From Candidatus Bathyarchaeota archaeon (lineage in GTDB: Archaea > Thermoproteota > Bathyarchaeia > Bathyarchaeales > Bathycorpusculaceae): a stretch of DNA of 64,000 nucleotides. Where the stretch lies: contig JAOZIE010000012.1 of NCBI GenBank assembly GCA_026014485.1, positions 62,001 through 126,000 of the forward strand. The letters run 5' to 3'. Both the position numbers and the translations under genes were made by a program. Below, piece after piece: positions 1-64,000 of the stretch. The notes below the pieces were generated by a model that was given only the letters and a program-made list of their open reading frames with translations, ran no database searches and was not told the origin of the DNA. Every line of letters begins with the position of its first letter. Within the stretch, counting starts at the first letter, position 1.

Positions 1-769
1 CCAATTTGACGCCCACCGCCTTGTTGTCCTCAACCAGAACCTCCTTAACATACGAGTTATAGTTCAGTTCGCCGCCCAGACGCCTGTACCGCTGCTCGAT
101 GGCTTTAGAAAACTCCAAAGAGCCCCCTACGGGAACCCCATAATTTTTTGCATCACAATTCCCAATCATGTTAAGGTGCACAAACACAGGCGTGTCGGGC
201 CAGTCATACTGGATTGTGGGGAAAGCTTTGCGCAGAAAAGGGTTTTTGAATTTTTCCGCGTAAACCTTCATGGGTGCCCCCAACCTTGCCAACTTCAGCA
301 AACTGGGAAGACGTTTGGCGAAGGCGCCTCCGCTGAGAAGAGCAGTTTCCAGCAGGTCCAGATGCGTGAACCCACTGGCGCTTTTTATGTATCGGTCTAT
401 GGCTGAGGCGTCTTGAGGCGCGATTTCTTTCATGTGCTGCTGCAGTCGGTCAAGGTCAGTGTACACATGGAAGGCTTTGCCGTTCTCGTCCTCGACCTGC
501 GTCATGTCCTCTGGAAAAATGATTGTGCGCGTGGGTAACGCTCCAAGTTCCTCCCACATGGAGTACAGCAGGTATCCGGGTCTGCAGCCTGCCAAGTGAT
601 GAATGCAGCCGTCGAAGACGTAGCCGCTTCTTTTCCAAGCGGTACATTGTCCGCCGGGCTTGTTATGCACCTCGAAGATTTGGCTGTCTAAGCCGCTCAT
701 CTGCGCGTAACATCCAGCGGATAAGCCACCTATTCCTGCCCCGATTATGATTACACTGTTTTTCGACAA
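1..769 (-). CDS. CrtI/phytoene-desaturase-like FAD oxidoreductase (3' end beyond window)
   Basis: The minus-strand frame starts at a TTG (767-769) seven bases after a GAGGAG ribosome site (777-782) and stays open to the left edge, so the C-terminus is missing. The product opens with SVIIIGAGIGGLSAG, a dinucleotide-binding GxGxxG fold for FAD, followed by a GGQCTAWKRSGYVFDG stretch typical of the phytoene desaturase/amine oxidase superfamily. These enzymes oxidise or isomerise isoprenoids and other hydrophobic substrates using FAD. The substrate cannot be told from this part. It could belong to the archaeal CrtI-related group of unknown role. The family call is firm, the function open. Confidence 0.8.
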   Translation of the reverse strand, partial: MSKNSVIIIGAGIGGLSAGCYAQMSGLDSQIFEVHNKPGGQCTAWKRSGYVFDGCIHHLAGCRPGYLLYSMWEELGALPTRTIIFPEDMTQVEDENGKAFHVYTDLDRLQQHMKEIAPQDASAIDRYIKSASGFTHLDLLETALLSGGAFAKRLPSLLKLARLGAPMKVYAEKFKNPFLRKAFPTIQYDWPDTPVFVHLNMIGNCDAKNYGVPVGGSLEFSKAIEQRYRRLGGELNYNSYVKEVLVEDNKAVGVKL

Positions 770-990
770 GCGTTTTCTCCTCGATGAATATGGTTTCCTG
801 AGGGTAAAAAACTTTGTAGGCAGCTACAAATGAAAACGGTTTCTGTGCAGGGGTTTCCGCGCAAAAGTTTTTCTGTGTTACTCTGGGGAACCGAGTGCGC
901 GTGGGTGTATTTGCGTAAATTACATATATCACTTGTGGGGCAACTGTTTCATTCAAGAAAGGCTCAGACTTGATTCTTGGAGGAACAAAT

Positions 991-1137
991 TTGGTTTGGC
1001 TATGTGGAAACTGCGGAGCCGAAATGCCAGATGAATGCGTTGTCTGCAAGCGCTGTGGCGCCGTCAAAACGGGCTCTGATGCCCGCGAAGAGGACAGCAA
1101 CCTCGAAGCGGAATTCTGGAAGCAGGAATGGGGCTAA
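991..1137 (+). CDS. 48-aa zinc-ribbon protein
   Basis: A short gene starts at TTG 991, seven bases after a GGAGG site at 979-983, and ends at TAA 1135-1137. It encodes CGNC near the N-terminus and then CVVCKRC, so four to five Cys in CxxC pairs that would hold one zinc, followed by an acidic tail ending EFWKQEWG. A TATA-like CATATATC lies near 923-930. Small archaeal zinc ribbons of this kind usually bind nucleic acid or a protein partner; the specific role is unknown. The overlapping frame with a Met start at 977 has no such motif and is treated as a shadow. Confidence 0.7.
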   Translation: MVWLCGNCGAEMPDECVVCKRCGAVKTGSDAREEDSNLEAEFWKQEWG

Positions 1138-1234
1138 AACTCCGATTTCAAAACAGAACCACTACAAAAACTAAAATGCTAATTGTAACAGGAAAAAGAA
1201 AAGAAGGGAAGGTAGGGGCTGAAAGGGGGAGCGG

Positions 1235-1888
1235 TTAGGTCTGCGATTTCGAGTTGGCTGAGCCTGCAGTTAACCCCGGGGGTAGGTCGGGGAAGTTTGC
1301 GTTGACTCTTTGTTCTGCGACGGTGGCTGCTTCTGCAAGTATCTTGGATGCGTCTTCGTTTACGTTGCCGAAGTTGAGGGTCATGCCGCTGCCTGAGCCT
1401 GCTTCTAGCATCAAGCCGCTGAGCATGTCGCCGATGCTGCCGAGTTCGTTTTCTGCTTCAGGTAGAACGCCGCACATTCCAACGTTTACGCTGCGTAGGA
1501 CGCCTATGGCTGGTCCCAATGTGGTTACGATGTCTCCGAATTCTGTGACTGTCTTTATTCTAAGGGAGACTTGGTCTAGAGCGAGCCGTGCATTCATGGT
1601 TAGTCGTGACATCTTGCGAACTTCTGCCAGCTCATTTGCGTAGATGTTGGCGTGTGCTGTGTCGTGTTTGGTGTAGGCGTCAACAAGTTTGGTGAAGAGT
1701 GCTTTGTCTTTCTGCGCGAATTTCTCGTTGGCTTGGTCTAGACGGTTAATTTGCATGTCAAGACGCTTAACCGCTTGGTCAAGCCGAGGTTTCAGAGGCG
1801 GTTGCTGCTTAACTGTCCCGCGTAAGGTGTCAAGAAAAGAGTTATCATCTCTCTTGCTTTCCCATTTTTTAGTGAATCGTTCAGACAT
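1235..1888 (-). CDS. cdvB: ESCRT-III/Snf7-family protein (CdvB homologue)
   Basis: This 217-aa protein is a helical, charged Snf7-type protein: a basic N-terminal helix, long coiled-coil helices (about residues 25-130) and the RLALDQVSLRIKTV region typical of archaeal CdvB. Such proteins polymerise on membranes during division or vesicle formation. Near the C-terminus NFPDLPPG resembles a proline-rich MIM2 motif that would bind the MIT domain of a Vps4/CdvC ATPase. The ATG at 1888 is chosen because GAGG precedes it by eight bases; an upstream in-frame codon at 1909 has no ribosome site. No cdvA or cdvC is adjacent, so this is a stand-alone copy. Confidence 0.85.
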   Translation of the reverse strand: MSERFTKKWESKRDDNSFLDTLRGTVKQQPPLKPRLDQAVKRLDMQINRLDQANEKFAQKDKALFTKLVDAYTKHDTAHANIYANELAEVRKMSRLTMNARLALDQVSLRIKTVTEFGDIVTTLGPAIGVLRSVNVGMCGVLPEAENELGSIGDMLSGLMLEAGSGSGMTLNFGNVNEDASKILAEAATVAEQRVNANFPDLPPGLTAGSANSKSQT

Positions 1889-1945
1889 GTTAACATCCTC
1901 TAAGCCCAAATCAGCAAGTGAAGTACTTATGGCTTGTTAACATGC

Positions 1946-1955
1946 AGATATATAC
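1946..1955 (-). promoter_or_regulatory. TATA-like box for the CdvB gene
   Basis: On the minus strand GTATATATCT lies 58 bases upstream of the CdvB start, predicting transcription from about 1920 with a leader of some 30 bases that contains the ribosome site. Position and composition are the only evidence. Confidence 0.5.
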
Positions 1956-2085
1956 ATGAAAGTTGAAACTTTTCTGGGAATTGGTTGCAGAAACAAATTG
2001 GCTACTTTCAGGATTTGATGCGCGGTCAATTTTCAAAAAAGAATAGCTGAGGCTGAATGCGGCTTCGGGGATGGCTAGAGGTCTC

Positions 2086-2655
2086 TTAGCGTTCGTTGGA
2101 TTTTGCCGTGACGAGGTAATGGTATGGTCCCACATCTTTTACGTTAACCACCATGAAGCCTGCGGTTTTCATCAGCTCCACGGCTTCTTGCTCGCTGAAA
2201 CGAATCTCAAACGGTGGACCAGAAGCATTACGCTGTTTCTTCCAGTCTAAATCCGCAAGCATCCCCGTGGGCTTCAGCATTTTTTTGGCGTTCCGCAAAA
2301 CCTGCAATGGGTCCTCGAAGTCATGGAGCGCCATGCTGTAGAAGACAAAGTCTGCGCATGCAGTGCAGAAAACGGTTTCCTCCGCGGCTCCAACTTTGAC
2401 CCTGATGTTGTAGAGGTTCTGCTGTTCAGCTTTGGCTTTTAACCGTTCGATGGCTTGAGCGTCCCTGTCAACAGCATAGACTATTCCGGTTGCGCCCACT
2501 GCTTTGGCGGCTAAAAGGGTGAAGAAGCCGTCTGCGCAGCCTACATCTATAAAGACCCTACCTGCCCGCAAGCCGAGGTCATGTAGAATCGCGTCAGGGT
2601 TGTACCATGCACGTCGTTTGGCGTCGTCCAAAGAGAATCCGCCGTGACAAACCAT
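2086..2655 (-). CDS. class I SAM-dependent methyltransferase
   Basis: The 189-aa product has a Rossmann-type methyltransferase core: motif I VFIDVGCADGFF (about residues 35-46), an acidic residue at the end of strand two (VYAVDRD), and a motif IV-like region FVFYSMALHDF. It resembles the UbiE/ArsM-like Methyltransf_11/31 group, whose substrates range from small molecules to metalloids. There are no extra domains. It ends nine bases from the stop of the neighbouring small protein gene on the same strand, so the two are probably co-transcribed. Substrate unknown. Confidence 0.8.
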   Translation of the reverse strand: MVCHGGFSLDDAKRRAWYNPDAILHDLGLRAGRVFIDVGCADGFFTLLAAKAVGATGIVYAVDRDAQAIERLKAKAEQQNLYNIRVKVGAAEETVFCTACADFVFYSMALHDFEDPLQVLRNAKKMLKPTGMLADLDWKKQRNASGPPFEIRFSEQEAVELMKTAGFMVVNVKDVGPYHYLVTAKSNER

Positions 2656-2664
2656 GACTGCTGT

Positions 2665-2973
2665 TTACTCCTTCTGAAGCAACTGTTTGATTTGCTTCGC
2701 GTGGTTTTCACGGGTGGTTAACGGGTACACTTCGCGCTCCAAGTGAAAGAACAAAGGGTCATCACCGATAACCCGTGACAGCACCTCATCAGAATCCACG
2801 TTTAGAATAAGCATGCTGCCCTGCTGACCGATGAGGTGGTAGTCTACTTCAAGCGTTCCCTGTTTATTCAATCGGTCAAAATACTTGAATTGAAGCGGAA
2901 GCAGCTTTGCCCACTTCTCCATTGGAACCTCCCGCTTCACTTTTTGGATTATCAAAAACTTCACAGGCTTCAC
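2665..2973 (-). CDS. small muconolactone-isomerase-like protein
   Basis: This 102-aa protein (KFLIIQKVKREVPMEKWAKLL at the start, then an alternation of predicted beta strands and helices) resembles the ferredoxin-like dimeric alpha-beta barrel fold of the muconolactone delta-isomerase/YCII type. Catalytic residues cannot be assigned. It lies directly upstream of the methyltransferase gene. The start may be GTG 2973 or the GTG four codons later, which has AGGTGA in front of it. Confidence 0.5.
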   Translation of the reverse strand: MKPVKFLIIQKVKREVPMEKWAKLLPLQFKYFDRLNKQGTLEVDYHLIGQQGSMLILNVDSDEVLSRVIGDDPLFFHLEREVYPLTTRENHAKQIKQLLQKE

Positions 2974-3075
2974 CTAGAGAACGGAATTTTCGGGGCGGGT
3001 ATAAAACGTTTCTAAACTTGAGTTTGGTTTGAAAAAAGGATTAAGAAGAGGGCAACGGTGAAGGCGTGTTAGGCG

Positions 3076-3228
3076 TTACTTTTTTTCTTCTTCGCCGCGC
3101 TTCATCATCTCGGGCATCTTCCAGTGCATCTTGGTCATGCCTTCTTTGATTACGTCCATGAGTTCCTCGTTGATTTCTAATTCAAGCGTCAGCTTCACTT
3201 TGCCCTTCTTCTCAGACATTTCAGACAT
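3076..3228 (-). CDS. 50-aa charged small protein
   Basis: A short gene with an excellent ribosome site (GGAGGTGG at 3233-3240, four bases before ATG 3228) encodes MSEMSEKKGKVKLTLEL followed by an acidic/amphipathic helix and a Met- and Lys-rich tail. It has no Cys and no membrane segment. Its start overlaps the 3' end of the next upstream gene by eight bases, so translation is probably coupled. The KVKLTLELEIN strand resembles the KIKLDLEVN strand of that neighbour, hinting that the two may be related. Function unknown. Confidence 0.65.
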   Translation of the reverse strand: MSEMSEKKGKVKLTLELEINEELMDVIKEGMTKMHWKMPEMMKRGEEEKK

Positions 3229-3529
3229 CAAACCACCTCCCTAACGTTTTAGAATACTTGGGTAACACATGAACGAAAAAGTGGTGCAGCTGATTCTGGT
3301 TAACTTCTAAATCCAGCTTAATTTTGTAGTGAAATTTGCCAAGCCGTTTAGTGCGGATTGCGTAGTCGAGTATATACCCCTGTTCTTTCCAGCCACGCAC
3401 CTGTCTGGAGGTAAAAAACGAGATAGCTGTTGGAGCTAAGGGTTCAAAAGCTAACGCTACCCTCAACAAGAAACGTGTCAGCCTCGGATTCAGGATGGTA
3501 ACTATCCAAATTTCCCTCCTACAAATCAC
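3221..3529 (-). CDS. hypothetical protein, N-terminus uncertain
   Basis: The frame encodes about 95-102 aa ending KYSKTLGRWFDV. The nearest standard start, GTG 3529, has no ribosome site. A strong site, AGGAGGG (3514-3520), instead points either to an ATA at 3503-3505 in this frame, or to a TTG at 3506-3508 in another frame that reads MDSYHPESEADTFLVEGSVSF and stops in a TTTT run (3446-3449). Removing one T would join that reading to EPLAPTAISFF in this frame. It is therefore either a gene with an unusual start or one broken by a one-base frameshift. Downstream, translation is coupled to the 50-aa gene. Confidence 0.5.
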   Translation of the reverse strand: MICRREIWIVTILNPRLTRFLLRVALAFEPLAPTAISFFTSRQVRGWKEQGYILDYAIRTKRLGKFHYKIKLDLEVNQNQLHHFFVHVLPKYSKTLGRWFDV

Positions 3530-3623
3530 AGTTAGCCACGAAACAGCGAACTCTGCTTTAATATAAGAAACGTTTTACTTTAAACACTTGTGATTGTCAA
3601 CAACCAACAACAAGGTAGAAAAC

Positions 3624-4130
3624 ATGTCGCTTAAGGATTTGAACACAAAAATAGCGCAGTGCAGAAAATGCAAGCTCTGGAAAGACACAAACAACGCTGT
3701 TCCCGGAGAAGGCCCCGCAAACGCCAAGTTAATGCTGGTGGGACAAAACCCCGGCGCAGAAGAAGACAAAACAGGCAAACCCTTTGTTGGTCGAGCAGGC
3801 AAATTCCTCAATAAGGTGCTGTCTGAAAACGGCATCGACCGAAACGAAGTTTTCGTATCCAACATTGTTAAGCATGTGACGCCTCAGAACAGACCCCCGT
3901 TTCCTGATGAGGTAGAGGCTTGTGTACCGTATTTGGCGGCACAAATGGAGTTAGTGAAGCCTCGGATTGTGGTTTTGATGGGGAAGGTAGCGTGGCAAGC
4001 GCCCAGATTGGAAGGCATCGAGTACATTGAAACGGTTCATCCGTCGGCTGCGATGCGCTTCACGAAAATGAGAAACAGGTTCATGGAGGATTTTGCGGCT
4101 CTGAAGAAACGGCTGAACGTATCCAGTTGA
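3624..4130 (+). CDS. udg: family-4-like Fe-S uracil-DNA glycosylase with a Cys-to-His change
   Basis: This 168-aa protein carries CRKC near the N-terminus, motif 1 VGQNPGAEEDKTGKPF, an EACVPYL Cys and motif 2 HPSAAMR. These are hallmarks of thermophile [4Fe-4S] uracil-DNA glycosylases, which remove uracil from deaminated DNA in base excision repair. In family 4 the fourth cluster Cys sits in a VKC motif before PQNR; here that motif reads VKH. UdgX-type enzymes also have VKH but add a KRRIH loop that is absent here. The ATG 3624 is preferred because AAGGT lies seven bases upstream; TTG 3594 is an in-frame alternative. Fold and role are well supported, exact subfamily is not. Confidence 0.85.
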   Translation: MSLKDLNTKIAQCRKCKLWKDTNNAVPGEGPANAKLMLVGQNPGAEEDKTGKPFVGRAGKFLNKVLSENGIDRNEVFVSNIVKHVTPQNRPPFPDEVEACVPYLAAQMELVKPRIVVLMGKVAWQAPRLEGIEYIETVHPSAAMRFTKMRNRFMEDFAALKKRLNVSS

Positions 4131-4201
4131 GCCTCAAGTGAACGTGGTCTGCAGGCGCATCCATCTTTTCTGAACTTAATCGCCGTGTCTGACTTACGGT
4201 T

Positions 4202-4219
4202 TAGAACGTTTGTTCTAAG
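4202..4219 (+). promoter_or_regulatory. palindromic operator TTAGAAC-N4-GTTCTAA
   Basis: A perfect inverted repeat with 7-bp arms lies just upstream of the TATA box of the winged-helix gene at 4259. The same core (TTAGAR-N6-YTCTAA) occurs at 36867-36884 with the same distance to its TATA box. It is probably bound by the winged-helix regulator itself or a relative. Confidence 0.6.
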
Positions 4220-4227
4220 AATTGGAC

Positions 4228-4235
4228 TTATATCT
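4228..4235 (+). promoter_or_regulatory. TATA box of a leaderless gene
   Basis: CTTATATC is centred about 27 bases before the GTG start at 4259, so transcription should begin at or within a base or two of the start codon. No ribosome site precedes that GTG, which fits a leaderless message. Confidence 0.55.
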
Positions 4236-4258
4236 TTCTAGCTCCCAATTTACTCCCT

Positions 4259-4729
4259 GTGGAGTCGTCACGATTGAACTCTCAACAAGAAAATGAACTT
4301 GAATACTCCTTACGGGGCAAAGCTTGGAAAGTTTACTGGTTCCTGCTCAAAAGCGGCACGCCCCAGAGCGTCCGCGAGGTCCAGCGTGGACTCCACTTCA
4401 GCAGCCCAAGCGTGGCAAATCACCATCTGGAGCAGCTGCGCGATTTGGGTTTGGTTGAAAAGCAGGAGTTAGGCGGGCATTACTTCTTGGTTAACGAAGT
4501 AAAAATCGGTGTGCTGCGGCATTACGTTAAGTTGGGCAAACTGCTATTTCCAAGATACTTCTTCTACGCTGTCTTCTCCACCACATTTTACGTCGCGTTC
4601 TTAACGGTTCTCATGCAGGGATTAAACTGGCTTGCCCGCGAAAACTTGTTCATCATAACTTTCGGCGCAGTTGTTTGTGTGGTATTCTGGTATGAAGCCT
4701 ACCGCATGTGGTCGCTGCGTCCGTACTAA
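4259..4729 (+). CDS. membrane-tethered winged-helix transcription regulator
   Basis: The 156-aa protein has an N-terminal winged helix-turn-helix (about residues 20-80; VREVQRGLHFSSPSVANHHL is the recognition region) and two C-terminal transmembrane segments (about 97-118 and 126-145). It would sit in the cytoplasmic membrane with its DNA-binding part inside. Archaeal regulators of this design are known but few are characterised. The gene is probably leaderless and lies behind a palindromic operator. The secreted beta-propeller gene follows after 71 bases in the same direction, suggesting co-expression and possibly a sensor-effector pair. Confidence 0.75.
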   Translation: MESSRLNSQQENELEYSLRGKAWKVYWFLLKSGTPQSVREVQRGLHFSSPSVANHHLEQLRDLGLVEKQELGGHYFLVNEVKIGVLRHYVKLGKLLFPRYFFYAVFSTTFYVAFLTVLMQGLNWLARENLFIITFGAVVCVVFWYEAYRMWSLRPY

Positions 4730-4800
4730 CAGATGGAACAAAGTGTACTCAAGCTTAGCATAAAATAAACTCATGCCAATAGGAAATCAGGTGAAAAAAC

Positions 4801-6966
4801 ATGGTTCAGAAAGAAGTCATGAAAAAAACCCGAAACTACGGCTTAATCGGTGTTCTCCTTGCAGTTCTGCTTGTAGCAACCATTTACAGTTACGGCGTAA
4901 CACCCGGGATTTCCCCTAACATTCCGCCTTTTGCAGCCCATGAGGTTTCGCCGATGAAAACTTTTGAATCCTACGACGAACTCAAAAGTTTTCTTTCCGC
5001 AAGCGAAACTAACAATGGCAACAGTTACTGGATGACGGTACCTGGAGGAGGCGTAGGGGAGTTCACACTATCGCTCGACACCCGGAATAGTGTTCCAACT
5101 GTAGCTCCAGCCCCCGCCGCTGCTGAACAAGGTGCAAAAGATTTCTCTACCACTAACATTCAAGTTGCAGGTGTTGACGAAGCTGACACAGTCAAAACCG
5201 ACGGCGAGTACCTCTACATGGTAGGCAACAACAGCCAAGCCATCTACATCTTGGATGCGAATCCTCAGAATGCTAGGGTGCTTGCCAAGATATCCTTCAG
5301 CGACGCGTATCTTTCAGGGATTTACCTGAGCGAAGACGGCAGCAAACTTGCGGTGTTCGGGAACCAGTACGTGCGGTACTTTGTGGACAACAAAGTTTCC
5401 GATGAGTACTCCTCGGAATTAGCGTTGCCTTACTGGAACAGCGGAACAACCTTCGTGTACGTTTACGATGTTTCCAGCAAAGCCAGCCCCACGTTAGCCC
5501 GAAACTTCACCATGAGCGGCAACTACGTTAACTCACGCATGATAGGCGACTACCTGTACGGCATCGTAACCGAAACCGCCTACGTGGTAAACGACACGGT
5601 GATTTTGCCCGCGGTTTTCGCTGGACCTCAAGTGGCTAACGTTTCACCCAAAGACATCTACTACGCAAGCGCATCAGACACCTACTACAGCTACACCACA
5701 GTCGTAAGCTTGAACATCATGGACGCCACACAGCAACCGACAAACATGACCATAATGATGGGCGGCACAGGCAACATCTACGTCTCAGCCAGCAACATCT
5801 ACATAACTTACCCCGATATTGAATACGAAACCATAACGCCGACCACATCCCCCACAGCTACCCCTACACTGGATAAGGATAACTCATCTCAAACAATCAT
5901 TGCCCGACCAGAATATCCCATAATGCATCCAATTTGGCAAGGGACAATCATCTACCGCGTCAGCGTTTCAGGTGCCTCCTTAACGTTTGCGGCACAAGGC
6001 AACGTCACAGGTAACGTGCATAATCAATACGCCATGGACGAAAGCAACGGCTACTTCCGCATAGTCACCACCTCCTACGAGTACGAATCAGAAACATCTT
6101 GGAGCGGCATACGCCAGAACAACGTCTACGTCTTAAACATGGACCTTGACGTGGTGGGTAAACTGGAAAACTTGGGCACAGGCGAAAACTTCCACTCCTC
6201 CAGATTCATCGGAAACCGCCTGTACATGGTAACTTACCTAAATACTGACCCGCTTTTTGTCATAGATTTAAGTCAACCCACTAACCCCACGCTTCTTGGC
6301 GAACTGATTATTCCAGGCTACAGCGACTACCTGCACCCCTACGACGAAACACATCTGATAGGCTTGGGCAAGGATGCTGTGGTTGAAGAAGGCATAGACT
6401 TTGCGTGGTACCAAGGACTTAAACTGTCGCTCTTCGATGTCAGCAACGTTAATGCACCCACAGAAATGGCGAAAATCATCATAGGTGACCGCGGCACAAG
6501 CAGCGACGCCCTCTATGACCCCAAAGCGTTCCTGTTTGACCCCTCAAGGAACATGCTGGTGCTTCCGGTGAATCTGTACTTGATAGTGGAGCCGACCTAT
6601 GAACCAGATAGACCGACACCGAAAAATGACGACGCCGTCGATACTATGCCGATAAAGCCTATAATCGGTTCAGGCTCCTCGTCGAGCCAGTACGGCACGT
6701 TTGTTTGGCAGGGCGCCTACATCTTTGAGGTCAGCTTAGACGGCGGTTTTGTGGTGAAAGGCAACGTGACCCAGCTTGACGACGCAGCGGCTTTGATGAA
6801 TGACCCAACGCTGCCCATAAGAAGCGATTACCCGTGGACAGACTACAACCACTACCTTACGCGCTCGCTATACATCGACGATGTGCTCTACACATTCAGC
6901 CAGAGCAGAGTGCAGCTCAACAGCCTCGATGACTTTTCGGTCTTAGCTATAGTAGAACTGGATTAA
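4801..6966 (+). CDS. secreted beta-propeller domain protein
   Basis: The 721-aa product has an N-terminal signal anchor (about residues 12-32) and a long extracellular part carrying the archaeal/bacterial beta-propeller domain (NIQVAGVDEADTVKTDGEYL near residue 118 is its diagnostic start). The family is distantly related to WD-40 propellers and is anchored at the cell surface; its ligands are unknown. Ser/Thr/Pro-rich segments near residues 342-365 and 600-640 interrupt the propeller. The start has AGGTGA seven bases upstream. It follows a membrane-tethered regulator and is followed by a strong T-rich terminator. Confidence 0.8.
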   Translation: MVQKEVMKKTRNYGLIGVLLAVLLVATIYSYGVTPGISPNIPPFAAHEVSPMKTFESYDELKSFLSASETNNGNSYWMTVPGGGVGEFTLSLDTRNSVPTVAPAPAAAEQGAKDFSTTNIQVAGVDEADTVKTDGEYLYMVGNNSQAIYILDANPQNARVLAKISFSDAYLSGIYLSEDGSKLAVFGNQYVRYFVDNKVSDEYSSELALPYWNSGTTFVYVYDVSSKASPTLARNFTMSGNYVNSRMIGDYLYGIVTETAYVVNDTVILPAVFAGPQVANVSPKDIYYASASDTYYSYTTVVSLNIMDATQQPTNMTIMMGGTGNIYVSASNIYITYPDIEYETITPTTSPTATPTLDKDNSSQTIIARPEYPIMHPIWQGTIIYRVSVSGASLTFAAQGNVTGNVHNQYAMDESNGYFRIVTTSYEYESETSWSGIRQNNVYVLNMDLDVVGKLENLGTGENFHSSRFIGNRLYMVTYLNTDPLFVIDLSQPTNPTLLGELIIPGYSDYLHPYDETHLIGLGKDAVVEEGIDFAWYQGLKLSLFDVSNVNAPTEMAKIIIGDRGTSSDALYDPKAFLFDPSRNMLVLPVNLYLIVEPTYEPDRPTPKNDDAVDTMPIKPIIGSGSSSSQYGTFVWQGAYIFEVSLDGGFVVKGNVTQLDDAAALMNDPTLPIRSDYPWTDYNHYLTRSLYIDDVLYTFSQSRVQLNSLDDFSVLAIVELD

Positions 6967-7075
6967 GCAGTTCCCTCTTTTCCTTTTTCTTTTTCTTTGT
7001 TTTTGTTTTTTCTTTTGTTTGTTTCTGTTTGTGGGTTAACTTTTTTTGGGTGTTTTTGGTTTTTTGGGTTTTGGT
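6967..7075 (+). terminator. T-rich archaeal terminator
   Basis: Right after the beta-propeller stop codon there are many runs of four to seven T, with little hairpin potential, as expected for archaeal termination. The tract separates this unit from the membrane protein/XRE unit. Confidence 0.65.
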
Positions 7076-7113
7076 GGGGTGGTTTTGAGCGTAAGTGTTA
7101 AATATATCTGACG

Positions 7114-7135
7114 TAATATAATTCTAACGTTAGAA
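7114..7135 (+). promoter_or_regulatory. TATA box with an adjoining palindrome (TTCTAACGTTAGAA)
   Basis: TAATATAA (7114-7121) is immediately followed by a perfect 14-bp palindrome at 7122-7135, which covers the region between the TATA box and the expected transcription start near 7142. A protein bound there would block RNA polymerase. The XRE regulator encoded in the same unit is the likely ligand (inference). Confidence 0.6.
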
Positions 7136-7162
7136 ATGTATTACATCAGGACTGGATGAACC

Positions 7163-7477
7163 ATGAAAACAAACAAACTCGGATACCTCGGATTCCTCGG
7201 CTTAACAGGACTAATCGGCTTAGTCAACCCTTGGCTGTTTGCCTTCTTCAGTTTCTTCACACTATTTGTCTTCCTAAAAAGCGATGAACGCATTGAACAA
7301 AATATTGGACGCGCCTCCCGAAACGCCTTCATCTACGACACCATCATAGCAACTCTCACAATGGCATACATCCTAACCGCAGAAGCCTACGCTGCCATGC
7401 CCCTTTTCGCTGCCATGCTCTCCCAAGGCTTAACCATTTTCACCCTTTCATACGGGTTCTACCAACAAGGAGCATAA
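7163..7477 (+). CDS. small membrane protein paired with an XRE regulator
   Basis: This 104-aa protein has an N-terminal hydrophobic hairpin ([18 protein letters not shown] and a Phe-rich second segment) and a second pair of membrane segments near residues 55-100, so about four in all. It resembles small membrane proteins of unknown function (DUF3796/DUF2178-like) that are typically encoded next to an HTH_3 regulator, as here with four bases between stop and start. The role may be signalling or modulation of the partner regulator. Family naming is tentative. Confidence 0.6.
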
Positions 7478-7481
7478 ACCG

Positions 7482-7691
7482 TTGAAAACAAAAATGAAGG
7501 AGCACCGCGAAAAACTCGGCATCACACAAGAAGCCCTCGCAGAAAAAGTCGATGTCTCCCGACAAACCATACTTTTCCTTGAAAAGGGCAAGTATAACCC
7601 GTCGCTGCGGTTAGCATACAGGGTTTCCCGCGTACTCAACGCCACAATCGAGGAACTCTTCTCATTTGAAGACGAAGCCTCAGAGAAATAA
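7482..7691 (+). CDS. XRE-family helix-turn-helix regulator
   Basis: The 69-aa protein is a single HTH_3 domain: [19 protein letters not shown] followed by the recognition helix and [20 protein letters not shown]. It belongs to the YozG/Cro-like small regulators that end with a short acidic tail. The start is TTG 7482, nine bases after GGAG, which overlaps the end of the upstream membrane protein gene. It probably autoregulates through the palindrome at 7122-7135. Confidence 0.85.
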
Positions 7692-7766
7692 GATACCGAT
7701 TTGGCGTTGCTATCCTCATTTGTGGGTTTCAGCTTAAATAACTGCCGGCAGATTCTTTAGGTTAGT

Positions 7767-9029
7767 ATGGGGCTTACGGAGAAATTAAAAGATAAAAACT
7801 CGGTTTTCACAGGCAACTTCCTAATCCTCATCGTCACCTGGGTCTTGATGTTCAGCACCCAGCCAATTCCCGACACCTACAACAGCCTCTACTTTCTGAG
7901 CCTTGGCGCAACGCCCTTCCTGCTATCCGTCATGTTCTTCATCGGCTCACTGGTTATCGCTTTCGTGCAGTTTCCAGGCGGCTACCTCGCAGACAAACAT
8001 GGACGCCGATGGCTCATAGCCACCATGTCCTTTGGCATGGCGTTAAGCTACCTGTTCTTCGTTTTGGCTCCTTCATGGCAGTTCATCATCTTGGGCATGG
8101 TTGTACAGAACTTCTGCCTGCTTTACATGCCTGCGTTGATGGCTATGATGCTGGATTCTTTGGAGCCCAGCAAACGGGGCACGGGCTTGAATTTCCAGTC
8201 AGTTCTCATGGCCCTCATTGCTCTGCCTGCGCCCCTCATCGCTGGCGCCTTGGTCCTGGTGAATGGGGAGTATGTTTCCCCCCAGTCAAATGCGGGCATG
8301 CGCGTCGCCTACGCCATAGTTTTCGTGGCGTTCCTTGCAGCCGCCGTCCTGCGGATAAAGCTTAAGGAGACTCTGCCGCCCAACGGTGAATCCAGCCGCC
8401 CCCAAATTCTGCGGGCTTTCCGCGAGTACCCCAAGGTGGTTCGTGAAAGCTGGCAGGTTTTCAGCAAGGTACCCCGCTCCGCCTACTACCTGTTCCTAAC
8501 AACCATTGGTATAAACAGCCTCGTGGCGGGCTGCCAAATATACTTCGTGGTTTACGCCACCGACGTACTGGGCATTTCAGGCGCGCAATACGCTCTGGTC
8601 ATGGCGCTCATGTACCTTAGCATCGCCCTCCCCGCGGTTCTGGCAGGCTTCAAAATGGACCTTGGAGGCAGAAAACGCTTCCTCATCTTAGGCTACATAC
8701 TATACATACCTGCGATGCTGCTTTTTGTAGTGGCGGACTTTTATCTGCTTTTGCTGTCGCTTTCCCTCTTCGGCTTAGGCAACATGCTCCGAGTAAACAG
8801 CAGCCAAGTCATACTAGGCGACCTCGTACCCCGCGACCTAAGAGGCAAAGCCGTCGGATTCCTCCAATTCTTCCTCTACCTCGCCCAAGCACTCACGTAC
8901 CTACTGGTAGGCTTCCTATACGCATACGTAGCGCCATGGCTACCCTTCGTGCTGCTTGCAGTCGCTGCAGTGCCCTTCGGCTTACTGGCGTTTCTCAAAA
9001 TCTCCGAACCAGAAACCAAAGAAATCTAA
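7767..9029 (+). CDS. MFS transporter
   Basis: The 420-aa protein shows twelve hydrophobic segments in two halves of six. After segment two comes FPGGYLADKHGRR, the MFS signature loop (G-x-x-x-D-R/K-x-G-R-R), and a weaker copy, KMDLGGRKR, follows segment eight. Such carriers move small solutes in exchange for ions; archaeal members of this group are often annotated as drug or sugar exporters. Substrate cannot be read from the sequence. It stands alone, convergent with the DUF3795 gene. Confidence 0.85.
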   Translation: MGLTEKLKDKNSVFTGNFLILIVTWVLMFSTQPIPDTYNSLYFLSLGATPFLLSVMFFIGSLVIAFVQFPGGYLADKHGRRWLIATMSFGMALSYLFFVLAPSWQFIILGMVVQNFCLLYMPALMAMMLDSLEPSKRGTGLNFQSVLMALIALPAPLIAGALVLVNGEYVSPQSNAGMRVAYAIVFVAFLAAAVLRIKLKETLPPNGESSRPQILRAFREYPKVVRESWQVFSKVPRSAYYLFLTTIGINSLVAGCQIYFVVYATDVLGISGAQYALVMALMYLSIALPAVLAGFKMDLGGRKRFLILGYILYIPAMLLFVVADFYLLLLSLSLFGLGNMLRVNSSQVILGDLVPRDLRGKAVGFLQFFLYLAQALTYLLVGFLYAYVAPWLPFVLLAVAAVPFGLLAFLKISEPETKEI

Positions 9030-9137
9030 CACCCAACAAGCCTCGTTTCAACGCATAAAAAAAGCGCAAAGATAGACCCCGCTATAGTTTCTGCATCGAA
9101 TCGCTATTAGCAGCCAAATAGGTCGGTTAGCGTAGAG

Positions 9138-9509
9138 TTAAGAGGCGGGGGTTGGCAGTTTTCCGCAGGGGCCTTTCCATTTGTCGGCGTTTTTTAGGAA
9201 TTCTGTGTAGCCGTTTTGTCTGATGAATTCAAGCTGTTTTTTGTACTGTTGGTATTTCCAGCCTTTTTTGCTCCAGAACCCCATCAAAATCTGGCATGGG
9301 TAAGCTGGGCAGTCCGCGCAGGTTTCTAAGTTTTTCTCTCGGAAGCAGCAGACTTTGATTTCGCACTTCGCCTTGCTCAAGTCCCGTTTGCCTGACTCGT
9401 ACCCCAACTTGCAGCCCAAACAGCCCCGCTCATCTGGGTACTTCTGCCTCTGCTGCACCATACAAGTCCGACAGTATGCCCCGCAACAACCAATTTCCCG
9501 AATAGTCAT
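9138..9509 (-). CDS. DUF3795 Cys-rich protein
   Basis: The 123-aa protein has about twelve Cys arranged as GCCGAYCRTC, GCLGC, CEIKVCC and CADCPAYPC, followed by a helical FWSKKGW and EFIRQNGYTEFL region. This is the DUF3795 pattern, a family widespread in anaerobic archaea and bacteria with presumed metal or Fe-S binding and no assigned function. A TATA-like ATTAAA lies 30 bases upstream of the ATG, giving a very short leader. Confidence 0.8.
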   Translation of the reverse strand: MTIREIGCCGAYCRTCMVQQRQKYPDERGCLGCKLGYESGKRDLSKAKCEIKVCCFREKNLETCADCPAYPCQILMGFWSKKGWKYQQYKKQLEFIRQNGYTEFLKNADKWKGPCGKLPTPAS

Positions 9510-9513
9510 AACA

Positions 9514-9535
9514 ACTAAAATACCGTTGTTTTAGT
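9514..9535 (-). promoter_or_regulatory. inverted repeat ACTAAAA-N8-TTTTAGT in the DUF3795 promoter
   Basis: Perfect 7-bp arms lie between the TATA-like box (9538-9543) and the start codon at 9509 of the DUF3795 gene, over the expected transcription start. It may be a repressor site. AT-rich arms make chance occurrence possible. Confidence 0.4.
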
Positions 9536-9729
9536 AGATTAAATTTTAGCCTTTCGCTATACTTCTCATCTTCAGCTACTCTCTCGTTCACTCTACTTAC
9601 TCAGCAAAAAGTTTGAGAATTAACACTTATTAGCTCAAAGCAATCAGTTCAGGTGTGACATAAATATTCAGGATTTTAGATGAAAGGAGATAAAGCTGGT
9701 TTTCCTTGTTAGATTGAGGGTGACGGGAA

Positions 9730-10239
9730 ATGCGGGACAGCACCAAAATCCAGATGGAAGAATTCACCGTTAGATTTGCCGAGGAAGAGGACGCATCAGC
9801 AATTTTTGAGATGGTTAAGGAGTTGGCGACCTACGAGAATCTGCTGGATCAACTGGAAGCAACAGAGCAGCTCATAAGGCAGGAGCTTTTTCAACGTAAA
9901 ATAGCCGAAGCATTAATCGCGGAGTATCAGGGCGAAGCGGTTGGGTACGCCATTTTTTTCCAGAGCTTCTCCAGTTTCGTGGGGCGCCGAGGCATCTACA
10001 TCGAAGACCTATACGTCAAGCCAGAGATGCGCAGAAAAGGGTTCGGCAAAGCGCTTTTTTCGGCGATAGCGGAGCTTGCAGCGGCAAGAAACTGTGGACG
10101 GCTGGAGTGGGCGTGTCTTGATTGGAATACGCCCGCCATTGAGTTTTATAAGAAAACGGGTGCTGCAGCCATGGACCAATGGACAATTTACAGGTTAACC
10201 AGCAAAGATCTGCAGGCACAGTTAAGAAGCGTGGTTTAG
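9730..10239 (+). CDS. GNAT N-acetyltransferase (SSAT-like)
   Basis: The 169-aa product has the GNAT fold: VRFAEEEDASAIFEMVKELA at the start, then IYIEDLYVKPEMRRKGFGKAL with the acetyl-CoA pyrophosphate loop (RRKGFG), and a C-terminal ACLDWNTPAIEFYKKTGA. This arrangement is closest to diamine/thialysine (SSAT-type) acetyltransferases, which acetylate polyamines or small amines. A GGTGA precedes the ATG by six bases. It sits 62 bases upstream of the AsnRS gene in the same direction. Confidence 0.8.
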   Translation: MRDSTKIQMEEFTVRFAEEEDASAIFEMVKELATYENLLDQLEATEQLIRQELFQRKIAEALIAEYQGEAVGYAIFFQSFSSFVGRRGIYIEDLYVKPEMRRKGFGKALFSAIAELAAARNCGRLEWACLDWNTPAIEFYKKTGAAAMDQWTIYRLTSKDLQAQLRSVV

Positions 10240-10301
10240 GAAGTTTAAAATAGATAGGCATTTACGTTTGAAAGCAGAAACTCAAGAACGGTTGATGCAA
10301 G

Positions 10302-11588
10302 ATGGCTCTGGTGAAAATCAGCGAAATCCTCGGCGGTGACTGCACGGACAAGCAGGTTTCTGTGCGCGGCTGGGTTTACCGTAAACGGCAAGGAAAAGAA
10401 CTCATATTTCTCGTGGTTAGAGACGCAACAGGCGTCATACAGTGCACAGTTAAAAAAGCCAACGCCACCGCTTGGGCGGAAGCTGAAAAACTCACCATCG
10501 AATCTTCGCTTACGTTGGAGGGCGTCGCCAAGCCAGATACGCGGGCGCCAGGCGGATACGAAATCGCGGCAGAAGCCGTCTCCATCATCGGGTTAGCTGA
10601 GGTTTTCCCCATAGCCAAAGACAAAAGCGAAGAATTCATCAGGGACATGCGTCATCTGTGGCTGCGCAGCCGCAAAATGAATGTAGTCATGGATGTCCGC
10701 GCTAAAGTGTTGGAGTACTCGCGGGAGTACTTTAGGAAAACCTGTTTCACGGAGGTTTCACCGCCTATGTTCATCTCTGCAGCGGTGGAAGGCGGCTCCA
10801 CACTTTTCGGCTTAAAATACTTTGACCAAACCCTGTATTTGACGCAGAGCAGCCAGCTTTACCTTGAAATCCTCATCTACTCGCTGGAGAACGTGTATTG
10901 CATTGCGCCGTCGTTTCGCGCTGAAAAAAGCCGCACCATACGCCACCTAACCGAGTACTGGCACATGGAAGCAGAATGGCCATTTGCCGACATGAACGAC
11001 CTCATGAAGTTCGAGGAAGGCCTCATGGAGCACATCTGCAAACGCACGGCGGAAGACTGCCAAAAAGAATTCGCGGAGCTAGGCGCCGACATCAGCAAAC
11101 TCGCGCAGGTGCAGGTGCCTTTTCCCAGGATAACTTATGCGGAAGCCATCGACAGACTAAAGGCCAAGAATTCTGCGTTGAAGTGGGGCGACGACTTAGG
11201 CTACGAAGACGAAAAGCTTCTGGCGGAAGAGTTCGGCAAACCGTTCTTCGTGTACGATTATCCGAAGGCGATTAAGGCGTTCTACTGCAAAACACGCCGT
11301 GACCAACCTGAAATCGCCCTGTCCGTGGACATGATGGTTCCGCGCATCGGCGAAATCAGCACCGGCGGGCAACGTGAAGAAGACAAAGACCAGCTTATCC
11401 AACGCATGAAAGAGCAGGAGCTGAAGCCTGAGGACTACGAGTGGTACCTTGACCTACGCCGCTACGGAACCGTCCCACACGTTGGCTTTGGCATGGGCGT
11501 AGAGCGGCTGCTGGTTTGGATGCTGGACCTAGACAACATCATCGACGCGATTCCGTTTCCGAGGACTACCCGCCGATTCTACCCATAA
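10302..11588 (+). CDS. asnS: asparaginyl-tRNA synthetase
   Basis: The 428-aa enzyme joins an N-terminal OB-fold anticodon-binding domain (about residues 1-105, VSVRGWVYRKRQGKELIFLVVRD) to a class IIb catalytic core. Motif 2 is FRAEKSRTIRHLTEYWHMEAE and motif 3 is GFGMGVERLLVWML. It charges tRNA-Asn with asparagine. The shortened archaeal form, lacking an N-terminal appendage, matches the length. An archaeal AspRS is the main alternative, but the AEKSRTIRHLTEYWHME region favours AsnRS. Confidence 0.88.
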   Translation: MALVKISEILGGDCTDKQVSVRGWVYRKRQGKELIFLVVRDATGVIQCTVKKANATAWAEAEKLTIESSLTLEGVAKPDTRAPGGYEIAAEAVSIIGLAEVFPIAKDKSEEFIRDMRHLWLRSRKMNVVMDVRAKVLEYSREYFRKTCFTEVSPPMFISAAVEGGSTLFGLKYFDQTLYLTQSSQLYLEILIYSLENVYCIAPSFRAEKSRTIRHLTEYWHMEAEWPFADMNDLMKFEEGLMEHICKRTAEDCQKEFAELGADISKLAQVQVPFPRITYAEAIDRLKAKNSALKWGDDLGYEDEKLLAEEFGKPFFVYDYPKAIKAFYCKTRRDQPEIALSVDMMVPRIGEISTGGQREEDKDQLIQRMKEQELKPEDYEWYLDLRRYGTVPHVGFGMGVERLLVWMLDLDNIIDAIPFPRTTRRFYP

Positions 11589-11614
11589 ACAGGCAAACAA
11601 AACCCTTTTTTGGG

Positions 11615-12487
11615 TCATCGGCGTTTCCTTCGGCGTCTAACAATCGCCACCGCCATTATGGTCAGCCCGACTCCTACGGCGATATACGAGAAGATTTGGT
11701 AGGGGTCCAAACGTACTTCTGCGGGACCCATGTCAACGTTTGTGGTGCCTATATCTACACTGCAGACAAGATCCTTTAACTCGAAAACTGAAATGGCGGG
11801 TTCATTTTGTTCTATTGAAGGTAAACCAACGGGTAGACCCGTGTCGTACTCAAACCATAATTCGCCCGGAAAGAAACTTATGGGTTTTCCACCTAAAGTT
11901 CCCGTGATGTTACTTACAGAGTAGAACTTTTGCACGCCTTGAGGCGTCTGGGGCGTAAACAGAGGGTTCCCGTCGCGGGTGAGGGAAATTGTGCCTGTGG
12001 CGCTATCAGGGGGATAATCCCACAGAACCATTTCCTGATTTTCCCTCGGATGAGAAGGCCCCCACAAGTGAGTGGTTCCAAGGAGAGTGCCGTTTTGGGC
12101 ATAAACCGCCCGCGTAGCGGGGTCAACAAACAGGGTAGCCTTGTGGTCTGTCGGCTCAGATTCATTTCGCATCCATAAACTGAGAACAACCTCAATCTTT
12201 ACAGTGGACGCATCCAAATCTATGCAGATCCAGCGGAAGACGCCTTTGTCGAACTGCTTAATGGTGTAGTTTTCAACTATCTCGGTTCCTTCAAAAACGA
12301 TGACGCGCGGTTCAGGTGCCAAAAAAAAGCCCGACCGAAGGGTATACTCCATGTAGACATCTTTCTTGAGCCAAGTGGGCGCAGCGTCGAAGGACTGTAC
12401 GTGGCAGCATAAAAGCAGAGGCGAAAACATCAGAGCAACGATAACTGCGATGAAGCAAACCACTTTAAGCAGGCGACAGACAATCAT
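11615..12487 (-). CDS. membrane-anchored protein of an ABC operon
   Basis: The 290-aa product has an N-terminal signal anchor (about residues 6-28), a long beta-rich extracytoplasmic domain, and a C-terminal transmembrane helix (about 262-282) followed by the positive stop RRRRKRR. The chosen ATG overlaps the upstream stop as ATGA and has GGAGGT ten bases before it; an earlier in-frame start at 12568 would lie inside the neighbour. It is the last gene of the four-gene ABC unit. No recognised family; it could be an accessory surface subunit. Confidence 0.65.
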   Translation of the reverse strand: MIVCRLLKVVCFIAVIVALMFSPLLLCCHVQSFDAAPTWLKKDVYMEYTLRSGFFLAPEPRVIVFEGTEIVENYTIKQFDKGVFRWICIDLDASTVKIEVVLSLWMRNESEPTDHKATLFVDPATRAVYAQNGTLLGTTHLWGPSHPRENQEMVLWDYPPDSATGTISLTRDGNPLFTPQTPQGVQKFYSVSNITGTLGGKPISFFPGELWFEYDTGLPVGLPSIEQNEPAISVFELKDLVCSVDIGTTNVDMGPAEVRLDPYQIFSYIAVGVGLTIMAVAIVRRRRKRR

Positions 12488-13017
12488 TTTTTGTTGGACC
12501 TCCACGATGAAGCAAGCGAGGCTGCTGCGAGTATGATGCCAGCGACGGCTGCGCCGATGCCTATCCAAAGCAGGTCTTTTTCGTAGCCGTAGATGGTGCT
12601 GTTGATTTCGTAGCCTGCGTTGTCGCTGGTGGGGTTATGAATCAGCAGCGCGTAGTTGCCTCTATGAGGAATCTCCACGGTGGCTATCTGCGTTTGGGTG
12701 TTTTCGAAAGTCAGCGTGGGCTCAAGTTTGCCTTCGTTGACCCATTTTTGCATGCCGTAGCTATCCAGAAGGTAGACGTCAAGGGGGGCGTTGGTTTTGA
12801 TTTCCATCCGGAGGGTGCGTGGCGCCCAGAAATATGGAAACGTAAAGCCAACGTTGCTGTCGGGGTTCCAAGCGTCTGGTTTCAGGGGCATAAACTCTAG
12901 GAGTCCGTAGCCGAAGCTGTTGGTTGAGCCGCTTCTGTAGAAGGCGCATGCGAGGAAGGAAACGCCGATTATGAAGATGAGGATACCTGTTTTTGTTAAC
13001 CAAGTTATTTTGACCAT
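12484..13017 (-). CDS. membrane-anchored protein of an ABC operon
   Basis: This 177-aa protein has one N-terminal membrane segment (TKTGILIFIIGVSFLACAF), an extracytoplasmic domain of about 110 residues with predicted beta strands (PRTLRMEIKTNAPLDVYLLD, IPHRGNYALLIHNP), and a C-terminal membrane helix. The jelly-roll/Ig-like look recalls surface domains in archaeal and bacterial ABC-2 systems. ATG 13017 has GGAGGT eight bases upstream. It lies between the permease gene (overlapping its 3' end region) and the other anchored protein. Confidence 0.65.
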   Translation of the reverse strand: MVKITWLTKTGILIFIIGVSFLACAFYRSGSTNSFGYGLLEFMPLKPDAWNPDSNVGFTFPYFWAPRTLRMEIKTNAPLDVYLLDSYGMQKWVNEGKLEPTLTFENTQTQIATVEIPHRGNYALLIHNPTSDNAGYEINSTIYGYEKDLLWIGIGAAVAGIILAAASLASSWRSNKK

Positions 13018-13018
13018 G

Positions 13019-13765
13019 CTAGTCAACCTCCAGGTAGCGGGTGAAGTACACGTATGAACCTATGAGCAGCAACACGGTAACAACCGCTGGAAACAGCACT
13101 GCAACGGTCACGTCGTTTGCCGTGACGATGAATTGGTCGCCTAGAGGTGGGCTTCCATGGGTTAATTCCCCGTAGTACTGGAACAGGTAGTAGAGTCTGC
13201 CCTGCGCTGAGAAGTAGCCTTGGGTGCCCACCACGCTGTCGATGCCCATCAAAAGGAGAACGGCGGCAAGAATCGACATGATTTCGCTTTTCGTCACCAT
13301 CGAGACAGCTATGGAAAAGGAGCAGGCCAACATAAGCTGCAGCAGGAAACTCAGCAGCGTCACGAAAAACATGGGTTCTGACAAGGCGATGCCGTCTAAG
13401 TAGAAATGCATAGAGTACGTGGCTCCGTAGATGACGAAGATTATCAGGAACATGGCGGTGAATTTGGAGAAGAAAAGCTGCCACCGTTTGATGGGGTAGG
13501 AAAGCATGATTTTGGTTTCGCCTCTGCTGATGCTGCCTGCGTATGTTCGCGCAAAAAAAGCGCCTGCGCCGATAGTCATGATGAGCATGACAGTGTCAGA
13601 GCCGTTGTAAAGGTTGATGTAGGCTCTGCCGGGCATGGGGGACACAGTGTTGGACTGCGCTAAAACCGCTACGATGGCTGAAGCGACAAGAAACGCAAGA
13701 ACGGGCAAACTCAGGTACTCTTCGAGTTCCCAGCGGACTAAACTCAAAAACGTTCGCTGCGCCAT
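13019..13765 (-). CDS. ABC-2 type permease
   Basis: The 248-aa protein has six hydrophobic segments and the ABC-2/NosY-like signature GSISRGETKIMLSYPIKR after segment two, which links to the ATPase. It would form the export channel, probably as a dimer. It starts one base after the stop of the ATPase gene. Export substrate unknown. Confidence 0.8.
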   Translation of the reverse strand: MAQRTFLSLVRWELEEYLSLPVLAFLVASAIVAVLAQSNTVSPMPGRAYINLYNGSDTVMLIMTIGAGAFFARTYAGSISRGETKIMLSYPIKRWQLFFSKFTAMFLIIFVIYGATYSMHFYLDGIALSEPMFFVTLLSFLLQLMLACSFSIAVSMVTKSEIMSILAAVLLLMGIDSVVGTQGYFSAQGRLYYLFQYYGELTHGSPPLGDQFIVTANDVTVAVLFPAVVTVLLLIGSYVYFTRYLEVD

Positions 13766-13766
13766 C

Positions 13767-14702
13767 TCAGGTGCCTCCTGCGGTTCGCGTGTAAATCTCC
13801 TCTAAGGTACCCACCATATGCTGGAAGTTTTTCAGCTGCAGGTTGAGGTTGGAAGCAATTTTGGGGATTTCACTATAGAAAACTGTTGGGTCTTGAACTT
13901 GGCAAAAGACGTTGTCGCCTTCAATCCAGGCTTTCTTAACGATGGGTAACTCTTGAAGTTTGGCAAGGAAAACGGCGGGTTCAGAGACACCGATTTTGTA
14001 CACGTTCGCGGAGTACTTCGCCGCAAGGTCGGTGACGCTGCCTTGGTCAACAAGTCTGCCCCCGTCAATTATGCTGAGCCAACTGCACACCTTCTCTAAA
14101 TCGCTCAGAATGTGGGTGGATATGAGAAAGCCAGTTCCGTGGTCTTTGTTCATTTCCTTTATTTTTTCCAGAAGCGCGATGCGCCCCAACGGGTCAATGT
14201 TAGCCGTAGGTTCGTCGAGAATGGCAAATTCGGGTTCGCTAAGGAGCGCTTGCGCAAGCCCCAGCCGTCGGGTCATACCCGCGGAATACGCCTTAATCGG
14301 TTTGTCTTTGGCATCAGCTAAACCTACCTCTGCCAGCAATTGGGCGATGCGCTGGTCAGCTTGGGTTACGCCGTAGATGCGGGCAACATGCTGCAACAGA
14401 CGTTTTGCGGTGAAGCCGCCTGGGTAAGCGTTGATTTCATGCATGACGCCTAGCCTGCGCCGAATCTGAAAAGAATCCTGCCAACAATCTAAGCCGAAAA
14501 CGGTTGCTTCGCCGCCACCTGGTTTAAGCAGCCCCAGCAGAACGCCGATGGTGGTGGTTTTTCCTGCACCGTTTCGCCCCACAAAACCCGAGATACCGTT
14601 AGGAACCTGCAGATCAAGCTGGTTAATTGCGAGGCTTTTTCCAAACGATTTGACTAGTTTGGTTGCTTGTATTATTGACGCGGCAATCCCCAAGGCAACC
14701 AC
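13767..14702 (-). CDS. ABC transporter ATP-binding protein
   Basis: The 311-aa ATPase has Walker A GRNGAGKTTT, the signature YSAGMTRRLGLAQALL, Walker B FAILDEPTANIDP and the switch His in ISTHIL. It ends with a 90-residue DUF4162-like tail common in exporter ATPases. It powers the ABC-2 permease encoded next. The GTG at 14702 has no clear ribosome site and lies about 27-30 bases downstream of a TATA-like TCTATAAC, so a near-leaderless message is possible; an internal start is the alternative. Confidence 0.88.
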   Translation of the reverse strand: MVALGIAASIIQATKLVKSFGKSLAINQLDLQVPNGISGFVGRNGAGKTTTIGVLLGLLKPGGGEATVFGLDCWQDSFQIRRRLGVMHEINAYPGGFTAKRLLQHVARIYGVTQADQRIAQLLAEVGLADAKDKPIKAYSAGMTRRLGLAQALLSEPEFAILDEPTANIDPLGRIALLEKIKEMNKDHGTGFLISTHILSDLEKVCSWLSIIDGGRLVDQGSVTDLAAKYSANVYKIGVSEPAVFLAKLQELPIVKKAWIEGDNVFCQVQDPTVFYSEIPKIASNLNLQLKNFQHMVGTLEEIYTRTAGGT

Positions 14703-14732
14703 AAGGCTAAAGCCCTAAAAAGTCTTGTTATA

Positions 14733-14756
14733 GAACAGCAAAACACGCAACTGTTC
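14733..14756 (-). promoter_or_regulatory. inverted repeat GAACAG-N12-CTGTTC upstream of the ABC operon
   Basis: Perfect 6-bp arms separated by 12 bases overlap the putative TATA region of the ABC operon. The size and place fit a regulator site, but short arms make this tentative. Confidence 0.35.
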
Positions 14757-14834
14757 GACTAATAGAACACTTATGAAAAGTGGAAAAGAAGAAGGGAACG
14801 GCTTTGGGAGCTATACAGTCCTGATTGGAGAGGA

Positions 14835-15533
14835 TTAGTAGCCAGCGAAGTTTTCCAGCTTCAGCTGCGTCTCGGGTAGACCTAACGCTTTAGTGAGGTT
14901 GGTCATAGCCGCAACCATGCCGGGTGGTCCACAGGCATAGAACATGCGTTCTTTGTAGTCAGGCAACATCTTGGTTAGCAGGTCAGCGGTTATGTTGCCG
15001 ACGGGTCCCTTCCAGTCGCTGTCGGGTTCGTTCACGATGAAGACCAGTTTGAGGTTTCTGTTCTGTTTCTGCATTTGCTCCAGCTCGTCTTGGAAGGCTA
15101 TGTCACTGGGGGTTCGGCAGCCGTAGAACAGGGCTATGTCTGTGTTGAGTTGTAGGTCAGTGGCGTTTTTGATTATGCTTCGAAAAGGCGTTATGCCTAT
15201 GCCGCCTGTTAGCAACGCGATTTTTTTGTGTTCCCCTTCAAAGGTGAATTGCCCGTAGGGCGCGTCGATGCGTGCCCAAGCGCCGGGCTTTAGAGTCCGC
15301 AATGCAAGGGAGTACTCGTTAGGGGTGAATTTCTTGGTGAATTCTATGTGCGCCTTTTCGGTGGGGCTGCTGGAGATGCTGAAGGGATGCATAAGCTCCT
15401 TCTCGCCCGATTTAATGGTGACCAGCATGTACTGCCCAGGCTTATACGACAACTCAGCAGGTCGGGGAAAACGGAAACTGGACACATCCCGAACTCGGGG
15501 AACAACCTCTTCTACGATAGTCTCAAACTTCAT
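14835..15533 (-). CDS. ferredoxin/flavodoxin-NAD(P) reductase-like flavoprotein
   Basis: The 232-aa protein has an FAD-binding barrel (YKPGQYMLVTI, then HPFSISSSP as a variant of the RxYS motif) and an NAD(P)-binding half with LLTGGIGITPFRSI and the nicotinamide-site Cys in YACGPPGMVAAM. It would move electrons between NAD(P)H and a carrier. There is no 2Fe-2S domain and no partner gene next to it. The GGIGITP and ACGPPGM motifs make the family firm; the redox partner is unknown. Confidence 0.82.
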   Translation of the reverse strand: MKFETIVEEVVPRVRDVSSFRFPRPAELSYKPGQYMLVTIKSGEKELMHPFSISSSPTEKAHIEFTKKFTPNEYSLALRTLKPGAWARIDAPYGQFTFEGEHKKIALLTGGIGITPFRSIIKNATDLQLNTDIALFYGCRTPSDIAFQDELEQMQKQNRNLKLVFIVNEPDSDWKGPVGNITADLLTKMLPDYKERMFYACGPPGMVAAMTNLTKALGLPETQLKLENFAGY

Positions 15534-15944
15534 AACAACAACTCACGAAAAACATACTAACACTACCACAAGTCAGCATTAAAACTTTCTGCACACCCAC
15601 TCCTCCAACAGTTCCTACAAACAAAAACTCACGACGGAACTGAACATAAAAAGAAAAAACAAGATAAACAGAGTTTCACGCCCCAAACGCCAGCTAACCA
15701 GCCAATCCGCAACCAAAAACAACCAGAAGCTGCCTTTTTTACCCTTTTTCAAACGCAACATAAACCCTTTTCGGGCTCTGAATCAAAAAAGCAACGTTTT
15801 GCGGGTGTTGCAGAAAACGGGGGGAGGTAGTTTTTGCAGCACAACAGAGGCAAAAAGTAGCAAAGAAGAAACCTCCAAACAACATTCAAAAACAGAAAAG
15901 GAAAAGAAAAGAAAACTGTGGAACCCAGAAAAATTGGGTTTCGG
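15534..15944. other. 411-bp gap without a gene
   Basis: Between the flavoprotein start and the rpl10 stop there is no supported reading frame. The stretch is rich in A on the plus strand, so T-rich on the minus strand, and may hold the terminator of the ribosomal operon. One stem-loop (15805-15842) is listed separately. rpl12, expected after rpl10, is not here. Confidence 0.6.
15805..15842. repeat. stem-loop (inverted repeat) downstream of rpl10
   Basis: GTGTTGCAGAAAAC (15805-15818) and GTTTTTGCAGCAC (15830-15842) are nearly complementary, around an 11-base G-rich loop. It lies about 100 bases past the rpl10 stop. It may be a transcript-end structure or a small RNA element; nothing else supports either. 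Confidence 0.35.
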
Positions 15945-16808
15945 TTATGCTTTGGGTTTTGCTTGTTCTACTGCGTTGTTTAAGCTTGCCATTTCGGCGT
16001 TTGCACGGCGAATCAGGTCCGCAATTGTATCTTTGGTTACGATGCCAGCGCTGACTGAAAGTGCAGTAGCTTTCTGATGGGCAACCTGCAGAAGTGACTC
16101 AATTGTGTCCGCTGAAGGATACGCAAGACCCAACGCCAAAGCAAAAGCGTCAGATTGACTCTCCAAAAGGCTCTTACGTGTGGCTTCAACATCAACGCGC
16201 AACTGTTCCTCCAAAACCATTAAGCCTTCATCGTAGGCAGCACGCATTGAAAGCCCAGCCTCAACCGCTTTAATGCCAAGCTTTGACAGAACACTGGCAA
16301 GGCGCTCGTTGATGGCTTCGCCCTTGCGGACAACCAAAGTGTCCTTAGCAACCCAGACGCTGCCAGACTCGATTCGAGTAGGCAAACCTACACCGTTAAG
16401 CTGGCTGATTATTGGCCCAGGAGGCTGCCCAGTGTTTCCCTGAGGAACAACCACATCCATCGCGGCGATGTCACCCGATTTAGCCGTGGTTTTCACCTTG
16501 CCCTTCTCGAGCATAAGCGCCAACTTGAACGGGTTAAGATTCGTGAACAACAAAATGTTCGAACCATCTAAATAGGGCTCAAGCTTCTTGAGGTCTTCTC
16601 GGTCCAGATTTTCGATGGCGAGTTTCATCAACGTATTTTTCATGACACGTAAATTCACTTGTCCCTGCAGACTCTTCTTCAACTCTTGAAGTTGAGTTGC
16701 ACGGACCTTCTGCAAGCTGGCTACACCGATGGACTTGTACGCGACAAGCCACTTCTTGATTTCTTCAACTTCGCCAGCTTTTTCCTGTAACACGATCTGA
16801 GACGGCAT
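15945..16808 (-). CDS. rpl10: ribosomal protein L10 (P0), short C-terminus
   Basis: The 287-aa protein matches archaeal L10/P0: an N-terminal rRNA-binding domain with NLRVMKNTLMKLAIE, the archaeal insertion domain (KSGDIAAMDVVVPQGNTG, QLNGVGLPTRIESGSV), and long C-terminal helices that carry L12 dimers. Archaeal L10 usually ends with an acidic tail and a GLGxLF-like motif shared with L12. This one stops at NNAVEQAKPKA without it. It closes the secE-spt5-rpl11-rpl1-rpl10 unit, 18 bases after rpl1. Confidence 0.92.
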   Translation of the reverse strand: MPSQIVLQEKAGEVEEIKKWLVAYKSIGVASLQKVRATQLQELKKSLQGQVNLRVMKNTLMKLAIENLDREDLKKLEPYLDGSNILLFTNLNPFKLALMLEKGKVKTTAKSGDIAAMDVVVPQGNTGQPPGPIISQLNGVGLPTRIESGSVWVAKDTLVVRKGEAINERLASVLSKLGIKAVEAGLSMRAAYDEGLMVLEEQLRVDVEATRKSLLESQSDAFALALGLAYPSADTIESLLQVAHQKATALSVSAGIVTKDTIADLIRRANAEMASLNNAVEQAKPKA

Positions 16809-16826
16809 ACAAATTTCACTCTCAAC

Positions 16827-17477
16827 TTAAGGTTTAATCTTCACAGGACTACCCATAGAAGTCTTAATGAAGGCAACATCAACGTTTTTAAGCCCACGCT
16901 TTAGCTTGCCCTCCAAAACACGGAGAACAGCCAAAATGTTATCGGTCAAATCTTCATCCGACTGATCCACGGTACCGATACTCATTTGGATAACAGGTTG
17001 ATTGCGCATACGCACCAACACAGTCTTGCGGTACTTGCTAATTAAAGCCTCAATATCAGCGTTCGGAGGAATAGGAATAGGCATTTTCCCTCTGGGACCC
17101 AAAGCAGGACCTAAAACTTTACCGACAGTAGGCATCAACGGAGCTTCAGAAATGAAAACATCAAACCCGCTGGCTATCTTACGCAAATCCTTCTTTTTGC
17201 CAGCCAAAGCCTCAAGGTCAGCACGCTCAACAACGTTATCAACGTTTGCACGCCTCGCTTTAAAAGCTAACTCGCCAGTAGCGATAACGCAGATTTTGTT
17301 GGGTTTAGCTGAAACGTGAGGAAGCTCAACAACCTCAGTGATTTTGCCTTCAGGAGCCTTCATGTCGATTTCTTTGATGTCCAGAATGAAGTCTACAGTC
17401 TGGTTGAATTTTTTCTGCCCAGATTTGGCTTTTGCCTCTTTCACAGCATCTAACAGGGTTTTCTTGTCTAAGGGCAT
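16827..17477 (-). CDS. rpl1: ribosomal protein L1
   Basis: The 216-aa protein is a full-length L1: KKFNQTVDFILDIKEID at the start, FDVFISEAPLMPTVGKVLGP, LGPRGKMPIPIPP and the C-terminal KTSMGSPVKI. It binds 23S rRNA at the L1 stalk and often controls its own mRNA. A TATA box and a GAGG site (17485-17488) directly upstream suggest a second promoter inside the operon. Confidence 0.95.
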   Translation of the reverse strand: MPLDKKTLLDAVKEAKAKSGQKKFNQTVDFILDIKEIDMKAPEGKITEVVELPHVSAKPNKICVIATGELAFKARRANVDNVVERADLEALAGKKKDLRKIASGFDVFISEAPLMPTVGKVLGPALGPRGKMPIPIPPNADIEALISKYRKTVLVRMRNQPVIQMSIGTVDQSDEDLTDNILAVLRVLEGKLKRGLKNVDVAFIKTSMGSPVKIKP

Positions 17478-17512
17478 TTCGAAGCCTCGTAATCAAACTG
17501 GATTAGTTTTGG

Positions 17513-17520
17513 ATTATAAA
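17513..17520 (-). promoter_or_regulatory. TATA box upstream of rpl1
   Basis: On the minus strand TTTATAAT lies 36-43 bases before the rpl1 ATG, predicting a transcript starting near 17489 with a leader of about a dozen bases. It falls in the 55-base gap between rpl11 and rpl1, so it would be an internal promoter. Confidence 0.55.
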
Positions 17521-17532
17521 TATATTCGCTTA

Positions 17533-18024
17533 TTATTCGTTGCTGCTGAATATCTCGTCGTACGTTCCGTCGTCAACTTCCTTTTGGACATCACGCGGAT
17601 CTTTGCCTTCAACGGTGACACCTAAACTCACGCAGGTCCCCATCATCTCTTTAGCAGCACCCTTCAGCGTACTCGCCAAAAGCTCAGGTCGCTTAATCTT
17701 GGCAATACGCACAATTTGCTCCACGGTCAAATCGCCGATTTTAACAGAGTTGGGTGTTCCAGAGCCTTTCTCCACTTTCAGTTCTGCCACAAGCAAAGCT
17801 GAAGCGGTTGGAGTTCCCACGGTAACCTCGAAGGATTTGTCTTCGGTGTTCACGGAGATTTTCACGGGAACCTTCATTCCAGCGTAATCTTTGGTAAGCT
17901 CGTTGATTTTGGTTACGACAGCCATGATGTTTATGCCCAGTGGGCCAAGAGCGGGACCAAGTGGAGGTCCAGCGGTTGCTTGTCCACCAGCCACAAGCAG
18001 TTCAACAGTTTTCATTTCAACCAT
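17533..18024 (-). CDS. rpl11: ribosomal protein L11
   Basis: The 163-aa protein has the L11 signature LLVAGGQATAGPPLGPALGP, the VKISVNTEDKSFEV segment and the C-terminal rRNA-binding domain (KIGDLTVEQIVRIAKIK, ending near GTCVSLGVTVEGKDP). It belongs to the GTPase-associated centre. The start overlaps the Spt5 stop as TAATG, showing translational coupling. Confidence 0.95.
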   Translation of the reverse strand: MVEMKTVELLVAGGQATAGPPLGPALGPLGINIMAVVTKINELTKDYAGMKVPVKISVNTEDKSFEVTVGTPTASALLVAELKVEKGSGTPNSVKIGDLTVEQIVRIAKIKRPELLASTLKGAAKEMMGTCVSLGVTVEGKDPRDVQKEVDDGTYDEIFSSNE

Positions 18025-18506
18025 TATTCTTCACTTCTTTTTCCTTTTTCAATCAGCTTTACGTAATCTGAGTGAACTGTGATGGGCAAAGTAAACGTTG
18101 CTTCCAGCAACTCTAAGGTTACTTCGCCTTTGGATTTGTCGATGCGGGTAATTTTAGCGCGCATACCCTTGAAGGGTCCACCAGTGATTTCCACCACGTC
18201 GTCTTCGCCCAGATCTTCGATGACGGGTTTGCGGACGATGTAGCGTTCAATTTCGTTGAAGCTGACCAAACCGGGAATTCGGCTTCGCACGTGCCGTACA
18301 CCCGCGATTGCTTCCTCCACAAGATGTGGACCATCAGCTTCCATGAACACGTAACCTTTAAGGGTGTCGGGAACAAGGATGGCTTTTATGGGGATTTTCT
18401 CCATTTCAATTTTGGCGGACAGAAGCCTAGCTACGTTTTTCTCTTGACCAGTGGTGGTTTTAACAGCGAAAATTTTGGTTTGAAACTGTTCTTCTTTTTT
18501 TTCCAT
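18024..18506 (-). CDS. spt5: transcription elongation factor Spt5 (NusG homologue)
   Basis: The 160-aa protein has an N-terminal NGN domain (KIFAVKTTTGQEKNVARLL to about residue 95) and a C-terminal KOW domain (DVVEITGGPFKGMRAKITRID). With Spt4 it binds RNA polymerase and keeps it processive. Gene order secE-spt5-rpl11 is the standard archaeal one. It starts 29 bases after secE. Confidence 0.95.
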   Translation of the reverse strand: MEKKEEQFQTKIFAVKTTTGQEKNVARLLSAKIEMEKIPIKAILVPDTLKGYVFMEADGPHLVEEAIAGVRHVRSRIPGLVSFNEIERYIVRKPVIEDLGEDDVVEITGGPFKGMRAKITRIDKSKGEVTLELLEATFTLPITVHSDYVKLIEKGKRSEE

Positions 18507-18535
18507 TACTCGTGCCTTCTATGCTGCACCGCGGG

Positions 18536-18703
18536 TCAGCTAATTATTTCAACAGCGATTAATCGGATGACAAAGCCGATTAAACCAATTGCACCTATAC
18601 CTAAGAAGCTGATTTTGACGGATAGCCACAGCTCATCTCTGTCTGGTTTCTGAGACAGCTTTAAGGTTCTGGATGCCTGTTCTAGCCATGAACGTATTCC
18701 CAT
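18536..18703 (-). CDS. secE: SecE (Sec61 gamma) protein translocase subunit
   Basis: A 55-aa gene encodes an amphipathic N-terminal helix (SWLEQASRTLKLSQKPDRDELW) and a single C-terminal transmembrane helix (IGAIGLIGFVIRLIAVEII). This is the compact archaeal SecE/Sec61-gamma layout; the protein clamps the SecY channel. It is the first gene of the spt5-ribosomal operon. A TATA-like TTTATTAT lies about 35 bases upstream on the minus strand. The usual ftsZ upstream neighbour is absent. Confidence 0.9.
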   Translation of the reverse strand: MGIRSWLEQASRTLKLSQKPDRDELWLSVKISFLGIGAIGLIGFVIRLIAVEIIS

Positions 18704-18814
18704 ATTAACCGCACACTCAAGATTTCACTTAGCCATAATAAACATTACTGTAACGATTTAGGCTTCCAAGATTTGACTCTGTTGCCGCTACAAGCTTTGG
18801 CTTAATGCGGTGTA

Positions 18815-19639
18815 TTAAACTTTCCTTGTCGACAAACCAGACTGCTGAAGGTCCGCTAAGAGTTTAGGTTTATCTTGGCTCCGTATACCTTTCCAATCCA
18901 GCACCACACTGTCTACAGGCTCCAAAGTCCGCTCTGCCAGTTGCCTCAAAAGCGCGCCATCTACAGCGGAAACCGCGTATTTGGGCACCATATGACCAAA
19001 CACTACTTCGCCCTCCAGAGCCATCTTTGTAAATTTATGATTGTAGTGGGTTCCGCCGATGCCTAAAACTGCGGGCAACGTTGAGTCGCCGAATTTAGCG
19101 ATGGCATCCATAGCGGCTTGGGCAACTACGGATGCGGCGGTTTGGTCACGCCATTGCATTTCGCTGCTGCCAAGCTCCACAAACATTGTGGGAACCTGCA
19201 GTGAAGGACCATGATGGGTACACTCAAAAGAAACAGCATAATCAAGGCGCATTTCCTGTTTAAGGCGGTTTAGGGCTTTGAGGGCATCAGCCATGGCATT
19301 TGCGGGTGAAACGGAAACGCTACGCGGCAATCCGCCAAGTTCAGCTTTGCCAAAGTTTCCAGGTGTATGCACTGAGAGCGTGGGGGTTCCGCTTTGGCTG
19401 CTGTGCCGCGAAATAAAAACCACAAGTTCTGCGTCTGCAAAGTCTGCTTGGAGGTTCTGAGCGTAAACGGACTCCTCGGAGAGCGTGACGAAGTCAACGT
19501 GTTTTCCGCTGATTTGGGCTTGATATAGGGGGTTTTCTTGGTAGGTCTGGTTTGTTTTTGTGAAGGGATAACGCTGCAGGACCTGTTGGGCTATGTTTTT
19601 TCCTGCGATGTCGCATGTGGAGTGAACAAGCAGAATCAT
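18815..19639 (-). CDS. dtdA: D-aminoacyl-tRNA deacylase (DTD2/GEK1 type)
   Basis: The 274-aa enzyme has the archaeal/plant DTD2 motifs: VVFISRHSSQSGTPTLSVHTPGNFG, FECTHHGPSLQVPTMFVELGSSE and IGGTHYNHKFT, which hold the metal- and tRNA-binding His residues. It removes D-amino acids (and aldehyde adducts) wrongly attached to tRNA. Length is normal. It is divergent from the carbamoyltransferase gene. Confidence 0.92.
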   Translation of the reverse strand: MILLVHSTCDIAGKNIAQQVLQRYPFTKTNQTYQENPLYQAQISGKHVDFVTLSEESVYAQNLQADFADAELVVFISRHSSQSGTPTLSVHTPGNFGKAELGGLPRSVSVSPANAMADALKALNRLKQEMRLDYAVSFECTHHGPSLQVPTMFVELGSSEMQWRDQTAASVVAQAAMDAIAKFGDSTLPAVLGIGGTHYNHKFTKMALEGEVVFGHMVPKYAVSAVDGALLRQLAERTLEPVDSVVLDWKGIRSQDKPKLLADLQQSGLSTRKV

Positions 19640-19746
19640 CCAGATTGCACTTCCAAAGGAAAGTGTATTATGCAGAGAAAAAGGTTTCCCGTAAAGCTTA
19701 ATTGCCGAGTTCCGCTTTCACCCTTTGTCTGCGGAGGCAAAAAGGT

Positions 19747-20664
19747 ATGCATCTGATGAACTTTAAAGAATTATCCAGCCGAGAACTCAACAAGTTAGTC
19801 GACGACGCCATCGAAATCAAGCATAACCCAGAGAAATTCGAGAAAGCCTTGGAGCAGAAGTCTTTGGCTTTGGTTTTCCAGAAAACCAGCACGCGCACAC
19901 GTGTTTCTTTTGAGGTTGCAATGACGCAGTTGGGTGGACACGCGCTGTTCATTGATTGGCGGACTACGAATTTTGGGTTGGCAGACCTTGGGGATGAGGT
20001 GCAGTATCTTTCGCGTAACGTTGACGGAATCATGGCGCGTTTGATGCGTAACGCGGATTTGCAGAAGATGATGCAGGCATCCAAGGTTCCAGTCATAAAC
20101 GGCTGCGACGAAATGTATCATCCAAGCCAATGCCTTGCCGATTTAATCACCATCAAAGAGAAAAAAGGCGCATTGAAGGGCGCAAAACTCGTGTACATTG
20201 GCATCCACAACAACGTCTGCAACTCCTTGATTGAAGGCTGCACAAAAACAGGCGTCCAGTTGACGACGGTTACGCCGATTTTCAACGATGCTTCTCGCGA
20301 CGAGGAACTGTTAGAAGAAGCAAAAAGAACAGGGTTATGGACGCAATCTTTAGACGTTAAAGAAGCAGTTGCGGATGCGGATTTTGTTTACACTGACACG
20401 TGGGTTGACATGGAGTTCTTCACGGATGCAAAATTCGTTGAAGAAAAGAAAAAACGCATCGAACAGATGATGCCCTACCAAATCAACCCTGAACTGCTCA
20501 AAGCCAGCAACGCATACATCATGCATGACATGCCGATACACAGAGGATACGAAATAGCAGCAGAAGCCATTGAAAACCAGAAATCAATCATCTACGAGCA
20601 AGCAGAAAACAGGCTATACTCAGCAAAGGCAATTCTTCTCAAATTGTTGACACAGACAGATTAA
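19747..20664 (+). CDS. ornithine carbamoyltransferase-like enzyme with altered substrate motifs
   Basis: The 305-aa protein has the carbamoyl-phosphate site (FQKTSTRTRVSFE) and YHPSQCLADL of transcarbamylases, and ends with the OTC-like YEQAENRLYSAKAILLKLL. The two motifs that contact ornithine differ, however: the SMG loop reads TDTWVDMEFF and the HCLP motif reads HDMPIHRGYEI. It may therefore use another amino-acid or amine acceptor. The ATG 19747 has GGAGG nine bases upstream; longer in-frame starts lack support. No arginine-pathway genes are nearby. Confidence 0.8.
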   Translation: MHLMNFKELSSRELNKLVDDAIEIKHNPEKFEKALEQKSLALVFQKTSTRTRVSFEVAMTQLGGHALFIDWRTTNFGLADLGDEVQYLSRNVDGIMARLMRNADLQKMMQASKVPVINGCDEMYHPSQCLADLITIKEKKGALKGAKLVYIGIHNNVCNSLIEGCTKTGVQLTTVTPIFNDASRDEELLEEAKRTGLWTQSLDVKEAVADADFVYTDTWVDMEFFTDAKFVEEKKKRIEQMMPYQINPELLKASNAYIMHDMPIHRGYEIAAEAIENQKSIIYEQAENRLYSAKAILLKLLTQTD

Positions 20665-20823
20665 CTTGTGAAAAGCTTGCAGCCTCAAAGCTTTCGATTA
20701 CAGCTTAAAAGGACCTGTTTTGTTTCTAACCACGAAAGATTTTAAAGGCCTACGTTATTAATTTTCTAAGCTAACAGTGCACCGCTTAAGCAATGTAGCC
20801 AAATAGAGGGGGATTGAGAAACA

Positions 20824-21636
20824 ATTAAGAAACTATACTTAGTGACCTTCGTTGTCATCATTGTGGTTAGTTTATTGGCAGTTGCGATATTTTTGCCTCC
20901 TGCACTTCAAAAACCATCGGAAGAACCAAGAACCAGAGACCTGCAAGAGGCAACTGCGGATGCCATCAGCTTTTTGAAGGGGACATACCAGCCAGATGCC
21001 CTGTTGATGCTTGATGTGATGTATAGGCGCTTTGGAATCGGAGAGTTTTCTGGCGCATTAACACGCTATGACCAAGTTATGGCGGCTAACCCTGATGATG
21101 CTCCTGTTATGCGTGTGCTTCGCCGCATCGCCGTTCATGATAACCCGTTGCAGGAGGGCGATTTAAACAGGGTAAGCGGCGAGCTAGACCTCATCATTGT
21201 GCCCGCATTGTACTGCGACATAAATGGAACACCAGACTACTACCCTGAATTACTAAACACTGCAGCAGACAGAGGAACATACTATTTGACGCATGTACTA
21301 CTGGCAAGCATCTGGATGCAGGAAAACGGCTGCGAATTCCCAATGCCGCTTGAAAACGTTTACAGCGCCACCGCAGCGCTGATTAGCGACTCTAAAGTGA
21401 TTAACGACTTAAAGCTTGAAGCCGCCGCATTTCTCTATCTTGCAGGGCAAGGTTCACGCGTCAGCGAAAGCTTCATCAACCGAGTAATCGAATTACAAGC
21501 TGCCGACGGAGGCTGGCAGATTTCCAGCGACGCCCCAGGCAGCTCATTCTGGCACGCCACCGTCCTTGGACTAATGCTGCTGCTACATGTAGAGCACCCC
21601 TCCAACGCGTACCCACAGATGCTTGCTCCCGCATAG
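20824..21636 (+). CDS. secreted alpha-toroid (terpenoid-cyclase-like) protein, possible ATT start
   Basis: The 270-aa reading starts IKKLYLVTFVVIIVVSLLAV, a normal signal anchor only if translation begins at ATT 20824; the first standard start, GTG 20842, would drop the Lys pair. A GAGGGGGA site lies about ten bases before the ATT. The mature part is helical and carries VIELQAADGGWQISSD, the DGGW repeat motif of squalene-cyclase/prenyltransferase alpha-alpha toroids. No catalytic residues can be assigned; it is probably a cell-surface protein. Confidence 0.6.
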   Translation: MKKLYLVTFVVIIVVSLLAVAIFLPPALQKPSEEPRTRDLQEATADAISFLKGTYQPDALLMLDVMYRRFGIGEFSGALTRYDQVMAANPDDAPVMRVLRRIAVHDNPLQEGDLNRVSGELDLIIVPALYCDINGTPDYYPELLNTAADRGTYYLTHVLLASIWMQENGCEFPMPLENVYSATAALISDSKVINDLKLEAAAFLYLAGQGSRVSESFINRVIELQAADGGWQISSDAPGSSFWHATVLGLMLLLHVEHPSNAYPQMLAPA

Positions 21637-21706
21637 GGAAAAATGCGTTTCCCGCTTTTGGCAAGGCGTTAGGGGTGTACTTTGTAGTCAACAAAAAGGA
21701 AAAGGG

Positions 21707-23065
21707 TTAGAGTTGCTTGACGGTTTGGACGTATTTGTCAGCGTCAAATTTCCGTTTTAACCCATTCGCGTTCATATACCGCACCATACCAAACACTGGG
21801 CGTTCCCGCCATGGACGGTCATGCTTACCAAAACACCACGCCACGCCTGTGTAGCCGTTGGGGTCTCTGCCGTCAAGTTCATACTTATCATTCAGAAACA
21901 GAGCCACATCAAATGCTTCGGGGGCTGTTTTGGTCCACTCCAAAATTTTCTTTCCCCAATACATACGCATGTAACCGTGCATTTTCCCCGTTAGGCGCAT
22001 TTGGGTTTGGGCAGCGTTCCAGTAGGGGTCATGGGTTTGAGCGTTTTCCAGCGCCTCAAGGCTGTAGTCATACTCGCGTGCGTCTGCTTGATGCTTAGTC
22101 AAGGTTAGCTTAGCCCAGTTAGGCAACCCCGCAAAGGAGTCATAATTGCCGCTGAAGTAAACGTAGTTTAGGGCTAATTCGCGTCTGACGATGAGTTCCT
22201 CAAGAAAGGCGTCCTTAGCTTCGGCAGGGGCATTTGCGTCTGAAACTTGGGCGGCAACGGGAACTGGCGAGATTTGCCCAAAATGCAGATAGGGACTCAG
22301 GTTAGAGGTGAAGTCAACGGTTGGGTCATTTCGGGACGCAGGGTAACCGGCTAACTTGTTTTGCAAATAGTCATCAAGCCGCTTCTCTGCTTGGCTACTG
22401 CCACCTTGAAAGCCCTTTGCTTTACACACTGACGCATCCACGCCTAAACGGGAAACGGCAGCGTCAACATCGGCTAAATCCACAGAATCAAACCGTAAAC
22501 CCAGCGAACTCCGCTTGGGCATATTACGCTCAGGTACCTGCAGGAAGCGGCTGCGGTTTTTATGAATTTTCGGTCGCAACGTAGCTGCAGAGTACTCCTC
22601 CTTGTTGGAAGCGACCTCAACAGGAACCACAACATTGTCCTCCACCTGAACCAACGGAACCCGCATTTGAGCAGCGGCAAAACTGCGCCACCGCCTAAGT
22701 ATCTTTAGGTATCCCCTGTCAGTAACGGTGAGGCAGGCGTCTTCTGAGAGGGCAACCGCCCCCAATTCAGGAGATACGTTTTGAACGACCAGTTTCACGC
22801 CGACGCTTTTAAGTTCCGCTTCCACATCGCGCATGCCCTCAAGCATGAAAGTGTAGTGCCGCAGATTGGCTTTTGGAAAACGAGGCGTTAACCCAAAAAA
22901 CGTCACCAGCGGCTTTTCCAGTTTATTAGCCCACGAAACAGCGTATTCCAATGCCATGTTGCAGTTGGTTCGCTGCGAGGACTGCATCCAGTAGAGAACG
23001 TAGCGTTTGTCGGCTACGTCGGCGGCGTTGAGGCGGGTTACACGTTCCTCAGGTAAAACAAACAT
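21707..23065 (-). CDS. phr: class II CPD photolyase
   Basis: The 452-aa protein matches class II deoxyribodipyrimidine photolyases: VLYWMQSSQRTNCNMALEYA at the start, FLEELIVRRELALNYVYF, KMHGYMRMYWGKKILEW and NDKYELDGRDPNGYTGVAWCFGKHDRPW in the FAD-binding part. It repairs cyclobutane pyrimidine dimers using light. Its presence implies exposure to light at some stage. It is followed on the same strand, 20 bases upstream, by a flavin split-barrel gene. Confidence 0.93.
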   Translation of the reverse strand: MFVLPEERVTRLNAADVADKRYVLYWMQSSQRTNCNMALEYAVSWANKLEKPLVTFFGLTPRFPKANLRHYTFMLEGMRDVEAELKSVGVKLVVQNVSPELGAVALSEDACLTVTDRGYLKILRRWRSFAAAQMRVPLVQVEDNVVVPVEVASNKEEYSAATLRPKIHKNRSRFLQVPERNMPKRSSLGLRFDSVDLADVDAAVSRLGVDASVCKAKGFQGGSSQAEKRLDDYLQNKLAGYPASRNDPTVDFTSNLSPYLHFGQISPVPVAAQVSDANAPAEAKDAFLEELIVRRELALNYVYFSGNYDSFAGLPNWAKLTLTKHQADAREYDYSLEALENAQTHDPYWNAAQTQMRLTGKMHGYMRMYWGKKILEWTKTAPEAFDVALFLNDKYELDGRDPNGYTGVAWCFGKHDRPWRERPVFGMVRYMNANGLKRKFDADKYVQTVKQL

Positions 23066-23085
23066 GTTCTGCAGTGCACCTCCGT

Positions 23086-23562
23086 TTAGGGCGACTTTAA
23101 CCCGACAACGTCGGCTACATCAACAAGCTTAACGATTATCTGCGAGGGCACCGAATTCAAAGACGGCCAAGCAGAACCTGCAGGGAGCCCGTGAGCAGCA
23201 AGAAAATTAGGCGACAACCCCTTCTCCTTGGCGACCTGAACCATTCGCTTAACGGCTGCGGTTTTCTCTTCCAAATCCACGACTACCTGCAGGTTGCCAA
23301 CTAACGTGACGAAACTGTACTGGGCAAGGTCAAGCGTATACTGTTCAACTTCTACACAGACGCGGCTGTCCTCTTTGAGCAGACCAAGTTTTTTGCCGTA
23401 TCCCGTGAAGTGAAAGTAGAGGGCGCCTTTGAGGAAGGCGTATTGGAAGGGTGCAATGTAGGGGGCAGGTTCCCCGTTGAAGGCGATGCGGCACAAAAAC
23501 TGCTCCGAAAGCAACTGGTCAATTTCAGGTTTAGTCATCTTCGGCAACTTTACAGAAACCAA
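23086..23562 (-). CDS. pyridoxamine 5'-phosphate oxidase-like flavin-binding protein
   Basis: The 158-aa protein has a split-barrel FMN-binding look: EIDQLLSEQFLCRIAF, PYIAPFQYAFLKGALYFHFTG and the CVEVEQY strand. Members reduce or bind flavin, F420 or heme. It lies immediately upstream of the photolyase gene in the same direction and could be co-transcribed. Cofactor choice is not visible. Confidence 0.75.
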   Translation of the reverse strand: MVSVKLPKMTKPEIDQLLSEQFLCRIAFNGEPAPYIAPFQYAFLKGALYFHFTGYGKKLGLLKEDSRVCVEVEQYTLDLAQYSFVTLVGNLQVVVDLEEKTAAVKRMVQVAKEKGLSPNFLAAHGLPAGSAWPSLNSVPSQIIVKLVDVADVVGLKSP

Positions 23563-23667
23563 AAACAGACACCACCACTGAATAAGTATCTAAGAAGAAA
23601 TATTTGTAATTAACCGTTCCTTCAGCCAGCCACACATCGAGAACGCTAAGAATTCTTTGGCGGCCAG

Positions 23668-24573
23668 TTACCGTAGAATCATGTTGACGAATTTTTCGGG
23701 GTTAAACACTTCAAGATCCTTGTAGCTCTGCCCCACCCCGATGAATAAAATGGGCTTCTGCGTAATGTAGGTCACGCTGAGCGCGGCGCCGCCTTTCACG
23801 TCGGCGTCCACTTTCGTCAAAATCGTAGCGTCTACACCTACGCACTTGTTGAATTCTTCGGCTTGCTGCACTGCATCGTTGCCAGCCAGTGAATCCACCG
23901 TCAAAATGGTGAAGTCAGGCTTCACGACGCGCTTCACTTTGGACAGCTCGCTCATGAGGTTCTGGTTGGTCTGCATCCTGCCCGCGGTGTCTATTAGGAC
24001 AATGCTGGTGCCGTGGGCTTTGGCGTGGCTCACCGCGTCGAAAGCTACTGCGGCGGGGTCTGCGCCGTACTGATGCTTAATCATCTTCAGGTTCAGACGC
24101 TTCGCGTGCTCCTCCAGCTGCTCGATGCTGCCTGCACGGTAAGTATCGCTGCCTGCAAGAACCACGCTGTATTTTTTGTCTTTGAAGAACTGCGCCACCT
24201 TGGCTATGGTGGTGGTTTTTCCCGTGCCGTTTATGCCTACAAAAAGCAGGGTAAGAGGATCTTTTCTGCCGCGTTTCTCATCTGCTTTGCTGAGGAGTTC
24301 AATTTTTTTGTCGGTTAACATGACTTCCAGCAGAACCTGCCGCAGGTTTTCTTCCACGATTTTTCTGCGGTCCTCAAGCCGCTTCACCTGCACGCCCGTC
24401 AGGCGCTTTTCCAGTTCGTCACAGACTTTGTCAGCGACGGGAAAGGCAACGTCGTTTTCTGCAAGAGTCATCTTAAAATCTTCAAGCAGCGGACGCATGT
24501 TTTCAGGTTTAAGCTCAGCCGTGGTTACTTTGGTAACTAAACCTTTGAACCCAGACTTGAGCTTATCAAACAT
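23668..24573 (-). CDS. ftsY: signal recognition particle receptor FtsY
   Basis: The 301-aa GTPase has the SRP N domain (about residues 1-95) and G domain: G1 VGINGTGKTTTIAK, DTYRAGSIEQLEEHAK, G3 DTAGRMQTN, G4 TKVDAD and the closing GVGQSYKDLEVFNP. It docks SRP-ribosome complexes at the membrane. There is no long acidic A domain, as is common in archaea. It is the last gene of the operon that begins with S19e. Confidence 0.95.
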   Translation of the reverse strand: MFDKLKSGFKGLVTKVTTAELKPENMRPLLEDFKMTLAENDVAFPVADKVCDELEKRLTGVQVKRLEDRRKIVEENLRQVLLEVMLTDKKIELLSKADEKRGRKDPLTLLFVGINGTGKTTTIAKVAQFFKDKKYSVVLAGSDTYRAGSIEQLEEHAKRLNLKMIKHQYGADPAAVAFDAVSHAKAHGTSIVLIDTAGRMQTNQNLMSELSKVKRVVKPDFTILTVDSLAGNDAVQQAEEFNKCVGVDATILTKVDADVKGGAALSVTYITQKPILFIGVGQSYKDLEVFNPEKFVNMILR

Positions 24574-24577
24574 TGCG

Positions 24578-25018
24578 CTACTGCGGTCCTGCTCTTATCC
24601 CTGAAAGGAGACTTTCCATTCGGCTTCGGTCTTGGTTGATGCGGTCGACGACTTGGGTTAGCTGCTGTTGCGCTTGCTGTCGAGTGTGCTCCAGTTCGTC
24701 TAAGCGTTGCTTCACGATGGCTTTGGCTTCAGGTAGGTCTTTCTCCATGCTAACACCTGCACCCATACCCACAACCACTTTGTTTGGGTCTGCAAGCTTA
24801 ACGCGTATATAGCTGCTGCCGCCGATAGGTACAAGCATCTCAGCGTTTTCCTTTTCGGTTTCAACGCTCTCCAAAGTCATGTTGGCGTAGGTTAAGTCGG
24901 TTAAAGCGGCGTTTAGCATGCTTAAGCGTTGCTGTAGGCTCTCTGCGGTCTGCTCAAAATAGCGCAGCTGCATGCTTAGTTTACGAACTTCATCTTCTTC
25001 TCTGCCAACAGCTGCCAA
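24578..25018 (-). CDS. pfdA: prefoldin alpha subunit
   Basis: The 146-aa protein has two long coiled-coil helices flanking a central beta hairpin region (MLVPIGGSSYIRVKLADPNKVVVGMGAGVSMEKD), the prefoldin alpha layout. It forms hexamers with prefoldin beta and passes unfolded proteins to the thermosome. It starts three bases after LX and ends four bases before ftsY, the usual archaeal order. Confidence 0.93.
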   Translation of the reverse strand: MAAVGREEDEVRKLSMQLRYFEQTAESLQQRLSMLNAALTDLTYANMTLESVETEKENAEMLVPIGGSSYIRVKLADPNKVVVGMGAGVSMEKDLPEAKAIVKQRLDELEHTRQQAQQQLTQVVDRINQDRSRMESLLSGIRAGPQ

Positions 25019-25021
25019 GGC

Positions 25022-25249
25022 TTACGCCCCAACGACCATTTTCTTCAAAATTGGATTTTCAATTTCTTCCGCGGGAACTTCTTCAACCTTGGTTACTTTC
25101 ATGTGGCAACGTTTCACGCGGTGCCTGCTACCGATTTCGGCGTAGACGCGTTCTTCGGCGTGCTCAGGCTTGTCCGCTATCATTTCCCTGACGAAATCCG
25201 TTTTAAGGTTCGGCTTGTAAATCTTGCCGGTTACTCTGAAAACCTTCAT
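25022..25249 (-). CDS. rplX: ribosomal protein LX (L18a/L20e)
   Basis: The 75-aa protein starts MKVFRVTGKIYKPNLKTDFVRE and has AEERVYAEIGSRHRVKRCHMKV, typical of archaeal LX, the short relative of eukaryotic L18a/L20e. It is a large-subunit protein. It is placed directly after aIF6, a conserved archaeal pairing. Confidence 0.93.
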   Translation of the reverse strand: MKVFRVTGKIYKPNLKTDFVREMIADKPEHAEERVYAEIGSRHRVKRCHMKVTKVEEVPAEEIENPILKKMVVGA

Positions 25250-25930
25250 CTATTCAACTTCCTGCACAACATCCAATGCATTCCCAATTATAAACATCTC
25301 GGGTCCAGTTGTCATAGAACCAGCAACCGCCGCATGAGAATTCGCAATTAGCCCTGTACCCACGTAGGGTATGCCGCAGTTTATGGTGCCCACATCCACA
25401 GGAACCTTAAAGACAGATTCCAGAACTTTTTTCTCTTCTTCGGTTAGAAGCGGATGCGCCAAGACCCCTTTATTCGTGGCGGCCCCCAGCGAGCCAACGT
25501 ATGTTAGCCCTGCGATTCTGCCCGGAACCACCTCAACCCCTAAAGCATCGGAAACCTGCTTCATGATATGTGGCTTCATCCGAGCATCCACCAAGGCGCC
25601 TTTGTCGTTGGCTAAAACCAAGTTACCAAAGGCTGTTTTTCGGCTCTCCATCACGAAGATGTTCCCGTCAAAGCCAGCCTTGATTGTGTCGATTTCTTCT
25701 TGGCGGGCAAACGGAGAAAGAATTATGCCGTTACTGTTTGCACACGCCAAAACGCCTGCGAGCAAGCTGCCGCCGATGCTTGCGTGTATAAGTGGAACGT
25801 TAAGCCATTCAGCCGTTTTGCTGGCTTTGTCTTGAGGAACCATTTTAGGAATTAAAACAAATTTGTCAGTGGCTAAGGAGTAAACGCCGATGCTTGCGCT
25901 GCTTACGATGCTAGTCAGAAAAACCGGCAA
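25250..25930 (-). CDS. eif6: translation initiation factor aIF6
   Basis: The 226-aa protein has the five-fold repeat fold of eIF6: NSNGIILSPFARQEE, NDKGALVDARM and ATNKGVLAHPLLTEEE. It binds the large subunit and blocks early joining with the small subunit. The start is TTG 25930, with GGAG about eleven bases upstream in the end of the L31e gene. Confidence 0.95.
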   Translation of the reverse strand: MPVFLTSIVSSASIGVYSLATDKFVLIPKMVPQDKASKTAEWLNVPLIHASIGGSLLAGVLACANSNGIILSPFARQEEIDTIKAGFDGNIFVMESRKTAFGNLVLANDKGALVDARMKPHIMKQVSDALGVEVVPGRIAGLTYVGSLGAATNKGVLAHPLLTEEEKKVLESVFKVPVDVGTINCGIPYVGTGLIANSHAAVAGSMTTGPEMFIIGNALDVVQEVE

Positions 25931-25935
25931 GGAGA

Positions 25936-26439
25936 CTATGCTCCTTCAGCCAAGTGTACGGTAACGTTGCCCTCTTTGTCCTTTGTTGCACGTACGCGGA
26001 TTTTTCGCGGTGGCTTTTCGATGCCTCTGCCCCAGACGAATTCATTAACTTCAGGACGGATAGTTAACGTTGGGGGCAATTCATCTTCTTCTTCAGCGCG
26101 GCTGGGAATCTTCATGTGTTTAATCACGAAGGCTCGGAGTATGCGCATAGCTCGAGGGGAACGTTTACGCGGAGGCATAATGAGCGCTTTAGACAGAGGT
26201 ATTGTGTAGGTTTTCTCTTCGACAAATTCTTCCTCTTCGCCTTTCTTCTTCTTTTTCGGCTTCACTTCTTCCTCAAGAGGTTCCTCGACTGGTGTCTCTA
26301 CAGTTTCCGCTGATTCTTCAGCTTCAACTTCCTTCTCCATAGTTTCCATAAGGTCTTCTTCAGCGGGCTCCTCTGGGGCTACTTCCGCTTCGGGTTCCAG
26401 TAAGGTTTCTTCTTTCTCTGCTTCAGATATCATAGTCAT
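25936..26439 (-). CDS. rpl31e: ribosomal protein L31e with an acidic N-terminal extension
   Basis: The C-terminal half (from EKTYTIPLSKALIMPPRKRSP) is a normal L31e ending KIRVRATKDKEGNVTVHLAEG. In front of it are about 75 residues made mostly of Glu, Pro, Ala and Thr, then a KPKKKKKGEEEE linker. Usual L31e is some 85-100 aa, so at 167 aa this is nearly doubled. The ATG has GGAGA just upstream, overlapping the L39e stop, so the extension is very likely translated. Its role is unknown. Confidence 0.92.
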   Translation of the reverse strand: MTMISEAEKEETLLEPEAEVAPEEPAEEDLMETMEKEVEAEESAETVETPVEEPLEEEVKPKKKKKGEEEEFVEEKTYTIPLSKALIMPPRKRSPRAMRILRAFVIKHMKIPSRAEEEDELPPTLTIRPEVNEFVWGRGIEKPPRKIRVRATKDKEGNVTVHLAEGA

Positions 26440-26446
26440 GGTTCTC

Positions 26447-26605
26447 CTATGCCTTTATGCTGCCAGTCCGCCAGTTCCTTCGATGTTTAGGGTTAGTTCT
26501 AACTTTGCCGTCTGTCCGCGCAATTACCCATGTGGGAACAGACTCTGTTTCTTTACCGGCTTTGGCTAATCGTCTTTTTTTGGCTGCAGGTTTAATTCGC
26601 GCCAT
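26447..26605 (-). CDS. rpl39e: ribosomal protein L39e
   Basis: A 52-aa basic protein, MARIKPAAKKRRLAKAGKE then WVIARTDGKVRTNPKHRRNW, is a clear L39e, which lines the peptide exit tunnel. It lies between the PDCD5 and L31e genes, with six and seven bases on either side, as expected in archaea. Confidence 0.93.
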   Translation of the reverse strand: MARIKPAAKKRRLAKAGKETESVPTWVIARTDGKVRTNPKHRRNWRTGSIKA

Positions 26606-26611
26606 ACACTT

Positions 26612-26941
26612 TCAAATCCTTGTTATTTTTATATCCCGCTTCCGAGATTGAAGCTGGATTAATATCTGTTTCAGTTGCGCATCCGACAGAGGAATGGGAA
26701 TTTTCCCCAACTGCGCCAACTGAATGATTTGTAACTCCAACTGATCCGTGAAGTCACGCTTGACCATCTTTAGGTTTGTAAGCCGCTGACGTGCTTCAGG
26801 CGACAGTATCTGCCTAAGCAACGCCTCCTTTTGGGCGTCTATTTCTTTTTCGGCTTGAGCTTGCCTCTGCTCGTCAGAAGCCCGCTGTTGATACTGTGAG
26901 AGCTTTTTGCGGCGGATGGCTTCAAGCTCTTCATCGGCCAT
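26612..26941 (-). CDS. PDCD5-family DNA-binding protein
   Basis: The 109-aa protein matches the archaeal PDCD5/TFAR19 family: ELEAIRRKKLSQYQQ, a charged helix, LLRQILSPEARQRLTNLKMVKRD and a C-terminal LQSRKRDIKITR. It is a three-helix-bundle protein of unclear role, usually encoded with S19e and L39e as here. Confidence 0.92.
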   Translation of the reverse strand: MADEELEAIRRKKLSQYQQRASDEQRQAQAEKEIDAQKEALLRQILSPEARQRLTNLKMVKRDFTDQLELQIIQLAQLGKIPIPLSDAQLKQILIQLQSRKRDIKITRI

Positions 26942-26944
26942 GGT

Positions 26945-27409
26945 TTATTCGCCTTGATACTTCTTGAGTTCAGGGGTTACTTTGACTATTTCCTTTTGAA
27001 GGTCTTGGCTTACTTCCTGCATCATTTTTCTGCCTTTAGGAGACATAACTCTGCCCTTAGGGCGGTTTATCTGAATGATCCCCGCGGTTTCTAGCTGCTG
27101 CAGGACTTTACGTAAGTTGCTTCCGCCTGCTTTGGAGGCGTGGTTAGGTTTAACGGTGAAACCTTTTCGTCCACCGTAGTCAGACCGAAGCTTTTCTAAG
27201 CCGATGGGTCCGTGAACGTAAACTTTGCGAAGAACCGAGGCGGCTCTGATGTACCACCAGTCAGGGTTCTGCGGCGGCTTCTCGGTGTGACTGCCCGTTT
27301 TGGAAACTGCCGCCCATGCTGGAGGCTGAACCTGCTCGATGTTTTCTTTCAGGTACTTAGCTAAACGTTCGATGAACTGTGACGCTGGGACATCGTGTGG
27401 AGTTGTCAA
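26945..27409 (-). CDS. rps19e: ribosomal protein S19e
   Basis: The 154-aa protein has the S19e motifs WWYIRAASVLRKVYVHGPIG, YGGRKGFTVKPNHASKAGGS and NLRKVLQQLETAGII. It is a small-subunit protein with a winged-helix fold and heads the eight-gene operon reaching to ftsY. The start is TTG 27409. Confidence 0.95.
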   Translation of the reverse strand: MTTPHDVPASQFIERLAKYLKENIEQVQPPAWAAVSKTGSHTEKPPQNPDWWYIRAASVLRKVYVHGPIGLEKLRSDYGGRKGFTVKPNHASKAGGSNLRKVLQQLETAGIIQINRPKGRVMSPKGRKMMQEVSQDLQKEIVKVTPELKKYQGE

Positions 27410-27457
27410 GATTCTCTACTCTTCTAGGCTGTTCCTTGCAGTAAGACAACCTAGCCT

Positions 27458-27466
27458 AATATAAAT
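27458..27466 (-). promoter_or_regulatory. TATA box of the S19e-ftsY operon
   Basis: TTTATATTA on the minus strand sits about 50-57 bases before the S19e start, giving a transcription start near 27434. It is the only strong TATA in this gap and should drive the whole eight-gene unit. Confidence 0.6.
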
Positions 27467-27585
27467 ATTCTCTGGGGAAGAAATTTTTCGTTTTCGTCTC
27501 AAACACACGTTTTCTGAAAGAGTTGCAGACGCACATGTGTAAGAGGCGCCTTGGGAAAACGCGCGACCACCAGAAACGCGGGTTC

Positions 27586-28356
27586 TCAGGCGCTTATTTT
27601 AGGCGGAGGCTTCACACGTCTGCCCAGTTTTATCCGAAGTGCGATGCGGTATAGTTTACGCAGCGACTTTACCAGTTGCTCAAGACTGGGTGAGTCGCTG
27701 TAAATTAGGGGTATCTGCTCGTAGTCGGCTAGCTCAACTGCCTCGTTGTCGGGTTTTACGCGGTGGAAAACGACCACTTGCGGTTTAAGGTTGCTGACGC
27801 GGACAATCATCATGGCTAACGTGGGGTTCTCCACGTTCGTAAAGACCAGCGCCCGCTCCGTTGTGGCCCCCAAAAGCTGCGCGTACTCTAAACCGCTAAG
27901 CGCCTCAACTGCTTTTCTTGCATCCACCACGGTGTAGCCGTTGATTTCTCTGCCCGATTTCTCTGCGTTGCCCATGACCTCGCCGTTTATGGCTTTGCAC
28001 AGGTACTCAACGCGGACGGGAATGGGAAACTCACGCAAATCCACCACTGCCATGCTGGGGGAACTGGTGAGCTTGGCGAATTCGCGGATGAACCTGCTGC
28101 CTTTCTCCTCGTCGATTTTGAGCAGCGCCCAGACAAATCGTCTAATAAATTTGGCGCCGGGGCTTTTGCGTCTGCCAGCTTCGTAGTCGCTTATGACAGT
28201 GCCGCTGCTGAGCTGCATGCGTTCGCTGAGGCTGATTTGGCTGACAGCAAAGAGCTCACGCCATTTACGCATAGTGGACCCTGGCTTGCTACTGAAGATG
28301 ATTTCTCCTGCGATTCTTCGAGCTAAGACTTCTCGGATGCTGGGCGAAACAGACAC
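27586..28356 (-). CDS. archaeal HTH transcriptional regulator (COG1709-like)
   Basis: The protein (256 aa from GTG 28356) has an XRE-like helix-turn-helix at about residues 30-75 (SQISLSERMQLSSGTVISDYE) followed by a larger domain with VEYLCKAINGEVMG and ALVFTNVENPTLAMMIVRVSNLKP, typical of a conserved archaeal regulator family with an effector-binding part. GTG 28356 has GAGGAG five bases upstream, and the TATA box TTTTATA (28391-28397) would start transcription near 28368, downstream of the alternative ATG 28377. Effector and targets unknown. Confidence 0.8.
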   Translation of the reverse strand: MSVSPSIREVLARRIAGEIIFSSKPGSTMRKWRELFAVSQISLSERMQLSSGTVISDYEAGRRKSPGAKFIRRFVWALLKIDEEKGSRFIREFAKLTSSPSMAVVDLREFPIPVRVEYLCKAINGEVMGNAEKSGREINGYTVVDARKAVEALSGLEYAQLLGATTERALVFTNVENPTLAMMIVRVSNLKPQVVVFHRVKPDNEAVELADYEQIPLIYSDSPSLEQLVKSLRKLYRIALRIKLGRRVKPPPKISA

Positions 28357-28592
28357 GACTTCTCCTCGTGCATCCACTCTAAAGATGAGGTATAAAACTG
28401 TACCGCTTTAAAGGAGAGCTCAAAGCCGAGCCGACCTCGCTTATCACCAACCGCCAAAGCTGCTCAGCACAGCCGCAACTCACCGTAGACGGCGACAAAA
28501 CTGCCCTAAACCATGCACATATCAAGGTCTAAGAGGCGAAACAACAGCAAAAGTTATAGGCTTACAGCCAAACACTCAAGCGGTGCACACGC

Positions 28593-29363
28593 GTGTCGTT
28601 TAAGCAACAAATGGAAGAGAACTCAAAAAACAAGCAGTCCAGCATCATTTTAGCGTTGGATTTTCCTTTTCAGGGCAGGCTGGAGCGGGAGAACCTGCTG
28701 GCTAAAGCAAGCAGCCTGCTGGACATGGTCAGCCCGCATGTGTGTGCCGTAAAATTCAACCATCACCTCACGTTGCCGCTGGGCATTTTCGGCGGCGTTC
28801 AATCCCTCGTGGAGCAGGCGCATAGAAGCGGGTTGCTTGCCATTATGGACTGCAAAGTCAACGACATCGGCGCCACCAACACCGCCATTGCAGAATACTA
28901 CTATGACGCGGGGTTTGATGCGGTCATAGCAAACCCGTTTGTGGGCTGGGAGGAAGGCTTAAAACCCATATTCGATGTGGCTGCGAAGCGTCAACGCGGA
29001 GTCATCTTGCTGGCGTACATGAGCCACAAAGGCGCCGTGGAAGGCTACGGGCAAACCGTACGCGACGCAGAAACAGGCATAGAAACCAGACAGTACCTTG
29101 CGTTTGCGCGGAAAGCGGGAAAGTGGGGCGCAGACGGCGTGGTAGTGGGGGCAACGGTACCTGAGAAAATTCGGGAAATCCGATTCGTCCTAGGCGAGGA
29201 GGTACCCATCTACGCTCCAGGAGTTGGGGCTCAGGGCGGCTCGGTAGAAGCGGCGTTGAAGGCGGGTGCTCGATTCCTGATTGTAGGACGCGAAATCGTC
29301 CACGCAGCAGACCCTGCGGTGAAGGCTGAGACGCTTAGGCAGAAAGCGGAGCTGGCAAAATAG
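28593..29363 (+). CDS. pyrF: orotidine 5'-phosphate decarboxylase
   Basis: The 256-aa TIM-barrel protein starts IILALDFPF, has the catalytic Lys/Asp array MDCKVNDIGATN and the phosphate-binding end YAPGVGAQGG and GARFLIVGREI. It makes UMP from OMP in pyrimidine synthesis. It is in the longer form seen in some bacteria and archaea. It is divergent from the COG1709-like regulator; no other pyr genes are adjacent. Confidence 0.9.
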   Translation: MSFKQQMEENSKNKQSSIILALDFPFQGRLERENLLAKASSLLDMVSPHVCAVKFNHHLTLPLGIFGGVQSLVEQAHRSGLLAIMDCKVNDIGATNTAIAEYYYDAGFDAVIANPFVGWEEGLKPIFDVAAKRQRGVILLAYMSHKGAVEGYGQTVRDAETGIETRQYLAFARKAGKWGADGVVVGATVPEKIREIRFVLGEEVPIYAPGVGAQGGSVEAALKAGARFLIVGREIVHAADPAVKAETLRQKAELAK

Positions 29364-29376
29364 AAGAAGAGCGGGG

Positions 29377-29532
29377 TTATCTGCCGCGTTTGTTTTCCCA
29401 GAGTTCCTTTTTGAGCAGGTCGCGGACTGCTGAGCGTATGACGCTGCTTCGGCTTGGGTACATGTTTGCTCTGACGAGTTCATCTAAGCCTTCGAGGTAG
29501 GCTTCGGGTAGGAGTACAGTTACAAGTTTCAT
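29377..29532 (-). CDS. ribbon-helix-helix (CopG-like) protein
   Basis: The 51-aa protein MKLVTVLLPEAYLEGLDEL then PSRSSVIRSAVRDLLKKEL is a single ribbon-helix-helix domain that should bind DNA as a dimer. ATG 29532 is chosen since GAGG lies six bases upstream; longer starts lack a site. No toxin gene is next to it, so it is more likely a stand-alone regulator than an antitoxin. Confidence 0.8.
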   Translation of the reverse strand: MKLVTVLLPEAYLEGLDELVRANMYPSRSSVIRSAVRDLLKKELWENKRGR

Positions 29533-29715
29533 ATGGTTCCTCATCCTCAATATGTTATGTGCATATATCTGTGGCAAATATTTAAGAGTTCACCTGCAAA
29601 AACGCAAAAACGGTTTAACCACAGCCAGCCACAACAGCCAAAACAAGAAAAAGCAAAGCTAGGTATATGGTTAAATCCTTGAAAAGCAACTAGCCTATCC
29701 GAGAGTGCAGACGAT

Positions 29716-30045
29716 ATGTTCCGAGTAAGAGTTAACAAAATTGAGTCAACCCGCGACGTAGACGGTAACCTAGGCAAACGAATCGAACTGGTTGAAGAAA
29801 GAGAAATCTCCGGTAACAACTTTGTCATGAGACCCCAAACCGACGAAGCAAAAATGATCCAGGACGTGCTTCAGGCAGTGCAGCAGCAGATGCCCATGTT
29901 CCCGCAACGGCAGCAGGTAGCTATGCCCAAGATTCTGCTGTTCCTCACAGAGCAGGAATACGACAGTTTAGGCATAAACTTTGACGTGAACCAAGTCTAC
30001 GAAGTCACCCTAGCAAATCAGGGAATCCAATTTACGAAAGTGTGA
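29716..30045 (+). CDS. archaeal small protein, possibly arcadin-1-like
   Basis: The 109-aa protein begins MFRVRVNKIESTRDVDGN and ends ILLFLTEQEYDSLGINFDVNQVYEVTL, a compact alpha/beta design. The size and the closing LTEQEYDxLG...VYEVTL pattern recall arcadin-1, encoded with crenactin in other TACK archaea. That link rests on memory of the family and is weak; no actin gene is in the window. Its 3' end overlaps the convergent gene by 14 bases. Confidence 0.5.
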   Translation: MFRVRVNKIESTRDVDGNLGKRIELVEEREISGNNFVMRPQTDEAKMIQDVLQAVQQQMPMFPQRQQVAMPKILLFLTEQEYDSLGINFDVNQVYEVTLANQGIQFTKV

Positions 30046-30367
30046 AAAGCGTTTTCCGCGCCTGCCTAAGCGCCGCATAACGGGGATGAAACGAAAGCAC
30101 AAACATCATGCTGCGAATTTTCGAGGAAATCTCCGCTAAATCTCCATTTTTGCCTTCATCGCAGTAAATTGGGATTGGCTCTTGCCCGCCGCACTCATAA
30201 TACACGTAGATAGGGGAGGGCCCGCTTGCTTGCTTAACCAATTCAAAGCTGAGGTTCAGCTGTTTAGCCATCTCTTGAGCGGCGGATTTAACCGATTGAA
30301 GCCGCTGCTTGGGACAAGAGGCAGCAGACACATACACCATGAGTTTACCTGAGTCAGTTTTGAACAT
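30032..30367 (-). CDS. conserved-looking hypothetical protein
   Basis: The 111-aa protein has an alternating strand/helix pattern (KLMVYVSAASCPKQRLQSV, FELVKQASGPSPIYVYYECG, EPIPIYCDEG) and three Cys. A GAGG lies seven bases before ATG 30367, supporting translation. No family was recognised. It overlaps the convergent 29716 gene by 14 bases. Confidence 0.55.
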   Translation of the reverse strand: MFKTDSGKLMVYVSAASCPKQRLQSVKSAAQEMAKQLNLSFELVKQASGPSPIYVYYECGGQEPIPIYCDEGKNGDLAEISSKIRSMMFVLSFHPRYAALRQARKTLFTLS

Positions 30368-30585
30368 GAGGGTTCCTCAGTAGCGGGGTTACCGTTTGAG
30401 CTTTTAAGACACATGCACAAACAACCTGCACACACAGAGGGGAGAGCCCAGTTAAAGTAAACAGCCACTTGGAAGACAGGCTTTTGTTGCCATGTTTGAG
30501 GGAGCCAACGCCTTCTTCTTTTTCAACGTATTAATTAGCCCCTGCCCAAACTGTTACCGTAAGATATCTTTGAAGGTGTCCTGTA

Positions 30586-30864
30586 ATCAAAGCCCGAGCC
30601 CACATCCACGTCAGCGGCAGAGTTCAAGGCGTCTTCTTTCGAGCCCGAACCACCGAAAGAGCCGTGCGGTTAGACGTAACAGGTTGGATTTGTAACTTGC
30701 CCGACGGTAGGGTAGAAGCGGTTTTTGAGGGGGAAGAGGAAGCTGTTGCTGCGATTGTGGAGTTTTGCAGGCGCGGTCCAAGCCGCGCAGTCGTGACGGA
30801 TATGGATGTGAAGTGGGAGTCGCCGACTGGAGAATTTAAAAATTTTAAGATGCAACATCGATGA
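30586..30864 (+). CDS. acyP: acylphosphatase, apparent ATC start
   Basis: Translated from ATC 30586 the protein is 92 aa, the normal acylphosphatase length: KARAHIHVSGRVQGVFFRAR with the phosphate-binding loop and catalytic Arg, then GWICNLPDGRVEAVFEG with the catalytic Asn. It hydrolyses acyl phosphates. The frame has a stop at 30571-30573 and no ATG, GTG or TTG before the ATC; AAGGTG at 30573-30578 is seven bases upstream of it. The first standard start would remove the catalytic Arg region. Confidence 0.85.
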   Translation: MKARAHIHVSGRVQGVFFRARTTERAVRLDVTGWICNLPDGRVEAVFEGEEEAVAAIVEFCRRGPSRAVVTDMDVKWESPTGEFKNFKMQHR

Positions 30865-30930
30865 AGCAGCGGGGTTTTGTGGTTACGGTTTAAATGGATA
30901 AGCACCCAATTGGTGGGTGAGGAATATTCG

Positions 30931-31467
30931 GTGAAGGTGCTTGGTTTAGTGGGGAGCCCCCGCAAAGGCGGCAACACAGACCTGCTAGTTAGCGCGGTGC
31001 TGTACGGCGCGGGCGCAGGCGGTCACGAAATAGAGAAGATTAACCTCTACGACATAGACATCTTGCCCTGCATGGATTGCAAAGGCTGCAAAAAAGGAAA
31101 TTTCCAGTGTGCACTTAAAGACGGCATGAAGAAGCTTTACCCCAAGCTTGAGGAAGCCGACGTACTCGTTTTCGGCACACCCCTGTACTGGTATGGATCC
31201 ACAGCGAAGATGAAGCTGATGGTTGACCGCCTACGACCCTACGTTGCCTCCAAAAAGCTGAAAGGCAAAAAGACAATGCTTTTGGTACCCTCCGAAGAAG
31301 GAGCCGACGCCTGCAGCTGCCTCGTATGCATGTTTGAGCTTTCCTTCAAGTACTTAGAAATGGAGCTATCGGGGAAACTTTTGGTTCAAGCCTCCGAGAG
31401 GGCAGAAGTAAAAAACCAGCCCAAAGTTTTAGATGAGGCGTTTGCGCTAGGAAAAACGCTAACATAA
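30931..31467 (+). CDS. iron-sulfur flavoprotein-like NADPH-dependent FMN reductase
   Basis: The 178-aa protein has a flavodoxin-like fold: KVLGLVGSPRKGGNTDLLV binds the FMN phosphate, then LPCMDCKGCKKGNFQC gives the C-x2-C-x2-C cluster motif of Isf-type proteins, followed by VFGTPLYWYGSTAKMK. Such proteins pass electrons or reduce flavin, quinones or oxidants in anaerobes. GTG 30931 has GAGG eight bases upstream; the longer frame to 30877 has no site. Confidence 0.85.
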   Translation: MKVLGLVGSPRKGGNTDLLVSAVLYGAGAGGHEIEKINLYDIDILPCMDCKGCKKGNFQCALKDGMKKLYPKLEEADVLVFGTPLYWYGSTAKMKLMVDRLRPYVASKKLKGKKTMLLVPSEEGADACSCLVCMFELSFKYLEMELSGKLLVQASERAEVKNQPKVLDEAFALGKTLT

Positions 31468-31478
31468 AGAAGTGGTTA

Positions 31479-31904
31479 TTAGGGTTTTTTCTTGTAGACT
31501 CGGAAATGTGAGTCTCTGCCTGCGCTGACGTATTCGCCGCCGACTCCACGTACGGTTGAGGCGATTTTTGCGAAGTTCTCGCTGCCCAGAAACTGCTTGG
31601 GTTTAATCATAGTGTAGTCGCCTTTGTCTTCAAAGAGGAGCAAGCTGTCAAGGTCTTGGGGGAACATCATGCGTATGTCTTCGACGTTCTGGGATTGCGG
31701 GGTTGCAGACGCAGCGGCTGCGGGAGCGGGTGCGGAGGGTCTAGGCGCAGGAGCAGCTTGAGGGCTTGCGGTTATCTGTGAAACAGCCAATGATTTCACG
31801 CTGGCGGAAACCGTTTTGAGGTCCGCAGTTACTTCTTTGAGAACCAAAAGGAGGTCATCAATTTTCTGTACAAGCTGGTCCATTTTCTCTTTATCTGCAC
31901 TCAT
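31479..31904 (-). CDS. coiled-coil protein with Pro/Ala linker
   Basis: The 141-aa protein has an N-terminal heptad-rich helix (KMDQLVQKIDDLLLVLKEV, about residues 5-45), a Pro/Ala/Ser linker (about 55-80) and a C-terminal folded segment with KPKQFLGSENFAKIASTV and GRDSHFRVYKK. It resembles archaeal proteins of unknown function that may oligomerise through the coil and bind a partner through the tail. ATG 31904 has GGGTGA five bases upstream. Confidence 0.65.
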   Translation of the reverse strand: MSADKEKMDQLVQKIDDLLLVLKEVTADLKTVSASVKSLAVSQITASPQAAPAPRPSAPAPAAAASATPQSQNVEDIRMMFPQDLDSLLLFEDKGDYTMIKPKQFLGSENFAKIASTVRGVGGEYVSAGRDSHFRVYKKKP

Positions 31905-31985
31905 CCAAGTCACCCAGTTTAAAGTACTTAAAGTGCATTTTATTATTTGAAATTTGCCATTAACCCATAAAGGAGGCTCCAATGC

Positions 31986-33035
31986 ATGTTTGAAATTGAC
32001 GGAAGCCAGAAAAGCGGAAGCGGCACCATCCTCCGATTAGCCGTAGCCTTAACCGCCATCAAAGGCGAAGCCCTCCACATAACCAACATCAGGCATAACC
32101 GCCCCAAACCGGGCTTGAAGCCGCAGCATCTGGAGGCAGTTTTGGCAGCGGCAAAACTCTGCGGAGCCGAGTTGGAGGGCGCCACTCTTGGCAGCAGAGA
32201 ACTTTGGTTTAAGCCGAGGGAAATACGGGGCGGCGAAGTGAAAACGGAGATTGGAACCGCAGGCAACATCCCCATGCTCTTCATGACGGTGCTACCCATG
32301 TGCATTTTCGCCAAGGAACCTGTAAGGCTTCACGTCGACAAAGGCGGAACAGACACCAGAAACGCGCCCACCATGAACTACTTTCGCAAAGTGTTTTTGG
32401 CGGCTCTGCGGCGGATGGGCGTGGAAGCTGAGGTAACGGTACAGCGTTATGGCTACTACCCAAAGGGAAACGGCAAAGCCACTCTAACAGTGAAGCCCAC
32501 AGCCAAGCTGAAGCCGTTCCGCGCAGAAAACTTTGGCACACTACCACGCATCAGCGGCGTTTCGGTTTGCACATTTTTGGCGGACAGACAAGTAGCGGAG
32601 AGCCAAGCCAAAGCCGCAGCCCGATGTCTCGCCGAAAAAGGCTACAGCGCCAACATCCAAGTCGTAAACGACACCTCAAACCCCATACAGAAAGGCAGCA
32701 GCCTCGCGCTATGGGCAGAAACCAACGCCCAAGCCATCCTCGGAGCAGACGCCATTGGGGAACCAAAGAAAACCGCCGAAGCCGTCGCTGCAGAAGCAAC
32801 CCAGAAACTGCTCGCTGAACTTGCCTCCCAAGCCACCGTGGACACCTACTTGGCGGACATGCTGGTTCCTTACGTGGCGTTGGCTAAGGGGGCGTCGGCT
32901 TATTTGACGGGGACGGTTTCGGAGCATTTGGAGGCGAACCTTTGGCTGGCAGAGAAAATTGTGGGCGCCCGCTTCAAGGTTAATAGAGTCGGCGGGCTGT
33001 ATAGAGTGGAAAAGCTGGCAAAAGCCGATGCCTAA
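31986..33035 (+). CDS. rtcA: RNA 3'-terminal phosphate cyclase
   Basis: The 349-aa enzyme begins IDGSQKSGSGTILRLAVALTA, has NIRHNRPKPGLKPQHL and GTAGNIPMLFMTVLP, and ends near QATVDTYLADMLVPYVALAKG with the DxLxxxLA-like active-site region. It makes 2',3'-cyclic phosphates at RNA ends using ATP. The expected catalytic His near the C-terminal part is in the SEHLEANLW segment. It overlaps trm5 by eight bases. Confidence 0.92.
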   Translation: MFEIDGSQKSGSGTILRLAVALTAIKGEALHITNIRHNRPKPGLKPQHLEAVLAAAKLCGAELEGATLGSRELWFKPREIRGGEVKTEIGTAGNIPMLFMTVLPMCIFAKEPVRLHVDKGGTDTRNAPTMNYFRKVFLAALRRMGVEAEVTVQRYGYYPKGNGKATLTVKPTAKLKPFRAENFGTLPRISGVSVCTFLADRQVAESQAKAAARCLAEKGYSANIQVVNDTSNPIQKGSSLALWAETNAQAILGADAIGEPKKTAEAVAAEATQKLLAELASQATVDTYLADMLVPYVALAKGASAYLTGTVSEHLEANLWLAEKIVGARFKVNRVGGLYRVEKLAKADA

Positions 33036-34101
33036 AGAAGCCGTCTGCCTCAAAATCCCCAAAGCCGAGGGGCAAAAAACGCTTGACTTAGCCAACAGGC
33101 TCGGGTTAACGGATAAAACCCTGCAAATCCAAAGCTGCAGCCAAGGTTTTCTGTGCATTCCGCTTAAACGGGAGCCAACCGAAAAAGAACAGACCGACTT
33201 GAAACGTCAGTTGACCGAAGCCCAGTTTTCTGTGCAGGTTTTTGCTGAAAAGAGGCAGCGGGAAAAAACCCTCAGCGAAGCCCTCGCGGGTAAGTTGCCG
33301 CCGCAGTTGCTGTCGAGTCTGCCCCGAGCCTTCGACGCAGTGGGAGACATAGCTATAGTTGAAATCCCGCCTGAACTGGAAGCCTACAAAGGCGCGGTCG
33401 GCGAGGCGGTTCTTCAGACGCACAAGAACATGCAGGTGGTGCTGGCTAAGGCGGGGAAAGTCAGCGGAACTTTTCGTCTGCGTGACTTCGAATTCATCGC
33501 GGGAAAACACCGAACCAGCACCATGTACAAAGAGTACGGGTGCAGCTACTACGTGGATGTAGCGAAGGCATATTTCAGCCCTCGGCTTGGACACGAACAC
33601 CAAAGAGTCGCCGAGCTTGTGGAGGAAGGCGAAACCGTCGTGGACCTCTTCGCGGGAGTAGGCCCCTTCGCCGTGCCCATAGCCAAAAACCGCAAAAACG
33701 TCAAGGTCTACGCAGTGGACATAAACGCCGACGCCGTCCAACTCCTCGAAAAAAATGCCCGACTAAACAGGGTGGAGGGCAGGGTGCACCCGATGGTCGG
33801 TGACGCAAGGCAAGTTGTCAGCGAGAAGCTTTCGGGCGTGGCGGATAGGGTTATCATGAATTTGCCTGAAACAGCCAGCGCATTCATTGATGTCGCCTGC
33901 AAAGCGGTCAAACCCTGCGGCGGAGTGGTGCATTTTTATGGGTTCATGCGGGCGCCCGAAACGCTTGAAGACCAAAAGAAACTCTTCTCCAAAGCGGTCG
34001 CGGACGCGGGCAGAAGAGTGGAAGACTTCACTTGCGCCAAGGCTGTGCGTGAAACGGCGCCTTATGAATACCAAATAGTTCTAGATGCAGTAGTCCGTTA
34101 G
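33028..34101 (+). CDS. trm5: tRNA (guanine-37-N1)-methyltransferase Trm5 family
   Basis: The 357-aa protein joins an N-terminal D1/D2 region to a Rossmann methyltransferase domain: FRLRDFEFIAGKHRTSTMYKEYG leads to VVDLFAGVGPFAVPIAK (SAM site), VYAVDINADAV and the catalytic NLPETA (NxPxxA). It methylates G37 of tRNA, preventing frameshifting; the related Taw2/Trm5a enzymes of wyosine synthesis are the alternative. The ATG 33028 overlaps the rtcA stop. Confidence 0.9.
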   Translation: MPKEAVCLKIPKAEGQKTLDLANRLGLTDKTLQIQSCSQGFLCIPLKREPTEKEQTDLKRQLTEAQFSVQVFAEKRQREKTLSEALAGKLPPQLLSSLPRAFDAVGDIAIVEIPPELEAYKGAVGEAVLQTHKNMQVVLAKAGKVSGTFRLRDFEFIAGKHRTSTMYKEYGCSYYVDVAKAYFSPRLGHEHQRVAELVEEGETVVDLFAGVGPFAVPIAKNRKNVKVYAVDINADAVQLLEKNARLNRVEGRVHPMVGDARQVVSEKLSGVADRVIMNLPETASAFIDVACKAVKPCGGVVHFYGFMRAPETLEDQKKLFSKAVADAGRRVEDFTCAKAVRETAPYEYQIVLDAVVR

Positions 34102-34203
34102 CCTTCCTGTTAAGTTGTTTTTGTTCAATTAGGTTTATCGTATTTTTTGAGTAAGATTTGGGCTTTCAGAGGTAGGTCCGTCGTGTTTCTTCGGTTCAGC
34201 TTA
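34095..34203. repeat. imperfect direct repeat, left copy
   Basis: About 110 bases, roughly 80% identical by eye to 36246-36355. The pair brackets the surface-protein gene at 34347. The copy begins inside the trm5 stop region, so the duplication is recent enough to be read at DNA level. Confidence 0.8.
34125..34203 (-). pseudogene. C-terminal remnant of the 36285 regulator gene
   Basis: On the minus strand this piece reads LNRRNTTDLPLKAQILLKK, matching LNRRNTPDLPFKARVLLKK at the end of the membrane-tethered regulator at 36285-36761. No domain-coding sequence precedes it, so it is a gene end left behind by a duplication or insertion event. Confidence 0.75.
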
Positions 34204-34346
34204 GGATACTTTGCTACTGGGAAAAGGCGAAACGGGTCCTAACTTGAGTTGGGCATTTGGGGTTAGTGGTTCATTGTGTATTAGTTAAAGCGTCCGAAAT
34301 GTTTTTAAGATAACATCGCTGACTTGCCATTAATCGATGTGATTAA

Positions 34347-36086
34347 ATGATAATATCGACGAATGTGGCAAAAAACAACACTAAAATCTACCTCACCACA
34401 GGATTAATCATCATAATCTTGGTCGCTGGAATAGTAACATGGCAACTCTACCCCAGCAGCCAGAGCCCCAGTGCTTCCCCAACCCCATCGCCCTCCGCCA
34501 ACCCAACAGCCCCACCCACAACACCCCCCGAATTCGACTTAACCATAATAGGCGCCAACGGAACCACCATAGTCCTAAACAAAAATGAGCTACTTGCCCT
34601 CTCAGCATATACTGCCAGCGGAGGTTACATAAGCCAAAATATCATCCACGGATACGGCAACTACACAGGCATCCCCGTCTACACTCTCTGCGAAATAGTA
34701 GGAGGCGTAGAAAGCGACGACACCGTTGAAGTCACCGCTTCTGACGGATACACCATGACCTACACCCGTGGACAAGTAAACGGACAAGGCTTCGCATGCT
34801 ATAACCCAACAACTGGAAGCGAGGCTCCATCCACAGACACCATGGTGCTTATGGTGGCCTACTACCAAGACGGCGCACCGTTATCTTCAGACCAAGGTCC
34901 ACTAAGAATAGTAATTGTTGGACCAGAAGGACTCGCCACTCCAGGCAATCAATGGGTCAAATACGCAACAAAGATAACCGTAATCGCCTCAACATCTCCA
35001 ACAGCCAGCCCAACTCCAACAACCAACCCAACAGCCAGCCCAACTCCAACAACCAACCCAACAGCCAGCCCAACTCCAACAACCAACCCAACAGCGTCAC
35101 CATCAACTGCCTCCACGCCCACTGTCTCGCCTTCACCCACTGCCACTCCAACGCCAACATCCACACCAAAACCCACCGCCACACCCGCCCCAACAGCCAC
35201 GCCCACACCTGAACCCAAATGGTACTTAGGATTCAGCGGCGGAAACACAGCCAACATGAGCAGTTTAACCTTTGAAGCCCAAGCCAGCCAAAACGCAGTA
35301 ACATACGCTGACTCTAGCAGCACATGGTCCGGCATACCGCTGTATCAACTGGTAGACTGGTACATCAACGCAGGAAACATCAATAGCGGCGCTTTAACGG
35401 TGGGCTACAATGTAACCGTAATAGCTGGTGACGGATACACTTGCGAATTAAATGGCACCCGCGTAAATGCAAACAACAACATCATCGTAGCCAACGTAGC
35501 AAACGGCACCGCCCTTACTGGCTCAAACTACCCCTTAACGCTGACGGGCTCGGACTTAACCAAAAAGGAAACGGTCAAGAACATAGTACAAATCCGAGTT
35601 GACGTTGCACTGCCAGACCTGACCTTAACCGTAGTCGGCTCCAACGGCACAACCCTTGTCTTCAACTCTACAAGCATCACAACGTTACCGTCAGTCAGCG
35701 CAATGGGAGGCTACAACGCGCATGGCACAATCACAGGCGTCGGCAACTACACAGGCATATCCGTTTTGTCACTGTGCAACATGGTCGGCGGTATCAACAA
35801 CAACAGCTTCATACAAGTAACCGCCTCCGACACATACACCAAATCGTTCACCTACGAACAGCTCACAGCAGGCACCGGATTCGCCGTCTATGACCCCGAA
35901 ACAAACAACTCCACCACCGCAACCCAGCCGTTAACAGTCATCATCGCCTACGCCGTCAACGGCACCCCATTACAGCCGCCACACGGACCCTTGAAAGTAG
36001 CCATCGTTGGACCAGAAGGACTACTCACCATCAGCAGCCTATGGGTCAAAGACATCATACAAATCAACGTCTACCAACTCGCATAA
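34347..36086 (+). CDS. large surface protein with three repeat domains and a Pro/Thr stalk
   Basis: The 579-aa protein has an N-terminal signal anchor (about residues 13-33), a first domain (about 60-215), a Pro/Thr/Ser/Ala stalk (about 216-290), a second domain (290-415) and a third (420-579). Domains one and three share NGTTxV, GNYTGIxV, ASDxYT and GPLxxxIVGPEGL...WVK, a pattern close to the substrate-binding part of sulfite-oxidase-type molybdopterin proteins but with no visible cofactor Cys. Many N-x-S/T sites suggest heavy glycosylation. It may be an adhesin-like or S-layer-associated protein. The start at 34347 has no strong ribosome site. Confidence 0.75.
35001..35090 (+). repeat. three perfect 30-bp tandem repeats in the stalk
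   Basis: Three identical 30-base units (unit begins ACAGCCAGCCCAACTCC) encode tandem [10 protein letters not shown] decapeptides. The identity at DNA level points to recent slippage, so stalk length probably varies between strains. Confidence 0.9.
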
Positions 36087-36245
36087 ACGCCACGCAAACA
36101 ATCCAGCTTCCTCTTCTTTTTTTAGTCAACTAAGGCAGAAATAATTAGCCGCTTCCTCAGGCACCTTCAGCCAGAACTCCGTTGCCTTCAGTTTTACTTT
36201 TTGTAGACTCGGATGTGGCTACCGAGTAGCTTTAGACGCCGTAAG

Positions 36246-36355
36246 CCGTTAGCCTTCCGGTTAAAGGCGTTCTTTCAAGTAGGTTTATCGTAGTTTTTTG
36301 AGTAAGACTCTGGCTTTAAAAGGCAAATCAGGTGTGTTTCTTCGGTTCAGCATAG
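36246..36355. repeat. imperfect direct repeat, right copy
   Basis: This copy spans the 3' end of the regulator gene at 36285 and 39 bases beyond it. It matches 34095-34203. Confidence 0.8.
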
Positions 36356-36761
36356 AAAACAGGGAACCAAGAAATATTAGGGCAAACCCGAAAGCTGCTA
36401 CGCCTTCCACTGGAACAATTTTCCATTGAAGCAGAAAGGTGAAGAGGATTAGTGCGCTTCCGATGATGACCATCACTGAGTTACTTCGGGATGCTGTGGA
36501 ATGTAGGGCAAATTCTTTTTTTCCGTCTTCGGTTACTGCGAAGTAGCCGTTTTTTTCTTCAATCATGCCTGAGCTTATCAGGTAATTCCAATCGTGATGA
36601 AAATGTCCATCAGACTTGTAGCCTAAAGCTGAACAAATCTGTGATTTCACTCCGGGTATTGCGTTGACTCTGCTGTGGGGAGCACTGTAAATAAGGTACA
36701 GTAGTTTGGTTCTTGGCGCCTGAATATCCGCGTTTATTCCACGTACCTTTGACACACGCAT
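36285..36761 (-). CDS. membrane-tethered winged-helix regulator
   Basis: The 158-aa protein has an N-terminal winged helix (about residues 15-90; ICSALGYKSDGHFHHDWNYL and GYFAVTEDGKKEF form helix and wing) and two membrane helices (about 95-112 and 120-138) with a basic C-terminal tail inside. It has the same architecture as the regulator at 4259, though the sequences are not alike. A palindrome of the same type as at 4202 lies 106 bases upstream of its start. A remnant of a second copy lies at 34125. Confidence 0.75.
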   Translation of the reverse strand: MRVSKVRGINADIQAPRTKLLYLIYSAPHSRVNAIPGVKSQICSALGYKSDGHFHHDWNYLISSGMIEEKNGYFAVTEDGKKEFALHSTASRSNSVMVIIGSALILFTFLLQWKIVPVEGVAAFGFALIFLGSLFSMLNRRNTPDLPFKARVLLKKLR

Positions 36762-36866
36762 CTCCCGCTTTCAAATATGCATGCTCTGAAATAAGCAAAT
36801 CTTGGAAACCTGCTTTTTCGCTTTGCACACACACCAACTGGCGATTTTTACTTATGACTCTATGTC

Positions 36867-36884
36867 TTAGAGTTCAAGCTCTAA
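36867..36884 (+). promoter_or_regulatory. palindromic operator TTAGAG-N6-CTCTAA
   Basis: Perfect 6-bp arms with a 6-base spacer lie between the divergent regulator gene (36761, minus) and the small membrane protein gene (36934, plus). The last base is 16 bases before the end of CTATATC (36894-36900), the same spacing as at 4202-4235. Confidence 0.6.
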
Positions 36885-36893
36885 ATGGTAGGG

Positions 36894-36900
36894 CTATATC
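36894..36900 (+). promoter_or_regulatory. TATA box of the 36934 gene
   Basis: CTATATC lies about 37 bases before the ATG at 36934, predicting a start near 36921 and a short leader that contains a GTGA ribosome site. Confidence 0.5.
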
Positions 36901-36933
36901 CACAGTCTACACACATTAGAGCAGTGACCTAAG

Positions 36934-37179
36934 ATGGCAGCACAAATAGAAGCAATATTCGAGTACACTGCAGAACACCCTGCTGTGTTGATGATTATAG
37001 GCGGGATGTTTTTTGCGATTGTCTCAATTTTTACAGCACCTATAAACGGAGAAACAACCTCTTTCCTCAGAAACCTAACATACTTGCTAATCGTAGGCGG
37101 CGTTCTACTTCACATACTAAGCGGGGGACTGAGATTTCTGGTGCGGGTGTTCAAAAGAATCTTCAACATACAGGATTAA
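36934..37179 (+). CDS. small two-segment membrane protein
   Basis: The 81-aa protein has two hydrophobic helices (about residues 17-36 and 47-70) joined by a polar loop and ends with a basic tail (RVFKRIFNIQD). No family is recognised. Its promoter carries the shared palindrome, so it may be a target of the divergent membrane-tethered regulator. Confidence 0.6.
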   Translation: MAAQIEAIFEYTAEHPAVLMIIGGMFFAIVSIFTAPINGETTSFLRNLTYLLIVGGVLLHILSGGLRFLVRVFKRIFNIQD

Positions 37180-37241
37180 TTTCCCAACAAAGACCAAGAT
37201 GAACCAACAATGCGGAATATGAGCAAAGCAGGGGTGTAACT

Positions 37242-37469
37242 TTGAAGAAGCTGCGTCTGCTCAAAATTTTCACTTTTCTGTTTTTCACACTTTTCGTGAT
37301 TCTGATTGCGTGGGAGACGCAGGTTCAGAACACTTTGGTCTCAGTGTCAGCTTTGATGACGTTTACCGCTGCAGCATGTTTATTGCTATGCTATGCCGTG
37401 TTGGGGGAAACAAACAAGCCTCAAACCAACTTCACTCGAAACTATCCAATCATCAAAAATGAATTGTGA
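37242..37469 (+). CDS. small two-segment membrane protein
   Basis: The 75-aa protein begins MKKLRLLKIFTFLFFTLFVILIAW from TTG 37242 and has a second membrane segment at about residues 33-53. It follows the other small membrane gene after 62 bases and overlaps the convergent DUF371 gene by 17 bases. Function unknown. Confidence 0.5.
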   Translation: MKKLRLLKIFTFLFFTLFVILIAWETQVQNTLVSVSALMTFTAAACLLLCYAVLGETNKPQTNFTRNYPIIKNEL

Positions 37470-37887
37470 GGGTGATTTTGGCTTTTTGGTGGGGGTTTTT
37501 GAGTTTCTCAACGAGTTTTCGTGAGAGGTCTTTGGCGGCTTTGTCAGCGTGCACACCCAGCGTGCGGTCGGAGGCGAAGTCGCTTTTGCGAAGAACCATC
37601 TCTACGGGGTGCGTCAGAGCCAGCTTGGGGGAGCCTTCCGCGTGGATTTCCTCGGAGACGTCGGCTGCCTCGATTTTTATGGTGAGTTTCGCGTGAGGTT
37701 TTTGGAGCGCCGCCCTGAATTGGGCGTCTAAATCTGCTAGACCTTTGTCGGCGGCGACGATGAGTATGCAGTCTCCGTTTCTCGTTAGGTGTTTGTCTTT
37801 GGTGAATTCAACCGTCGAGTGGTGGGTGGCTTGGATGTTTTCGTGTCCGAGCCCGAAAATGACCTCTGTCAGAACAGGCGATGGCAA
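37453..37887 (-). CDS. DUF371 family protein
   Basis: The 144-aa protein has the DUF371/COG2090 pattern: VIFGLGHENIQATHHSTVEFTKD, NGDCILIVAADKG and LRKSDFASDRTLGVHADKAAKDL. The family is almost confined to archaea and is predicted to bind a small ligand or RNA; no function is established. It begins two bases after the stop of the S-layer-domain regulator. Confidence 0.85.
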   Translation of the reverse strand: MPSPVLTEVIFGLGHENIQATHHSTVEFTKDKHLTRNGDCILIVAADKGLADLDAQFRAALQKPHAKLTIKIEAADVSEEIHAEGSPKLALTHPVEMVLRKSDFASDRTLGVHADKAAKDLSRKLVEKLKNPHQKAKITLTIHF

Positions 37888-37889
37888 TT

Positions 37890-38855
37890 TTATTCTGGAA
37901 CCTCTATAGAGTCCACTTTGCCGTCGCCATCCAAATCGTAGCCTTGGATGACCGTTGCGAATTCTCCGTGGTTTTGATATTTGCGCAGGGTTTTCTGCCA
38001 GAAATTAGTAAAAGCCAAAACGCAGGCTTTTGTGCCCACCGCCTTGTTTCCCGCAAAGACAATAACGCGTTTGCTGCTATCCCACGGGTTAGGAATATTC
38101 GCGACCAGCCCCGCCACATCCGCGGTGTAGACAAGCCCCGTTTTCTGCGAAACTAAACCGCCAAAGAGGTAGCCCTGCGCCGAGGACTGCATGTTAAACC
38201 GAATCGGCAAGTACTCGTTGAGCTCTTGAGTAAGCAGATTGGTACCTGGTCCCCCGACGAGGATGAGGTTGTTTTTCTCTTCTTTCTCAGCTTTCACATC
38301 CACGTCCAGTTTTATAGCAAAGTCCGTGGGCGTCTTCATGAATTGCCCCAGAAAAAACGTGAGTTGCGCCGCGTAGTGCCCGTCTCTGGCGCTGGTTTTA
38401 AAGGGACCATGTGGGGTGGGGCTGCCGACGACTATTTTGCCGTCGAATGCACCGTCTTTGTTGATGAAGTCTTTGAAGAAGGCTTGAATCGTGGGGTTTG
38501 CCGCCACAAGCGAGGGGCGCTGCATGGGTTTGTAGCCGTCTGGGAACTCGATGCAGAATGCGGAGGAAACGGTGCGGTAGTACTTGGCGGTGGCGCCCTT
38601 CTTCTTCTCGACGCGCTCAACGGTTATAGCGCCTGATTTCTCCAGTTTCCTTATGTGATAGTAAACTTTCTGTTCATGCATGTCTAGGTGCCGCGCGATT
38701 TCCAGCGGGTACATGGCTTTCTGGTTGAGCAACGAAAGAATTCTCCAGCTTAGGCTACCCAGCATCATTTTGAGGTCCTGCGGGTTCTGTACGACGGCGA
38801 TTTCTTTGACTTCCTGCTGGTTGCCTTCTTCTTGGAGGAGCAGCTTCTTGTTCAA
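37890..38855 (-). CDS. winged-helix regulator fused to an S-layer-like domain
   Basis: The 321-aa protein has an ArsR-like winged helix (about residues 30-90; YPLEIARHLDMHEQKVYYHI) and a long C-terminal part with NNLILVGGPGTNLLTQEL, NPWDSSKRVIVFAGNKAVGT and DLDGDGKVDS, similar to the C-terminal region of archaeal S-layer proteins. Such fusions recur in archaea. The TTG at 38855 is chosen because GGGGA lies eight bases upstream and the TATA-like TTTTTTATT (about 38893-38901) fits it better than TTG 38879. It is divergent from fen1. Confidence 0.78.
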   Translation of the reverse strand: MNKKLLLQEEGNQQEVKEIAVVQNPQDLKMMLGSLSWRILSLLNQKAMYPLEIARHLDMHEQKVYYHIRKLEKSGAITVERVEKKKGATAKYYRTVSSAFCIEFPDGYKPMQRPSLVAANPTIQAFFKDFINKDGAFDGKIVVGSPTPHGPFKTSARDGHYAAQLTFFLGQFMKTPTDFAIKLDVDVKAEKEEKNNLILVGGPGTNLLTQELNEYLPIRFNMQSSAQGYLFGGLVSQKTGLVYTADVAGLVANIPNPWDSSKRVIVFAGNKAVGTKACVLAFTNFWQKTLRKYQNHGEFATVIQGYDLDGDGKVDSIEVPE

Positions 38856-38939
38856 TGCTTTTGTCCCCTGCGGATACAACTACACAACCGTTAATAAAAA
38901 ATTTTTCATGGTTAAGGTTTCTTCCAGCGTTTTCGCAAG

Positions 38940-38948
38940 TTTATTTAA
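38940..38948 (+). promoter_or_regulatory. TATA box of leaderless fen1
   Basis: TTTATTTAA is centred about 30 bases before GTG 38975, with no ribosome site between, which predicts a leaderless or near-leaderless transcript. Confidence 0.55.
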
Positions 38949-38974
38949 CCAGTTTTCCGCCATTTAGTTGTCGG

Positions 38975-40018
38975 GTGCCAGTTTTGGGTGTAAACCTGCG
39001 TGACATTATATCGAAAACCGTGGTTAAGTTAGAGGATTTAGGCGGCAAAACCGTTGCCATAGACGCTTTCAACGCCATCTATCAGTTCCTCAGCATCATC
39101 CGCCAGCCCGACGGCACGCCCCTCATGGATGGCACAGGCAAAGTCACCAGCCACCTCAGCGGACTGTTCTACCGCACCTGCAACCTCGTCGAAATGGGCA
39201 TAAAGCCAGTTTACGTTTTTGACGGGGCGCCCCCAGTTTTCAAGCGGCAAGAAATCGAGCGGCGAAAACAAGTCAAAGTAGAAGCTCAAGTTCACTACGA
39301 AAAAGCCGCTGCAAAAGGCGACACCGCCAAAATGCGAAGGTTCGCGCAAGCCACAACCAGCATGAAGGATTACATGAAAACCGACAGCCAACGGTTGCTG
39401 GAGCTCATGGGGCTACCTTGGATTCAGGCGCCCAGCGAAGGCGAAGCGCAAGCAGCACAAATGACCCGAAAGGGCATGGCAGATTACTGTGCAAGCCAAG
39501 ACTACGACAGCCTACTCTTTGGCGCGCCACTGCTTTTGCGGAACGTAACCATTTCGGGCAGGCGCAAACTACCCAGCAAAAACGTCTACATAGACATCGT
39601 GCCTGAAACCATATCGCTCAAGGAGGCTCTCAAAGACCTCGAAGTCACCTACGAACAACTCATCGACATAGGCATCCTGATTGGCACGGACTTTAATCCG
39701 GACGGCATCCGAGGACTGGGACCAAAAACCGCCCTGAAACTCGTCAAGCAACATGGCACACTTGAAAATGCGTTGCCATATATCAAGAACGCTGAGTTTC
39801 CGCATCCGCCCGAGGAAATCCGCGAAATCTTCCTTCACCCGCAAGTCACAGACGACTATAAGCTGGAGTGGCGGGAGCCCAGCGTCGAAGGCATCGTCGA
39901 CTTCTTGGTCCGCGAAAAAGACTTCAGCGAAGACCGTGTCCGCAAATCTGTAGAGAAAATGCAGGCAGGCGCAGCAAAGCAGAAGGGTAAAATGACGCTG
40001 GAAAAGTGGTTTGGCTAA
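38975..40018 (+). CDS. fen1: flap endonuclease 1
   Basis: The 347-aa nuclease has the N region (VAIDAFNAIYQFLSIIRQPDGTPLMD, VYVFDGAPPVFKRQE), the I region (QAPSEGEAQAAQM, SQDYDSLLFGAP), the helix-hairpin-helix GTDFNPDGIRGLGPKTALKL and a PCNA-binding tail KMTLEKWFG. It cuts 5' flaps in Okazaki fragment processing and repair. The GTG start 38975 gives PVLGVNLRDI, the conserved N-terminus. Confidence 0.95.
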   Translation: MPVLGVNLRDIISKTVVKLEDLGGKTVAIDAFNAIYQFLSIIRQPDGTPLMDGTGKVTSHLSGLFYRTCNLVEMGIKPVYVFDGAPPVFKRQEIERRKQVKVEAQVHYEKAAAKGDTAKMRRFAQATTSMKDYMKTDSQRLLELMGLPWIQAPSEGEAQAAQMTRKGMADYCASQDYDSLLFGAPLLLRNVTISGRRKLPSKNVYIDIVPETISLKEALKDLEVTYEQLIDIGILIGTDFNPDGIRGLGPKTALKLVKQHGTLENALPYIKNAEFPHPPEEIREIFLHPQVTDDYKLEWREPSVEGIVDFLVREKDFSEDRVRKSVEKMQAGAAKQKGKMTLEKWFG

Positions 40019-40704
40019 AGCTTGTGCCCTAACGCGCCTGTTAACGGCACAAACGACACTGCACCCAAGTTTTCCTCAACGATTTTTCCATCCGATTGTT
40101 TTGTTAGTTTGATGAGGTGCTGGAACAGGAACGGGCTGCCCACGGGAATCAGCATAACACCCCCACTTTTCAGTTGGTCCACCAGTGGCTTGGGGATTTG
40201 GGGGGCTGCCGCAGTGACGACTATGCGGTCGTAGGGTGCCTTGGCGGGGTAGCCTTTGGAGCCGTCGCCGTTGACTATGGTGATGCGGTCGCCGTAACCT
40301 GCGTTCATGATGTTGCGGCGCGCGGTTTCAGCCAGCGCATGAATAACTTCCACAGTGTAGATGTGCCCCCACTCGCTTCTAGGTGCCTCTTGGGAGGCCA
40401 CAATCTCCGCCATGGTTGCGGCGTGCCAGCCTGAACCCGCGCCGACCTCCAAAACCTTGCATCCGAGCCCTAGCTGGAGCGCTTCGTTCATGACGGCAAC
40501 GATGCGGGGCTCTGAAACTGCCTGGCCAAACCCGATTTGCACGGGCGTATCCGAAGCCGCATAAGACTGCGCCCCAACAGGGACAAAGCTGCTTCTTGGT
40601 GTAGCGCGTATTGCTTTGAGGACGGCTGGCGTTTGCAGCACGCCTTCTTTGATGAGGGTTTCGATGAGTTTTTCCCAGTTTGCCTTCTCCAACTGGAGCA
40701 CCAC
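40015..40704 (-). CDS. pcm: protein-L-isoaspartate O-methyltransferase
   Basis: The 229-aa enzyme has IRATPRSSFVPVGAQSYAASDTPVQIGFGQAVSEP and the SAM motif KVLEVGAGSGWHAA, with RIVVTAAAPQIPKPLVDQL, all standard for PIMT. It methylates isoaspartate so that damaged proteins can be repaired. It converges with fen1, overlapping four bases at the 3' ends. Confidence 0.93.
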   Translation of the reverse strand: MVLQLEKANWEKLIETLIKEGVLQTPAVLKAIRATPRSSFVPVGAQSYAASDTPVQIGFGQAVSEPRIVAVMNEALQLGLGCKVLEVGAGSGWHAATMAEIVASQEAPRSEWGHIYTVEVIHALAETARRNIMNAGYGDRITIVNGDGSKGYPAKAPYDRIVVTAAAPQIPKPLVDQLKSGGVMLIPVGSPFLFQHLIKLTKQSDGKIVEENLGAVSFVPLTGALGHKL

Positions 40705-40782
40705 TCTAACTAGTGGCGTATTCTGCCTTTTAACGTCTGCGAATTCAGAATAAGGAAAGAAAGTTTATAGTGAAAAGGAGGG

Positions 40783-42615
40783 TTATTTGACGGTGACGGA
40801 TTTGGCTAGGTTCCGCGGCATATCGGGGTTGATGCCTTTCTCCACTGCCATATAATAGGCGAAAAGTTGTAGGGGAATCACAAACGGAATCGGTGAGAGC
40901 ACCTCGGGGATGCCTTTGGGGACTTCCACGTAGTCGTCTGACAGCGCCTTGATTTCCTCGTCGTCTTCCTCGATGATGCTTATGATGGAAGCACCGCGGG
41001 CTTTCATCTCCTGAATGTTGCCGATGAGGGTCTTGTGGGTCTGCCCATCCCGCGGGCAAATGAACACAACGGGAAAGCCATGTTCGATTAGGCTTATGGG
41101 GCCATGTTTGCTCTCGCCAGCAGGAAAGGCTATGGAGGGAACGTAGGCGATTTCCATGAGTTTTAGCCTGCCCTCATATGCGGTGGCGGTGTTTACGCCT
41201 CTGCCCAAAAAGAAGAATATCTTTGCGTCACGGTACTTCTTGGCTAGCTGCTTGATTTTGTCTTCTTGGGAGAGGATTATGGCTTCGACTGTTTCAGGTA
41301 GCTTGTCTAGTTTCTCGGCGAGGTAGTCCATTTCGTCCTGTGAAACCTTGCCTCGTTTTGTTGAGAGTTTTAGTGCTAACTGGGCTAGCACGGAGAGTTG
41401 TGAGGTGAAGGTTTTGGTGGCGGCTACGCCGATTTCGGGTCCTGACTGTTGCCCGAGGTAGACGCGGCTGACGCGGGTGAGGGTGGAGCCGACGGTGTTG
41501 GTTAATCCGAGTACGGTGGCGGCGCGTTGTTGGCTGCAGGTGACGGCGCCTAGGGTGTCGGCGGTTTCTCCTGATTGGCTGACGGCGAGTATGGTGCTGT
41601 CTATGTTGACGGATTTTCCGTGTTGCTCTATGAATTCGGAGGCGTAAACGGGGTATGTGGGTAGGAATGCGAGTTTGCTGAACATGTATGATGCGGCTAG
41701 GCAGGCGTGGTAGCTGGTTCCGCAGGCGACGAGGAAGACTTCGGTGGCGCGGTCCAGAAACGTCGAAAGCAACTCCAGATAGTGCTCCTGGGCGCGTAGA
41801 GTGTTGCGTAGGGTGTCGGGTTGCTCGTGGATTTCTTTAATCATGAAATGCGGATAGCCCTGTTTGACTGCCATCTCGGGGGTCCAGTCGATGGTTTTGG
41901 GTTTCCGCGTGACGGGGGCGCCGTCTTGGATGCGGATGATTTCGTATGCTCCTGGGGTGAGGGTGACGAGTTCGCCGTCGTTTATCATGACGGCTTGGTT
42001 GGTCATGGGTAAAAATGCGGTGAGGTCGGAGGCGCAGTAGGTGGCGTCTTGAGCTACGCCTATGACAAGGGGGCTTTCGTTTCGGGCGCACACTATCTTG
42101 TCGGGTTCCTTGGATGAGATGACGGCAAGCGCGTAGGAGCCGCAGAGCTTTTTGATTGTTTCCACGACGGCTTGGGTGAGGGTTAAGGTGGGGTTTTGTT
42201 TTAGGGCTTCTTCGATGAGGTGCGGAATGACTTCGGTGTCGGTTCGGGATTGGAAGGTGTGTCCGCGGTTTTCGAGTTCGGTTTTTAGTTCGGCGTAGTT
42301 TTCTATGATGCCGTTGTGGACGGCGATTATTTGTCCTGTGCAGTCGGTGTGGGGGTGGGCGTTGATTTTTAGGGGGGCGCCGTGGGTTGCCCATCGGGTG
42401 TGTCCGATGCCGATGTTGCCTTGGAGGTCGTCGAGGTTGAGGAGTTTGTGGACTTCGTCGATTTTTCCTTGGTCTTTTTTGATGAAGACTTCGCCGTTGT
42501 TTATGGTGGCTATGCCGACGGAGTCGTATCCGCGGTATTCAAGCCGTTTGAGTGAGGCGTGTATGGTGGGGGCTGCGTCGCCGTTTGTTGTTATGCATCC
42601 AAAGATTCCGCACAT
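40783..42615 (-). CDS. glmS: glutamine-fructose-6-phosphate aminotransferase (isomerising)
   Basis: The 610-aa enzyme begins MCGIFGCITT, with the catalytic Cys2 of the glutaminase domain, followed by HTRWATHGAP, and has two SIS domains (ACGTSYHACLAASYMF; SQSGETADT; GRGVNTATAYEGRLKLMEI) and the C-terminal DMPRNLAKSVTVK tail. It makes glucosamine-6-phosphate for UDP-sugar precursors, which fits the glycosylation genes elsewhere in the window. Its 188-base upstream gap shows no ribozyme or other recognisable element. Confidence 0.96.
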   Translation of the reverse strand: MCGIFGCITTNGDAAPTIHASLKRLEYRGYDSVGIATINNGEVFIKKDQGKIDEVHKLLNLDDLQGNIGIGHTRWATHGAPLKINAHPHTDCTGQIIAVHNGIIENYAELKTELENRGHTFQSRTDTEVIPHLIEEALKQNPTLTLTQAVVETIKKLCGSYALAVISSKEPDKIVCARNESPLVIGVAQDATYCASDLTAFLPMTNQAVMINDGELVTLTPGAYEIIRIQDGAPVTRKPKTIDWTPEMAVKQGYPHFMIKEIHEQPDTLRNTLRAQEHYLELLSTFLDRATEVFLVACGTSYHACLAASYMFSKLAFLPTYPVYASEFIEQHGKSVNIDSTILAVSQSGETADTLGAVTCSQQRAATVLGLTNTVGSTLTRVSRVYLGQQSGPEIGVAATKTFTSQLSVLAQLALKLSTKRGKVSQDEMDYLAEKLDKLPETVEAIILSQEDKIKQLAKKYRDAKIFFFLGRGVNTATAYEGRLKLMEIAYVPSIAFPAGESKHGPISLIEHGFPVVFICPRDGQTHKTLIGNIQEMKARGASIISIIEEDDEEIKALSDDYVEVPKGIPEVLSPIPFVIPLQLFAYYMAVEKGINPDMPRNLAKSVTVK

Positions 42616-42803
42616 TGTAAACTTGATTCTCCGTTCTGTAGTTTGTCGTGTTATTCACGGTTTGGGAGTGCTAATAAGCATTTTTAGGATAAACGTCAAC
42701 GCTTAAAAGAAAAGTTATAGCGGTTTCTTGGGGGTTCGCCTTCGCAAGCCGCCCGCTGCAGGAAACGCCTAAAACAAAACTTTTAGCGGTTGTTCCGTTT
42801 CGT

Positions 42804-44180
42804 TTAGAAGCCCGCGGCAATCAGGTTCTGCGGCTTCATAATTTCCCGCAGCAACACCGTCGCGTATGCGCCCCGAAGCAGCCTAAACTCCAGAGGCAAC
42901 CGCAAGTCCCCCTCAGAATCTGCGGAAACAGCACCTGTTGAAAAATCCGCAACGGGGCAAACGGTCGCCCGCAGTTCCCCCTTCGAGTTAACCTCAGGCA
43001 GTTCAGGCACGAAGAAGTCGTTTGCGTCCACGCCCTCCTCCGCGAGCACCTCATGCTCCAGCGTGCCCATGGCGCCTTGGGAGAGTTTTTGGCGGGAACC
43101 GAAAAGGGGCAGGGCTACCCGCATTTTGCCCGCAGCGATTTGGCTGTTGACTGCGTCTACGTCTGGGGCGTTTACTATTTTGCCTGTTCGAGTCATGGGT
43201 AGTCCTGTGCGTTCCACGTTGACGGCGAAGTCGCCTGCCTGTGCCTTGCAGAGCGAGAAGCCTGCCCTGATTCGTGCGCTGAGGAATCGGTTGAACAGGT
43301 AGGACTGCCATGCCTGCACAAACATCATCCGCAGCTTCAGGGGCAACCGTCGAAATGCGCCTGCGAAGTCGGTGGGAGCCTCCGCCAGATGCCCCAGCAT
43401 CGCCCGCTCAAACCGTAGCTGCAGAGGAAACGTCTCAAGGGCCCGTTGAAAGTCGCGGCTTTCTTGGAGGTCTGTGCGTGCCTGTTGGGATTTTGGGTGC
43501 TCATCTGGGCTGGGTTTAGCAAGGAAAACCATGGCGGCGTCTTCTAGGCTGCCTTGCAGCATGGCTTTGCCGACTAGGTGGGTGATGGCGCGGGTGGTGC
43601 CGAAGCGTTGGTGTCCGTAAAAGTTTGGGATGCCGCCTGCCTTGGCGATTTGTTGGGTGGCTTTTGTGGTTTGCTCTTCAACGGCGGCTGGCGGGGGGGT
43701 TATGTGGGTTATGTTGATTTGAAAGTTGTTGCCCAGCAGGTAGAAGGGGCAGAGGGGCTCGCGGAAGTAGCCGACGGGATGCAGCTCTATGTCCCGCAGT
43801 TGGACGACGGCGGCTTCTTGTGCAGAGACGCCGTTTATGGTGATGTACTGGGCGGTTTGGGCTTTGGCGTCTTTTATGCCTGCGATTTGAATTCGTGATG
43901 TGTCAATGTTGAGGGCGCGGGCGAGGTTTTTGAGGGCGATGAAGGTGTCCCAGTTCCGCTTTACCAGCACGCAGAGCAGAAACGGCTGCTGTTGCTGTTC
44001 GGAGGCGCCTAAAGCGGGTTTTGCCGTGGTTTGTGGGGTTGCTTTGGCTTTGGAGCCGTCTACGAGGACTTCTTCAACCACGAAATCGTCTACTGCGGCG
44101 CGTATAGCTCCTCCAATGCCCTCTGAATTGGTCGCGTAAACTTCAATGCCTATCTGCCGCTCAAGGTCAGGAACAGCCAA
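42804..44180 (-). CDS. truD: tRNA pseudouridine-13 synthase TruD
   Basis: The 458-aa protein has the TruD signature IAGIKDAKAQTAQYI with the catalytic Asp, GIPNFYGHQRFGTTRAITHLVG and the closing EFRLLRGAYATVLLREIMKP. Archaeal members carry an insertion domain, as seen here. The start of the frame lies 12 bases past the Pth2 stop, so the two genes are co-transcribed. Residues 40-65 are Gln- and Ala-rich and probably a linker. Confidence 0.92.
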   Translation of the reverse strand: MAVPDLERQIGIEVYATNSEGIGGAIRAAVDDFVVEEVLVDGSKAKATPQTTAKPALGASEQQQQPFLLCVLVKRNWDTFIALKNLARALNIDTSRIQIAGIKDAKAQTAQYITINGVSAQEAAVVQLRDIELHPVGYFREPLCPFYLLGNNFQINITHITPPPAAVEEQTTKATQQIAKAGGIPNFYGHQRFGTTRAITHLVGKAMLQGSLEDAAMVFLAKPSPDEHPKSQQARTDLQESRDFQRALETFPLQLRFERAMLGHLAEAPTDFAGAFRRLPLKLRMMFVQAWQSYLFNRFLSARIRAGFSLCKAQAGDFAVNVERTGLPMTRTGKIVNAPDVDAVNSQIAAGKMRVALPLFGSRQKLSQGAMGTLEHEVLAEEGVDANDFFVPELPEVNSKGELRATVCPVADFSTGAVSADSEGDLRLPLEFRLLRGAYATVLLREIMKPQNLIAAGF

Positions 44181-44192
44181 AACGAAAGCCTT

Positions 44193-44555
44193 CTACAAAA
44201 GCGCAAGTTTCCCAGTCAGGCGGTCCATCATCTCGGCTGGCGCGGGACCAATCCCAAGGCAGGTGACGGTGCCCTCAGGAATCTCGGTTAACCCCGCATC
44301 CACAATCAACGCATGGGGCAATCCAAGGTCTTCAGCGGCTTCTTCGAGCTCGTGGAGTTCTTTTTCGGTGGGGACTTTGACGGCGATTTTGCGTTGCCCC
44401 TCAAACATCCACGTCTCCCACCAACCCCGATGATGAATATGAGCCTCCTGCGCCGCAGAAACCGCCGCATGACCCGCCTGCGCCGCAACCTTACCCTTAC
44501 TCAACTGCAAATCCTTACGGAAAACCAACACCTGCTTATACTCAAACACACGCAT
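44193..44555 (-). CDS. pth2: peptidyl-tRNA hydrolase Pth2
   Basis: The 120-aa protein is a full archaeal Pth2: YKQVLVFRKDLQLSKGKVAAQAGHAAV, KIAVKVPTEKELHEL and TCLGIGPAPAEMMDRLTGKLAL. It frees tRNA from dropped-off peptidyl-tRNA. It is the first gene of the pth2-truD unit. Confidence 0.95.
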   Translation of the reverse strand: MRVFEYKQVLVFRKDLQLSKGKVAAQAGHAAVSAAQEAHIHHRGWWETWMFEGQRKIAVKVPTEKELHELEEAAEDLGLPHALIVDAGLTEIPEGTVTCLGIGPAPAEMMDRLTGKLALL

Positions 44556-45004
44556 AACCCAAACACACTCTAACCGCTACAAAATTATCACTGAATGCTT
44601 TAAGCATTTGCAGACAAATGGCGCTTTTTCTGTTACAGGGATACTACACAACCAAGCGTAGCAAAGTCTCTTGAATCAATTAATCAACAAAAGAAAATGC
44701 AAGATCAGATTATTCAAGAAAAAATGGACCAAATGATAGATTCAGGTCCATTGAGAAGCTCATTGCAAATATAAATTTCAGACAAGAAAAAAGACATAAA
44801 AAATGGCTTTGGAACTAATTACTGTACTTGAAGTTTACTCAAACACAAGCTATAGTGAAAGATTAAACGCTGTTAATACGCACAAGTAGAGGTAAACGCA
44901 ATCGTCTTTGACCACTATTATGAATAAAAAGAAGGCATTTGAAAAGAAAAAGAAGCACTGGTGGCAAAAATCTTAAATCTGCAGTGTAAAGAAATACCTC
45001 CAAT
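44556..45004. other. 449-bp AT-rich gap with decayed reading frames
   Basis: No supported gene. One open stretch (about 44604-44774) reads DKWRFFCYRDTTQ and then MQDQIIQEKMDQMID before a stop, but has no start. Short ATG frames at about 44803 and 44921 end after 28 and 18 codons. These look like decayed remains and start the AT-rich island that runs to 46.65 kb. Confidence 0.4.
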
Positions 45005-45607
45005 ATGACAAGAAAAGAGATTGACAAAATTTTTGAATTATGCCTTCTACTTGTTACTGTCATAGGTGCCGCTGAACTTCAATATGCAAGCTATTTTTTC
45101 GGTCAGATTCCACCAGAAGACCCACCACTTTCAGCACAGAAAATAGCAGAACTTATGCATTCTAATACCATACTTGTAAACAGCATCTTTCGCTGGACAA
45201 CTTTTACAATATTCGTTCTTGTTCTGGCTTGGATAATTCTAATGATTTTTCCATCAGTTACCATCAAGCAGCCTATCTTGAAAAGATTCTTTAAGAGAAG
45301 ATATGGAAAAGAATTCTGCTGGTGTCTTTTTGGAAACCTCTTCCTTATGGAAATGATAAATTTCGTCGCAATCAGTTTCTCAGCTGGGTCGTTATCAAAA
45401 ACCATTGTAAGTGCCACAACGCTGTCAGCTTTCTTTTTAACGTTTTACGCAACATGGAAATATCGAAAAGAGGACATATATGAAATGCGAACATTAACAA
45501 AGACATCCATGTTTTGGTCAGTCATTGAACATACTATCATTTACATGATATCGTACATTATTATGATTGTAATTTGGGGATATTCTATAATCATCCCAAC
45601 TCTTTAA
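45005..45607 (+). CDS. multi-pass membrane protein in an AT-rich island
   Basis: The 200-aa protein has about five membrane segments (near residues 10-30, 62-83, 107-125, 132-150 and 172-195), with a charged loop (KRFFKRRYGKEF) near residue 95. Codons are richer in A and T than in neighbouring genes. No family recognised. It may be imported DNA. A CTCC before the ATG is not a ribosome site, so the exact start is unsure. Confidence 0.6.
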   Translation: MTRKEIDKIFELCLLLVTVIGAAELQYASYFFGQIPPEDPPLSAQKIAELMHSNTILVNSIFRWTTFTIFVLVLAWIILMIFPSVTIKQPILKRFFKRRYGKEFCWCLFGNLFLMEMINFVAISFSAGSLSKTIVSATTLSAFFLTFYATWKYRKEDIYEMRTLTKTSMFWSVIEHTIIYMISYIIMIVIWGYSIIIPTL

Positions 45608-45748
45608 CAGCCAAAAACACTTCGCCTAAAACTCAATTTGGTATCCAAAAAGATATCTTAAACCAGTTATCACGGGATTAGTCAATACCTGATTAATGCA
45701 AAAAACTTAAAACTGCAAGACGCAGATACAACATTTTGTGGACCCACA

Positions 45749-45943
45749 ATGACTCGAAGAAAAGAAAAAAACCCTTTTGTGCTTACAGAGGGCAATAGAA
45801 GAAGATACGTTGAAAACGTTAATCGGTTTTTCGGAGACCCACACTCCCGACACAGAAGTGAAGATGGTCGTTACGCAAAAGACCTTCCCATAAATTTTGA
45901 AATCTGTAAGCCAAAGCGGAAAAGAAGACAGACACTTTCCTAA
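45749..45943 (+). CDS. small basic protein upstream of a nuclease-like gene
   Basis: The 64-aa protein is very rich in Arg and Lys (MTRRKEKNPFVLTEGNRRRYV and KPKRKRRQTLS) and could bind nucleic acid. It ends 13 bases before the nuclease-like gene, whose ribosome site AAGGTG follows the stop directly, so the two are probably co-translated. No known family. Confidence 0.5.
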   Translation: MTRRKEKNPFVLTEGNRRRYVENVNRFFGDPHSRHRSEDGRYAKDLPINFEICKPKRKRRQTLS

Positions 45944-45956
45944 AAAGGTGAAGATA

Positions 45957-46319
45957 GTGGCAAGAAAACGTTCAAGCAAGAATAACCCCCTTAGTTTTGG
46001 CAGGTTTTTTAACATGTTTGGTCAACCACGGTCTGAAAAACAGCGAAAAAGAGACCAGTTAGCAACAAACCAAGAAAATGGTTTACGCAAACAGAGAATG
46101 GATGAACTGAACTACAGTATACAAGGTTATAAAGTAATCAGAAGGAAAACAGGATACGATTTTGAGGCAACAAGAACTAATGCCTTCACTGGAAAAAAAG
46201 AACACCTCTATGTAGAATCAAAAAGTAGTCCAAACGCTCCTTTGAGACCCCTGCAAAAAAAGATGCAGAAGAAAAAAGGTATGAACTATAGAGTAGAGCG
46301 TGGCGGGTTTTTTGTGTAA
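45957..46319 (+). CDS. minimal PD-(D/E)XK nuclease-like protein
   Basis: The 120-aa protein (GTG 45957, AAGGTGAA just upstream) has a basic N-terminus and then a compact core: ELNYSIQGYKVIRRKTGYDFEATR, HLYVESKSSPNAPLRPLQ and MNYRVERGGFF. The order E...GYDFE...VESK...Q matches the helix-strand-strand (E, D, ExK, Q) layout of the Hjc/VRR/Mrr-type nuclease fold. Nuclease activity is inferred only; substrate unknown. A longer frame to 45897 is less likely. It lies in the AT-rich island with a small basic partner. Confidence 0.6.
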   Translation: MARKRSSKNNPLSFGRFFNMFGQPRSEKQRKRDQLATNQENGLRKQRMDELNYSIQGYKVIRRKTGYDFEATRTNAFTGKKEHLYVESKSSPNAPLRPLQKKMQKKKGMNYRVERGGFFV

Positions 46320-46651
46320 GTCTTCAACAAATATTCAACGCCCACAACATGGAATCCAAATTTCAAGACGCTGACGGTTAAACATTTATGATTTTGCCTA
46401 TTGCCTGTTCTATTTATAGAAAACATAAAAGCTTTAATAGACATAGCAAGGAAAAGGGCCAAATAACCATATTTTGCTTCTATTCGCTAATCTATGCAGA
46501 AAATGAGGAGAGAGGCTCAAACCACGGCAGAAAGCAGGAACGCTTAGGTCTATTTGGATGCTAATATTGATTCGATGCAAAAACCTATAGAGGGTAGGTC
46601 ACTATTGACAAATTCTGCAACCAAACCAACATGGAAACGCAGAAAATTGAA
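46320..46651. other. 332-bp AT-rich gap without a gene
   Basis: No reading frame, repeat or RNA is recognised. The stretch closes the AT-rich island before the geranylgeranyl reductase stop. Confidence 0.5.
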
Positions 46652-47863
46652 TTAAAGTTGCAGGTACAGTCCAAGTAGGTATGCTAATGTTGCGTATGCT
46701 GCTGGTTTGCGTAGTACTGTTAGTAGGGTTCTGCCTTGGAAGTCGATTTCGTCGATGTCGCGTAGTGATTTGCCGAAGCCGACTTTTTGGGCGAAGCGGA
46801 TTGCGCGGTCAAGTTTTGTGTCAGAAAACGAGTTTATGGCTTTTCGGGCTTTAAGCATCACATCAACATCAAAACCTAACGCGTCCATAAACTGTTTCTG
46901 GTAAAGCCCCAATGTCTCAGCTGACAAATCCCCTTTCCTGAGCGCTTCGGCTGCAACTTCCGCTGCGATTTTGGCGCAGGTTACGCCGAAAACCACGCCG
47001 CCGCCAGTTGTGGGTTTCACTTGGGAAGCGCAGTCACCCACAGCCAAAAACCCGTTCCCAAAAGCCCTCGGAATTGGACCACCCAAAGAAATCGCATGAA
47101 AAACCAAACTCGTCACTTTGGCGTTTTTGAGTTGCCGTGAAGCCACAGGATGCACACGAAACAACCGTTCCAAAAACACCTTCGGATTGCCCCTGCGCAC
47201 CGCAAGCCCAACCTTCGCAGTGCCATCCAAACGCGGAATCAACCAACCATAAAAACCATCAGCGTAAGCCGAGCCGACATAAACCTCAACCGCATGGTCC
47301 TCCACCCCGCACACGCCGTCTACTTCAGCCTCAACTGCATAAACCAGTCCGTCACGCATAAGCGCCTGCAAACCAGCCTGACGCAGCAAACGCGAAGAAA
47401 TCCCCTCAGCATCCACAACCAACCGCGCAGGAACTTGCTCCTCAGCCCCGTTGCCTTTGGCGACCTTTACGCCTTTGACGTGATTGTCCTCAACAATAAG
47501 CGAAGAAACCCGCTCGCCCAAACGGAAAACTGCCCCCGCACCCTGCGCTTGCTCAGCTAAAAACTGGTCAAACCGCGCGCGGTTAACCGCGCAAGTCACA
47601 GGTGAAGACAGGGTAACGCTGAATTTGCTGCCGTTGGGTGAGTAAAAGTTCGCCGCAGAAAACGTGTTCTCCACAACCCCTTCGGGAAGCGGATACAAAC
47701 CCAGACCCCGCAAACTACGAATACTCAAGTGCCCAGCACAATGCGACGGAAAACCAACCCGGGGATGCTCCTCAAAAACACGAACGCCAAACCCACGCTT
47801 GGCAAGCTCAAAAGCAAAAGAGGAACCGGCAGGTCCACCACCAACAACGATGGCTTCCTGCAC
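46652..47863 (-). CDS. geranylgeranyl reductase family protein
   Basis: The 403-aa flavoprotein has the FAD site EAIVVGGGPAGSSFAFELAKRG, RVFEEHPRVGFPSHCAGHLS, and GNGFLAVGDCASQVKPTTGGGVVFG, hallmarks of the archaeal digeranylgeranylglycerophospholipid reductase family. These saturate isoprenoid lipid chains or related quinones. It is the third gene of the CDC48 unit, 26 bases after the small winged-helix gene. Confidence 0.88.
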   Translation of the reverse strand: MQEAIVVGGGPAGSSFAFELAKRGFGVRVFEEHPRVGFPSHCAGHLSIRSLRGLGLYPLPEGVVENTFSAANFYSPNGSKFSVTLSSPVTCAVNRARFDQFLAEQAQGAGAVFRLGERVSSLIVEDNHVKGVKVAKGNGAEEQVPARLVVDAEGISSRLLRQAGLQALMRDGLVYAVEAEVDGVCGVEDHAVEVYVGSAYADGFYGWLIPRLDGTAKVGLAVRRGNPKVFLERLFRVHPVASRQLKNAKVTSLVFHAISLGGPIPRAFGNGFLAVGDCASQVKPTTGGGVVFGVTCAKIAAEVAAEALRKGDLSAETLGLYQKQFMDALGFDVDVMLKARKAINSFSDTKLDRAIRFAQKVGFGKSLRDIDEIDFQGRTLLTVLRKPAAYATLAYLLGLYLQL

Positions 47864-47889
47864 GGCTAATTCACCACGACCTGCAGAAA

Positions 47890-48123
47890 CTACTGCACAA
47901 GCTCAATGCGTTTCTTTCCACGGGAAAGCGACGTTGTGCGGATTTTACCCGCAACCTCCAGCTTAAGCAGTAAATCAACAAAGTCTTTGTAGCCTAAGTC
48001 ATCAAACTCCGACTGCAAAGCATTAAACAGGTCATTTTCTGGCAAGTCGCCTTTCTTCTTGAGCGTCTCTAGCAAAACAAAGTATGCAGGACGCGTTTTC
48101 CAAATTTTTGTCGGTAACGGCAT
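47890..48123 (-). CDS. small winged-helix-like protein of the CDC48 operon
   Basis: The 77-aa protein has a helix-turn-helix-like layout: AYFVLLETLKKKGDLPENDLFNALQSEFDDLGYKDFVDLLLKL followed by a two-strand wing (GKIRTTSLSRGKKRIELV). It begins 14 bases after the CDC48 stop and may be a partner or regulator. Exact role unknown. Confidence 0.6.
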   Translation of the reverse strand: MPLPTKIWKTRPAYFVLLETLKKKGDLPENDLFNALQSEFDDLGYKDFVDLLLKLEVAGKIRTTSLSRGKKRIELVQ

Positions 48124-48137
48124 TTATCTTTTCCCTC

Positions 48138-50351
48138 CTAAGCAACGGGTGTTGTCGGCTTCTGTACCTGACGAACCTGCTGCATGAAACCTTTATACCA
48201 CTTCTCCATGTCAGGCGAAACAGAAGGACCAACCTCTTTTATGGCATCTTGGAAATCCTTCATTGTAACTTCACGCGACTTAAAATCTCGACGCAAAGCA
48301 TGCATCGCAGCCTCACGGCAAATATTCTCCAAATCAGCGCCCGAATAATACTTCGTCTGCAAAGCAACCTGACCCAAATCCACATCTTTGTTAAGCGGCA
48401 TAGTCTTGCTGTACAACTTGAGAATCTGCAACCGACTCTTCTCATCAGGCTCAGGCACATAAATCAACCGGTCAAACCTGCCCGGACGCAAAACCGCAGG
48501 GTCAATCAAGTTAGGTCGGTTAGTTGCCGCAACAACCACGATATCACGCAAACTCAAAATCCCATCCATCTCCGTCAACAACTGGCTGATAACCCGCTCA
48601 GAAACGCCACTGTCAGAACCAGCACCACGCTGAGGAGTCAACGAATCCATCTCATCAAAGAAAATCACCGCAGGAGCAGCCATCCGAGCCTTACGGAAAA
48701 CCTCCCGAATAGCCTTCTCCGACTCACCAACCCACTTACTAAACACTTCAGGACCCTTAATCGAAATGAAATTAGCCTCACTCTCAGTCGCAACCGCACG
48801 CGCCAACAACGTCTTCCCACACCCAGGCGGACCATACAGCAGAATGCCCTTGGGCGGCTTGATGCCTAAACGCTCAAAAACCTCAGGCGTCTTAATCGGC
48901 CACTCAACCGACTCCTTCAAATGCTGCTTCACCTCATCCAAACCGCCGATGTCACTCCAATTCACCGTAGCAACCTCAATGTAAACCTCGCGCATAGCAG
49001 TCGGCGTAACCTCCTTGTAAGCATTAATGAAGTCATCCATCTGCACCTCCATCTTCTCCAAAACCGCAGGCGGAATCCGCTCCTCCTCCAAATTAATCTG
49101 AGGCAAATACCGACGCAAAGCCTTCATCGCAGTCTCCCGACTTAAAGCAGACAAATCAGCACCCGTATAACCATGAGTCATCTCAGCCAAATGAAGCAAA
49201 TCCACACCCTTAGTTGCATCCTCACCCGTAGCACCCTCAACAATCGGAACAAGAGGCATACCACGCGTATGAATCTGCAAAACCTCATAACGCCCCTTCT
49301 TATCCGGCACACCAATTTCGATTTCACGGTCAAACCGACCTGGACGACGCAAAGCCTGATCCAACGCGCCAGGACGATTAGTCGCACCGATAACTATAAC
49401 GTTGCCCCTGCCCGACAAACCATCCATCAAAGCCAACAACTGCGCAACAACACGACGCTCAACCTCACCCGTAACTTCCTCACGCTTCGGCGCAATAGCA
49501 TCAAGCTCATCAATGAATATGATGCTGGGCGAATTCTGCTGAGCCTGCTGGAAAATCTCGCGCAACCGCGCCTCAGACTCCCCATAAAACTTGCTCATGA
49601 TTTCAGGACCGTTAATGGAGTAAAAGTTCGCCTCCGACTCATTAGCAACCGCACGCGCCAACAACGTCTTCCCACACCCAGGCGGACCATGAAGCAACAC
49701 ACCCTTCGGCGGCTCAATCCCTAAACGCTGAAACAGTTCAGGATGCCGCAGCGGAAGCTCAACCATCTCCCGAACACGCTGAATCTCATCATGCAACCCA
49801 CCGATATCCTCATACGTAGTTCGAGGAAGACCCTTAGCCTCAGGAGCAGGCTCATTAAGTATGGTTAGACGGCTCTCCGCGGTGACTTTAACAATACCAT
49901 GCGGACGCGTTTTACTAACCGTGAAAGGTATCGCATGCCCCAACATCATAACCAACGTCGTGTCACCCTCAACAAGAGTACGCTCCATAAGACGATTCTT
50001 CACAAAATTAGTAAAATCCTCATCCACATTCAACCGCATATCCACAGGCGCCAACGTAATGCTCAAAGCCGTTTTAACCCTAGCAGACCGCACAACAACA
50101 TACTCGTTTATGGCAACCCCCGCGTTCTTGCGGGTAAACCCATCAATACGAATAATGTCACGGTTTTGGTCTTCACTATAGGCAGGCCAAGCTATGGCGC
50201 TAGTGGTGCGTTTAGCGGCGATTTCAATTACGTCGCCTGCACTTATGCCTAGTTTCTGCATGGTTCGTTGGTCTATGCGGGCTATGCCTCTGCCGACGTC
50301 TCGTTGGCGGGCGTCGCCTGCGCGTAGTTGGACTTCATGTGTTTCTGCCAT
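48138..50351 (-). CDS. cdc48: CDC48/VCP AAA ATPase
   Basis: The 737-aa protein has an N domain (about residues 1-185) and two AAA modules. D1 has [17 protein letters not shown] and [14 protein letters not shown]2 has [17 protein letters not shown] and [15 protein letters not shown], each with arginine-finger regions. It is the archaeal unfoldase that feeds the proteasome and remodels complexes. A HbYX-like C-terminal motif is not evident: it ends PTTPVA. AGGAGA lies nine bases before the ATG. Confidence 0.96.
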
Positions 50352-50502
50352 TTGAGAATTTCTCCTGTAAGGGGGATTTGGGTTATTTGAATGATGGTTT
50401 TGTAACCTTATAAAGGTTTGAGCGGAAATTAGACGCCTTCAGGGGTTGGGCGGTTTTACAACTTGCGGTTGCCGCTGTAAACTGGAGGAGGGGGAAGTTT
50501 GT

Positions 50503-50778
50503 TTATCGGCTGCTTCTGCGAACCATGAGGGTTTGAACTTGGCTTATGCCGGGGATTTGCCCAAGTTTAGTTTCAAGTTCGTCGACTATGCCTTGTTGAT
50601 CTTCGGGAAACTTTATTTGTACAAGCAAAGCGACCAGACCGAACGCAACTGGTTCTTCGCCGTATCCAGTGATTTCTGCGAATTCGGGTGTGCGGGTTTG
50701 AATTTCGTTTTTAAGCGGAGTGAAGTCTTTGACTATGTCTTCGGGGAAAATCTTGTAGGTTACAATTACGCTACCCAT
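50503..50778 (-). CDS. ef1b: translation elongation factor aEF-1 beta
   Basis: The 91-aa protein begins MGSVIVTYKIFPEDI and ends ISQVQTLMVRRSSR, with GYGEEPVAFGLVALLVQI between, the compact archaeal EF-1 beta guanine exchange domain. It reloads aEF-1 alpha with GTP. The frame continues upstream to 51183, but only the ATG at 50778 gives the family N-terminus; the rest lies over the zinc-ribbon gene. Confidence 0.92.
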   Translation of the reverse strand: MGSVIVTYKIFPEDIVKDFTPLKNEIQTRTPEFAEITGYGEEPVAFGLVALLVQIKFPEDQQGIVDELETKLGQIPGISQVQTLMVRRSSR

Positions 50779-50791
50779 ATGCAATCGCCTG

Positions 50792-50980
50792 TTATGGTCC
50801 TGTGAAGCCGCATTGGGGGCATTTGTAGGGTCTGCCGAATTTGCGGCATTTTCCGTCGCGTTTGATTTGGATTTCTCCGCAGTTGGGGCAGGGGAATTTG
50901 GTGGCTTCTGCTCCTGGAGGAATTGGCTTTCCGCAGCTTGTGCAGGTAACCAGTGAAAGGGAATGTGCTTGTTTTTCCAT
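50792..50980 (-). CDS. zinc-ribbon RNA-binding protein
   Basis: The 62-aa protein has [37 protein letters not shown], giving four CxxC-type pairs for one or two zinc ions. It matches the archaeal zinc-ribbon family (COG2888-like) that is always encoded with aEF-1 beta and is thought to act in translation. It starts the two-gene unit. Confidence 0.9.
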
Positions 50981-51289
50981 GAGAGATCACTTCTATGACG
51001 CAAAACCTTAACGCAGCACTCCTTAATATCTGCTGTGCTCCCCAACACAAAAATCCAGTTTCGCAACAGACCGTTTGCGCGGTCGACTGGGTTTTGGTTT
51101 TCCATGTTGGTTTGACTGAAAAAATCGCCAATAGCGACCTCCCCCCTATAGATTTTCTGCAACAAACCAATAATAAACGCCAAATAGACCTGAACGTTCC
51201 TGTTTTCTGCATAGATTAGCTAATAGAAGCAAAATATGTCTGCTACCTCCCCAGTCTTGTTCTGAGTTTTGCTTGCTGGTTTAACGCCT

Positions 51290-51359
51290 TGTGGATTATC
51301 GAGATTACAAAATCACAGGCGGGATAATTCAGGGTAACTCTCTTGTTGGATAATCCACA
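51290..51359. repeat. 11-bp perfect inverted repeat (TGTGGATTATC / GATAATCCACA)
   Basis: Arms at 51290-51300 and 51349-51359 are exactly complementary, 48 bases apart; a third GGATAAT lies between. It could be a hairpin RNA, a loop-forming operator pair or the ends of a very small mobile element. No flanking duplication is obvious. Confidence 0.5.
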
Positions 51360-51491
51360 TTTACTAAGAACCCCTAATTTCTCACTAATGGGTTAAGTGC
51401 TTCATCACTAATAATTGCCCGTAACATGTTTTTCATACATTCACTATTATCGCGTTAAGCTTATAGAAGTGCACAGCTCACCCTATTTTAT

Positions 51492-51511
51492 ACGATAGTT
51501 TTTAATATCGC
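51492..51511 (+). promoter_or_regulatory. upstream CGATA-N8-TATCG box of the Fic promoter
   Basis: ACGATA and TATCGC flank eight bases. The same geometry recurs 41 bases downstream, about four helix turns, so the two sites would lie on the same DNA face. Confidence 0.55.
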
Positions 51512-51532
51512 ATAACTGATTTTATCACACAT

Positions 51533-51552
51533 ACGATATCATTATATATCGT
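51533..51552 (+). promoter_or_regulatory. CGATA-N8-TATCG box overlapping the Fic TATA region
   Basis: ACGATAT and ATATCGT are perfect 7-bp arms. The centre overlaps the TATA-like ATTATATA at 51541-51548, so binding would shut off the Fic gene. Likely ligand: the helix-turn-helix domain of the Fic protein itself (inference). Confidence 0.6.
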
Positions 51553-51575
51553 TTGTTCCTTTATAGAATATCACC

Positions 51576-52544
51576 ATGAACGTCATGAATGAGAAGATGT
51601 ACAACAGGACACTTCAAAAGAAGCTTAAGTTAGATAGGAACCGCCCTTTATCAGAAGCCACCCTCTGCAGGCTACGCCAAAACATGGAAATCGAATACAC
51701 CTATAACTCAAACGCCATCGAAGGCAACAGGTTGACGTTGCGTGAAACTCAACTTGTCATAAGGGAAGGCATCACGATAGGCGGAAGAAGCATTCAGGAG
51801 CACCTGGAAGCAAAGAACCACCCAAAAGCAATTGAGTACATTGAGGAGTTAGCTAAGCAAAAGGATATGGATAGAACCCTTGTGGAAAGACACATCCGCA
51901 AGATTCACGAGTTGATTTTTTCGGGTTCAGAAGAGAATGCGGGGAACTATCGCAACTGCCAGGTGTACATTGAAGGTTGCGACCAAATGCCGCCTCCTGC
52001 ATGTGAAATACCTGAACTTATGAAGGAATTAGTGGGTTGGCTAAATGCCAACATGGAAGAGCTGAGACCCATCGAGTTGGCAGCAGTCTTTCACCATCGG
52101 TTGGTGTCAATTCACCCGTTTGACGATGGCAATGGGCGAGTGGCAAGGTTGGTAACTAATTTGCTTTTAATGAGCCATGGATACCCAATTATGGTGGTTA
52201 GGCGAGTTGACAGAAAAAAATATTACAGCACCCTACAGAAGGCAGACCAAGGCAACTTGAAACCTTTCGTTAACTTCATTGCCCGCTGCGTAGAGCAGTC
52301 TTTAGATATTTATCTAAGCGCAATTGAGCCAGGCACAAAGAAAAACCAGTTCCTAACACTTGCGGAAGCCGCAAAACTAACCCCATACAACAAGGGGTAT
52401 TTAGGGTTGCTGGCAAGACGCGGACTCATAGCCGCCACCAAGATTGGTCGAAACTGGCACATAACCCAAGAAGCTTTGGAACAGTACATGAAGAACACAC
52501 ACTCCAAAAAAAGAGGAAAATCAACCAATATAGAAAAACAGTAA
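51576..52544 (+). CDS. Fic/DOC domain protein with helix-turn-helix tail
   Basis: The 322-aa protein has a class II inhibitory motif SNAIEGN (about residue 45), the Fic loop HPFDDGNGRVARLV with the catalytic His, and a C-terminal winged/excisionase-like helix-turn-helix (TLAEAAKLTPYNKGYLGLLA, GRNWHITQEAL). Such proteins transfer AMP to targets and are kept in check by the inhibitory helix; the DNA-binding tail could make it autoregulated. There is no separate antitoxin gene. Twin palindromes lie just upstream. Toxin, stress or regulatory roles are all possible. Confidence 0.88.
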   Translation: MNVMNEKMYNRTLQKKLKLDRNRPLSEATLCRLRQNMEIEYTYNSNAIEGNRLTLRETQLVIREGITIGGRSIQEHLEAKNHPKAIEYIEELAKQKDMDRTLVERHIRKIHELIFSGSEENAGNYRNCQVYIEGCDQMPPPACEIPELMKELVGWLNANMEELRPIELAAVFHHRLVSIHPFDDGNGRVARLVTNLLLMSHGYPIMVVRRVDRKKYYSTLQKADQGNLKPFVNFIARCVEQSLDIYLSAIEPGTKKNQFLTLAEAAKLTPYNKGYLGLLARRGLIAATKIGRNWHITQEALEQYMKNTHSKKRGKSTNIEKQ

Positions 52545-52549
52545 CCACG

Positions 52550-53146
52550 TTAAAACAACGGAAACGCCTTTTCCACGATTTCAGCCGTTTCGTTGAGCCA
52601 TATTTTGCGTTGTTTTTCTGTGCTGGTGATAACAACTGAAAACATACGCCGACGGAAGTCCGTGACTCCACAGAGTTTGAAGAGACAATTCTTCCACAGG
52701 TTCTCCAAGGGGTCTCCGAACTCTTTCTGTTCCCGCGCGGACGCGGTGTTTGAAGTGTTAAAAACGACGGCTTTTTTGGCTTTCAGCAATCCCACGGGTA
52801 CGCCTTCGCCGTTGTCGCCCTCCACAAATCGGTATGCGATTTCTTCGCGGAAGACGCGGTCTATCCAGCCTTTGAGGATTGCGGGGGGTTGTCCCCACCA
52901 GTTGGGGTGTATGATGATTATGCCGTCGGCTGTGGCGAGTTCTTGGCAGTGCCGTCTGATTGTTTGGTCAACTTGGGCTTCGGCGGGGATTTCTTTGGTT
53001 TCCAAAATTGGGTTAAAGCCTTCGGCGTAGAGGTCGTGGAAAATCACGTGGTGCCCCAGCCGCGTGAGTGTATCGGTGGCTGTTTGGGCTATGGCGGAGT
53101 TGAAGCTGACCCTGTCGGGGTGCGCAAGGATTACAAGGATGTTCAT
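52550..53146 (-). CDS. NAD(P)H quinone oxidoreductase (flavodoxin-like fold)
   Basis: The 198-aa protein begins MNILVILAHPDRVSFNSAIA, then HVIFHDLYAEGFNP and IIIIHPNWWGQPPAILKGWIDRVF, the NQO1/KefF/MdaB pattern that binds FAD or FMN. It would reduce quinones or other acceptors by two electrons. It follows nadM after 15 bases on the same strand and converges with the Fic gene, five bases apart. Confidence 0.88.
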   Translation of the reverse strand: MNILVILAHPDRVSFNSAIAQTATDTLTRLGHHVIFHDLYAEGFNPILETKEIPAEAQVDQTIRRHCQELATADGIIIIHPNWWGQPPAILKGWIDRVFREEIAYRFVEGDNGEGVPVGLLKAKKAVVFNTSNTASAREQKEFGDPLENLWKNCLFKLCGVTDFRRRMFSVVITSTEKQRKIWLNETAEIVEKAFPLF

Positions 53147-53161
53147 GGCGGGTTTGGTCAG

Positions 53162-53695
53162 TTAGGCTTTGTCGGTTCGGTTGAGGTCTCGGATGCGGTT
53201 GATGCCGTCGATTTCGGCTATGAAGTCTACTACGGGTTTGGGAACCAGCGTTTTCCAGCTGTCATCCATCTGCTGCATTTTCTCGCGTATAATCGTGGAG
53301 GAGTAGAATTGCCTCTCAAAGAAGGGGATAACTTTGATTTTGTAGCCTGACTCCATAAAAAGCCGTTTTGTGAGGGGCTCGTTGCTGTAGACAATTTGGA
53401 ACTTGGGCGTGTAGCCTTCCACGGCGGAAACCCACATCATGTGCAGATGCACGTCGGGAACGGGGACCACCCATACGCGGCTGAAGTCCACGCGGGCTTC
53501 TTCCAAGGCGCTGCGAATCATGACCAGCCGCTCGCCAGCCGTGAACGGGTTCTCCCGGTTGTGGCTGTACTGGGCACTGCCGATGACCACGACAAGCTCC
53601 TCAACTTCCTCAAGAATACGCTTTATGGCTTCAAGATGCCCCAAGTGAAAAGGCTGAAACCTTCCAACATAAAGACCTCGGGTAGGCATAGACAT
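53162..53695 (-). CDS. nadM: nicotinamide-nucleotide adenylyltransferase
   Basis: The 177-aa protein begins RGLYVGRFQPFHLGHLEAI with the nucleotidyltransferase HxGH motif, has VIGSAQYSHNRENPFTAGER and the second signature YSSTIIREKM. It is the archaeal NadM, which makes NAD from NMN and ATP. Its pairing with an NAD(P)H reductase gene is consistent with redox supply. Confidence 0.94.
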   Translation of the reverse strand: MSMPTRGLYVGRFQPFHLGHLEAIKRILEEVEELVVVIGSAQYSHNRENPFTAGERLVMIRSALEEARVDFSRVWVVPVPDVHLHMMWVSAVEGYTPKFQIVYSNEPLTKRLFMESGYKIKVIPFFERQFYSSTIIREKMQQMDDSWKTLVPKPVVDFIAEIDGINRIRDLNRTDKA

Positions 53696-53774
53696 TCACT
53701 CTGCTGTGCCCTTCAAAAGTGGACGATGGAGGCTTTTATGATTTACTGTCCAACAACCAACTAAACCGCCAAGG

Positions 53775-56099
53775 CTAACCGCCTACCACGTTCGCCGACG
53801 GATGAGCCTCCCGAATTTTCAGCACCAGATACTTGTCGTTCTGGTAGACAAGCTGCACCCAGCCCGAACAGAGAATTTTAGGGTCAAACCGCGTCACATC
53901 AAACACGATGAAGACAACATTGTTGTCGCGGATGATGGAGGCAAAGTTGCGGCAGACAACCTCAAACGGTTCAGTCCGCAAAGTAAACAGGCTATCCATG
54001 TCCCGTGGATCCGCCAGCGGCGGGTAGCTCTCCATCGAAAACGTCAAGGTCTGATAACGCACAGAGGAAGGTTCAGCAGTGACTTTGAGGAAGTGGTATT
54101 CCCAGTGGAAAACATCCACGCGTCCATTCCCCAACGCGCCTATGATGCCCCAGTCAGGCAAATCCGCAAAACGGAGGGCATAGGCGGTTCCGTTTGGCTG
54201 GGAGTAAAAGTCCGCGCAGGCGCCTTCGGTGAGGTTATCCCGCGAGAAATACGTTATTGCCCAGACGCCAGGGTCCTGCTTAGACGGGTCATCAACGGGG
54301 TTTGACCAGTTAAGCACACCAGGGAAGTTGACTTTGTCAAAGAAGTAGGTGGGCTCAAAATACTCCGACAAGTAAAGCACGCCGTAGTTGAGGTCCTCCT
54401 TCAACGCCGACACACTCCACGTTGTCGTCACGGGGTATGTGTTGTTCTCGATTTGAAGGGTCTGCTCCAAAACGAAAAGGTCGTTGGAGTACGTCACCGT
54501 TACGGCAGGCGGATAATGCAGCACATCCATAGACACCGTGCGGGTCAAGTTGGAAAGCGGAAACATACACAGCGCACCGTCGGGGTCGCGGTAGCTGAAG
54601 TAGGAGCCAGACAGCGGAGAAAACGCTACCCGATGCCACATCGTGTTCATCCTCAGAAAACTCTCGTCAGATATGTCGGTTTTCGCCGTGTAAAACTTCA
54701 CCATAGTCAACGGATGCATAACCTCATAAGACAAATCCAAAATGCAGTCCGCATCGTAGCTTAAATCCACCAGCGGGTCAGTCTCAGTGATTATGGTCTT
54801 ATTGGAGAACATGGTAAGCCAGTGCCCAGGCTTCTCCGTCACCACCCCCTCATCCAGCGGATCAGGAAAATTCTCATTCAAAAAGCCGCCGACCTGAAAC
54901 GCCCCCATATCCGACGACGAATAGTACTCCACGTCCTCGCTGATTTTGCCCGACAGCGTCTGCAACTGAACCACCATCACGCCGACAAGCGCAACCACCA
55001 CCAAAAGAGAAACAGCCTTCAACATGACCCGCTTTTGCCCCGCGAGGCGGTTGAAGAATGCGGCGAACGCGCCGTCTAAGACGAAGCTAAACGTGACCGC
55101 GGCGAAGATAATCAGGGGCGGTAGCAGGAAGTAGATGAACCGCTGATAGGGCAGGTAGATGCCAAACAGGTATGATTGGGACAGAAGCAGGGGCACTAGG
55201 AAAGCCAAAGCTAAAAGCAGATAGAAACTCAATGAGTGCTGGCGCCGCAGCTTAAAGAAAGCCAGAACCAGCCCCGCAAAGCCGAAGAAGAGCACAAACC
55301 CAAAGTTAATAACGAATTCAAAGAAGCTCACCGACGGAATCTGATACACATACAGGGTTATTTCAAAGAAAACTATGGAAACCAGTTGCCCAAGGTAGGG
55401 CAGAAGGGGACGCACGTAGTAAATCAGGAAAGCTATCGCGCCGCCCAGCACAACGGCTAGCAGCGCCTTGAAGTTTTTGCCTCGGGACTTCACCATCAAA
55501 GCCAGAATGAAAGGCGGCAGGATAAACACTGCCAAGAAAGTGGCGAGTTGATGGGATATCACCACGGAAAACGCGAAGATAAACGCAACCAACGTGTTTC
55601 CCACATCTTTTTGCGGCAGAGCCAGATACAGAGCCGTCAGCATCATGAACGCCAAAGCAAGTATGGTGGTGTATCCGCCCCACGAGTTAAGCTCGATGAG
55701 GGGGAAACAGATCATAATCAGCGCGGCGGCGAGGACGCCTGTTTTTTTCCCGAAAAACTTGGAGGAGAGCAGGTAGATGGAGAAGACTAAAAGCCAGTCT
55801 ACGAATGCAGTGAAGACTTTCATTAGAGTCATCATCTGCTCGATGGTTGTGGCGCCCGTGAAAACGATGAGGGTGTCTAGTATGATGTGGTACATGGGGG
55901 TGTACCATGCGATGTCGCCCAAGGGGATTCTGCCCACGTCAAGGTAGTATTGGGCGGTGAACAGGTGAACCGCGGGGTCGTTGCCTAAAACCAGACCGTT
56001 CGCGCTTATGATGGAGTAGAAGAACGTGAAGACAAGCACAGAAAAAACAGCAACGAAAACTAACTCTACGGTTTTTTGTCTTTTTTCCACGCCAGCCAA
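53775..56099 (-). CDS. GT-C-like membrane glycosyltransferase
   Basis: The 774-aa protein has about twelve to thirteen membrane helices (residues 10-385) followed by a large extracytoplasmic domain (about 395-774) with a beta-rich ending VQLVYQNDKYLVLKI. An acidic first-loop motif GNDPAVHLF and ELNSWGGYTT fit the GT-C fold of lipid-linked sugar transferases (AglB/PMT superfamily). Two other proteins in the region (56938 and 60666) share these marks. Sugar and acceptor are unknown. Confidence 0.7.
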   Translation of the reverse strand: MAGVEKRQKTVELVFVAVFSVLVFTFFYSIISANGLVLGNDPAVHLFTAQYYLDVGRIPLGDIAWYTPMYHIILDTLIVFTGATTIEQMMTLMKVFTAFVDWLLVFSIYLLSSKFFGKKTGVLAAALIMICFPLIELNSWGGYTTILALAFMMLTALYLALPQKDVGNTLVAFIFAFSVVISHQLATFLAVFILPPFILALMVKSRGKNFKALLAVVLGGAIAFLIYYVRPLLPYLGQLVSIVFFEITLYVYQIPSVSFFEFVINFGFVLFFGFAGLVLAFFKLRRQHSLSFYLLLALAFLVPLLLSQSYLFGIYLPYQRFIYFLLPPLIIFAAVTFSFVLDGAFAAFFNRLAGQKRVMLKAVSLLVVVALVGVMVVQLQTLSGKISEDVEYYSSSDMGAFQVGGFLNENFPDPLDEGVVTEKPGHWLTMFSNKTIITETDPLVDLSYDADCILDLSYEVMHPLTMVKFYTAKTDISDESFLRMNTMWHRVAFSPLSGSYFSYRDPDGALCMFPLSNLTRTVSMDVLHYPPAVTVTYSNDLFVLEQTLQIENNTYPVTTTWSVSALKEDLNYGVLYLSEYFEPTYFFDKVNFPGVLNWSNPVDDPSKQDPGVWAITYFSRDNLTEGACADFYSQPNGTAYALRFADLPDWGIIGALGNGRVDVFHWEYHFLKVTAEPSSVRYQTLTFSMESYPPLADPRDMDSLFTLRTEPFEVVCRNFASIIRDNNVVFIVFDVTRFDPKILCSGWVQLVYQNDKYLVLKIREAHPSANVVGG

Positions 56100-56291
56100 G
56101 CTACTTGGTCCCCTGAGCAGTTACGGATGTCACCTTTGCATGAATTAAGGCTACTTAACGTTAATAAACTCACGGTAAAAAAGGGAAAACTGAGAAAAAC
56201 GCCCAGCAGCCCAGAAGAAGCCGCCGCTCAACCAGCAACAGCTTTTTGTCAAACGTTAAATAGTTGCGCTTACTGTTCATGTTTGTTGGAT

Positions 56292-56879
56292 ATGAAGAAG
56301 CTTGCTTTGGTTTCGCTGTTTGCTACGGTTGCTGTGGTCGTTGTTGTGTTGATTGCCCTTTTCGGGACGGGCATGACGAAGGCTCCAACGCAGGAGAGCA
56401 ATCCACCGACCCCGCAGGCATCAGACGAAATAGCAGTCGCAACGGCTGAAGCCTACTATTTGACTACGCCGCCGTATTTCCCCGACAGCACCTACAAGAC
56501 AACCAAGGTGTTTCTTGAAAACGCCACTTTATGGTCTAATGCAACGCTAGAGGAGAACGCAGCCTTTTCAGTTCCTGAAAATAATTCGCTGTTTGTGGTT
56601 AACGGCACAATCAGAAATGATTACAGCGTATCAGAAATCATTGAACTGTCAAAAGAGGGGCAGCCCTACTGCTCCATCGGCTTAGACATATACCTCTATG
56701 ACAGCCAAGGAAATCTGGTAAACACCCTAAACCAAGGGAATCCGTTTCGCGGCTGCTGCGTGTTAACTATGATAAGTGGGGAGGAATCCAACTTTAAAGT
56801 AGCCTTCGCGTCACCAAGCAGCGAGGTTGCTTGCTTTGAGGTTTACGTCAGCTACCTTGACCCGATGCCCCTGTTCTGA
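56292..56879 (+). CDS. membrane-anchored surface protein with FxLYD-like domain
   Basis: The 195-aa protein starts MKKLALVSLFATVAVVVVVLI, a signal anchor, then a Pro/Thr linker and a beta-sandwich with LFVVNGTIRNDYSVSEII, IYLYDSQGNLV and ISGEESNFKVAF, which matches the FxLYD-type repeat fold used in bacterial and archaeal surface proteins. It lies between the two GT-C genes but on the other strand. The longer frame to 56076 is not supported; ATG 56292 is near a TATA-like TTAAATAG at 56255-56262. Confidence 0.7.
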   Translation: MKKLALVSLFATVAVVVVVLIALFGTGMTKAPTQESNPPTPQASDEIAVATAEAYYLTTPPYFPDSTYKTTKVFLENATLWSNATLEENAAFSVPENNSLFVVNGTIRNDYSVSEIIELSKEGQPYCSIGLDIYLYDSQGNLVNTLNQGNPFRGCCVLTMISGEESNFKVAFASPSSEVACFEVYVSYLDPMPLF

Positions 56880-56937
56880 GAAACTTCAAAAATCAGGTTC
56901 TTGAGTGCTTGCTTGTTTTCGTTTAGGCCCCTTTTGC

Positions 56938-59100
56938 TTATCCTTTAACCACGTTGAAGATTACTATGCGGTCATTTTGGTATACGGGTGTAAAGTGGCT
57001 GGTGTCGGCTGAGAAGCGTTGAAGCTCTGTGTCCCGATACTTGTTGAGCACGATGTAGCTTACGTTTAGCTCGTTGAGCAGGTCGTATGAATCATAACGT
57101 TGAACCGTTTGATCCTCAGTTGCGGGGTCAAGAGAATTTATGGTTACTCTGAGGTGCACGAGTAGGTCGTTATTTGTGGGCTCAAAGACGTAGTTCACGA
57201 TGGGCGTTGACGACTTGGGGTTTTCGAAGAGAACTCGGGCGGTCATTAATTCGCCGTTGGTTTCCACAAGGCGGATGGTGGCGTTCAAGTCGGTTTCAGA
57301 GGACTGTCCAGAGAGCATGACAAGGGAATCGTTTTGTATGCTGCAGTTCTGAAGTGAAGTAGGAAATAGGGACCACAAGTTAATTTTGAATGCATGCAGC
57401 GTGACGTTTATGGGATGTATCTGGTAGAGGATGTCCACAGACGTGTTCTCTTCGCCCAGTATTACGCTTCGGGATAGCTCAAACTGGGAGGTTTCATATG
57501 TGACCAAGAGATTTGCGTGGGAGCTGCTGTTTTGGATGTTAACGGTTTTGCTTTCATCAGAGTAGAAGGGCGCTATGGACATGGCTTGAGGGTTTTCGGT
57601 TGGAGAGTAGAACAATTGGTTTTGACCATCGTTAACAGTAAGCAGACCCACATTTTTGTTGCCGCTAATCAAGGAAATTTGAGGGTTTTTGATGTTCGCG
57701 GGGTAAGAATCCGTGACTGACAGGTTTCCGCATTCAAAAACGGAGGTCCCCGAGAAAATTCGATTTGTCGTTCGGACATTGTCCCGTTCAAACTGGAAGG
57801 AATAGTATTCTAGGTCTCCTGTGAACATGCAGGTTCGGTTGGAGTAGCCTTCAATCCACCAAGCGTATGAGTTTCCGCCTCCGCCGATGTCTAGGTTGGT
57901 TCCTGAAGTAGCTAAAACCGCATCAGCAGGTATGTTATTGACATCCTTAATCCAGTTTAATGCCTTAACTTCTTCGTTGCCTATAAACTGGTAAAACTCT
58001 GTCGCTGCAGAGAAATGCCGCCCAGTCAAATAGGAAGACTGTAGAAGAATCGTAATCATGAAGAGGGATGTGAATAGAATAATAGTGATTCTCTTGACTT
58101 GCCTAACGTCAAAGTGTAAGTGTTTCAGGAAAAGGGTGAAGCCCAGCAAAAAGGGGATGGGCAGGAAATAGAGCCAGCGGATGGGCTGTGCAGTTGTTAA
58201 AACTAAGATGAAGGGTGCTAAGAGGATGCTTAACAGAATCAGGTTGCTGTTTTTGTTTTCCTTAAAGTATTTAACCATGGCAAAAAGTCCCAGTGCCCCA
58301 ACTACGGCTATCACGAAAAACAGTATCATATCCCAAAGTCCAACAAGTGAAAAGGTGCCCATCTGTATGTCGAAAAGGCGGAATCCAACCATTTCGCTGG
58401 ATGAGTTTCTGAAAAACGTCAAGTAGAAAGACACGTAAGGGAGACTGAAGACGGCAGCTGCCAGACCCAAAGAAAAAACTTTCGCAAAGTTTCCCTTGAT
58501 TGTTTCTTTACGTTTTCCCACAAAAACAATCCTTAGAACAGCGAAGAGAAACAGCGAGCCGAAAGTGAAAACAGCAACCAGAATATGAGTGCCGATAACT
58601 AAACTTAGAAATAGCCCTGAAAGCACGATGCTAATTTTTGAGGGCTTGTTAACTACGTCAACAATAAAACACAAAGCAAGCAGCATGAAAGAGAAGCCTA
58701 AGAAGTTGGGGTCGCCGCCCCAAGAAATCATCTCGGAGGAACTTATGAAGAAAGTGAATAGCGCCGTGGTTATGACGGCGGCGTAGTTGTCTCCTGAAAG
58801 CTTTCTCGCTAACAAAAAGAAAGGCACAGCTATAATGGCGAAAACAAACGCAGAGGCAACTTTCAACGCAGTGAACGCATCAAAAAAAGTCATGACGCCA
58901 CTTAGGAAATAGAAGAAGAGAGGTTGATGCCTAAGCCCCCACCCTCTTAAATCGTTCCCCTGCAGAATATTTACTTGAGTAAGGTAATTTCCGTAATCTG
59001 CGCCGGGGGGAGCCGTGTTGCTGTTCAACATGGAAAAATTTGCGGCGAAGGACACAATTACTATCACCGCCACAAGAAGGAAGGGAATAAGGGATTTCAG
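56938..59100 (-). CDS. GT-C-like membrane glycosyltransferase, possible CTG start
   Basis: The protein (720 aa from CTG 59100, or 711 from GTG 59073) has about twelve membrane helices up to residue 350, an acidic first-loop motif PPGADYGNY, MISWGGDPNF, and a C-terminal extracytoplasmic domain ending HFTPVYQNDRIVIFNV. GTG 59073 lies inside the first hydrophobic segment with a pyrimidine tract before it, whereas CTG 59100 gives KSLIPFLLVAVIVIV and has CTGGA seven bases upstream, so the start may be non-standard. It follows the GT4 gene one base after its stop. Confidence 0.7.
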   Translation of the reverse strand: MKSLIPFLLVAVIVIVSFAANFSMLNSNTAPPGADYGNYLTQVNILQGNDLRGWGLRHQPLFFYFLSGVMTFFDAFTALKVASAFVFAIIAVPFFLLARKLSGDNYAAVITTALFTFFISSSEMISWGGDPNFLGFSFMLLALCFIVDVVNKPSKISIVLSGLFLSLVIGTHILVAVFTFGSLFLFAVLRIVFVGKRKETIKGNFAKVFSLGLAAAVFSLPYVSFYLTFFRNSSSEMVGFRLFDIQMGTFSLVGLWDMILFFVIAVVGALGLFAMVKYFKENKNSNLILLSILLAPFILVLTTAQPIRWLYFLPIPFLLGFTLFLKHLHFDVRQVKRITIILFTSLFMITILLQSSYLTGRHFSAATEFYQFIGNEEVKALNWIKDVNNIPADAVLATSGTNLDIGGGGNSYAWWIEGYSNRTCMFTGDLEYYSFQFERDNVRTTNRIFSGTSVFECGNLSVTDSYPANIKNPQISLISGNKNVGLLTVNDGQNQLFYSPTENPQAMSIAPFYSDESKTVNIQNSSSHANLLVTYETSQFELSRSVILGEENTSVDILYQIHPINVTLHAFKINLWSLFPTSLQNCSIQNDSLVMLSGQSSETDLNATIRLVETNGELMTARVLFENPKSSTPIVNYVFEPTNNDLLVHLRVTINSLDPATEDQTVQRYDSYDLLNELNVSYIVLNKYRDTELQRFSADTSHFTPVYQNDRIVIFNVVKG

Positions 59101-59101
59101 C

Positions 59102-60214
59102 TTATTTTCCAGATTCAGTCACAACCATGTTAAAGAAATCTTCCATCCGGTCAGTTACCATATCCCAGTCATGTCCTCTGGCTACATTTAAAGCATTACT
59201 ACTTAACGCCTGCCAAGTGGTTTCATCACCGAAAAGCCTGATTATGGCTTGGGCAACGGAACTTTCAAGCGGTGCAACCACAAGCCCGCAGTTGAAGCGG
59301 CAAAACTCCTTCGCGGCGTTATTGGGATAATCAAGCGTAACAAAAGGAACACCTGCAGCCATAGCTTCCATCGCGGCTATGCCTGAACCTTCCCTCTCGC
59401 TGGGCAAGACAAACAGCCACGAGCTCTTCACCAACTCAATCATCTGCTTTTCAGGCAAAAACCCGTGAACATAGCAATCTTTGATGCCTGCCGCCCGTTC
59501 CTTAATGGACTCAAGAGACAAACCTGAACCGACAATATGCAACTCGGCTTGAGGCACCTTTTCCTTAACCGCTCTAAACGCTTCAACCAGCATCTCAACA
59601 CGCTTATGGGGCACAATGCGCCCTGCATAGACGATGCGCCCCCAAACCTTCTTGGCTGAACTGGCAAACCGCGCGGAGTCAACCCCATTAGGAACCAAAA
59701 AGATTTTTTTGCCATCAATCTTCAAAGAAGTCATTAACCGTTGCTTTGTGAATTCAGAAACGGCAACATGGTAATCCCCAACGTGCCGCAGCATCTTCTG
59801 CATCAACCTCACTTTCAGGGGGTTATCCCAGACTTCACACCACTCTTGAATAAGGGGACTAACAACAGGCTTCACGAACAAAGAGTGAAGCATAGGCCAC
59901 TGATTAGAGTAGTAAATATCAAATTTAGACGCCTGCAGCTTAAACAAAGACGCAAACGAATAATTCGCAATCCCTCTAAAAGAGCGGAAACTGTCCTGTG
60001 AAATGTAGCTCCGAGAATACGCATACCGATTTACCTTAATTCCACAAATCTCTTCTTCTTTGGCTAAGTTGCGGTCAAACTGAATGGTGAAAACATGAAC
60101 GTCATGACCTCTATCAACCAATCGGCGTCCAATTTCGAAAAATCGGGTCTCGCAACCGCCTATGTGAGGATAGAAAAACTCAGTTAAAAAGGCAATTTTG
60201 AGTCCAGTCACCAC
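59102..60214 (-). CDS. GT4-family glycosyltransferase
   Basis: The 370-aa enzyme has the GT-B fold: LKIAFLTEFFYPHIGGCETRFFEIGRRL at the start, then NGVDSARF, VYAGRIVPHKRVEMLVEAF and the nucleotide-sugar motif SEREGSGIAAMEAMAAGVPF. It moves an activated sugar onto a lipid or protein acceptor inside the cell. It is co-transcribed with the GT-C gene that follows, so the two may build and transfer one glycan. Confidence 0.88.
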   Translation of the reverse strand: MVTGLKIAFLTEFFYPHIGGCETRFFEIGRRLVDRGHDVHVFTIQFDRNLAKEEEICGIKVNRYAYSRSYISQDSFRSFRGIANYSFASLFKLQASKFDIYYSNQWPMLHSLFVKPVVSPLIQEWCEVWDNPLKVRLMQKMLRHVGDYHVAVSEFTKQRLMTSLKIDGKKIFLVPNGVDSARFASSAKKVWGRIVYAGRIVPHKRVEMLVEAFRAVKEKVPQAELHIVGSGLSLESIKERAAGIKDCYVHGFLPEKQMIELVKSSWLFVLPSEREGSGIAAMEAMAAGVPFVTLDYPNNAAKEFCRFNCGLVVAPLESSVAQAIIRLFGDETTWQALSSNALNVARGHDWDMVTDRMEDFFNMVVTESGK

Positions 60215-60665
60215 AACAAGCGTCCTAACATAACAGTTTTCGTTCTTCCAGCGTCACCCAACAGCAAGGCAACAGCCTTCCTGTGTAAAGATAACGGTTG
60301 ACTCAACGGGAAACAGGCAAGGCTGCCGTTTTTGGGTGCCCAAAGACCAAAATGAGCAGAAATCTCGGCTGTTCCTGCCAAGTTAAAGCCAGTTTGAACG
60401 GTCGACATGCGCTCATCCACTTCTCCAGACGCCTCTACACCCTTAATAATGACCCTGAAATGTAATGTGAAGTGTACGCAGGAGAGTTATATATTTTATT
60501 TTATCAACCTGCACGGAAACTTTGCCCAGCAAGACAGCAACTAACTGTTTATCCCACATTTATCTGCCTCTCAAAGACAGAAACTGGAAAAACATTTAAA
60601 CTTGGTTTCTTTATTGAGGGTTCATCCGCAAGATTGGCAAAGGGTTGACTTAGGGAAGTCAGTTA
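60215..60665. other. 451-bp gap between divergent glycosylation genes
   Basis: Holds the promoters of the GT4 unit (minus) and of the third GT-C gene (plus; TATA-like CATTTAAAC near 60593-60601). A 70-codon minus frame (60208-60420) has no ribosome site or recognisable fold and is not counted. No RNA or repeat recognised. Confidence 0.5.
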
Positions 60666-62978
60666 ATGCTTAAAGTTTCAAGAAAAACTCTGTCATTATC
60701 CAGTATTCTAGTGTTTGCGTTCATCTACCGCGCTTTCTTGATGTTCCGCGAGGGCTATCCGCCTGGAGCAGACATTGGCTTACACAACAGCATCATACAC
60801 TCAATCACCCAGTCAGGCAACACCAACTTCCTTTGGAACAACTACCACATGGGCGGCGGCGTCTCCCTGACTTTTCCAGGATACCACATTTTCGTCTCCT
60901 ACATAAACATGATGACGGGGATGCCTGAATTCGTGGTGCATGGTCTCGTCGCCTGCCTGTTCTCAACGCTCATCGTAGCCGTCGCTTTCTTGATAACACA
61001 GAGAATCTGGAGCATATCGGCAGCGTGGATTGTCGCCATCTTGGTGACTTTTTCACGTTTCGACATAGAGATGCTGGGCTGGGGAGGCTACCCCAACGTC
61101 ATAACGCTGATGCTTATCCCCTTGACATTCTTCATTTTCCTGCAGAAAAATCGGTTCTCTTTCCCATGTTTCATCACGGTCGCCTCGCTTCTGTCAGCCT
61201 CAATTTTCCTAACACATAGCCTCAGCACAATAATCTTTGCCGCCATAATATTTTCAGCAGCTGTGATAAGAGGAATTTTTTCCAACCGATTGGAAGTTCG
61301 AAGAAGCCAGTTTCTGGTGTGGTTGCTGCCTCTGGTTTTAGGCGTAGTCATCATATCGCCGTTCATAGCTGAGATAGCCCCGCTTGTGCTAGGCGCGAGT
61401 TCGGACCCGTTTGCAGGCGCCACTTCAAACGTCAGTGAGGCACTGCTTACACTTCAACCGTTAACGGCGAGTTATGTTTTGCCGTTTGCCCTCTCGGTTT
61501 GCCTCATTTTCTTATTCTCCAGAAAATACCAAGGCAGACTATTCAGCGTTCCAGCACTTCTAGTTGCCCTGTGGATTTTGGTTCCGCTGGTGGGAACCCA
61601 AGGGTACCTTGCGGGGGTATACACGGACTACACCAGATTCAGCTACTTCATGTATCTGCCAGTCATCATCGTGTTAGGGCTTGTAATTGAGTACGCCTCG
61701 CAGTTCATTGTTAGGATACCAGACTTTGTTATAATCCAGCTTAAGTCTCATCCGCCTACGGTTGTTAGAATCGGCAGAGTCCTGTCGAAGCTTCGCCCGT
61801 TTTTCAGCCGCAAAATCATCTACGTCTGCCTTATCATTGTGTTCTCAGTTTATTCGGTGGCGTCGTTTTCCTTCTTTGCGGCTCCTGCCGAAGGCATAGG
61901 AATCCAAACCTTCTATCAGGTCATGAATAACCCACGATATGAAGCGATACAGTGGGCTCAAAATAACACCTCAGCAGACGCTGTTTTCGTAACCGACGCA
62001 TACTATGGATGGTGGTTTTCAGGTTTTGCCCAGCGAAAAACGTTCAGCGGCAGCGACCCCCAGTTCCTTATACTTTCCAGAGAGTTTGCGCCCGCCGAGA
62101 ACGCCAAAAACCTGCTTGACACCGACTTCATGATTGACAACGGCTTAATTCAGGTCAGAGAAGACGGCGGCTACAGTGCAAGGCATAACCCGCTGTTTCT
62201 AACCAGAATCGACAATGCCTACAAAACCTATGACCTCTTCCACTTCAACAGTAGCGACAACACCATAACATGCAGCCAAGCAGGTCGCAGACAAACCTTT
62301 AGGTTATCCGAACTTACCGTGGAGAACATGCATATGGAAAACTCGTCTGACCACGCAACCATCACCGTCACAAGCGGAAATCATCTCTTTAACTTAACCG
62401 AGACGTTAACGGTTTATCAGGGAACACGATTCGCAAAAATGACCTACACATTAACCAGCGACCTTACAGACATTCACTTTGACAATGCCAGCTTCCTCAT
62501 ACACACGAAGTGGGCAAAGCTTGTCCAGAAGGAAAATACGATGGCGCTTCTCGATGACCAGGTCACCAATGTCATGGGACAGTTTATCTTCACTGAAAAC
62601 CAGCCAGCCAGCCATACAACAGAAGACCCAGAGGAACTCACTTCGCTGGAACTACAGTACGGGTTTGGCGGCAACTCCCAAGCGCAAATCCAGTTTTTCG
62701 TCGGAGTTTTCCAGATACCTGACGAAGTGTTAGGTGTGCAAAACGGAGACCAAATTCAAAGTTTCATCTCAAACAACACACAAACGTACACTAAGCCAAT
62801 TTCGAGCGCGCCCCTTGACGTGTTCAACTACCGAAACTTTCTGGAGAACTGGAAAATCGACTACGTTGTGTGCCGTGATGCGTTGGTACTGGACAAGTTC
62901 GTGAAGGACCCGCTGTTTAGTCTTGTGTACGCCAACAGTGACGTGTCGATTTTCAAAGTGAACCTGAACAGCAGGTAA
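60666..62978 (+). CDS. GT-C-like membrane glycosyltransferase
   Basis: The 770-aa protein starts MLKVSRKTLSLSSILVFAFIY and has about twelve membrane helices up to residue 410, then an extracytoplasmic domain to the end (VYANSDVSIFKVN). The first loop PPGADIGLHNSIIH and MLGWGGYPNV repeat the acidic and WGG motifs of the other two GT-C proteins. It probably transfers lipid-linked sugars outside the cell. It is divergent from the GT4 gene. Confidence 0.75.
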   Translation: MLKVSRKTLSLSSILVFAFIYRAFLMFREGYPPGADIGLHNSIIHSITQSGNTNFLWNNYHMGGGVSLTFPGYHIFVSYINMMTGMPEFVVHGLVACLFSTLIVAVAFLITQRIWSISAAWIVAILVTFSRFDIEMLGWGGYPNVITLMLIPLTFFIFLQKNRFSFPCFITVASLLSASIFLTHSLSTIIFAAIIFSAAVIRGIFSNRLEVRRSQFLVWLLPLVLGVVIISPFIAEIAPLVLGASSDPFAGATSNVSEALLTLQPLTASYVLPFALSVCLIFLFSRKYQGRLFSVPALLVALWILVPLVGTQGYLAGVYTDYTRFSYFMYLPVIIVLGLVIEYASQFIVRIPDFVIIQLKSHPPTVVRIGRVLSKLRPFFSRKIIYVCLIIVFSVYSVASFSFFAAPAEGIGIQTFYQVMNNPRYEAIQWAQNNTSADAVFVTDAYYGWWFSGFAQRKTFSGSDPQFLILSREFAPAENAKNLLDTDFMIDNGLIQVREDGGYSARHNPLFLTRIDNAYKTYDLFHFNSSDNTITCSQAGRRQTFRLSELTVENMHMENSSDHATITVTSGNHLFNLTETLTVYQGTRFAKMTYTLTSDLTDIHFDNASFLIHTKWAKLVQKENTMALLDDQVTNVMGQFIFTENQPASHTTEDPEELTSLELQYGFGGNSQAQIQFFVGVFQIPDEVLGVQNGDQIQSFISNNTQTYTKPISSAPLDVFNYRNFLENWKIDYVVCRDALVLDKFVKDPLFSLVYANSDVSIFKVNLNSR

Positions 62979-63149
62979 CGGCAATTCCGACAGATAACAG
63001 CCGACGGGGACACCGCAAAAACCAATGTTTTCTAAGAAATAAGCGGCGGCACCGCGATTTTTGGGCGCCAGAAACGGCGGTTCAGATTATGGGAAGGTAT
63101 CTTTCGGGTTAATTTTGGTGTTTTCAAGCAAACGTCGGTTACGTCAAAG

Positions 63150-63158
63150 TTTAAATAG
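63150..63158 (+). promoter_or_regulatory. TATA box of the corrinoid-mtrH unit
   Basis: TTTAAATAG lies about 65-70 bases before the ATG at 63222; a second weaker AATATAAAA lies at 63166-63174. Either would leave a leader with the AGGTG ribosome site. Confidence 0.45.
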
Positions 63159-63221
63159 CTATTCCAATATAAAACCCGACGGTAAAACAAACCTAAAAAA
63201 CATAAACAGGTGTGTTTGAAA

Positions 63222-63641
63222 ATGTCATGGCTTAAATCTATGATGGAAAAGGAACCTCCAGAACCAACAAATCCAATCGCTACCGTTGTCATCGGTAACA
63301 TTGAACCCGACATGCACGACACAGCAAAAGAAGCAGTCCGTAAAGCACTGAAACGGGCAGGCTTTAAGACAATCGACGCAGGCAAAAGCGCACCAGTCGA
63401 CGTCTTCGTTCAGAAAATTAAAGAAAATAATGCTGCATTGCTGGCACTCTCAGTTAACACAGTTCCAGCAAAAAACAACCTCCCCAAGCTTGTTCAAGCA
63501 TTGAAAGATGCAGGAATAAGCGTCAAGATAATCATGGGCGGCGCTGCAGTGAAAAAGGAAGACGCAGAGGCAATTGGCGCACTCTTCGGCAAGAACAAAG
63601 AAGAAGCCCCCGAAATCGCAAAGAAAGCTCTAGCACAATAA
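63222..63641 (+). CDS. corrinoid (B12-binding) protein of a methyltransferase system
   Basis: The 139-aa protein is a single B12-binding Rossmann-like domain: ATVVIGNIEPDMHDTAKEAV (the DxHxxG motif appears as DMHDTA), LALSVNTVPAKNNLPKLVQAL and VKIIMGGAAVKKEDAEAIGALFG. It lacks the N-terminal helical cap of full corrinoid proteins. It would carry a methyl group between a donor and the MtrH-type partner encoded 22 bases downstream. ATG 63222 follows an AGGTG site. Confidence 0.8.
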   Translation: MSWLKSMMEKEPPEPTNPIATVVIGNIEPDMHDTAKEAVRKALKRAGFKTIDAGKSAPVDVFVQKIKENNAALLALSVNTVPAKNNLPKLVQALKDAGISVKIIMGGAAVKKEDAEAIGALFGKNKEEAPEIAKKALAQ

Positions 63642-63663
63642 ACTGTAAATCGGTTGACTCAGC

Positions 63664-64000
63664 ATGAAAAAATTCAATACCGAACAAAAAGTTTACGACA
63701 TAGCCAAAGTGAAAGTTGGCGGTCAGCCAGGAGAACTGCCGACTTTTCTGATCGGCTCTATTTTCTGGCTCGGTCAAAAGATGGTTCAGGACGCAAACAA
63801 GGGCATTTTTGACGCTAAACAAGCGGAAAAAATCATCAACACGATGCACACTCAAAGCGACATGACAGGCGTTCCCTTCGGGTTAGACGTTGTAGGAACC
63901 ACTGAAGAAGCCTTCTCTAAGTACATCGATTTCGTTGCCACACACAGCGATTGCCCAATCATGTTAGATGCGATGAGCCCCAGAACTCGTATGGCGGCCT
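63664..64000 (+). CDS. mtrH: MtrH-type methyltransferase (cut by right edge)
   Basis: The partial protein KKFNTEQKVYDIAKVKVGGQPGELPTFLIGSIFWLGQKMV, then FDAKQAEKIINTMH and GLDVVGTTEEAFSKYIDFVATHSDCPIMLDAMSP, matches subunit H of tetrahydromethanopterin S-methyltransferase and its relatives, which move methyl groups between tetrahydropterin and a corrinoid protein. With the corrinoid gene before it, a two-part methyl-transfer system is likely. Methylated-compound use or a one-carbon branch are both possible. The stop lies beyond the window. Confidence 0.85.
   Translation, partial: MKKFNTEQKVYDIAKVKVGGQPGELPTFLIGSIFWLGQKMVQDANKGIFDAKQAEKIINTMHTQSDMTGVPFGLDVVGTTEEAFSKYIDFVATHSDCPIMLDAMSPRTRMAA

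Follow-up and report, generated by a model that had tools for sequence, protein, structure and literature searches.

Two loci in a 64,000-nucleotide stretch of DNA from a Candidatus Bathyarchaeota archaeon (contig JAOZIE010000012.1, positions 62,001 to 126,000; hereafter the window) each combine a short inverted repeat, a TATA box directly behind it, and an adjoining gene for a small winged-helix protein with two C-terminal membrane helices. Our analysis of these loci was wholly computational, and the genomes used for comparison are mostly metagenome-assembled. The features on which the following discussion rests are these, in window coordinates:

4201–4207, forward strand: putative accessory left half-site TTAGAAC, the left arm of palindrome 1, marked by GAAC enrichment in orthologous promoters
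4212–4227, forward strand: putative core operator GTTCTAAGAATTGGAC of the regulator/beta-propeller promoter, with conserved TGTTCTAAnAATTGGAC abutting TATA
4228–4234, forward strand: TATA box TTATATC, near-invariant as TTATA(A/T) and at a fixed distance from the operator
4274–4729, forward strand: putative regulator P0001, ArsR-like winged helix followed by two C-terminal membrane helices (AlphaFold2, Foldseek and hydropathy; 55 loci)
4801–6966, forward strand: exported beta-propeller protein (PF09826, Pfam E = 1.4e-146), the conserved partner of P0001
36285–36761, reverse strand: putative regulator P0002, a 158-aa winged-helix protein with two C-terminal membrane helices (AlphaFold2 and hydropathy)
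36851–36857, reverse strand: TATA-like box TCATAAG in the promoter of P0002, directly adjoining site A; CTCTAAGGGTTAGAG-TCATAAGC is conserved in orthologues on the minus strand
36858–36872, no strand assigned: putative operator site A, the 15-bp dyad CTCTAT-GTC-TTAGAG; consensus CTCTAA-N3-TTAGAG in orthologues and extra target promoters
36879–36893, forward strand: putative operator site B, the imperfect 15-bp dyad CTCTAA-ATG-GTAGGG, abutting TATA; conserved as CTCTAAATGKTAGGG-CTATA
36894–36900, forward strand: TATA box CTATATC, belonging to the divergent gene; every target promoter has CTATA except one with CTATT
36934–37179, forward strand: divergent target gene P0003, an 81-aa two-helix membrane protein with relatives behind the same operator
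37242–37469, forward strand: two-helix membrane protein of 75 aa, encoded second in the divergent unit and recognised by a profile match

Both loci contain a palindrome of the form TTAGAR-N6-YTCTAA. Palindrome 1, TTAGAA-N6-TTCTAA (TTAGAACGTTTGTTCTAA), occupies 4201–4218, one base to the left of the 4202–4219 given in a preliminary description of this DNA, and palindrome 2, TTAGAG-N6-CTCTAA (TTAGAGTTCAAGCTCTAA), lies at 36867–36884, exactly as described there. Consistent with that description, the last base of each TATA box (TTATATC and CTATATC, respectively) lies 16 bases beyond the end of its palindrome, and AlphaFold2 models and hydropathy profiles agree in predicting, for both neighbouring proteins, a winged-helix domain followed by two membrane helices at the C-terminus. 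Both regulator genes do adjoin their palindromes, but the second regulator is encoded on the minus strand, and the CTATATC box belongs to the divergent gene at 36934. The window's two TTAGAR-N6-YTCTAA sites compare with a mean of 0.0025 in 400 dinucleotide shuffles, and sites with a TATA box at this distance, of which the window has two, occurred in none of those shuffles. Across the whole genome (2.37 Mb) the pattern is found four times and its reversed control never, a result that spares the operators the objection that such a palindrome might be common and not enriched in promoters. The remaining two genomic sites overlap the 3' ends of open reading frames, meaning that only the two window sites are promoter-located.

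What is conserved at 4.2 kb is TGTTCTAAnAATTGGAC-TTATAAG, a unit kept across Bathyarchaeia ahead of the regulator/beta-propeller gene pair. Relatives of P0001 were fetched from 55 loci in Bathyarchaeia-type genomes, and the block TGTTCTAAnAATTGGACTTATAAG is recognisable without gaps in 54 of the 55 aligned promoters, the window included. In a promoter logo built from 49 non-redundant orthologues, conservation begins abruptly at the T before GTTC, and the alignment columns below the left arm TTAGAA hold merely 0.06–0.11 bit. In the stretch 4–6 bp before GTTC, GAAC is the most enriched 4-mer, occurring in 11 of the 54 orthologous promoters against 0.44 expected (p = 1.6e-12). One supported 22-member clade, to which the window belongs, accounts for all 11 of these promoters, suggesting that the left arm is an accessory half-site specific to this clade, outside the operator common to all. 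The spacing of this half-site is variable, and the P0001 core is itself an imperfect dyad only. The strict pattern GTTCYAANNNNTGGNNNTATA has 58 matches in 91 family genomes (reversed control, 0), and besides P0001 it marks a second target, an exported-protein gene, in five of the seven genomes of the window's genus, with a product of 144–152 aa in four of them and a shorter 84-aa frame in the fifth. The window genome's own copy of this second site (C9:186702) reads TTTAGAACGTTTGTTCCAA, repeating the palindrome almost letter for letter. The same promoter (L193, G000 C9:186660–186708) also contains one more dyad, TTCCAA-N3-TTAGAA, 22 bp (about two turns of the helix) farther upstream, which is partly kept in genome G062.

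P0001 most likely starts at TTG 4274 rather than at GTG 4259, because nearly all orthologue alignments begin there. Its AlphaFold2 model, of moderate confidence (pLDDT 74.6), returned Foldseek matches to ArsR/SmtB and LexA DNA-binding domains. In 49 of the 54 orthologous loci, the PF09826 beta-propeller gene comes immediately after the regulator. A uracil-DNA glycosylase gene (3594–4130) borders the P0001 promoter on its upstream side, an arrangement kept in one of the 54 loci, that of the closest relative.

At 36.9 kb, comparison of the P0002 upstream regions (16 orthologues plus one truncated copy) reveals the conserved element TTATGA-CTCTAACCCTTAGAG-N6-CTCTAAATGTTAGGG-CTATATC, in which two 15-bp inverted repeats are spaced by 21 bp. 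Site B lies directly against the divergent gene's TATA box, and site A against the TATA-like TCATAAG on the other strand, before P0002; palindrome 2 consists of the right half of site A and the left half of site B and marks the junction of the two tandem dyads. P0002 target promoters carry two to three such dyads at distances of at least 21 bp (two turns). Counted from the copy nearest to TATA, the upstream copies are at −21, −22, −32, −42, −53, and −54, each near a multiple of 10.5 bp. The distal dyad is more perfect than the proximal one and, at unidirectional targets, lies away from the BRE. Among genomes the divergent gene varies while the operator stays with the regulator.

P0002 is present in 17 of 257 class genomes and in three genera only. 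Its winged helix is modelled by AlphaFold2 at a pLDDT of about 90 and shows only weak matches to MarR-type and other winged-helix folds; PF14947 (HTH_45, the ArnR1-like winged helix) matches 7 of 14 orthologues weakly (best E = 0.019) and the window protein not at all. We searched the 91 family genomes with a tandem-operator model based on sequence only, for which sites next to P0002 supplied part of the input, and at E ≤ 1e-3 the operator was found in all 16 P0002-bearing family genomes and in 1 of the 75 others (Fisher p = 6.5e-17, a value that overstates independence given that the genomes are related, from a count that leaves out G046 with its weak P0002 match). The sole match without P0002 lies inside a coding frame, and the window genome has one occurrence (model E = 4.1e-15). 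In P0002-bearing genomes, tandem sites unlinked to the regulator precede genes for small two-helix proteins (57–116-aa frames), and further unlinked targets are a DUF996-like and a DedA-like protein, both named by eye. Of the proteins of the divergent unit, P0003 has an orthologue in L063 (E = 3e-33) and a relative in L160 (E = 3e-8), each encoded behind the tandem operator, and the 37242–37469 frame belongs to the small-protein family of the unlinked targets, matching the profile of small proteins behind other genomes' tandem operators at E = 3e-15, the best of 816 window frames. The P0002 copy of G026 is shortened and matches residues 29–156 only. G062 has a strong tandem operator elsewhere, and its P0002 copies (C1:2107038–2107403) all contain internal stop codons, possibly reflecting regulator loss in progress. 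Also within the window, 34347–36086 encodes a 579-aa exported protein with two PF00174 (molybdopterin-binding oxidoreductase) stretches separated by a long T/P/S-rich linker.

These comparisons indicate two separate regulator–operator pairs with similar geometry, rather than one shared operator. The operator interpretation put forward in the preliminary description holds in that both sites are conserved, adjoin membrane-tethered winged-helix regulators, and lie just upstream of TATA, and fails in proposing that the two share a single palindromic operator. At neither locus is TTAGAR-N6-YTCTAA the unit: at 36.9 kb it is a dyad junction, and at 4.2 kb it joins half of the core block to a half-site found in 11 of 54 orthologues. 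What the two promoters do have in common is a YTCTAA half-site whose first base lies 15 bp ahead of the TATA 7-mer, and this half-site, along with the similar topology of the two proteins, is what could be expected if both regulators used one operator class through common descent or cross-binding. We nevertheless find such a class quite improbable: hhalign gives the two families a probability of 1.5, at which a relation beyond the general fold is not demonstrable; the two operators differ in phylogenetic distribution, with the P0001 operator found in many genomes without P0002; the tandem model does not recover P0001 promoters; and in the 91 family genomes neither operator's search finds the other regulator's promoter. 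The idea that the palindromes are functionless products of chance gains something from the left arm at 4201 being missing from most orthologues, but is hardly credible in the face of the shuffle test, the deep conservation of both blocks, and their recurrence at other promoters, and for the cores 4212–4234 and 36858–36900 it is already refuted. A single shared operator of the form YTCYAA-N3-TTRGAR was also considered and rejected, as it has two strict matches genome-wide, one beside a gene end and one before the second P0001 target. A PDB sequence search gave no useful match.

The reading we favor, with a probability of about 0.65, is that the window contains two autoregulatory circuits of membrane-tethered one-component regulators, most likely activators that work by TFB/TBP recruitment. 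From the operator anatomy, phasing, conservation, regulon membership, and co-occurrence described above, we infer the binding protein, its dimerisation, the sign of regulation, and the signal as follows. P0002 dimers would bind two or more 15-bp CTCTAA-N3-TTAGAG repeats on one face of the helix at whole-turn spacing, with the last repeat abutting TATA and placed over the BRE; at its home locus P0002 would control its own gene and the divergent small membrane-protein genes, and in related genomes also a few unlinked membrane-protein genes. P0001 would bind TGTTCTAAnAATTGGAC where it abuts TATA, before its own operon with the exported beta-propeller protein, and in the window's genus also before the second exported-protein gene. 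Both regulators may help TFB/TBP onto a poor-BRE promoter, like ArnR and EarA-type activators, and the trigger for both would presumably be a membrane or envelope signal.

As to sign, activation is the more likely, favored about two to one over repression because the dyads lie upstream of TATA, the BRE is poor, and both the activator literature and the activating role of ArnR point the same way. All dyads are upstream of TATA, with none seen downstream, and the suggestion made in the preliminary description that sites just upstream of TATA suit activation is borne out. The BRE positions, TTGGAC and TAGGGC, are GG-rich and do not have the A-rich stretch of other window promoters (baseline, 20 window promoters), and the archaeal activators covered in PMC5512572 typically bind upstream of the BRE and often go with deviant BREs. 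If the two proteins were instead autorepressors, the TATA-abutting dyad would cover the BRE and block TFB, the upstream dyads would add cooperativity, and a membrane signal would bring release. Such a scheme is possible, though we think it the less probable one: the proximal site does overlap the BRE and touch TATA in every promoter, and repressors predominate among the bacterial proteins of related fold (ArsR, MarR, LexA), yet the more perfect distal P0002 dyad is away from the BRE at unidirectional targets, no dyad is seen downstream of TATA, the BRE looks poor, and the closest known topology, that of ArnR, activates. It is unlikely that the TATA-adjacent blocks are read by some other factor, for instance a paralogue of TFB or a soluble regulator encoded elsewhere, and that the membrane proteins are merely regulon genes. 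The blocks do abut TATA, where TFB binds, and the case for binding by the regulators rests on comparative genomics; against this, the operators are gene-specific rather than general and track the presence of the adjacent regulator, a tight linkage that an unlinked factor leaves unexplained.

The closest known analogues of the two membrane-tethered regulators are ArnR and ArnR1 of Sulfolobus acidocaldarius, membrane-bound one-component activators that bind two 15-bp inverted repeats only if both are present, the ArnR box (TCGAC-N5-GTCGA) lying within −43 to −84, upstream of the BRE (PMC6396743). P0001 and P0002 share with ArnR, according to AlphaFold2 and hydropathy, an N-terminal HTH followed by two C-terminal transmembrane helices, as well as targets among genes for surface or membrane structures, and P0002 also shares the paired 15-bp inverted repeats upstream of the core promoter, where P0001 has one imperfect dyad and an accessory half-site. 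Unlike ArnR, which has HAMP and sensor domains, both proteins (151–158 aa) run from the winged helix straight into the membrane helices, and neither has a Pfam match to HAMP. Their sites also differ, CTCTAA-N3-TTAGAG for P0002 and GTTCTAA-N4-TGGAC for P0001 against TCGAC-N5-GTCGA, as does placement, with ArnR sites upstream of the BRE and the last P0002 dyad abutting TATA, and so do the targets, which here are small membrane proteins and a beta-propeller operon. The missing room for HAMP and sensor domains and the different box rule out identity with ArnR, and in their working P0001 and P0002 could be described as ArnR in miniature. EarA, TFB-RF1, and the ara-box factor (PMC5512572), together with GvpE (PMC8241225), are archaeal activators that rescue a weak BRE from sites at or just upstream of it; as covered in these sources, their operators are unrelated to those described here, and they are not presented as membrane-tethered winged-helix proteins.

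P0001 also resembles LexA to some extent. It passes the gathering score of the LexA DNA-binding domain in Pfam (PF01726, 27.5 vs 23.7 bits), and all 39 of 39 P0001 orthologues match this domain at E ≤ 0.1. The window site at 4.2 kb reads GAAC-N4-GTTC, which we take to be similar to the Gram-positive LexA box; however, the GAAC arm is missing in most P0001 orthologues. P0001 was rejected as a LexA on two grounds, a score of 21.8 bits against the NCBIfam lexA equivalog cut-off of 110.95 and a missing autoprotease domain, the C-terminus being formed by the two membrane helices; P0002, which has no protease domain either, is likewise not a LexA.

More tentatively, and with less than even confidence, we suggest that P0002 might be the master switch of an undescribed archaeal envelope-stress regulon and that the P0001 family might form a class paired with extracellular partners. 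If so, P0002 would be a minimal membrane-inserted sensor-regulator for which helically phased tandem dyads abutting TATA serve to switch on a set of tiny two-helix membrane proteins. Among the papers searched, no Bathyarchaeia regulator, operator, or regulon turned out to have been characterised. Comparative genomics alone here yields two concrete candidate regulator–operator pairs, together with their targets and the precise DNA sequences involved, all open to in vitro tests that do not require the organism to be grown. The two pairs also bring the membrane-bound one-component theme of Sulfolobus ArnR to a further class of archaea, in a reduced version that has no sensor domain of its own. 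The palindrome at 36.9 kb, which proved to span the gap between two likely true sites, also illustrates that inspection of a single genome can find real operators and yet misjudge the unit.

The window genome has eight members of the P0001 family, namely P0001 and seven more winged-helix/two-helix proteins. If this more tentative reading is correct, this eight-member family, mostly located beside exported-protein genes, would represent a whole class of membrane-tethered regulators. The seven paralogues (G000, L219–L224; contigs C2, C4, C9, and C12) mostly have neighbouring genes whose products are exported or membrane-anchored, often within the same operon, and the paralogue promoters in this genome show no clear TATA-abutting TTCTAA dyad like that at P0001. 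Between one of the paralogues (C4:29040) and a gene for a 448-aa exported protein, however, the minus strand carries TTCTAA-ACG-TTAG with a TATA-like TAATAA (L086, G000 C4:28908–28928), a single case of an element that resembles the operators described here.

Follow-up and report, generated by a model that had tools for sequence, protein, structure and literature searches.

A surface-protein gene between two copies of a trm5-regulator junction in a Bathyarchaeota genome

Gene content of the trm5-DUF371 interval

The stretch of DNA that was analysed (64,000 nt, referred to here as the window) sits in a 216-kb contig of the 2.37-Mb genome of an uncultured Bathyarchaeota archaeon. A gene for a trm5/TYW2-family tRNA methyltransferase (32959 to 34101, plus strand; 351 aa when read from 33046) was intact and matched the Pfam family TRM5-TYW2_MTfase (E = 3.5e-49); of 120 relatives, 116 had a match at E 1e-30 or better. 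In these relatives trm5 usually lies tail to tail with a DUF371 gene, which in the window is located at 37453 to 37887 on the minus strand (PF04027, E = 1.5e-46). Between the two genes were found, in order, a gene for a 579-aa cell-surface-type protein (34347 to 36086, plus strand), a gene for a 158-aa regulator-like protein (36285 to 36761, minus strand) and two genes encoding small membrane proteins.

The regulator gene was intact and its product was 59-75% identical to homologs in relatives, as determined from the family alignment. The protein had no Pfam match; a weak match to Sso10a-type DNA-binding proteins (E = 0.0074) fell below the cut-off. It is predicted to consist of a winged helix and two membrane helices. 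Where the regulator lies away from trm5 (loci L074, L076, L077, L080, L082 and L084), it was often found head to head with a membrane protein gene; in L074, the one case tested, this gene gave a DUF996 match. A conserved palindromic, promoter- or operator-like motif (36858 to 36899, plus strand; core CTCTAAATGGTAGGGCTATA) lies between the regulator and the small genes. One copy of this motif was present in the 2.37-Mb genome, compared to none with the reversed-pattern control, and similar motifs were recognised by eye in the trm5-DUF371 gap of G065, G062, G069, G060 and G005. The motif may be a binding site of the adjacent regulator. The small membrane proteins appear to be older occupants of the gap. 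The 81-aa protein (36934 to 37179, plus strand) has homologs in the same gap of G006, G070 and AS06, and BLAST identified homologs of the 75-aa protein (37242 to 37469, plus strand) in the gap of G006 and G005; short ORFs resembling the latter gene were seen by eye in G065, G062, G069 and G060.

The 579-aa protein has an N-terminal membrane anchor, assigned by eye, two Oxidored_molyb-like (PF00174) domains, a middle domain and a Pro/Thr-rich linker. Two stretches matched PF00174 (E = 4.6e-15; 56 bits against a gathering cut-off of 24), and the N- and C-terminal domains were 43-44% identical to each other. Part of the linker is encoded by three perfect 30-base tandem units (34998 to 35087), which are likely to be a site of length variation. 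Three matches to the 579-aa protein were obtained among solved structures; they were regarded as compositional, their best stretches being located within the Pro/Thr linker or spanning it. Homologs at E 1e-30 or better were present in 12 of the 256 genomes of the class, the host genome included. Since the paralog in the host genome (contig C9, near 289.4-291.5 kb) adjoins a gene that passes the cut-off for the tungstate transporter protein WtpA (299 against 242.75 bits), our best guess is that proteins of this class handle tungstate or molybdate at the cell surface. In G069 (L138:4850-14727) a surface protein of the same class is found among genes that we take to resemble mobA, mobB, fdhD and fwd subunits. 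In its domain types the window protein is like the PF00174-type surface proteins near tungstate-uptake genes in Bathyarchaeia, whereas its gene stands alone between trm5 and the regulator.

Both gene tails are present in each copy of the junction

The best local alignment across the locus paired positions 34069-34204 (copy A) with 36220-36355 (copy B). Its score of 123 compares to a maximum of 30 in 300 Markov dinucleotide shuffles, which excludes chance or low-complexity similarity as the source of the repeat. The repeat is 136 bp long, with 134 aligned bases, 25 mismatches and four gap columns, and the two copies are now 81% identical. A separate repeat scan recovered the same repeat in three pieces with a spacing of 2151 or 2150. 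An assembly error is unlikely because a misassembled repeat would be expected to be near-identical, and a dispersed repeat family was excluded by a search of the 2.37-Mb host genome, which holds two copies only. The segment between the copies (34205 to 36219) contains the 579-aa ORF as its only substantial gene; an additional short minus-strand frame (36129-36206) matched only itself in 72 genomes and was not considered further.

Copy A comprises the live end of trm5, a spacer and a dead regulator tail (34143 to 34199, minus strand), in which codon comparison identified 19 codons in register with the intact regulator, followed by a 1-nt deletion. The minus strand of copy A reads LNRRNTTDLPLKAQILLKK, and the intact regulator reads LNRRNTPDLPFKARVLLKK. 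Furthermore, a profile of regulator tails matched the dead tail with an E-value of 2.3e-5. Copy B has the reciprocal arrangement, consisting of a dead trm5 tail (36220 to 36252, plus strand), a spacer and the live regulator tail. The live trm5 end (34069-34101) encodes YQIVLDAVVR followed by a stop codon, and its counterpart in copy B encodes YRVALDAVSR and a stop codon. In a free search this 33-nt piece of copy B was not significant (score 26, null maximum 32). When the alignment was extended without gaps from the stop codon common to both tails, 22 of 30 bases matched, a value reached by one of 19,879 random anchored pairs. The trm5 half of copy B reaches significance only with this anchor, a point against the explanation favoured below.

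The first-pass annotation had reported that about 110 bases at 34095-34203 match 36246-36355 and that the left copy encodes the C-terminal end of the regulator. Both statements were confirmed; the match proved to be longer and the encoded tail to be decayed. The annotation had also offered, as one possibility, that a copy of the regulator was broken. The regulator tail is indeed dead, but this is half of the picture, as a trm5 tail is likewise broken on the opposite side. The dead trm5 tail in the right copy is a new observation, only the regulator half having been noted before. Because both copies hold a trm5 tail and a regulator tail, each represents the whole junction (trm5 tail, spacer and regulator tail) of an ancestor in which the two genes lay tail to tail.

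The differences between the copies were assigned to the live or the dead copy where their direction could be read. In the regulator tail, five of the 11 differing sites were assigned to the dead copy, four to the live copy and two had no direction; in the trm5 tail, the corresponding figures for eight differing sites were four, three and one. Changes in the dead regulator tail comprised P to T, R to Q (two changes), V to I and one silent change, and the alignments placed an additional 1-nt deletion, and hence a frameshift, in a run near its end. The dead trm5 tail had acquired Q to R, V to A, a third change in a codon now read as S, and one silent change; the three non-silent changes fall where all six outgroups agree. 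The live tails had also changed, with two amino-acid-level changes in trm5 and L to F in the regulator. The comparison amounts to 19 differing sites, the direction being unclear at three, and does not reach significance on its own; the pattern would fit copies that started out identical, although the sites are few. Since the changes in the dead tails affect conserved residues and the left regulator tail is frameshifted, both copies have probably decayed in place from tails that were once intact.

The junction in related genomes

In Bathyarchaeota DYS_1 (G006), trm5 (71% identical) and the regulator (75%) lie tail to tail with no gene between them, and in AS06rmzACSIP_217 (AS06; JAAYYI010000034.1) the two genes abut without the 579-aa gene. 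The locus has two features expected of an insertion with target duplication: an uninterrupted, single-copy target in relatives (G006 and AS06), and a direct repeat of that target on both sides of the insert. In the first-pass annotation, a segment inserted with duplicated ends had been one of two readings, and a comparison with related genomes had been proposed; this reading is supported by the direct junction without the segment in G006 and AS06 and by the presence of both tails in both copies. No relative closer than G006 was found and the event was therefore not bracketed more tightly.

Alignment of the two copies, which had also been suggested as a means of dating the event, gave a Jukes-Cantor (JC) distance of 0.21 between A and B. 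The four-fold-site JC distance between the window and G006 was 0.91 (409 of 778 sites in five genes). Because the divergence of the copies is far below this value, the duplication most likely postdates the split from G006; the repeat mixes constrained and free sites, so that an exact date is not possible. In a five-row alignment, A and B were closer to each other than either was to G006. This result bears on a different account of the locus, in which an earlier, independent loss of a regulator left the tail on the left side, and another strain later donated the right part (trm5 tail and whole regulator) along with the surface gene. Regulator genes are found at several genomic places in relatives, and in G065 a 30-codon regulator tail is the sole remnant of the regulator beside trm5, the intact gene being about 97 kb away, so in-place remnants do exist. 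A distant donor would not have left junction copies that are closer to each other than to any relative seen, whereas a very close donor would still fit; overall, we regard such an import as very improbable.

The tail in G065 also has a bearing on a second alternative, namely that the trm5-regulator block was doubled in tandem and that the inner regulator and inner trm5 were later deleted and replaced by the surface gene. The final structure would be exactly the same, and G065 shows that deletions of this sort can leave tails behind. At least two events are required, compared to one for insertion, and none of the loci that were read shows an intermediate with both genes doubled there. We therefore consider it unlikely, and the single insertion with target duplication is preferred.

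The wider occupancy of the gap was also determined. The tally used 87 trm5 rows, the best row per genome with weaker paralog-type matches left out, and most, not all, of the DUF371 rows; the DUF371 row of G100, which is on another contig than its trm5, was left out and the tally was unchanged. In 80 of the 87 genomes compared, trm5 and DUF371 were convergent on one contig. The gap between them was 60 nt or less in 61 of these genomes, 61-200 nt in six, 201-600 nt in six and larger in seven, including that of the window. Gaps of more than 200 nt (13/80) had varied cargo: the regulator with small membrane genes, VTT-domain and LPG_synthase_TM genes, a methyltransferase with a DUF3788 gene (G018), a 477-aa gene without a Pfam match (G051) and a 120-aa ORF (G026). 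A single ancient gain, of the regulator together with the small genes, may account for much of this occupancy. Scans of the named genomes gave no matches with trm5 and 11 loci with the regulator alignment.

In G070, VTT-domain and LPG_synthase_TM genes sit between trm5 and the regulator. A duplicated tail was looked for around these genes and none was found, and duplication is therefore not a general feature of gains at this site. Duplicated trm5 or DUF371 ends were above shuffles in none of 12 other loci with occupied gaps. The VTT (DedA-like) and LPG_synthase_TM pair is on one side of the regulator in G070 (L071:9669-11292) and, as judged by sequence resemblance, on the other side in AS06 (L117:3296-4815), which indicates that the pair moved or was gained separately within the trm5-DUF371 gap.

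Occupancy of three control tail-to-tail pairs nearby was 1/11, 1/11 and 0/15 in the loci retrieved; these loci were partly chosen for carrying the regulator, and the 13/29 occupancy in that set is an overestimate. The trm5-DUF371 junction thus takes up genes now and then, and perhaps more often than neighbouring tail-to-tail pairs. The earlier suggestion of a hotspot for surface-gene exchange is not supported by these data, as a surface gene of the same class was present only in the genome of the window among the loci examined. It is highly improbable, in our view, that the trm5 junction is a preferred capture site in this family of Bathyarchaeota, where single genes enter by an unrecognised break-and-fill process, with target duplications of at least 100 bp by which both flanking genes survive. 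A literature search found nothing on this trm5-regulator locus, which is no proof of absence from print.

Origin of the insert and comparison with known systems

The middle domain of the 579-aa protein formed a clade with the copies from G062, G060 and G089 (support 97/97), apart from the host paralog; on this ground the gene was probably acquired from another lineage. The C-terminal domain was also nearest to these three copies, without firm support. Against such an origin, the N-terminal domain had the host paralog as its nearest relative (52%), although this placement was not well supported. The non-coding ends of the insert had no convincing match elsewhere in the host genome (best other E-values 0.16 and 0.049). 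When compared to the flanks of six homologs, the upstream end was clearly above shuffles with the start region of G060 (score 50, null maximum 27) and marginally so with those of G089 and the host paralog; the downstream end was above shuffles with none of the six.

From these results we infer a single event. The ancestor would have had the arrangement of G006, in which the tails of trm5 and the regulator are separated by no more than a few dozen bases. A complete surface-protein gene on a segment of about 2 kb would then have been inserted at the junction, and 136 bp, comprising the last 11 trm5 codons including the stop, the spacer and the last 20 or so regulator codons, would have been doubled with one copy on each side. 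Each gene would thereby have kept its own end from the nearer copy and stayed whole; the tails farther off would have fallen out of use, with the copies drifting to their present identity. We consider it likely that one insertion of this kind, with duplication of the 136-bp target, produced the locus.

A DNA transposon is not supported as the vehicle, as there were no inverted repeats of 25 nt or longer in 30000-42000 and no other substantial ORF in the segment. The repeats might instead be the attL and attR sites of a small integrative element that used the 3' end of trm5 and whose integrase was lost or acted from elsewhere. Integration with flanking att repeats at the ends of tRNA-modification genes is known, examples being SGI1 at trmE and the dusA elements (PMC8409611). 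As in those systems, the target here is the end of a tRNA-modification gene, repeats flank the insert and the target gene remains functional, with each host gene keeping an intact end. Unlike them, the segment carries a single cargo gene, which is its one substantial ORF, and lacks an integrase or excision gene. Pfam scans gave no integrase match among seven neighbouring proteins in the window, and the gap occupants checked in G018, G051, G070, G068 and AS06 were not integrases. No inverted ends and no short core repeat were found; the similarity is spread evenly over 136 bp across both convergent tails, compared to the 21-bp imperfect repeat of dusA elements (PMC8409611). An integrative element is accordingly an improbable source of these repeats, and insertion with target duplication remains the preferred explanation.

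Given that the insertion happened, three routes can be envisaged. In the first, foreign DNA would have been captured at a double-strand break with a long staggered end (approximately 136 nt), which was filled in and joined with no need for a transposase; we favour this route tentatively, at somewhat less than an even chance. A tandem duplication of the junction with later replacement of its middle is possible but doubtful, and single-crossover integration of a circle that carried the same junction is slightly more doubtful again. All three leave the same scar and the sequence does not separate them.

Gene gain of this type is ordinary and known; the locus is a well-preserved example whose scar is unusually easy to read. 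It is a clear fossil of a gene entering a crowded archaeal chromosome without harm to its neighbours: the insert lies at the convergent ends of two genes, and the duplication has kept both whole. Few old insertions can be polarised and dated in relative terms, as this one can from its doubled junction. With further scars of this kind, it would become possible to measure gene gain by break capture in uncultured archaea.

A close parallel is with the fill-in, or target-type, duplications that accompany end-joining insertions, where, as here, the insert stands between direct copies of the target and the host is otherwise intact. Such duplications are known from other systems, an example being the small tandem duplications formed in human or mammalian cells at breaks whose single-strand ends are complementary (PMC8355091), whereas in the present case the process is only inferred, from an old scar in an archaeon.
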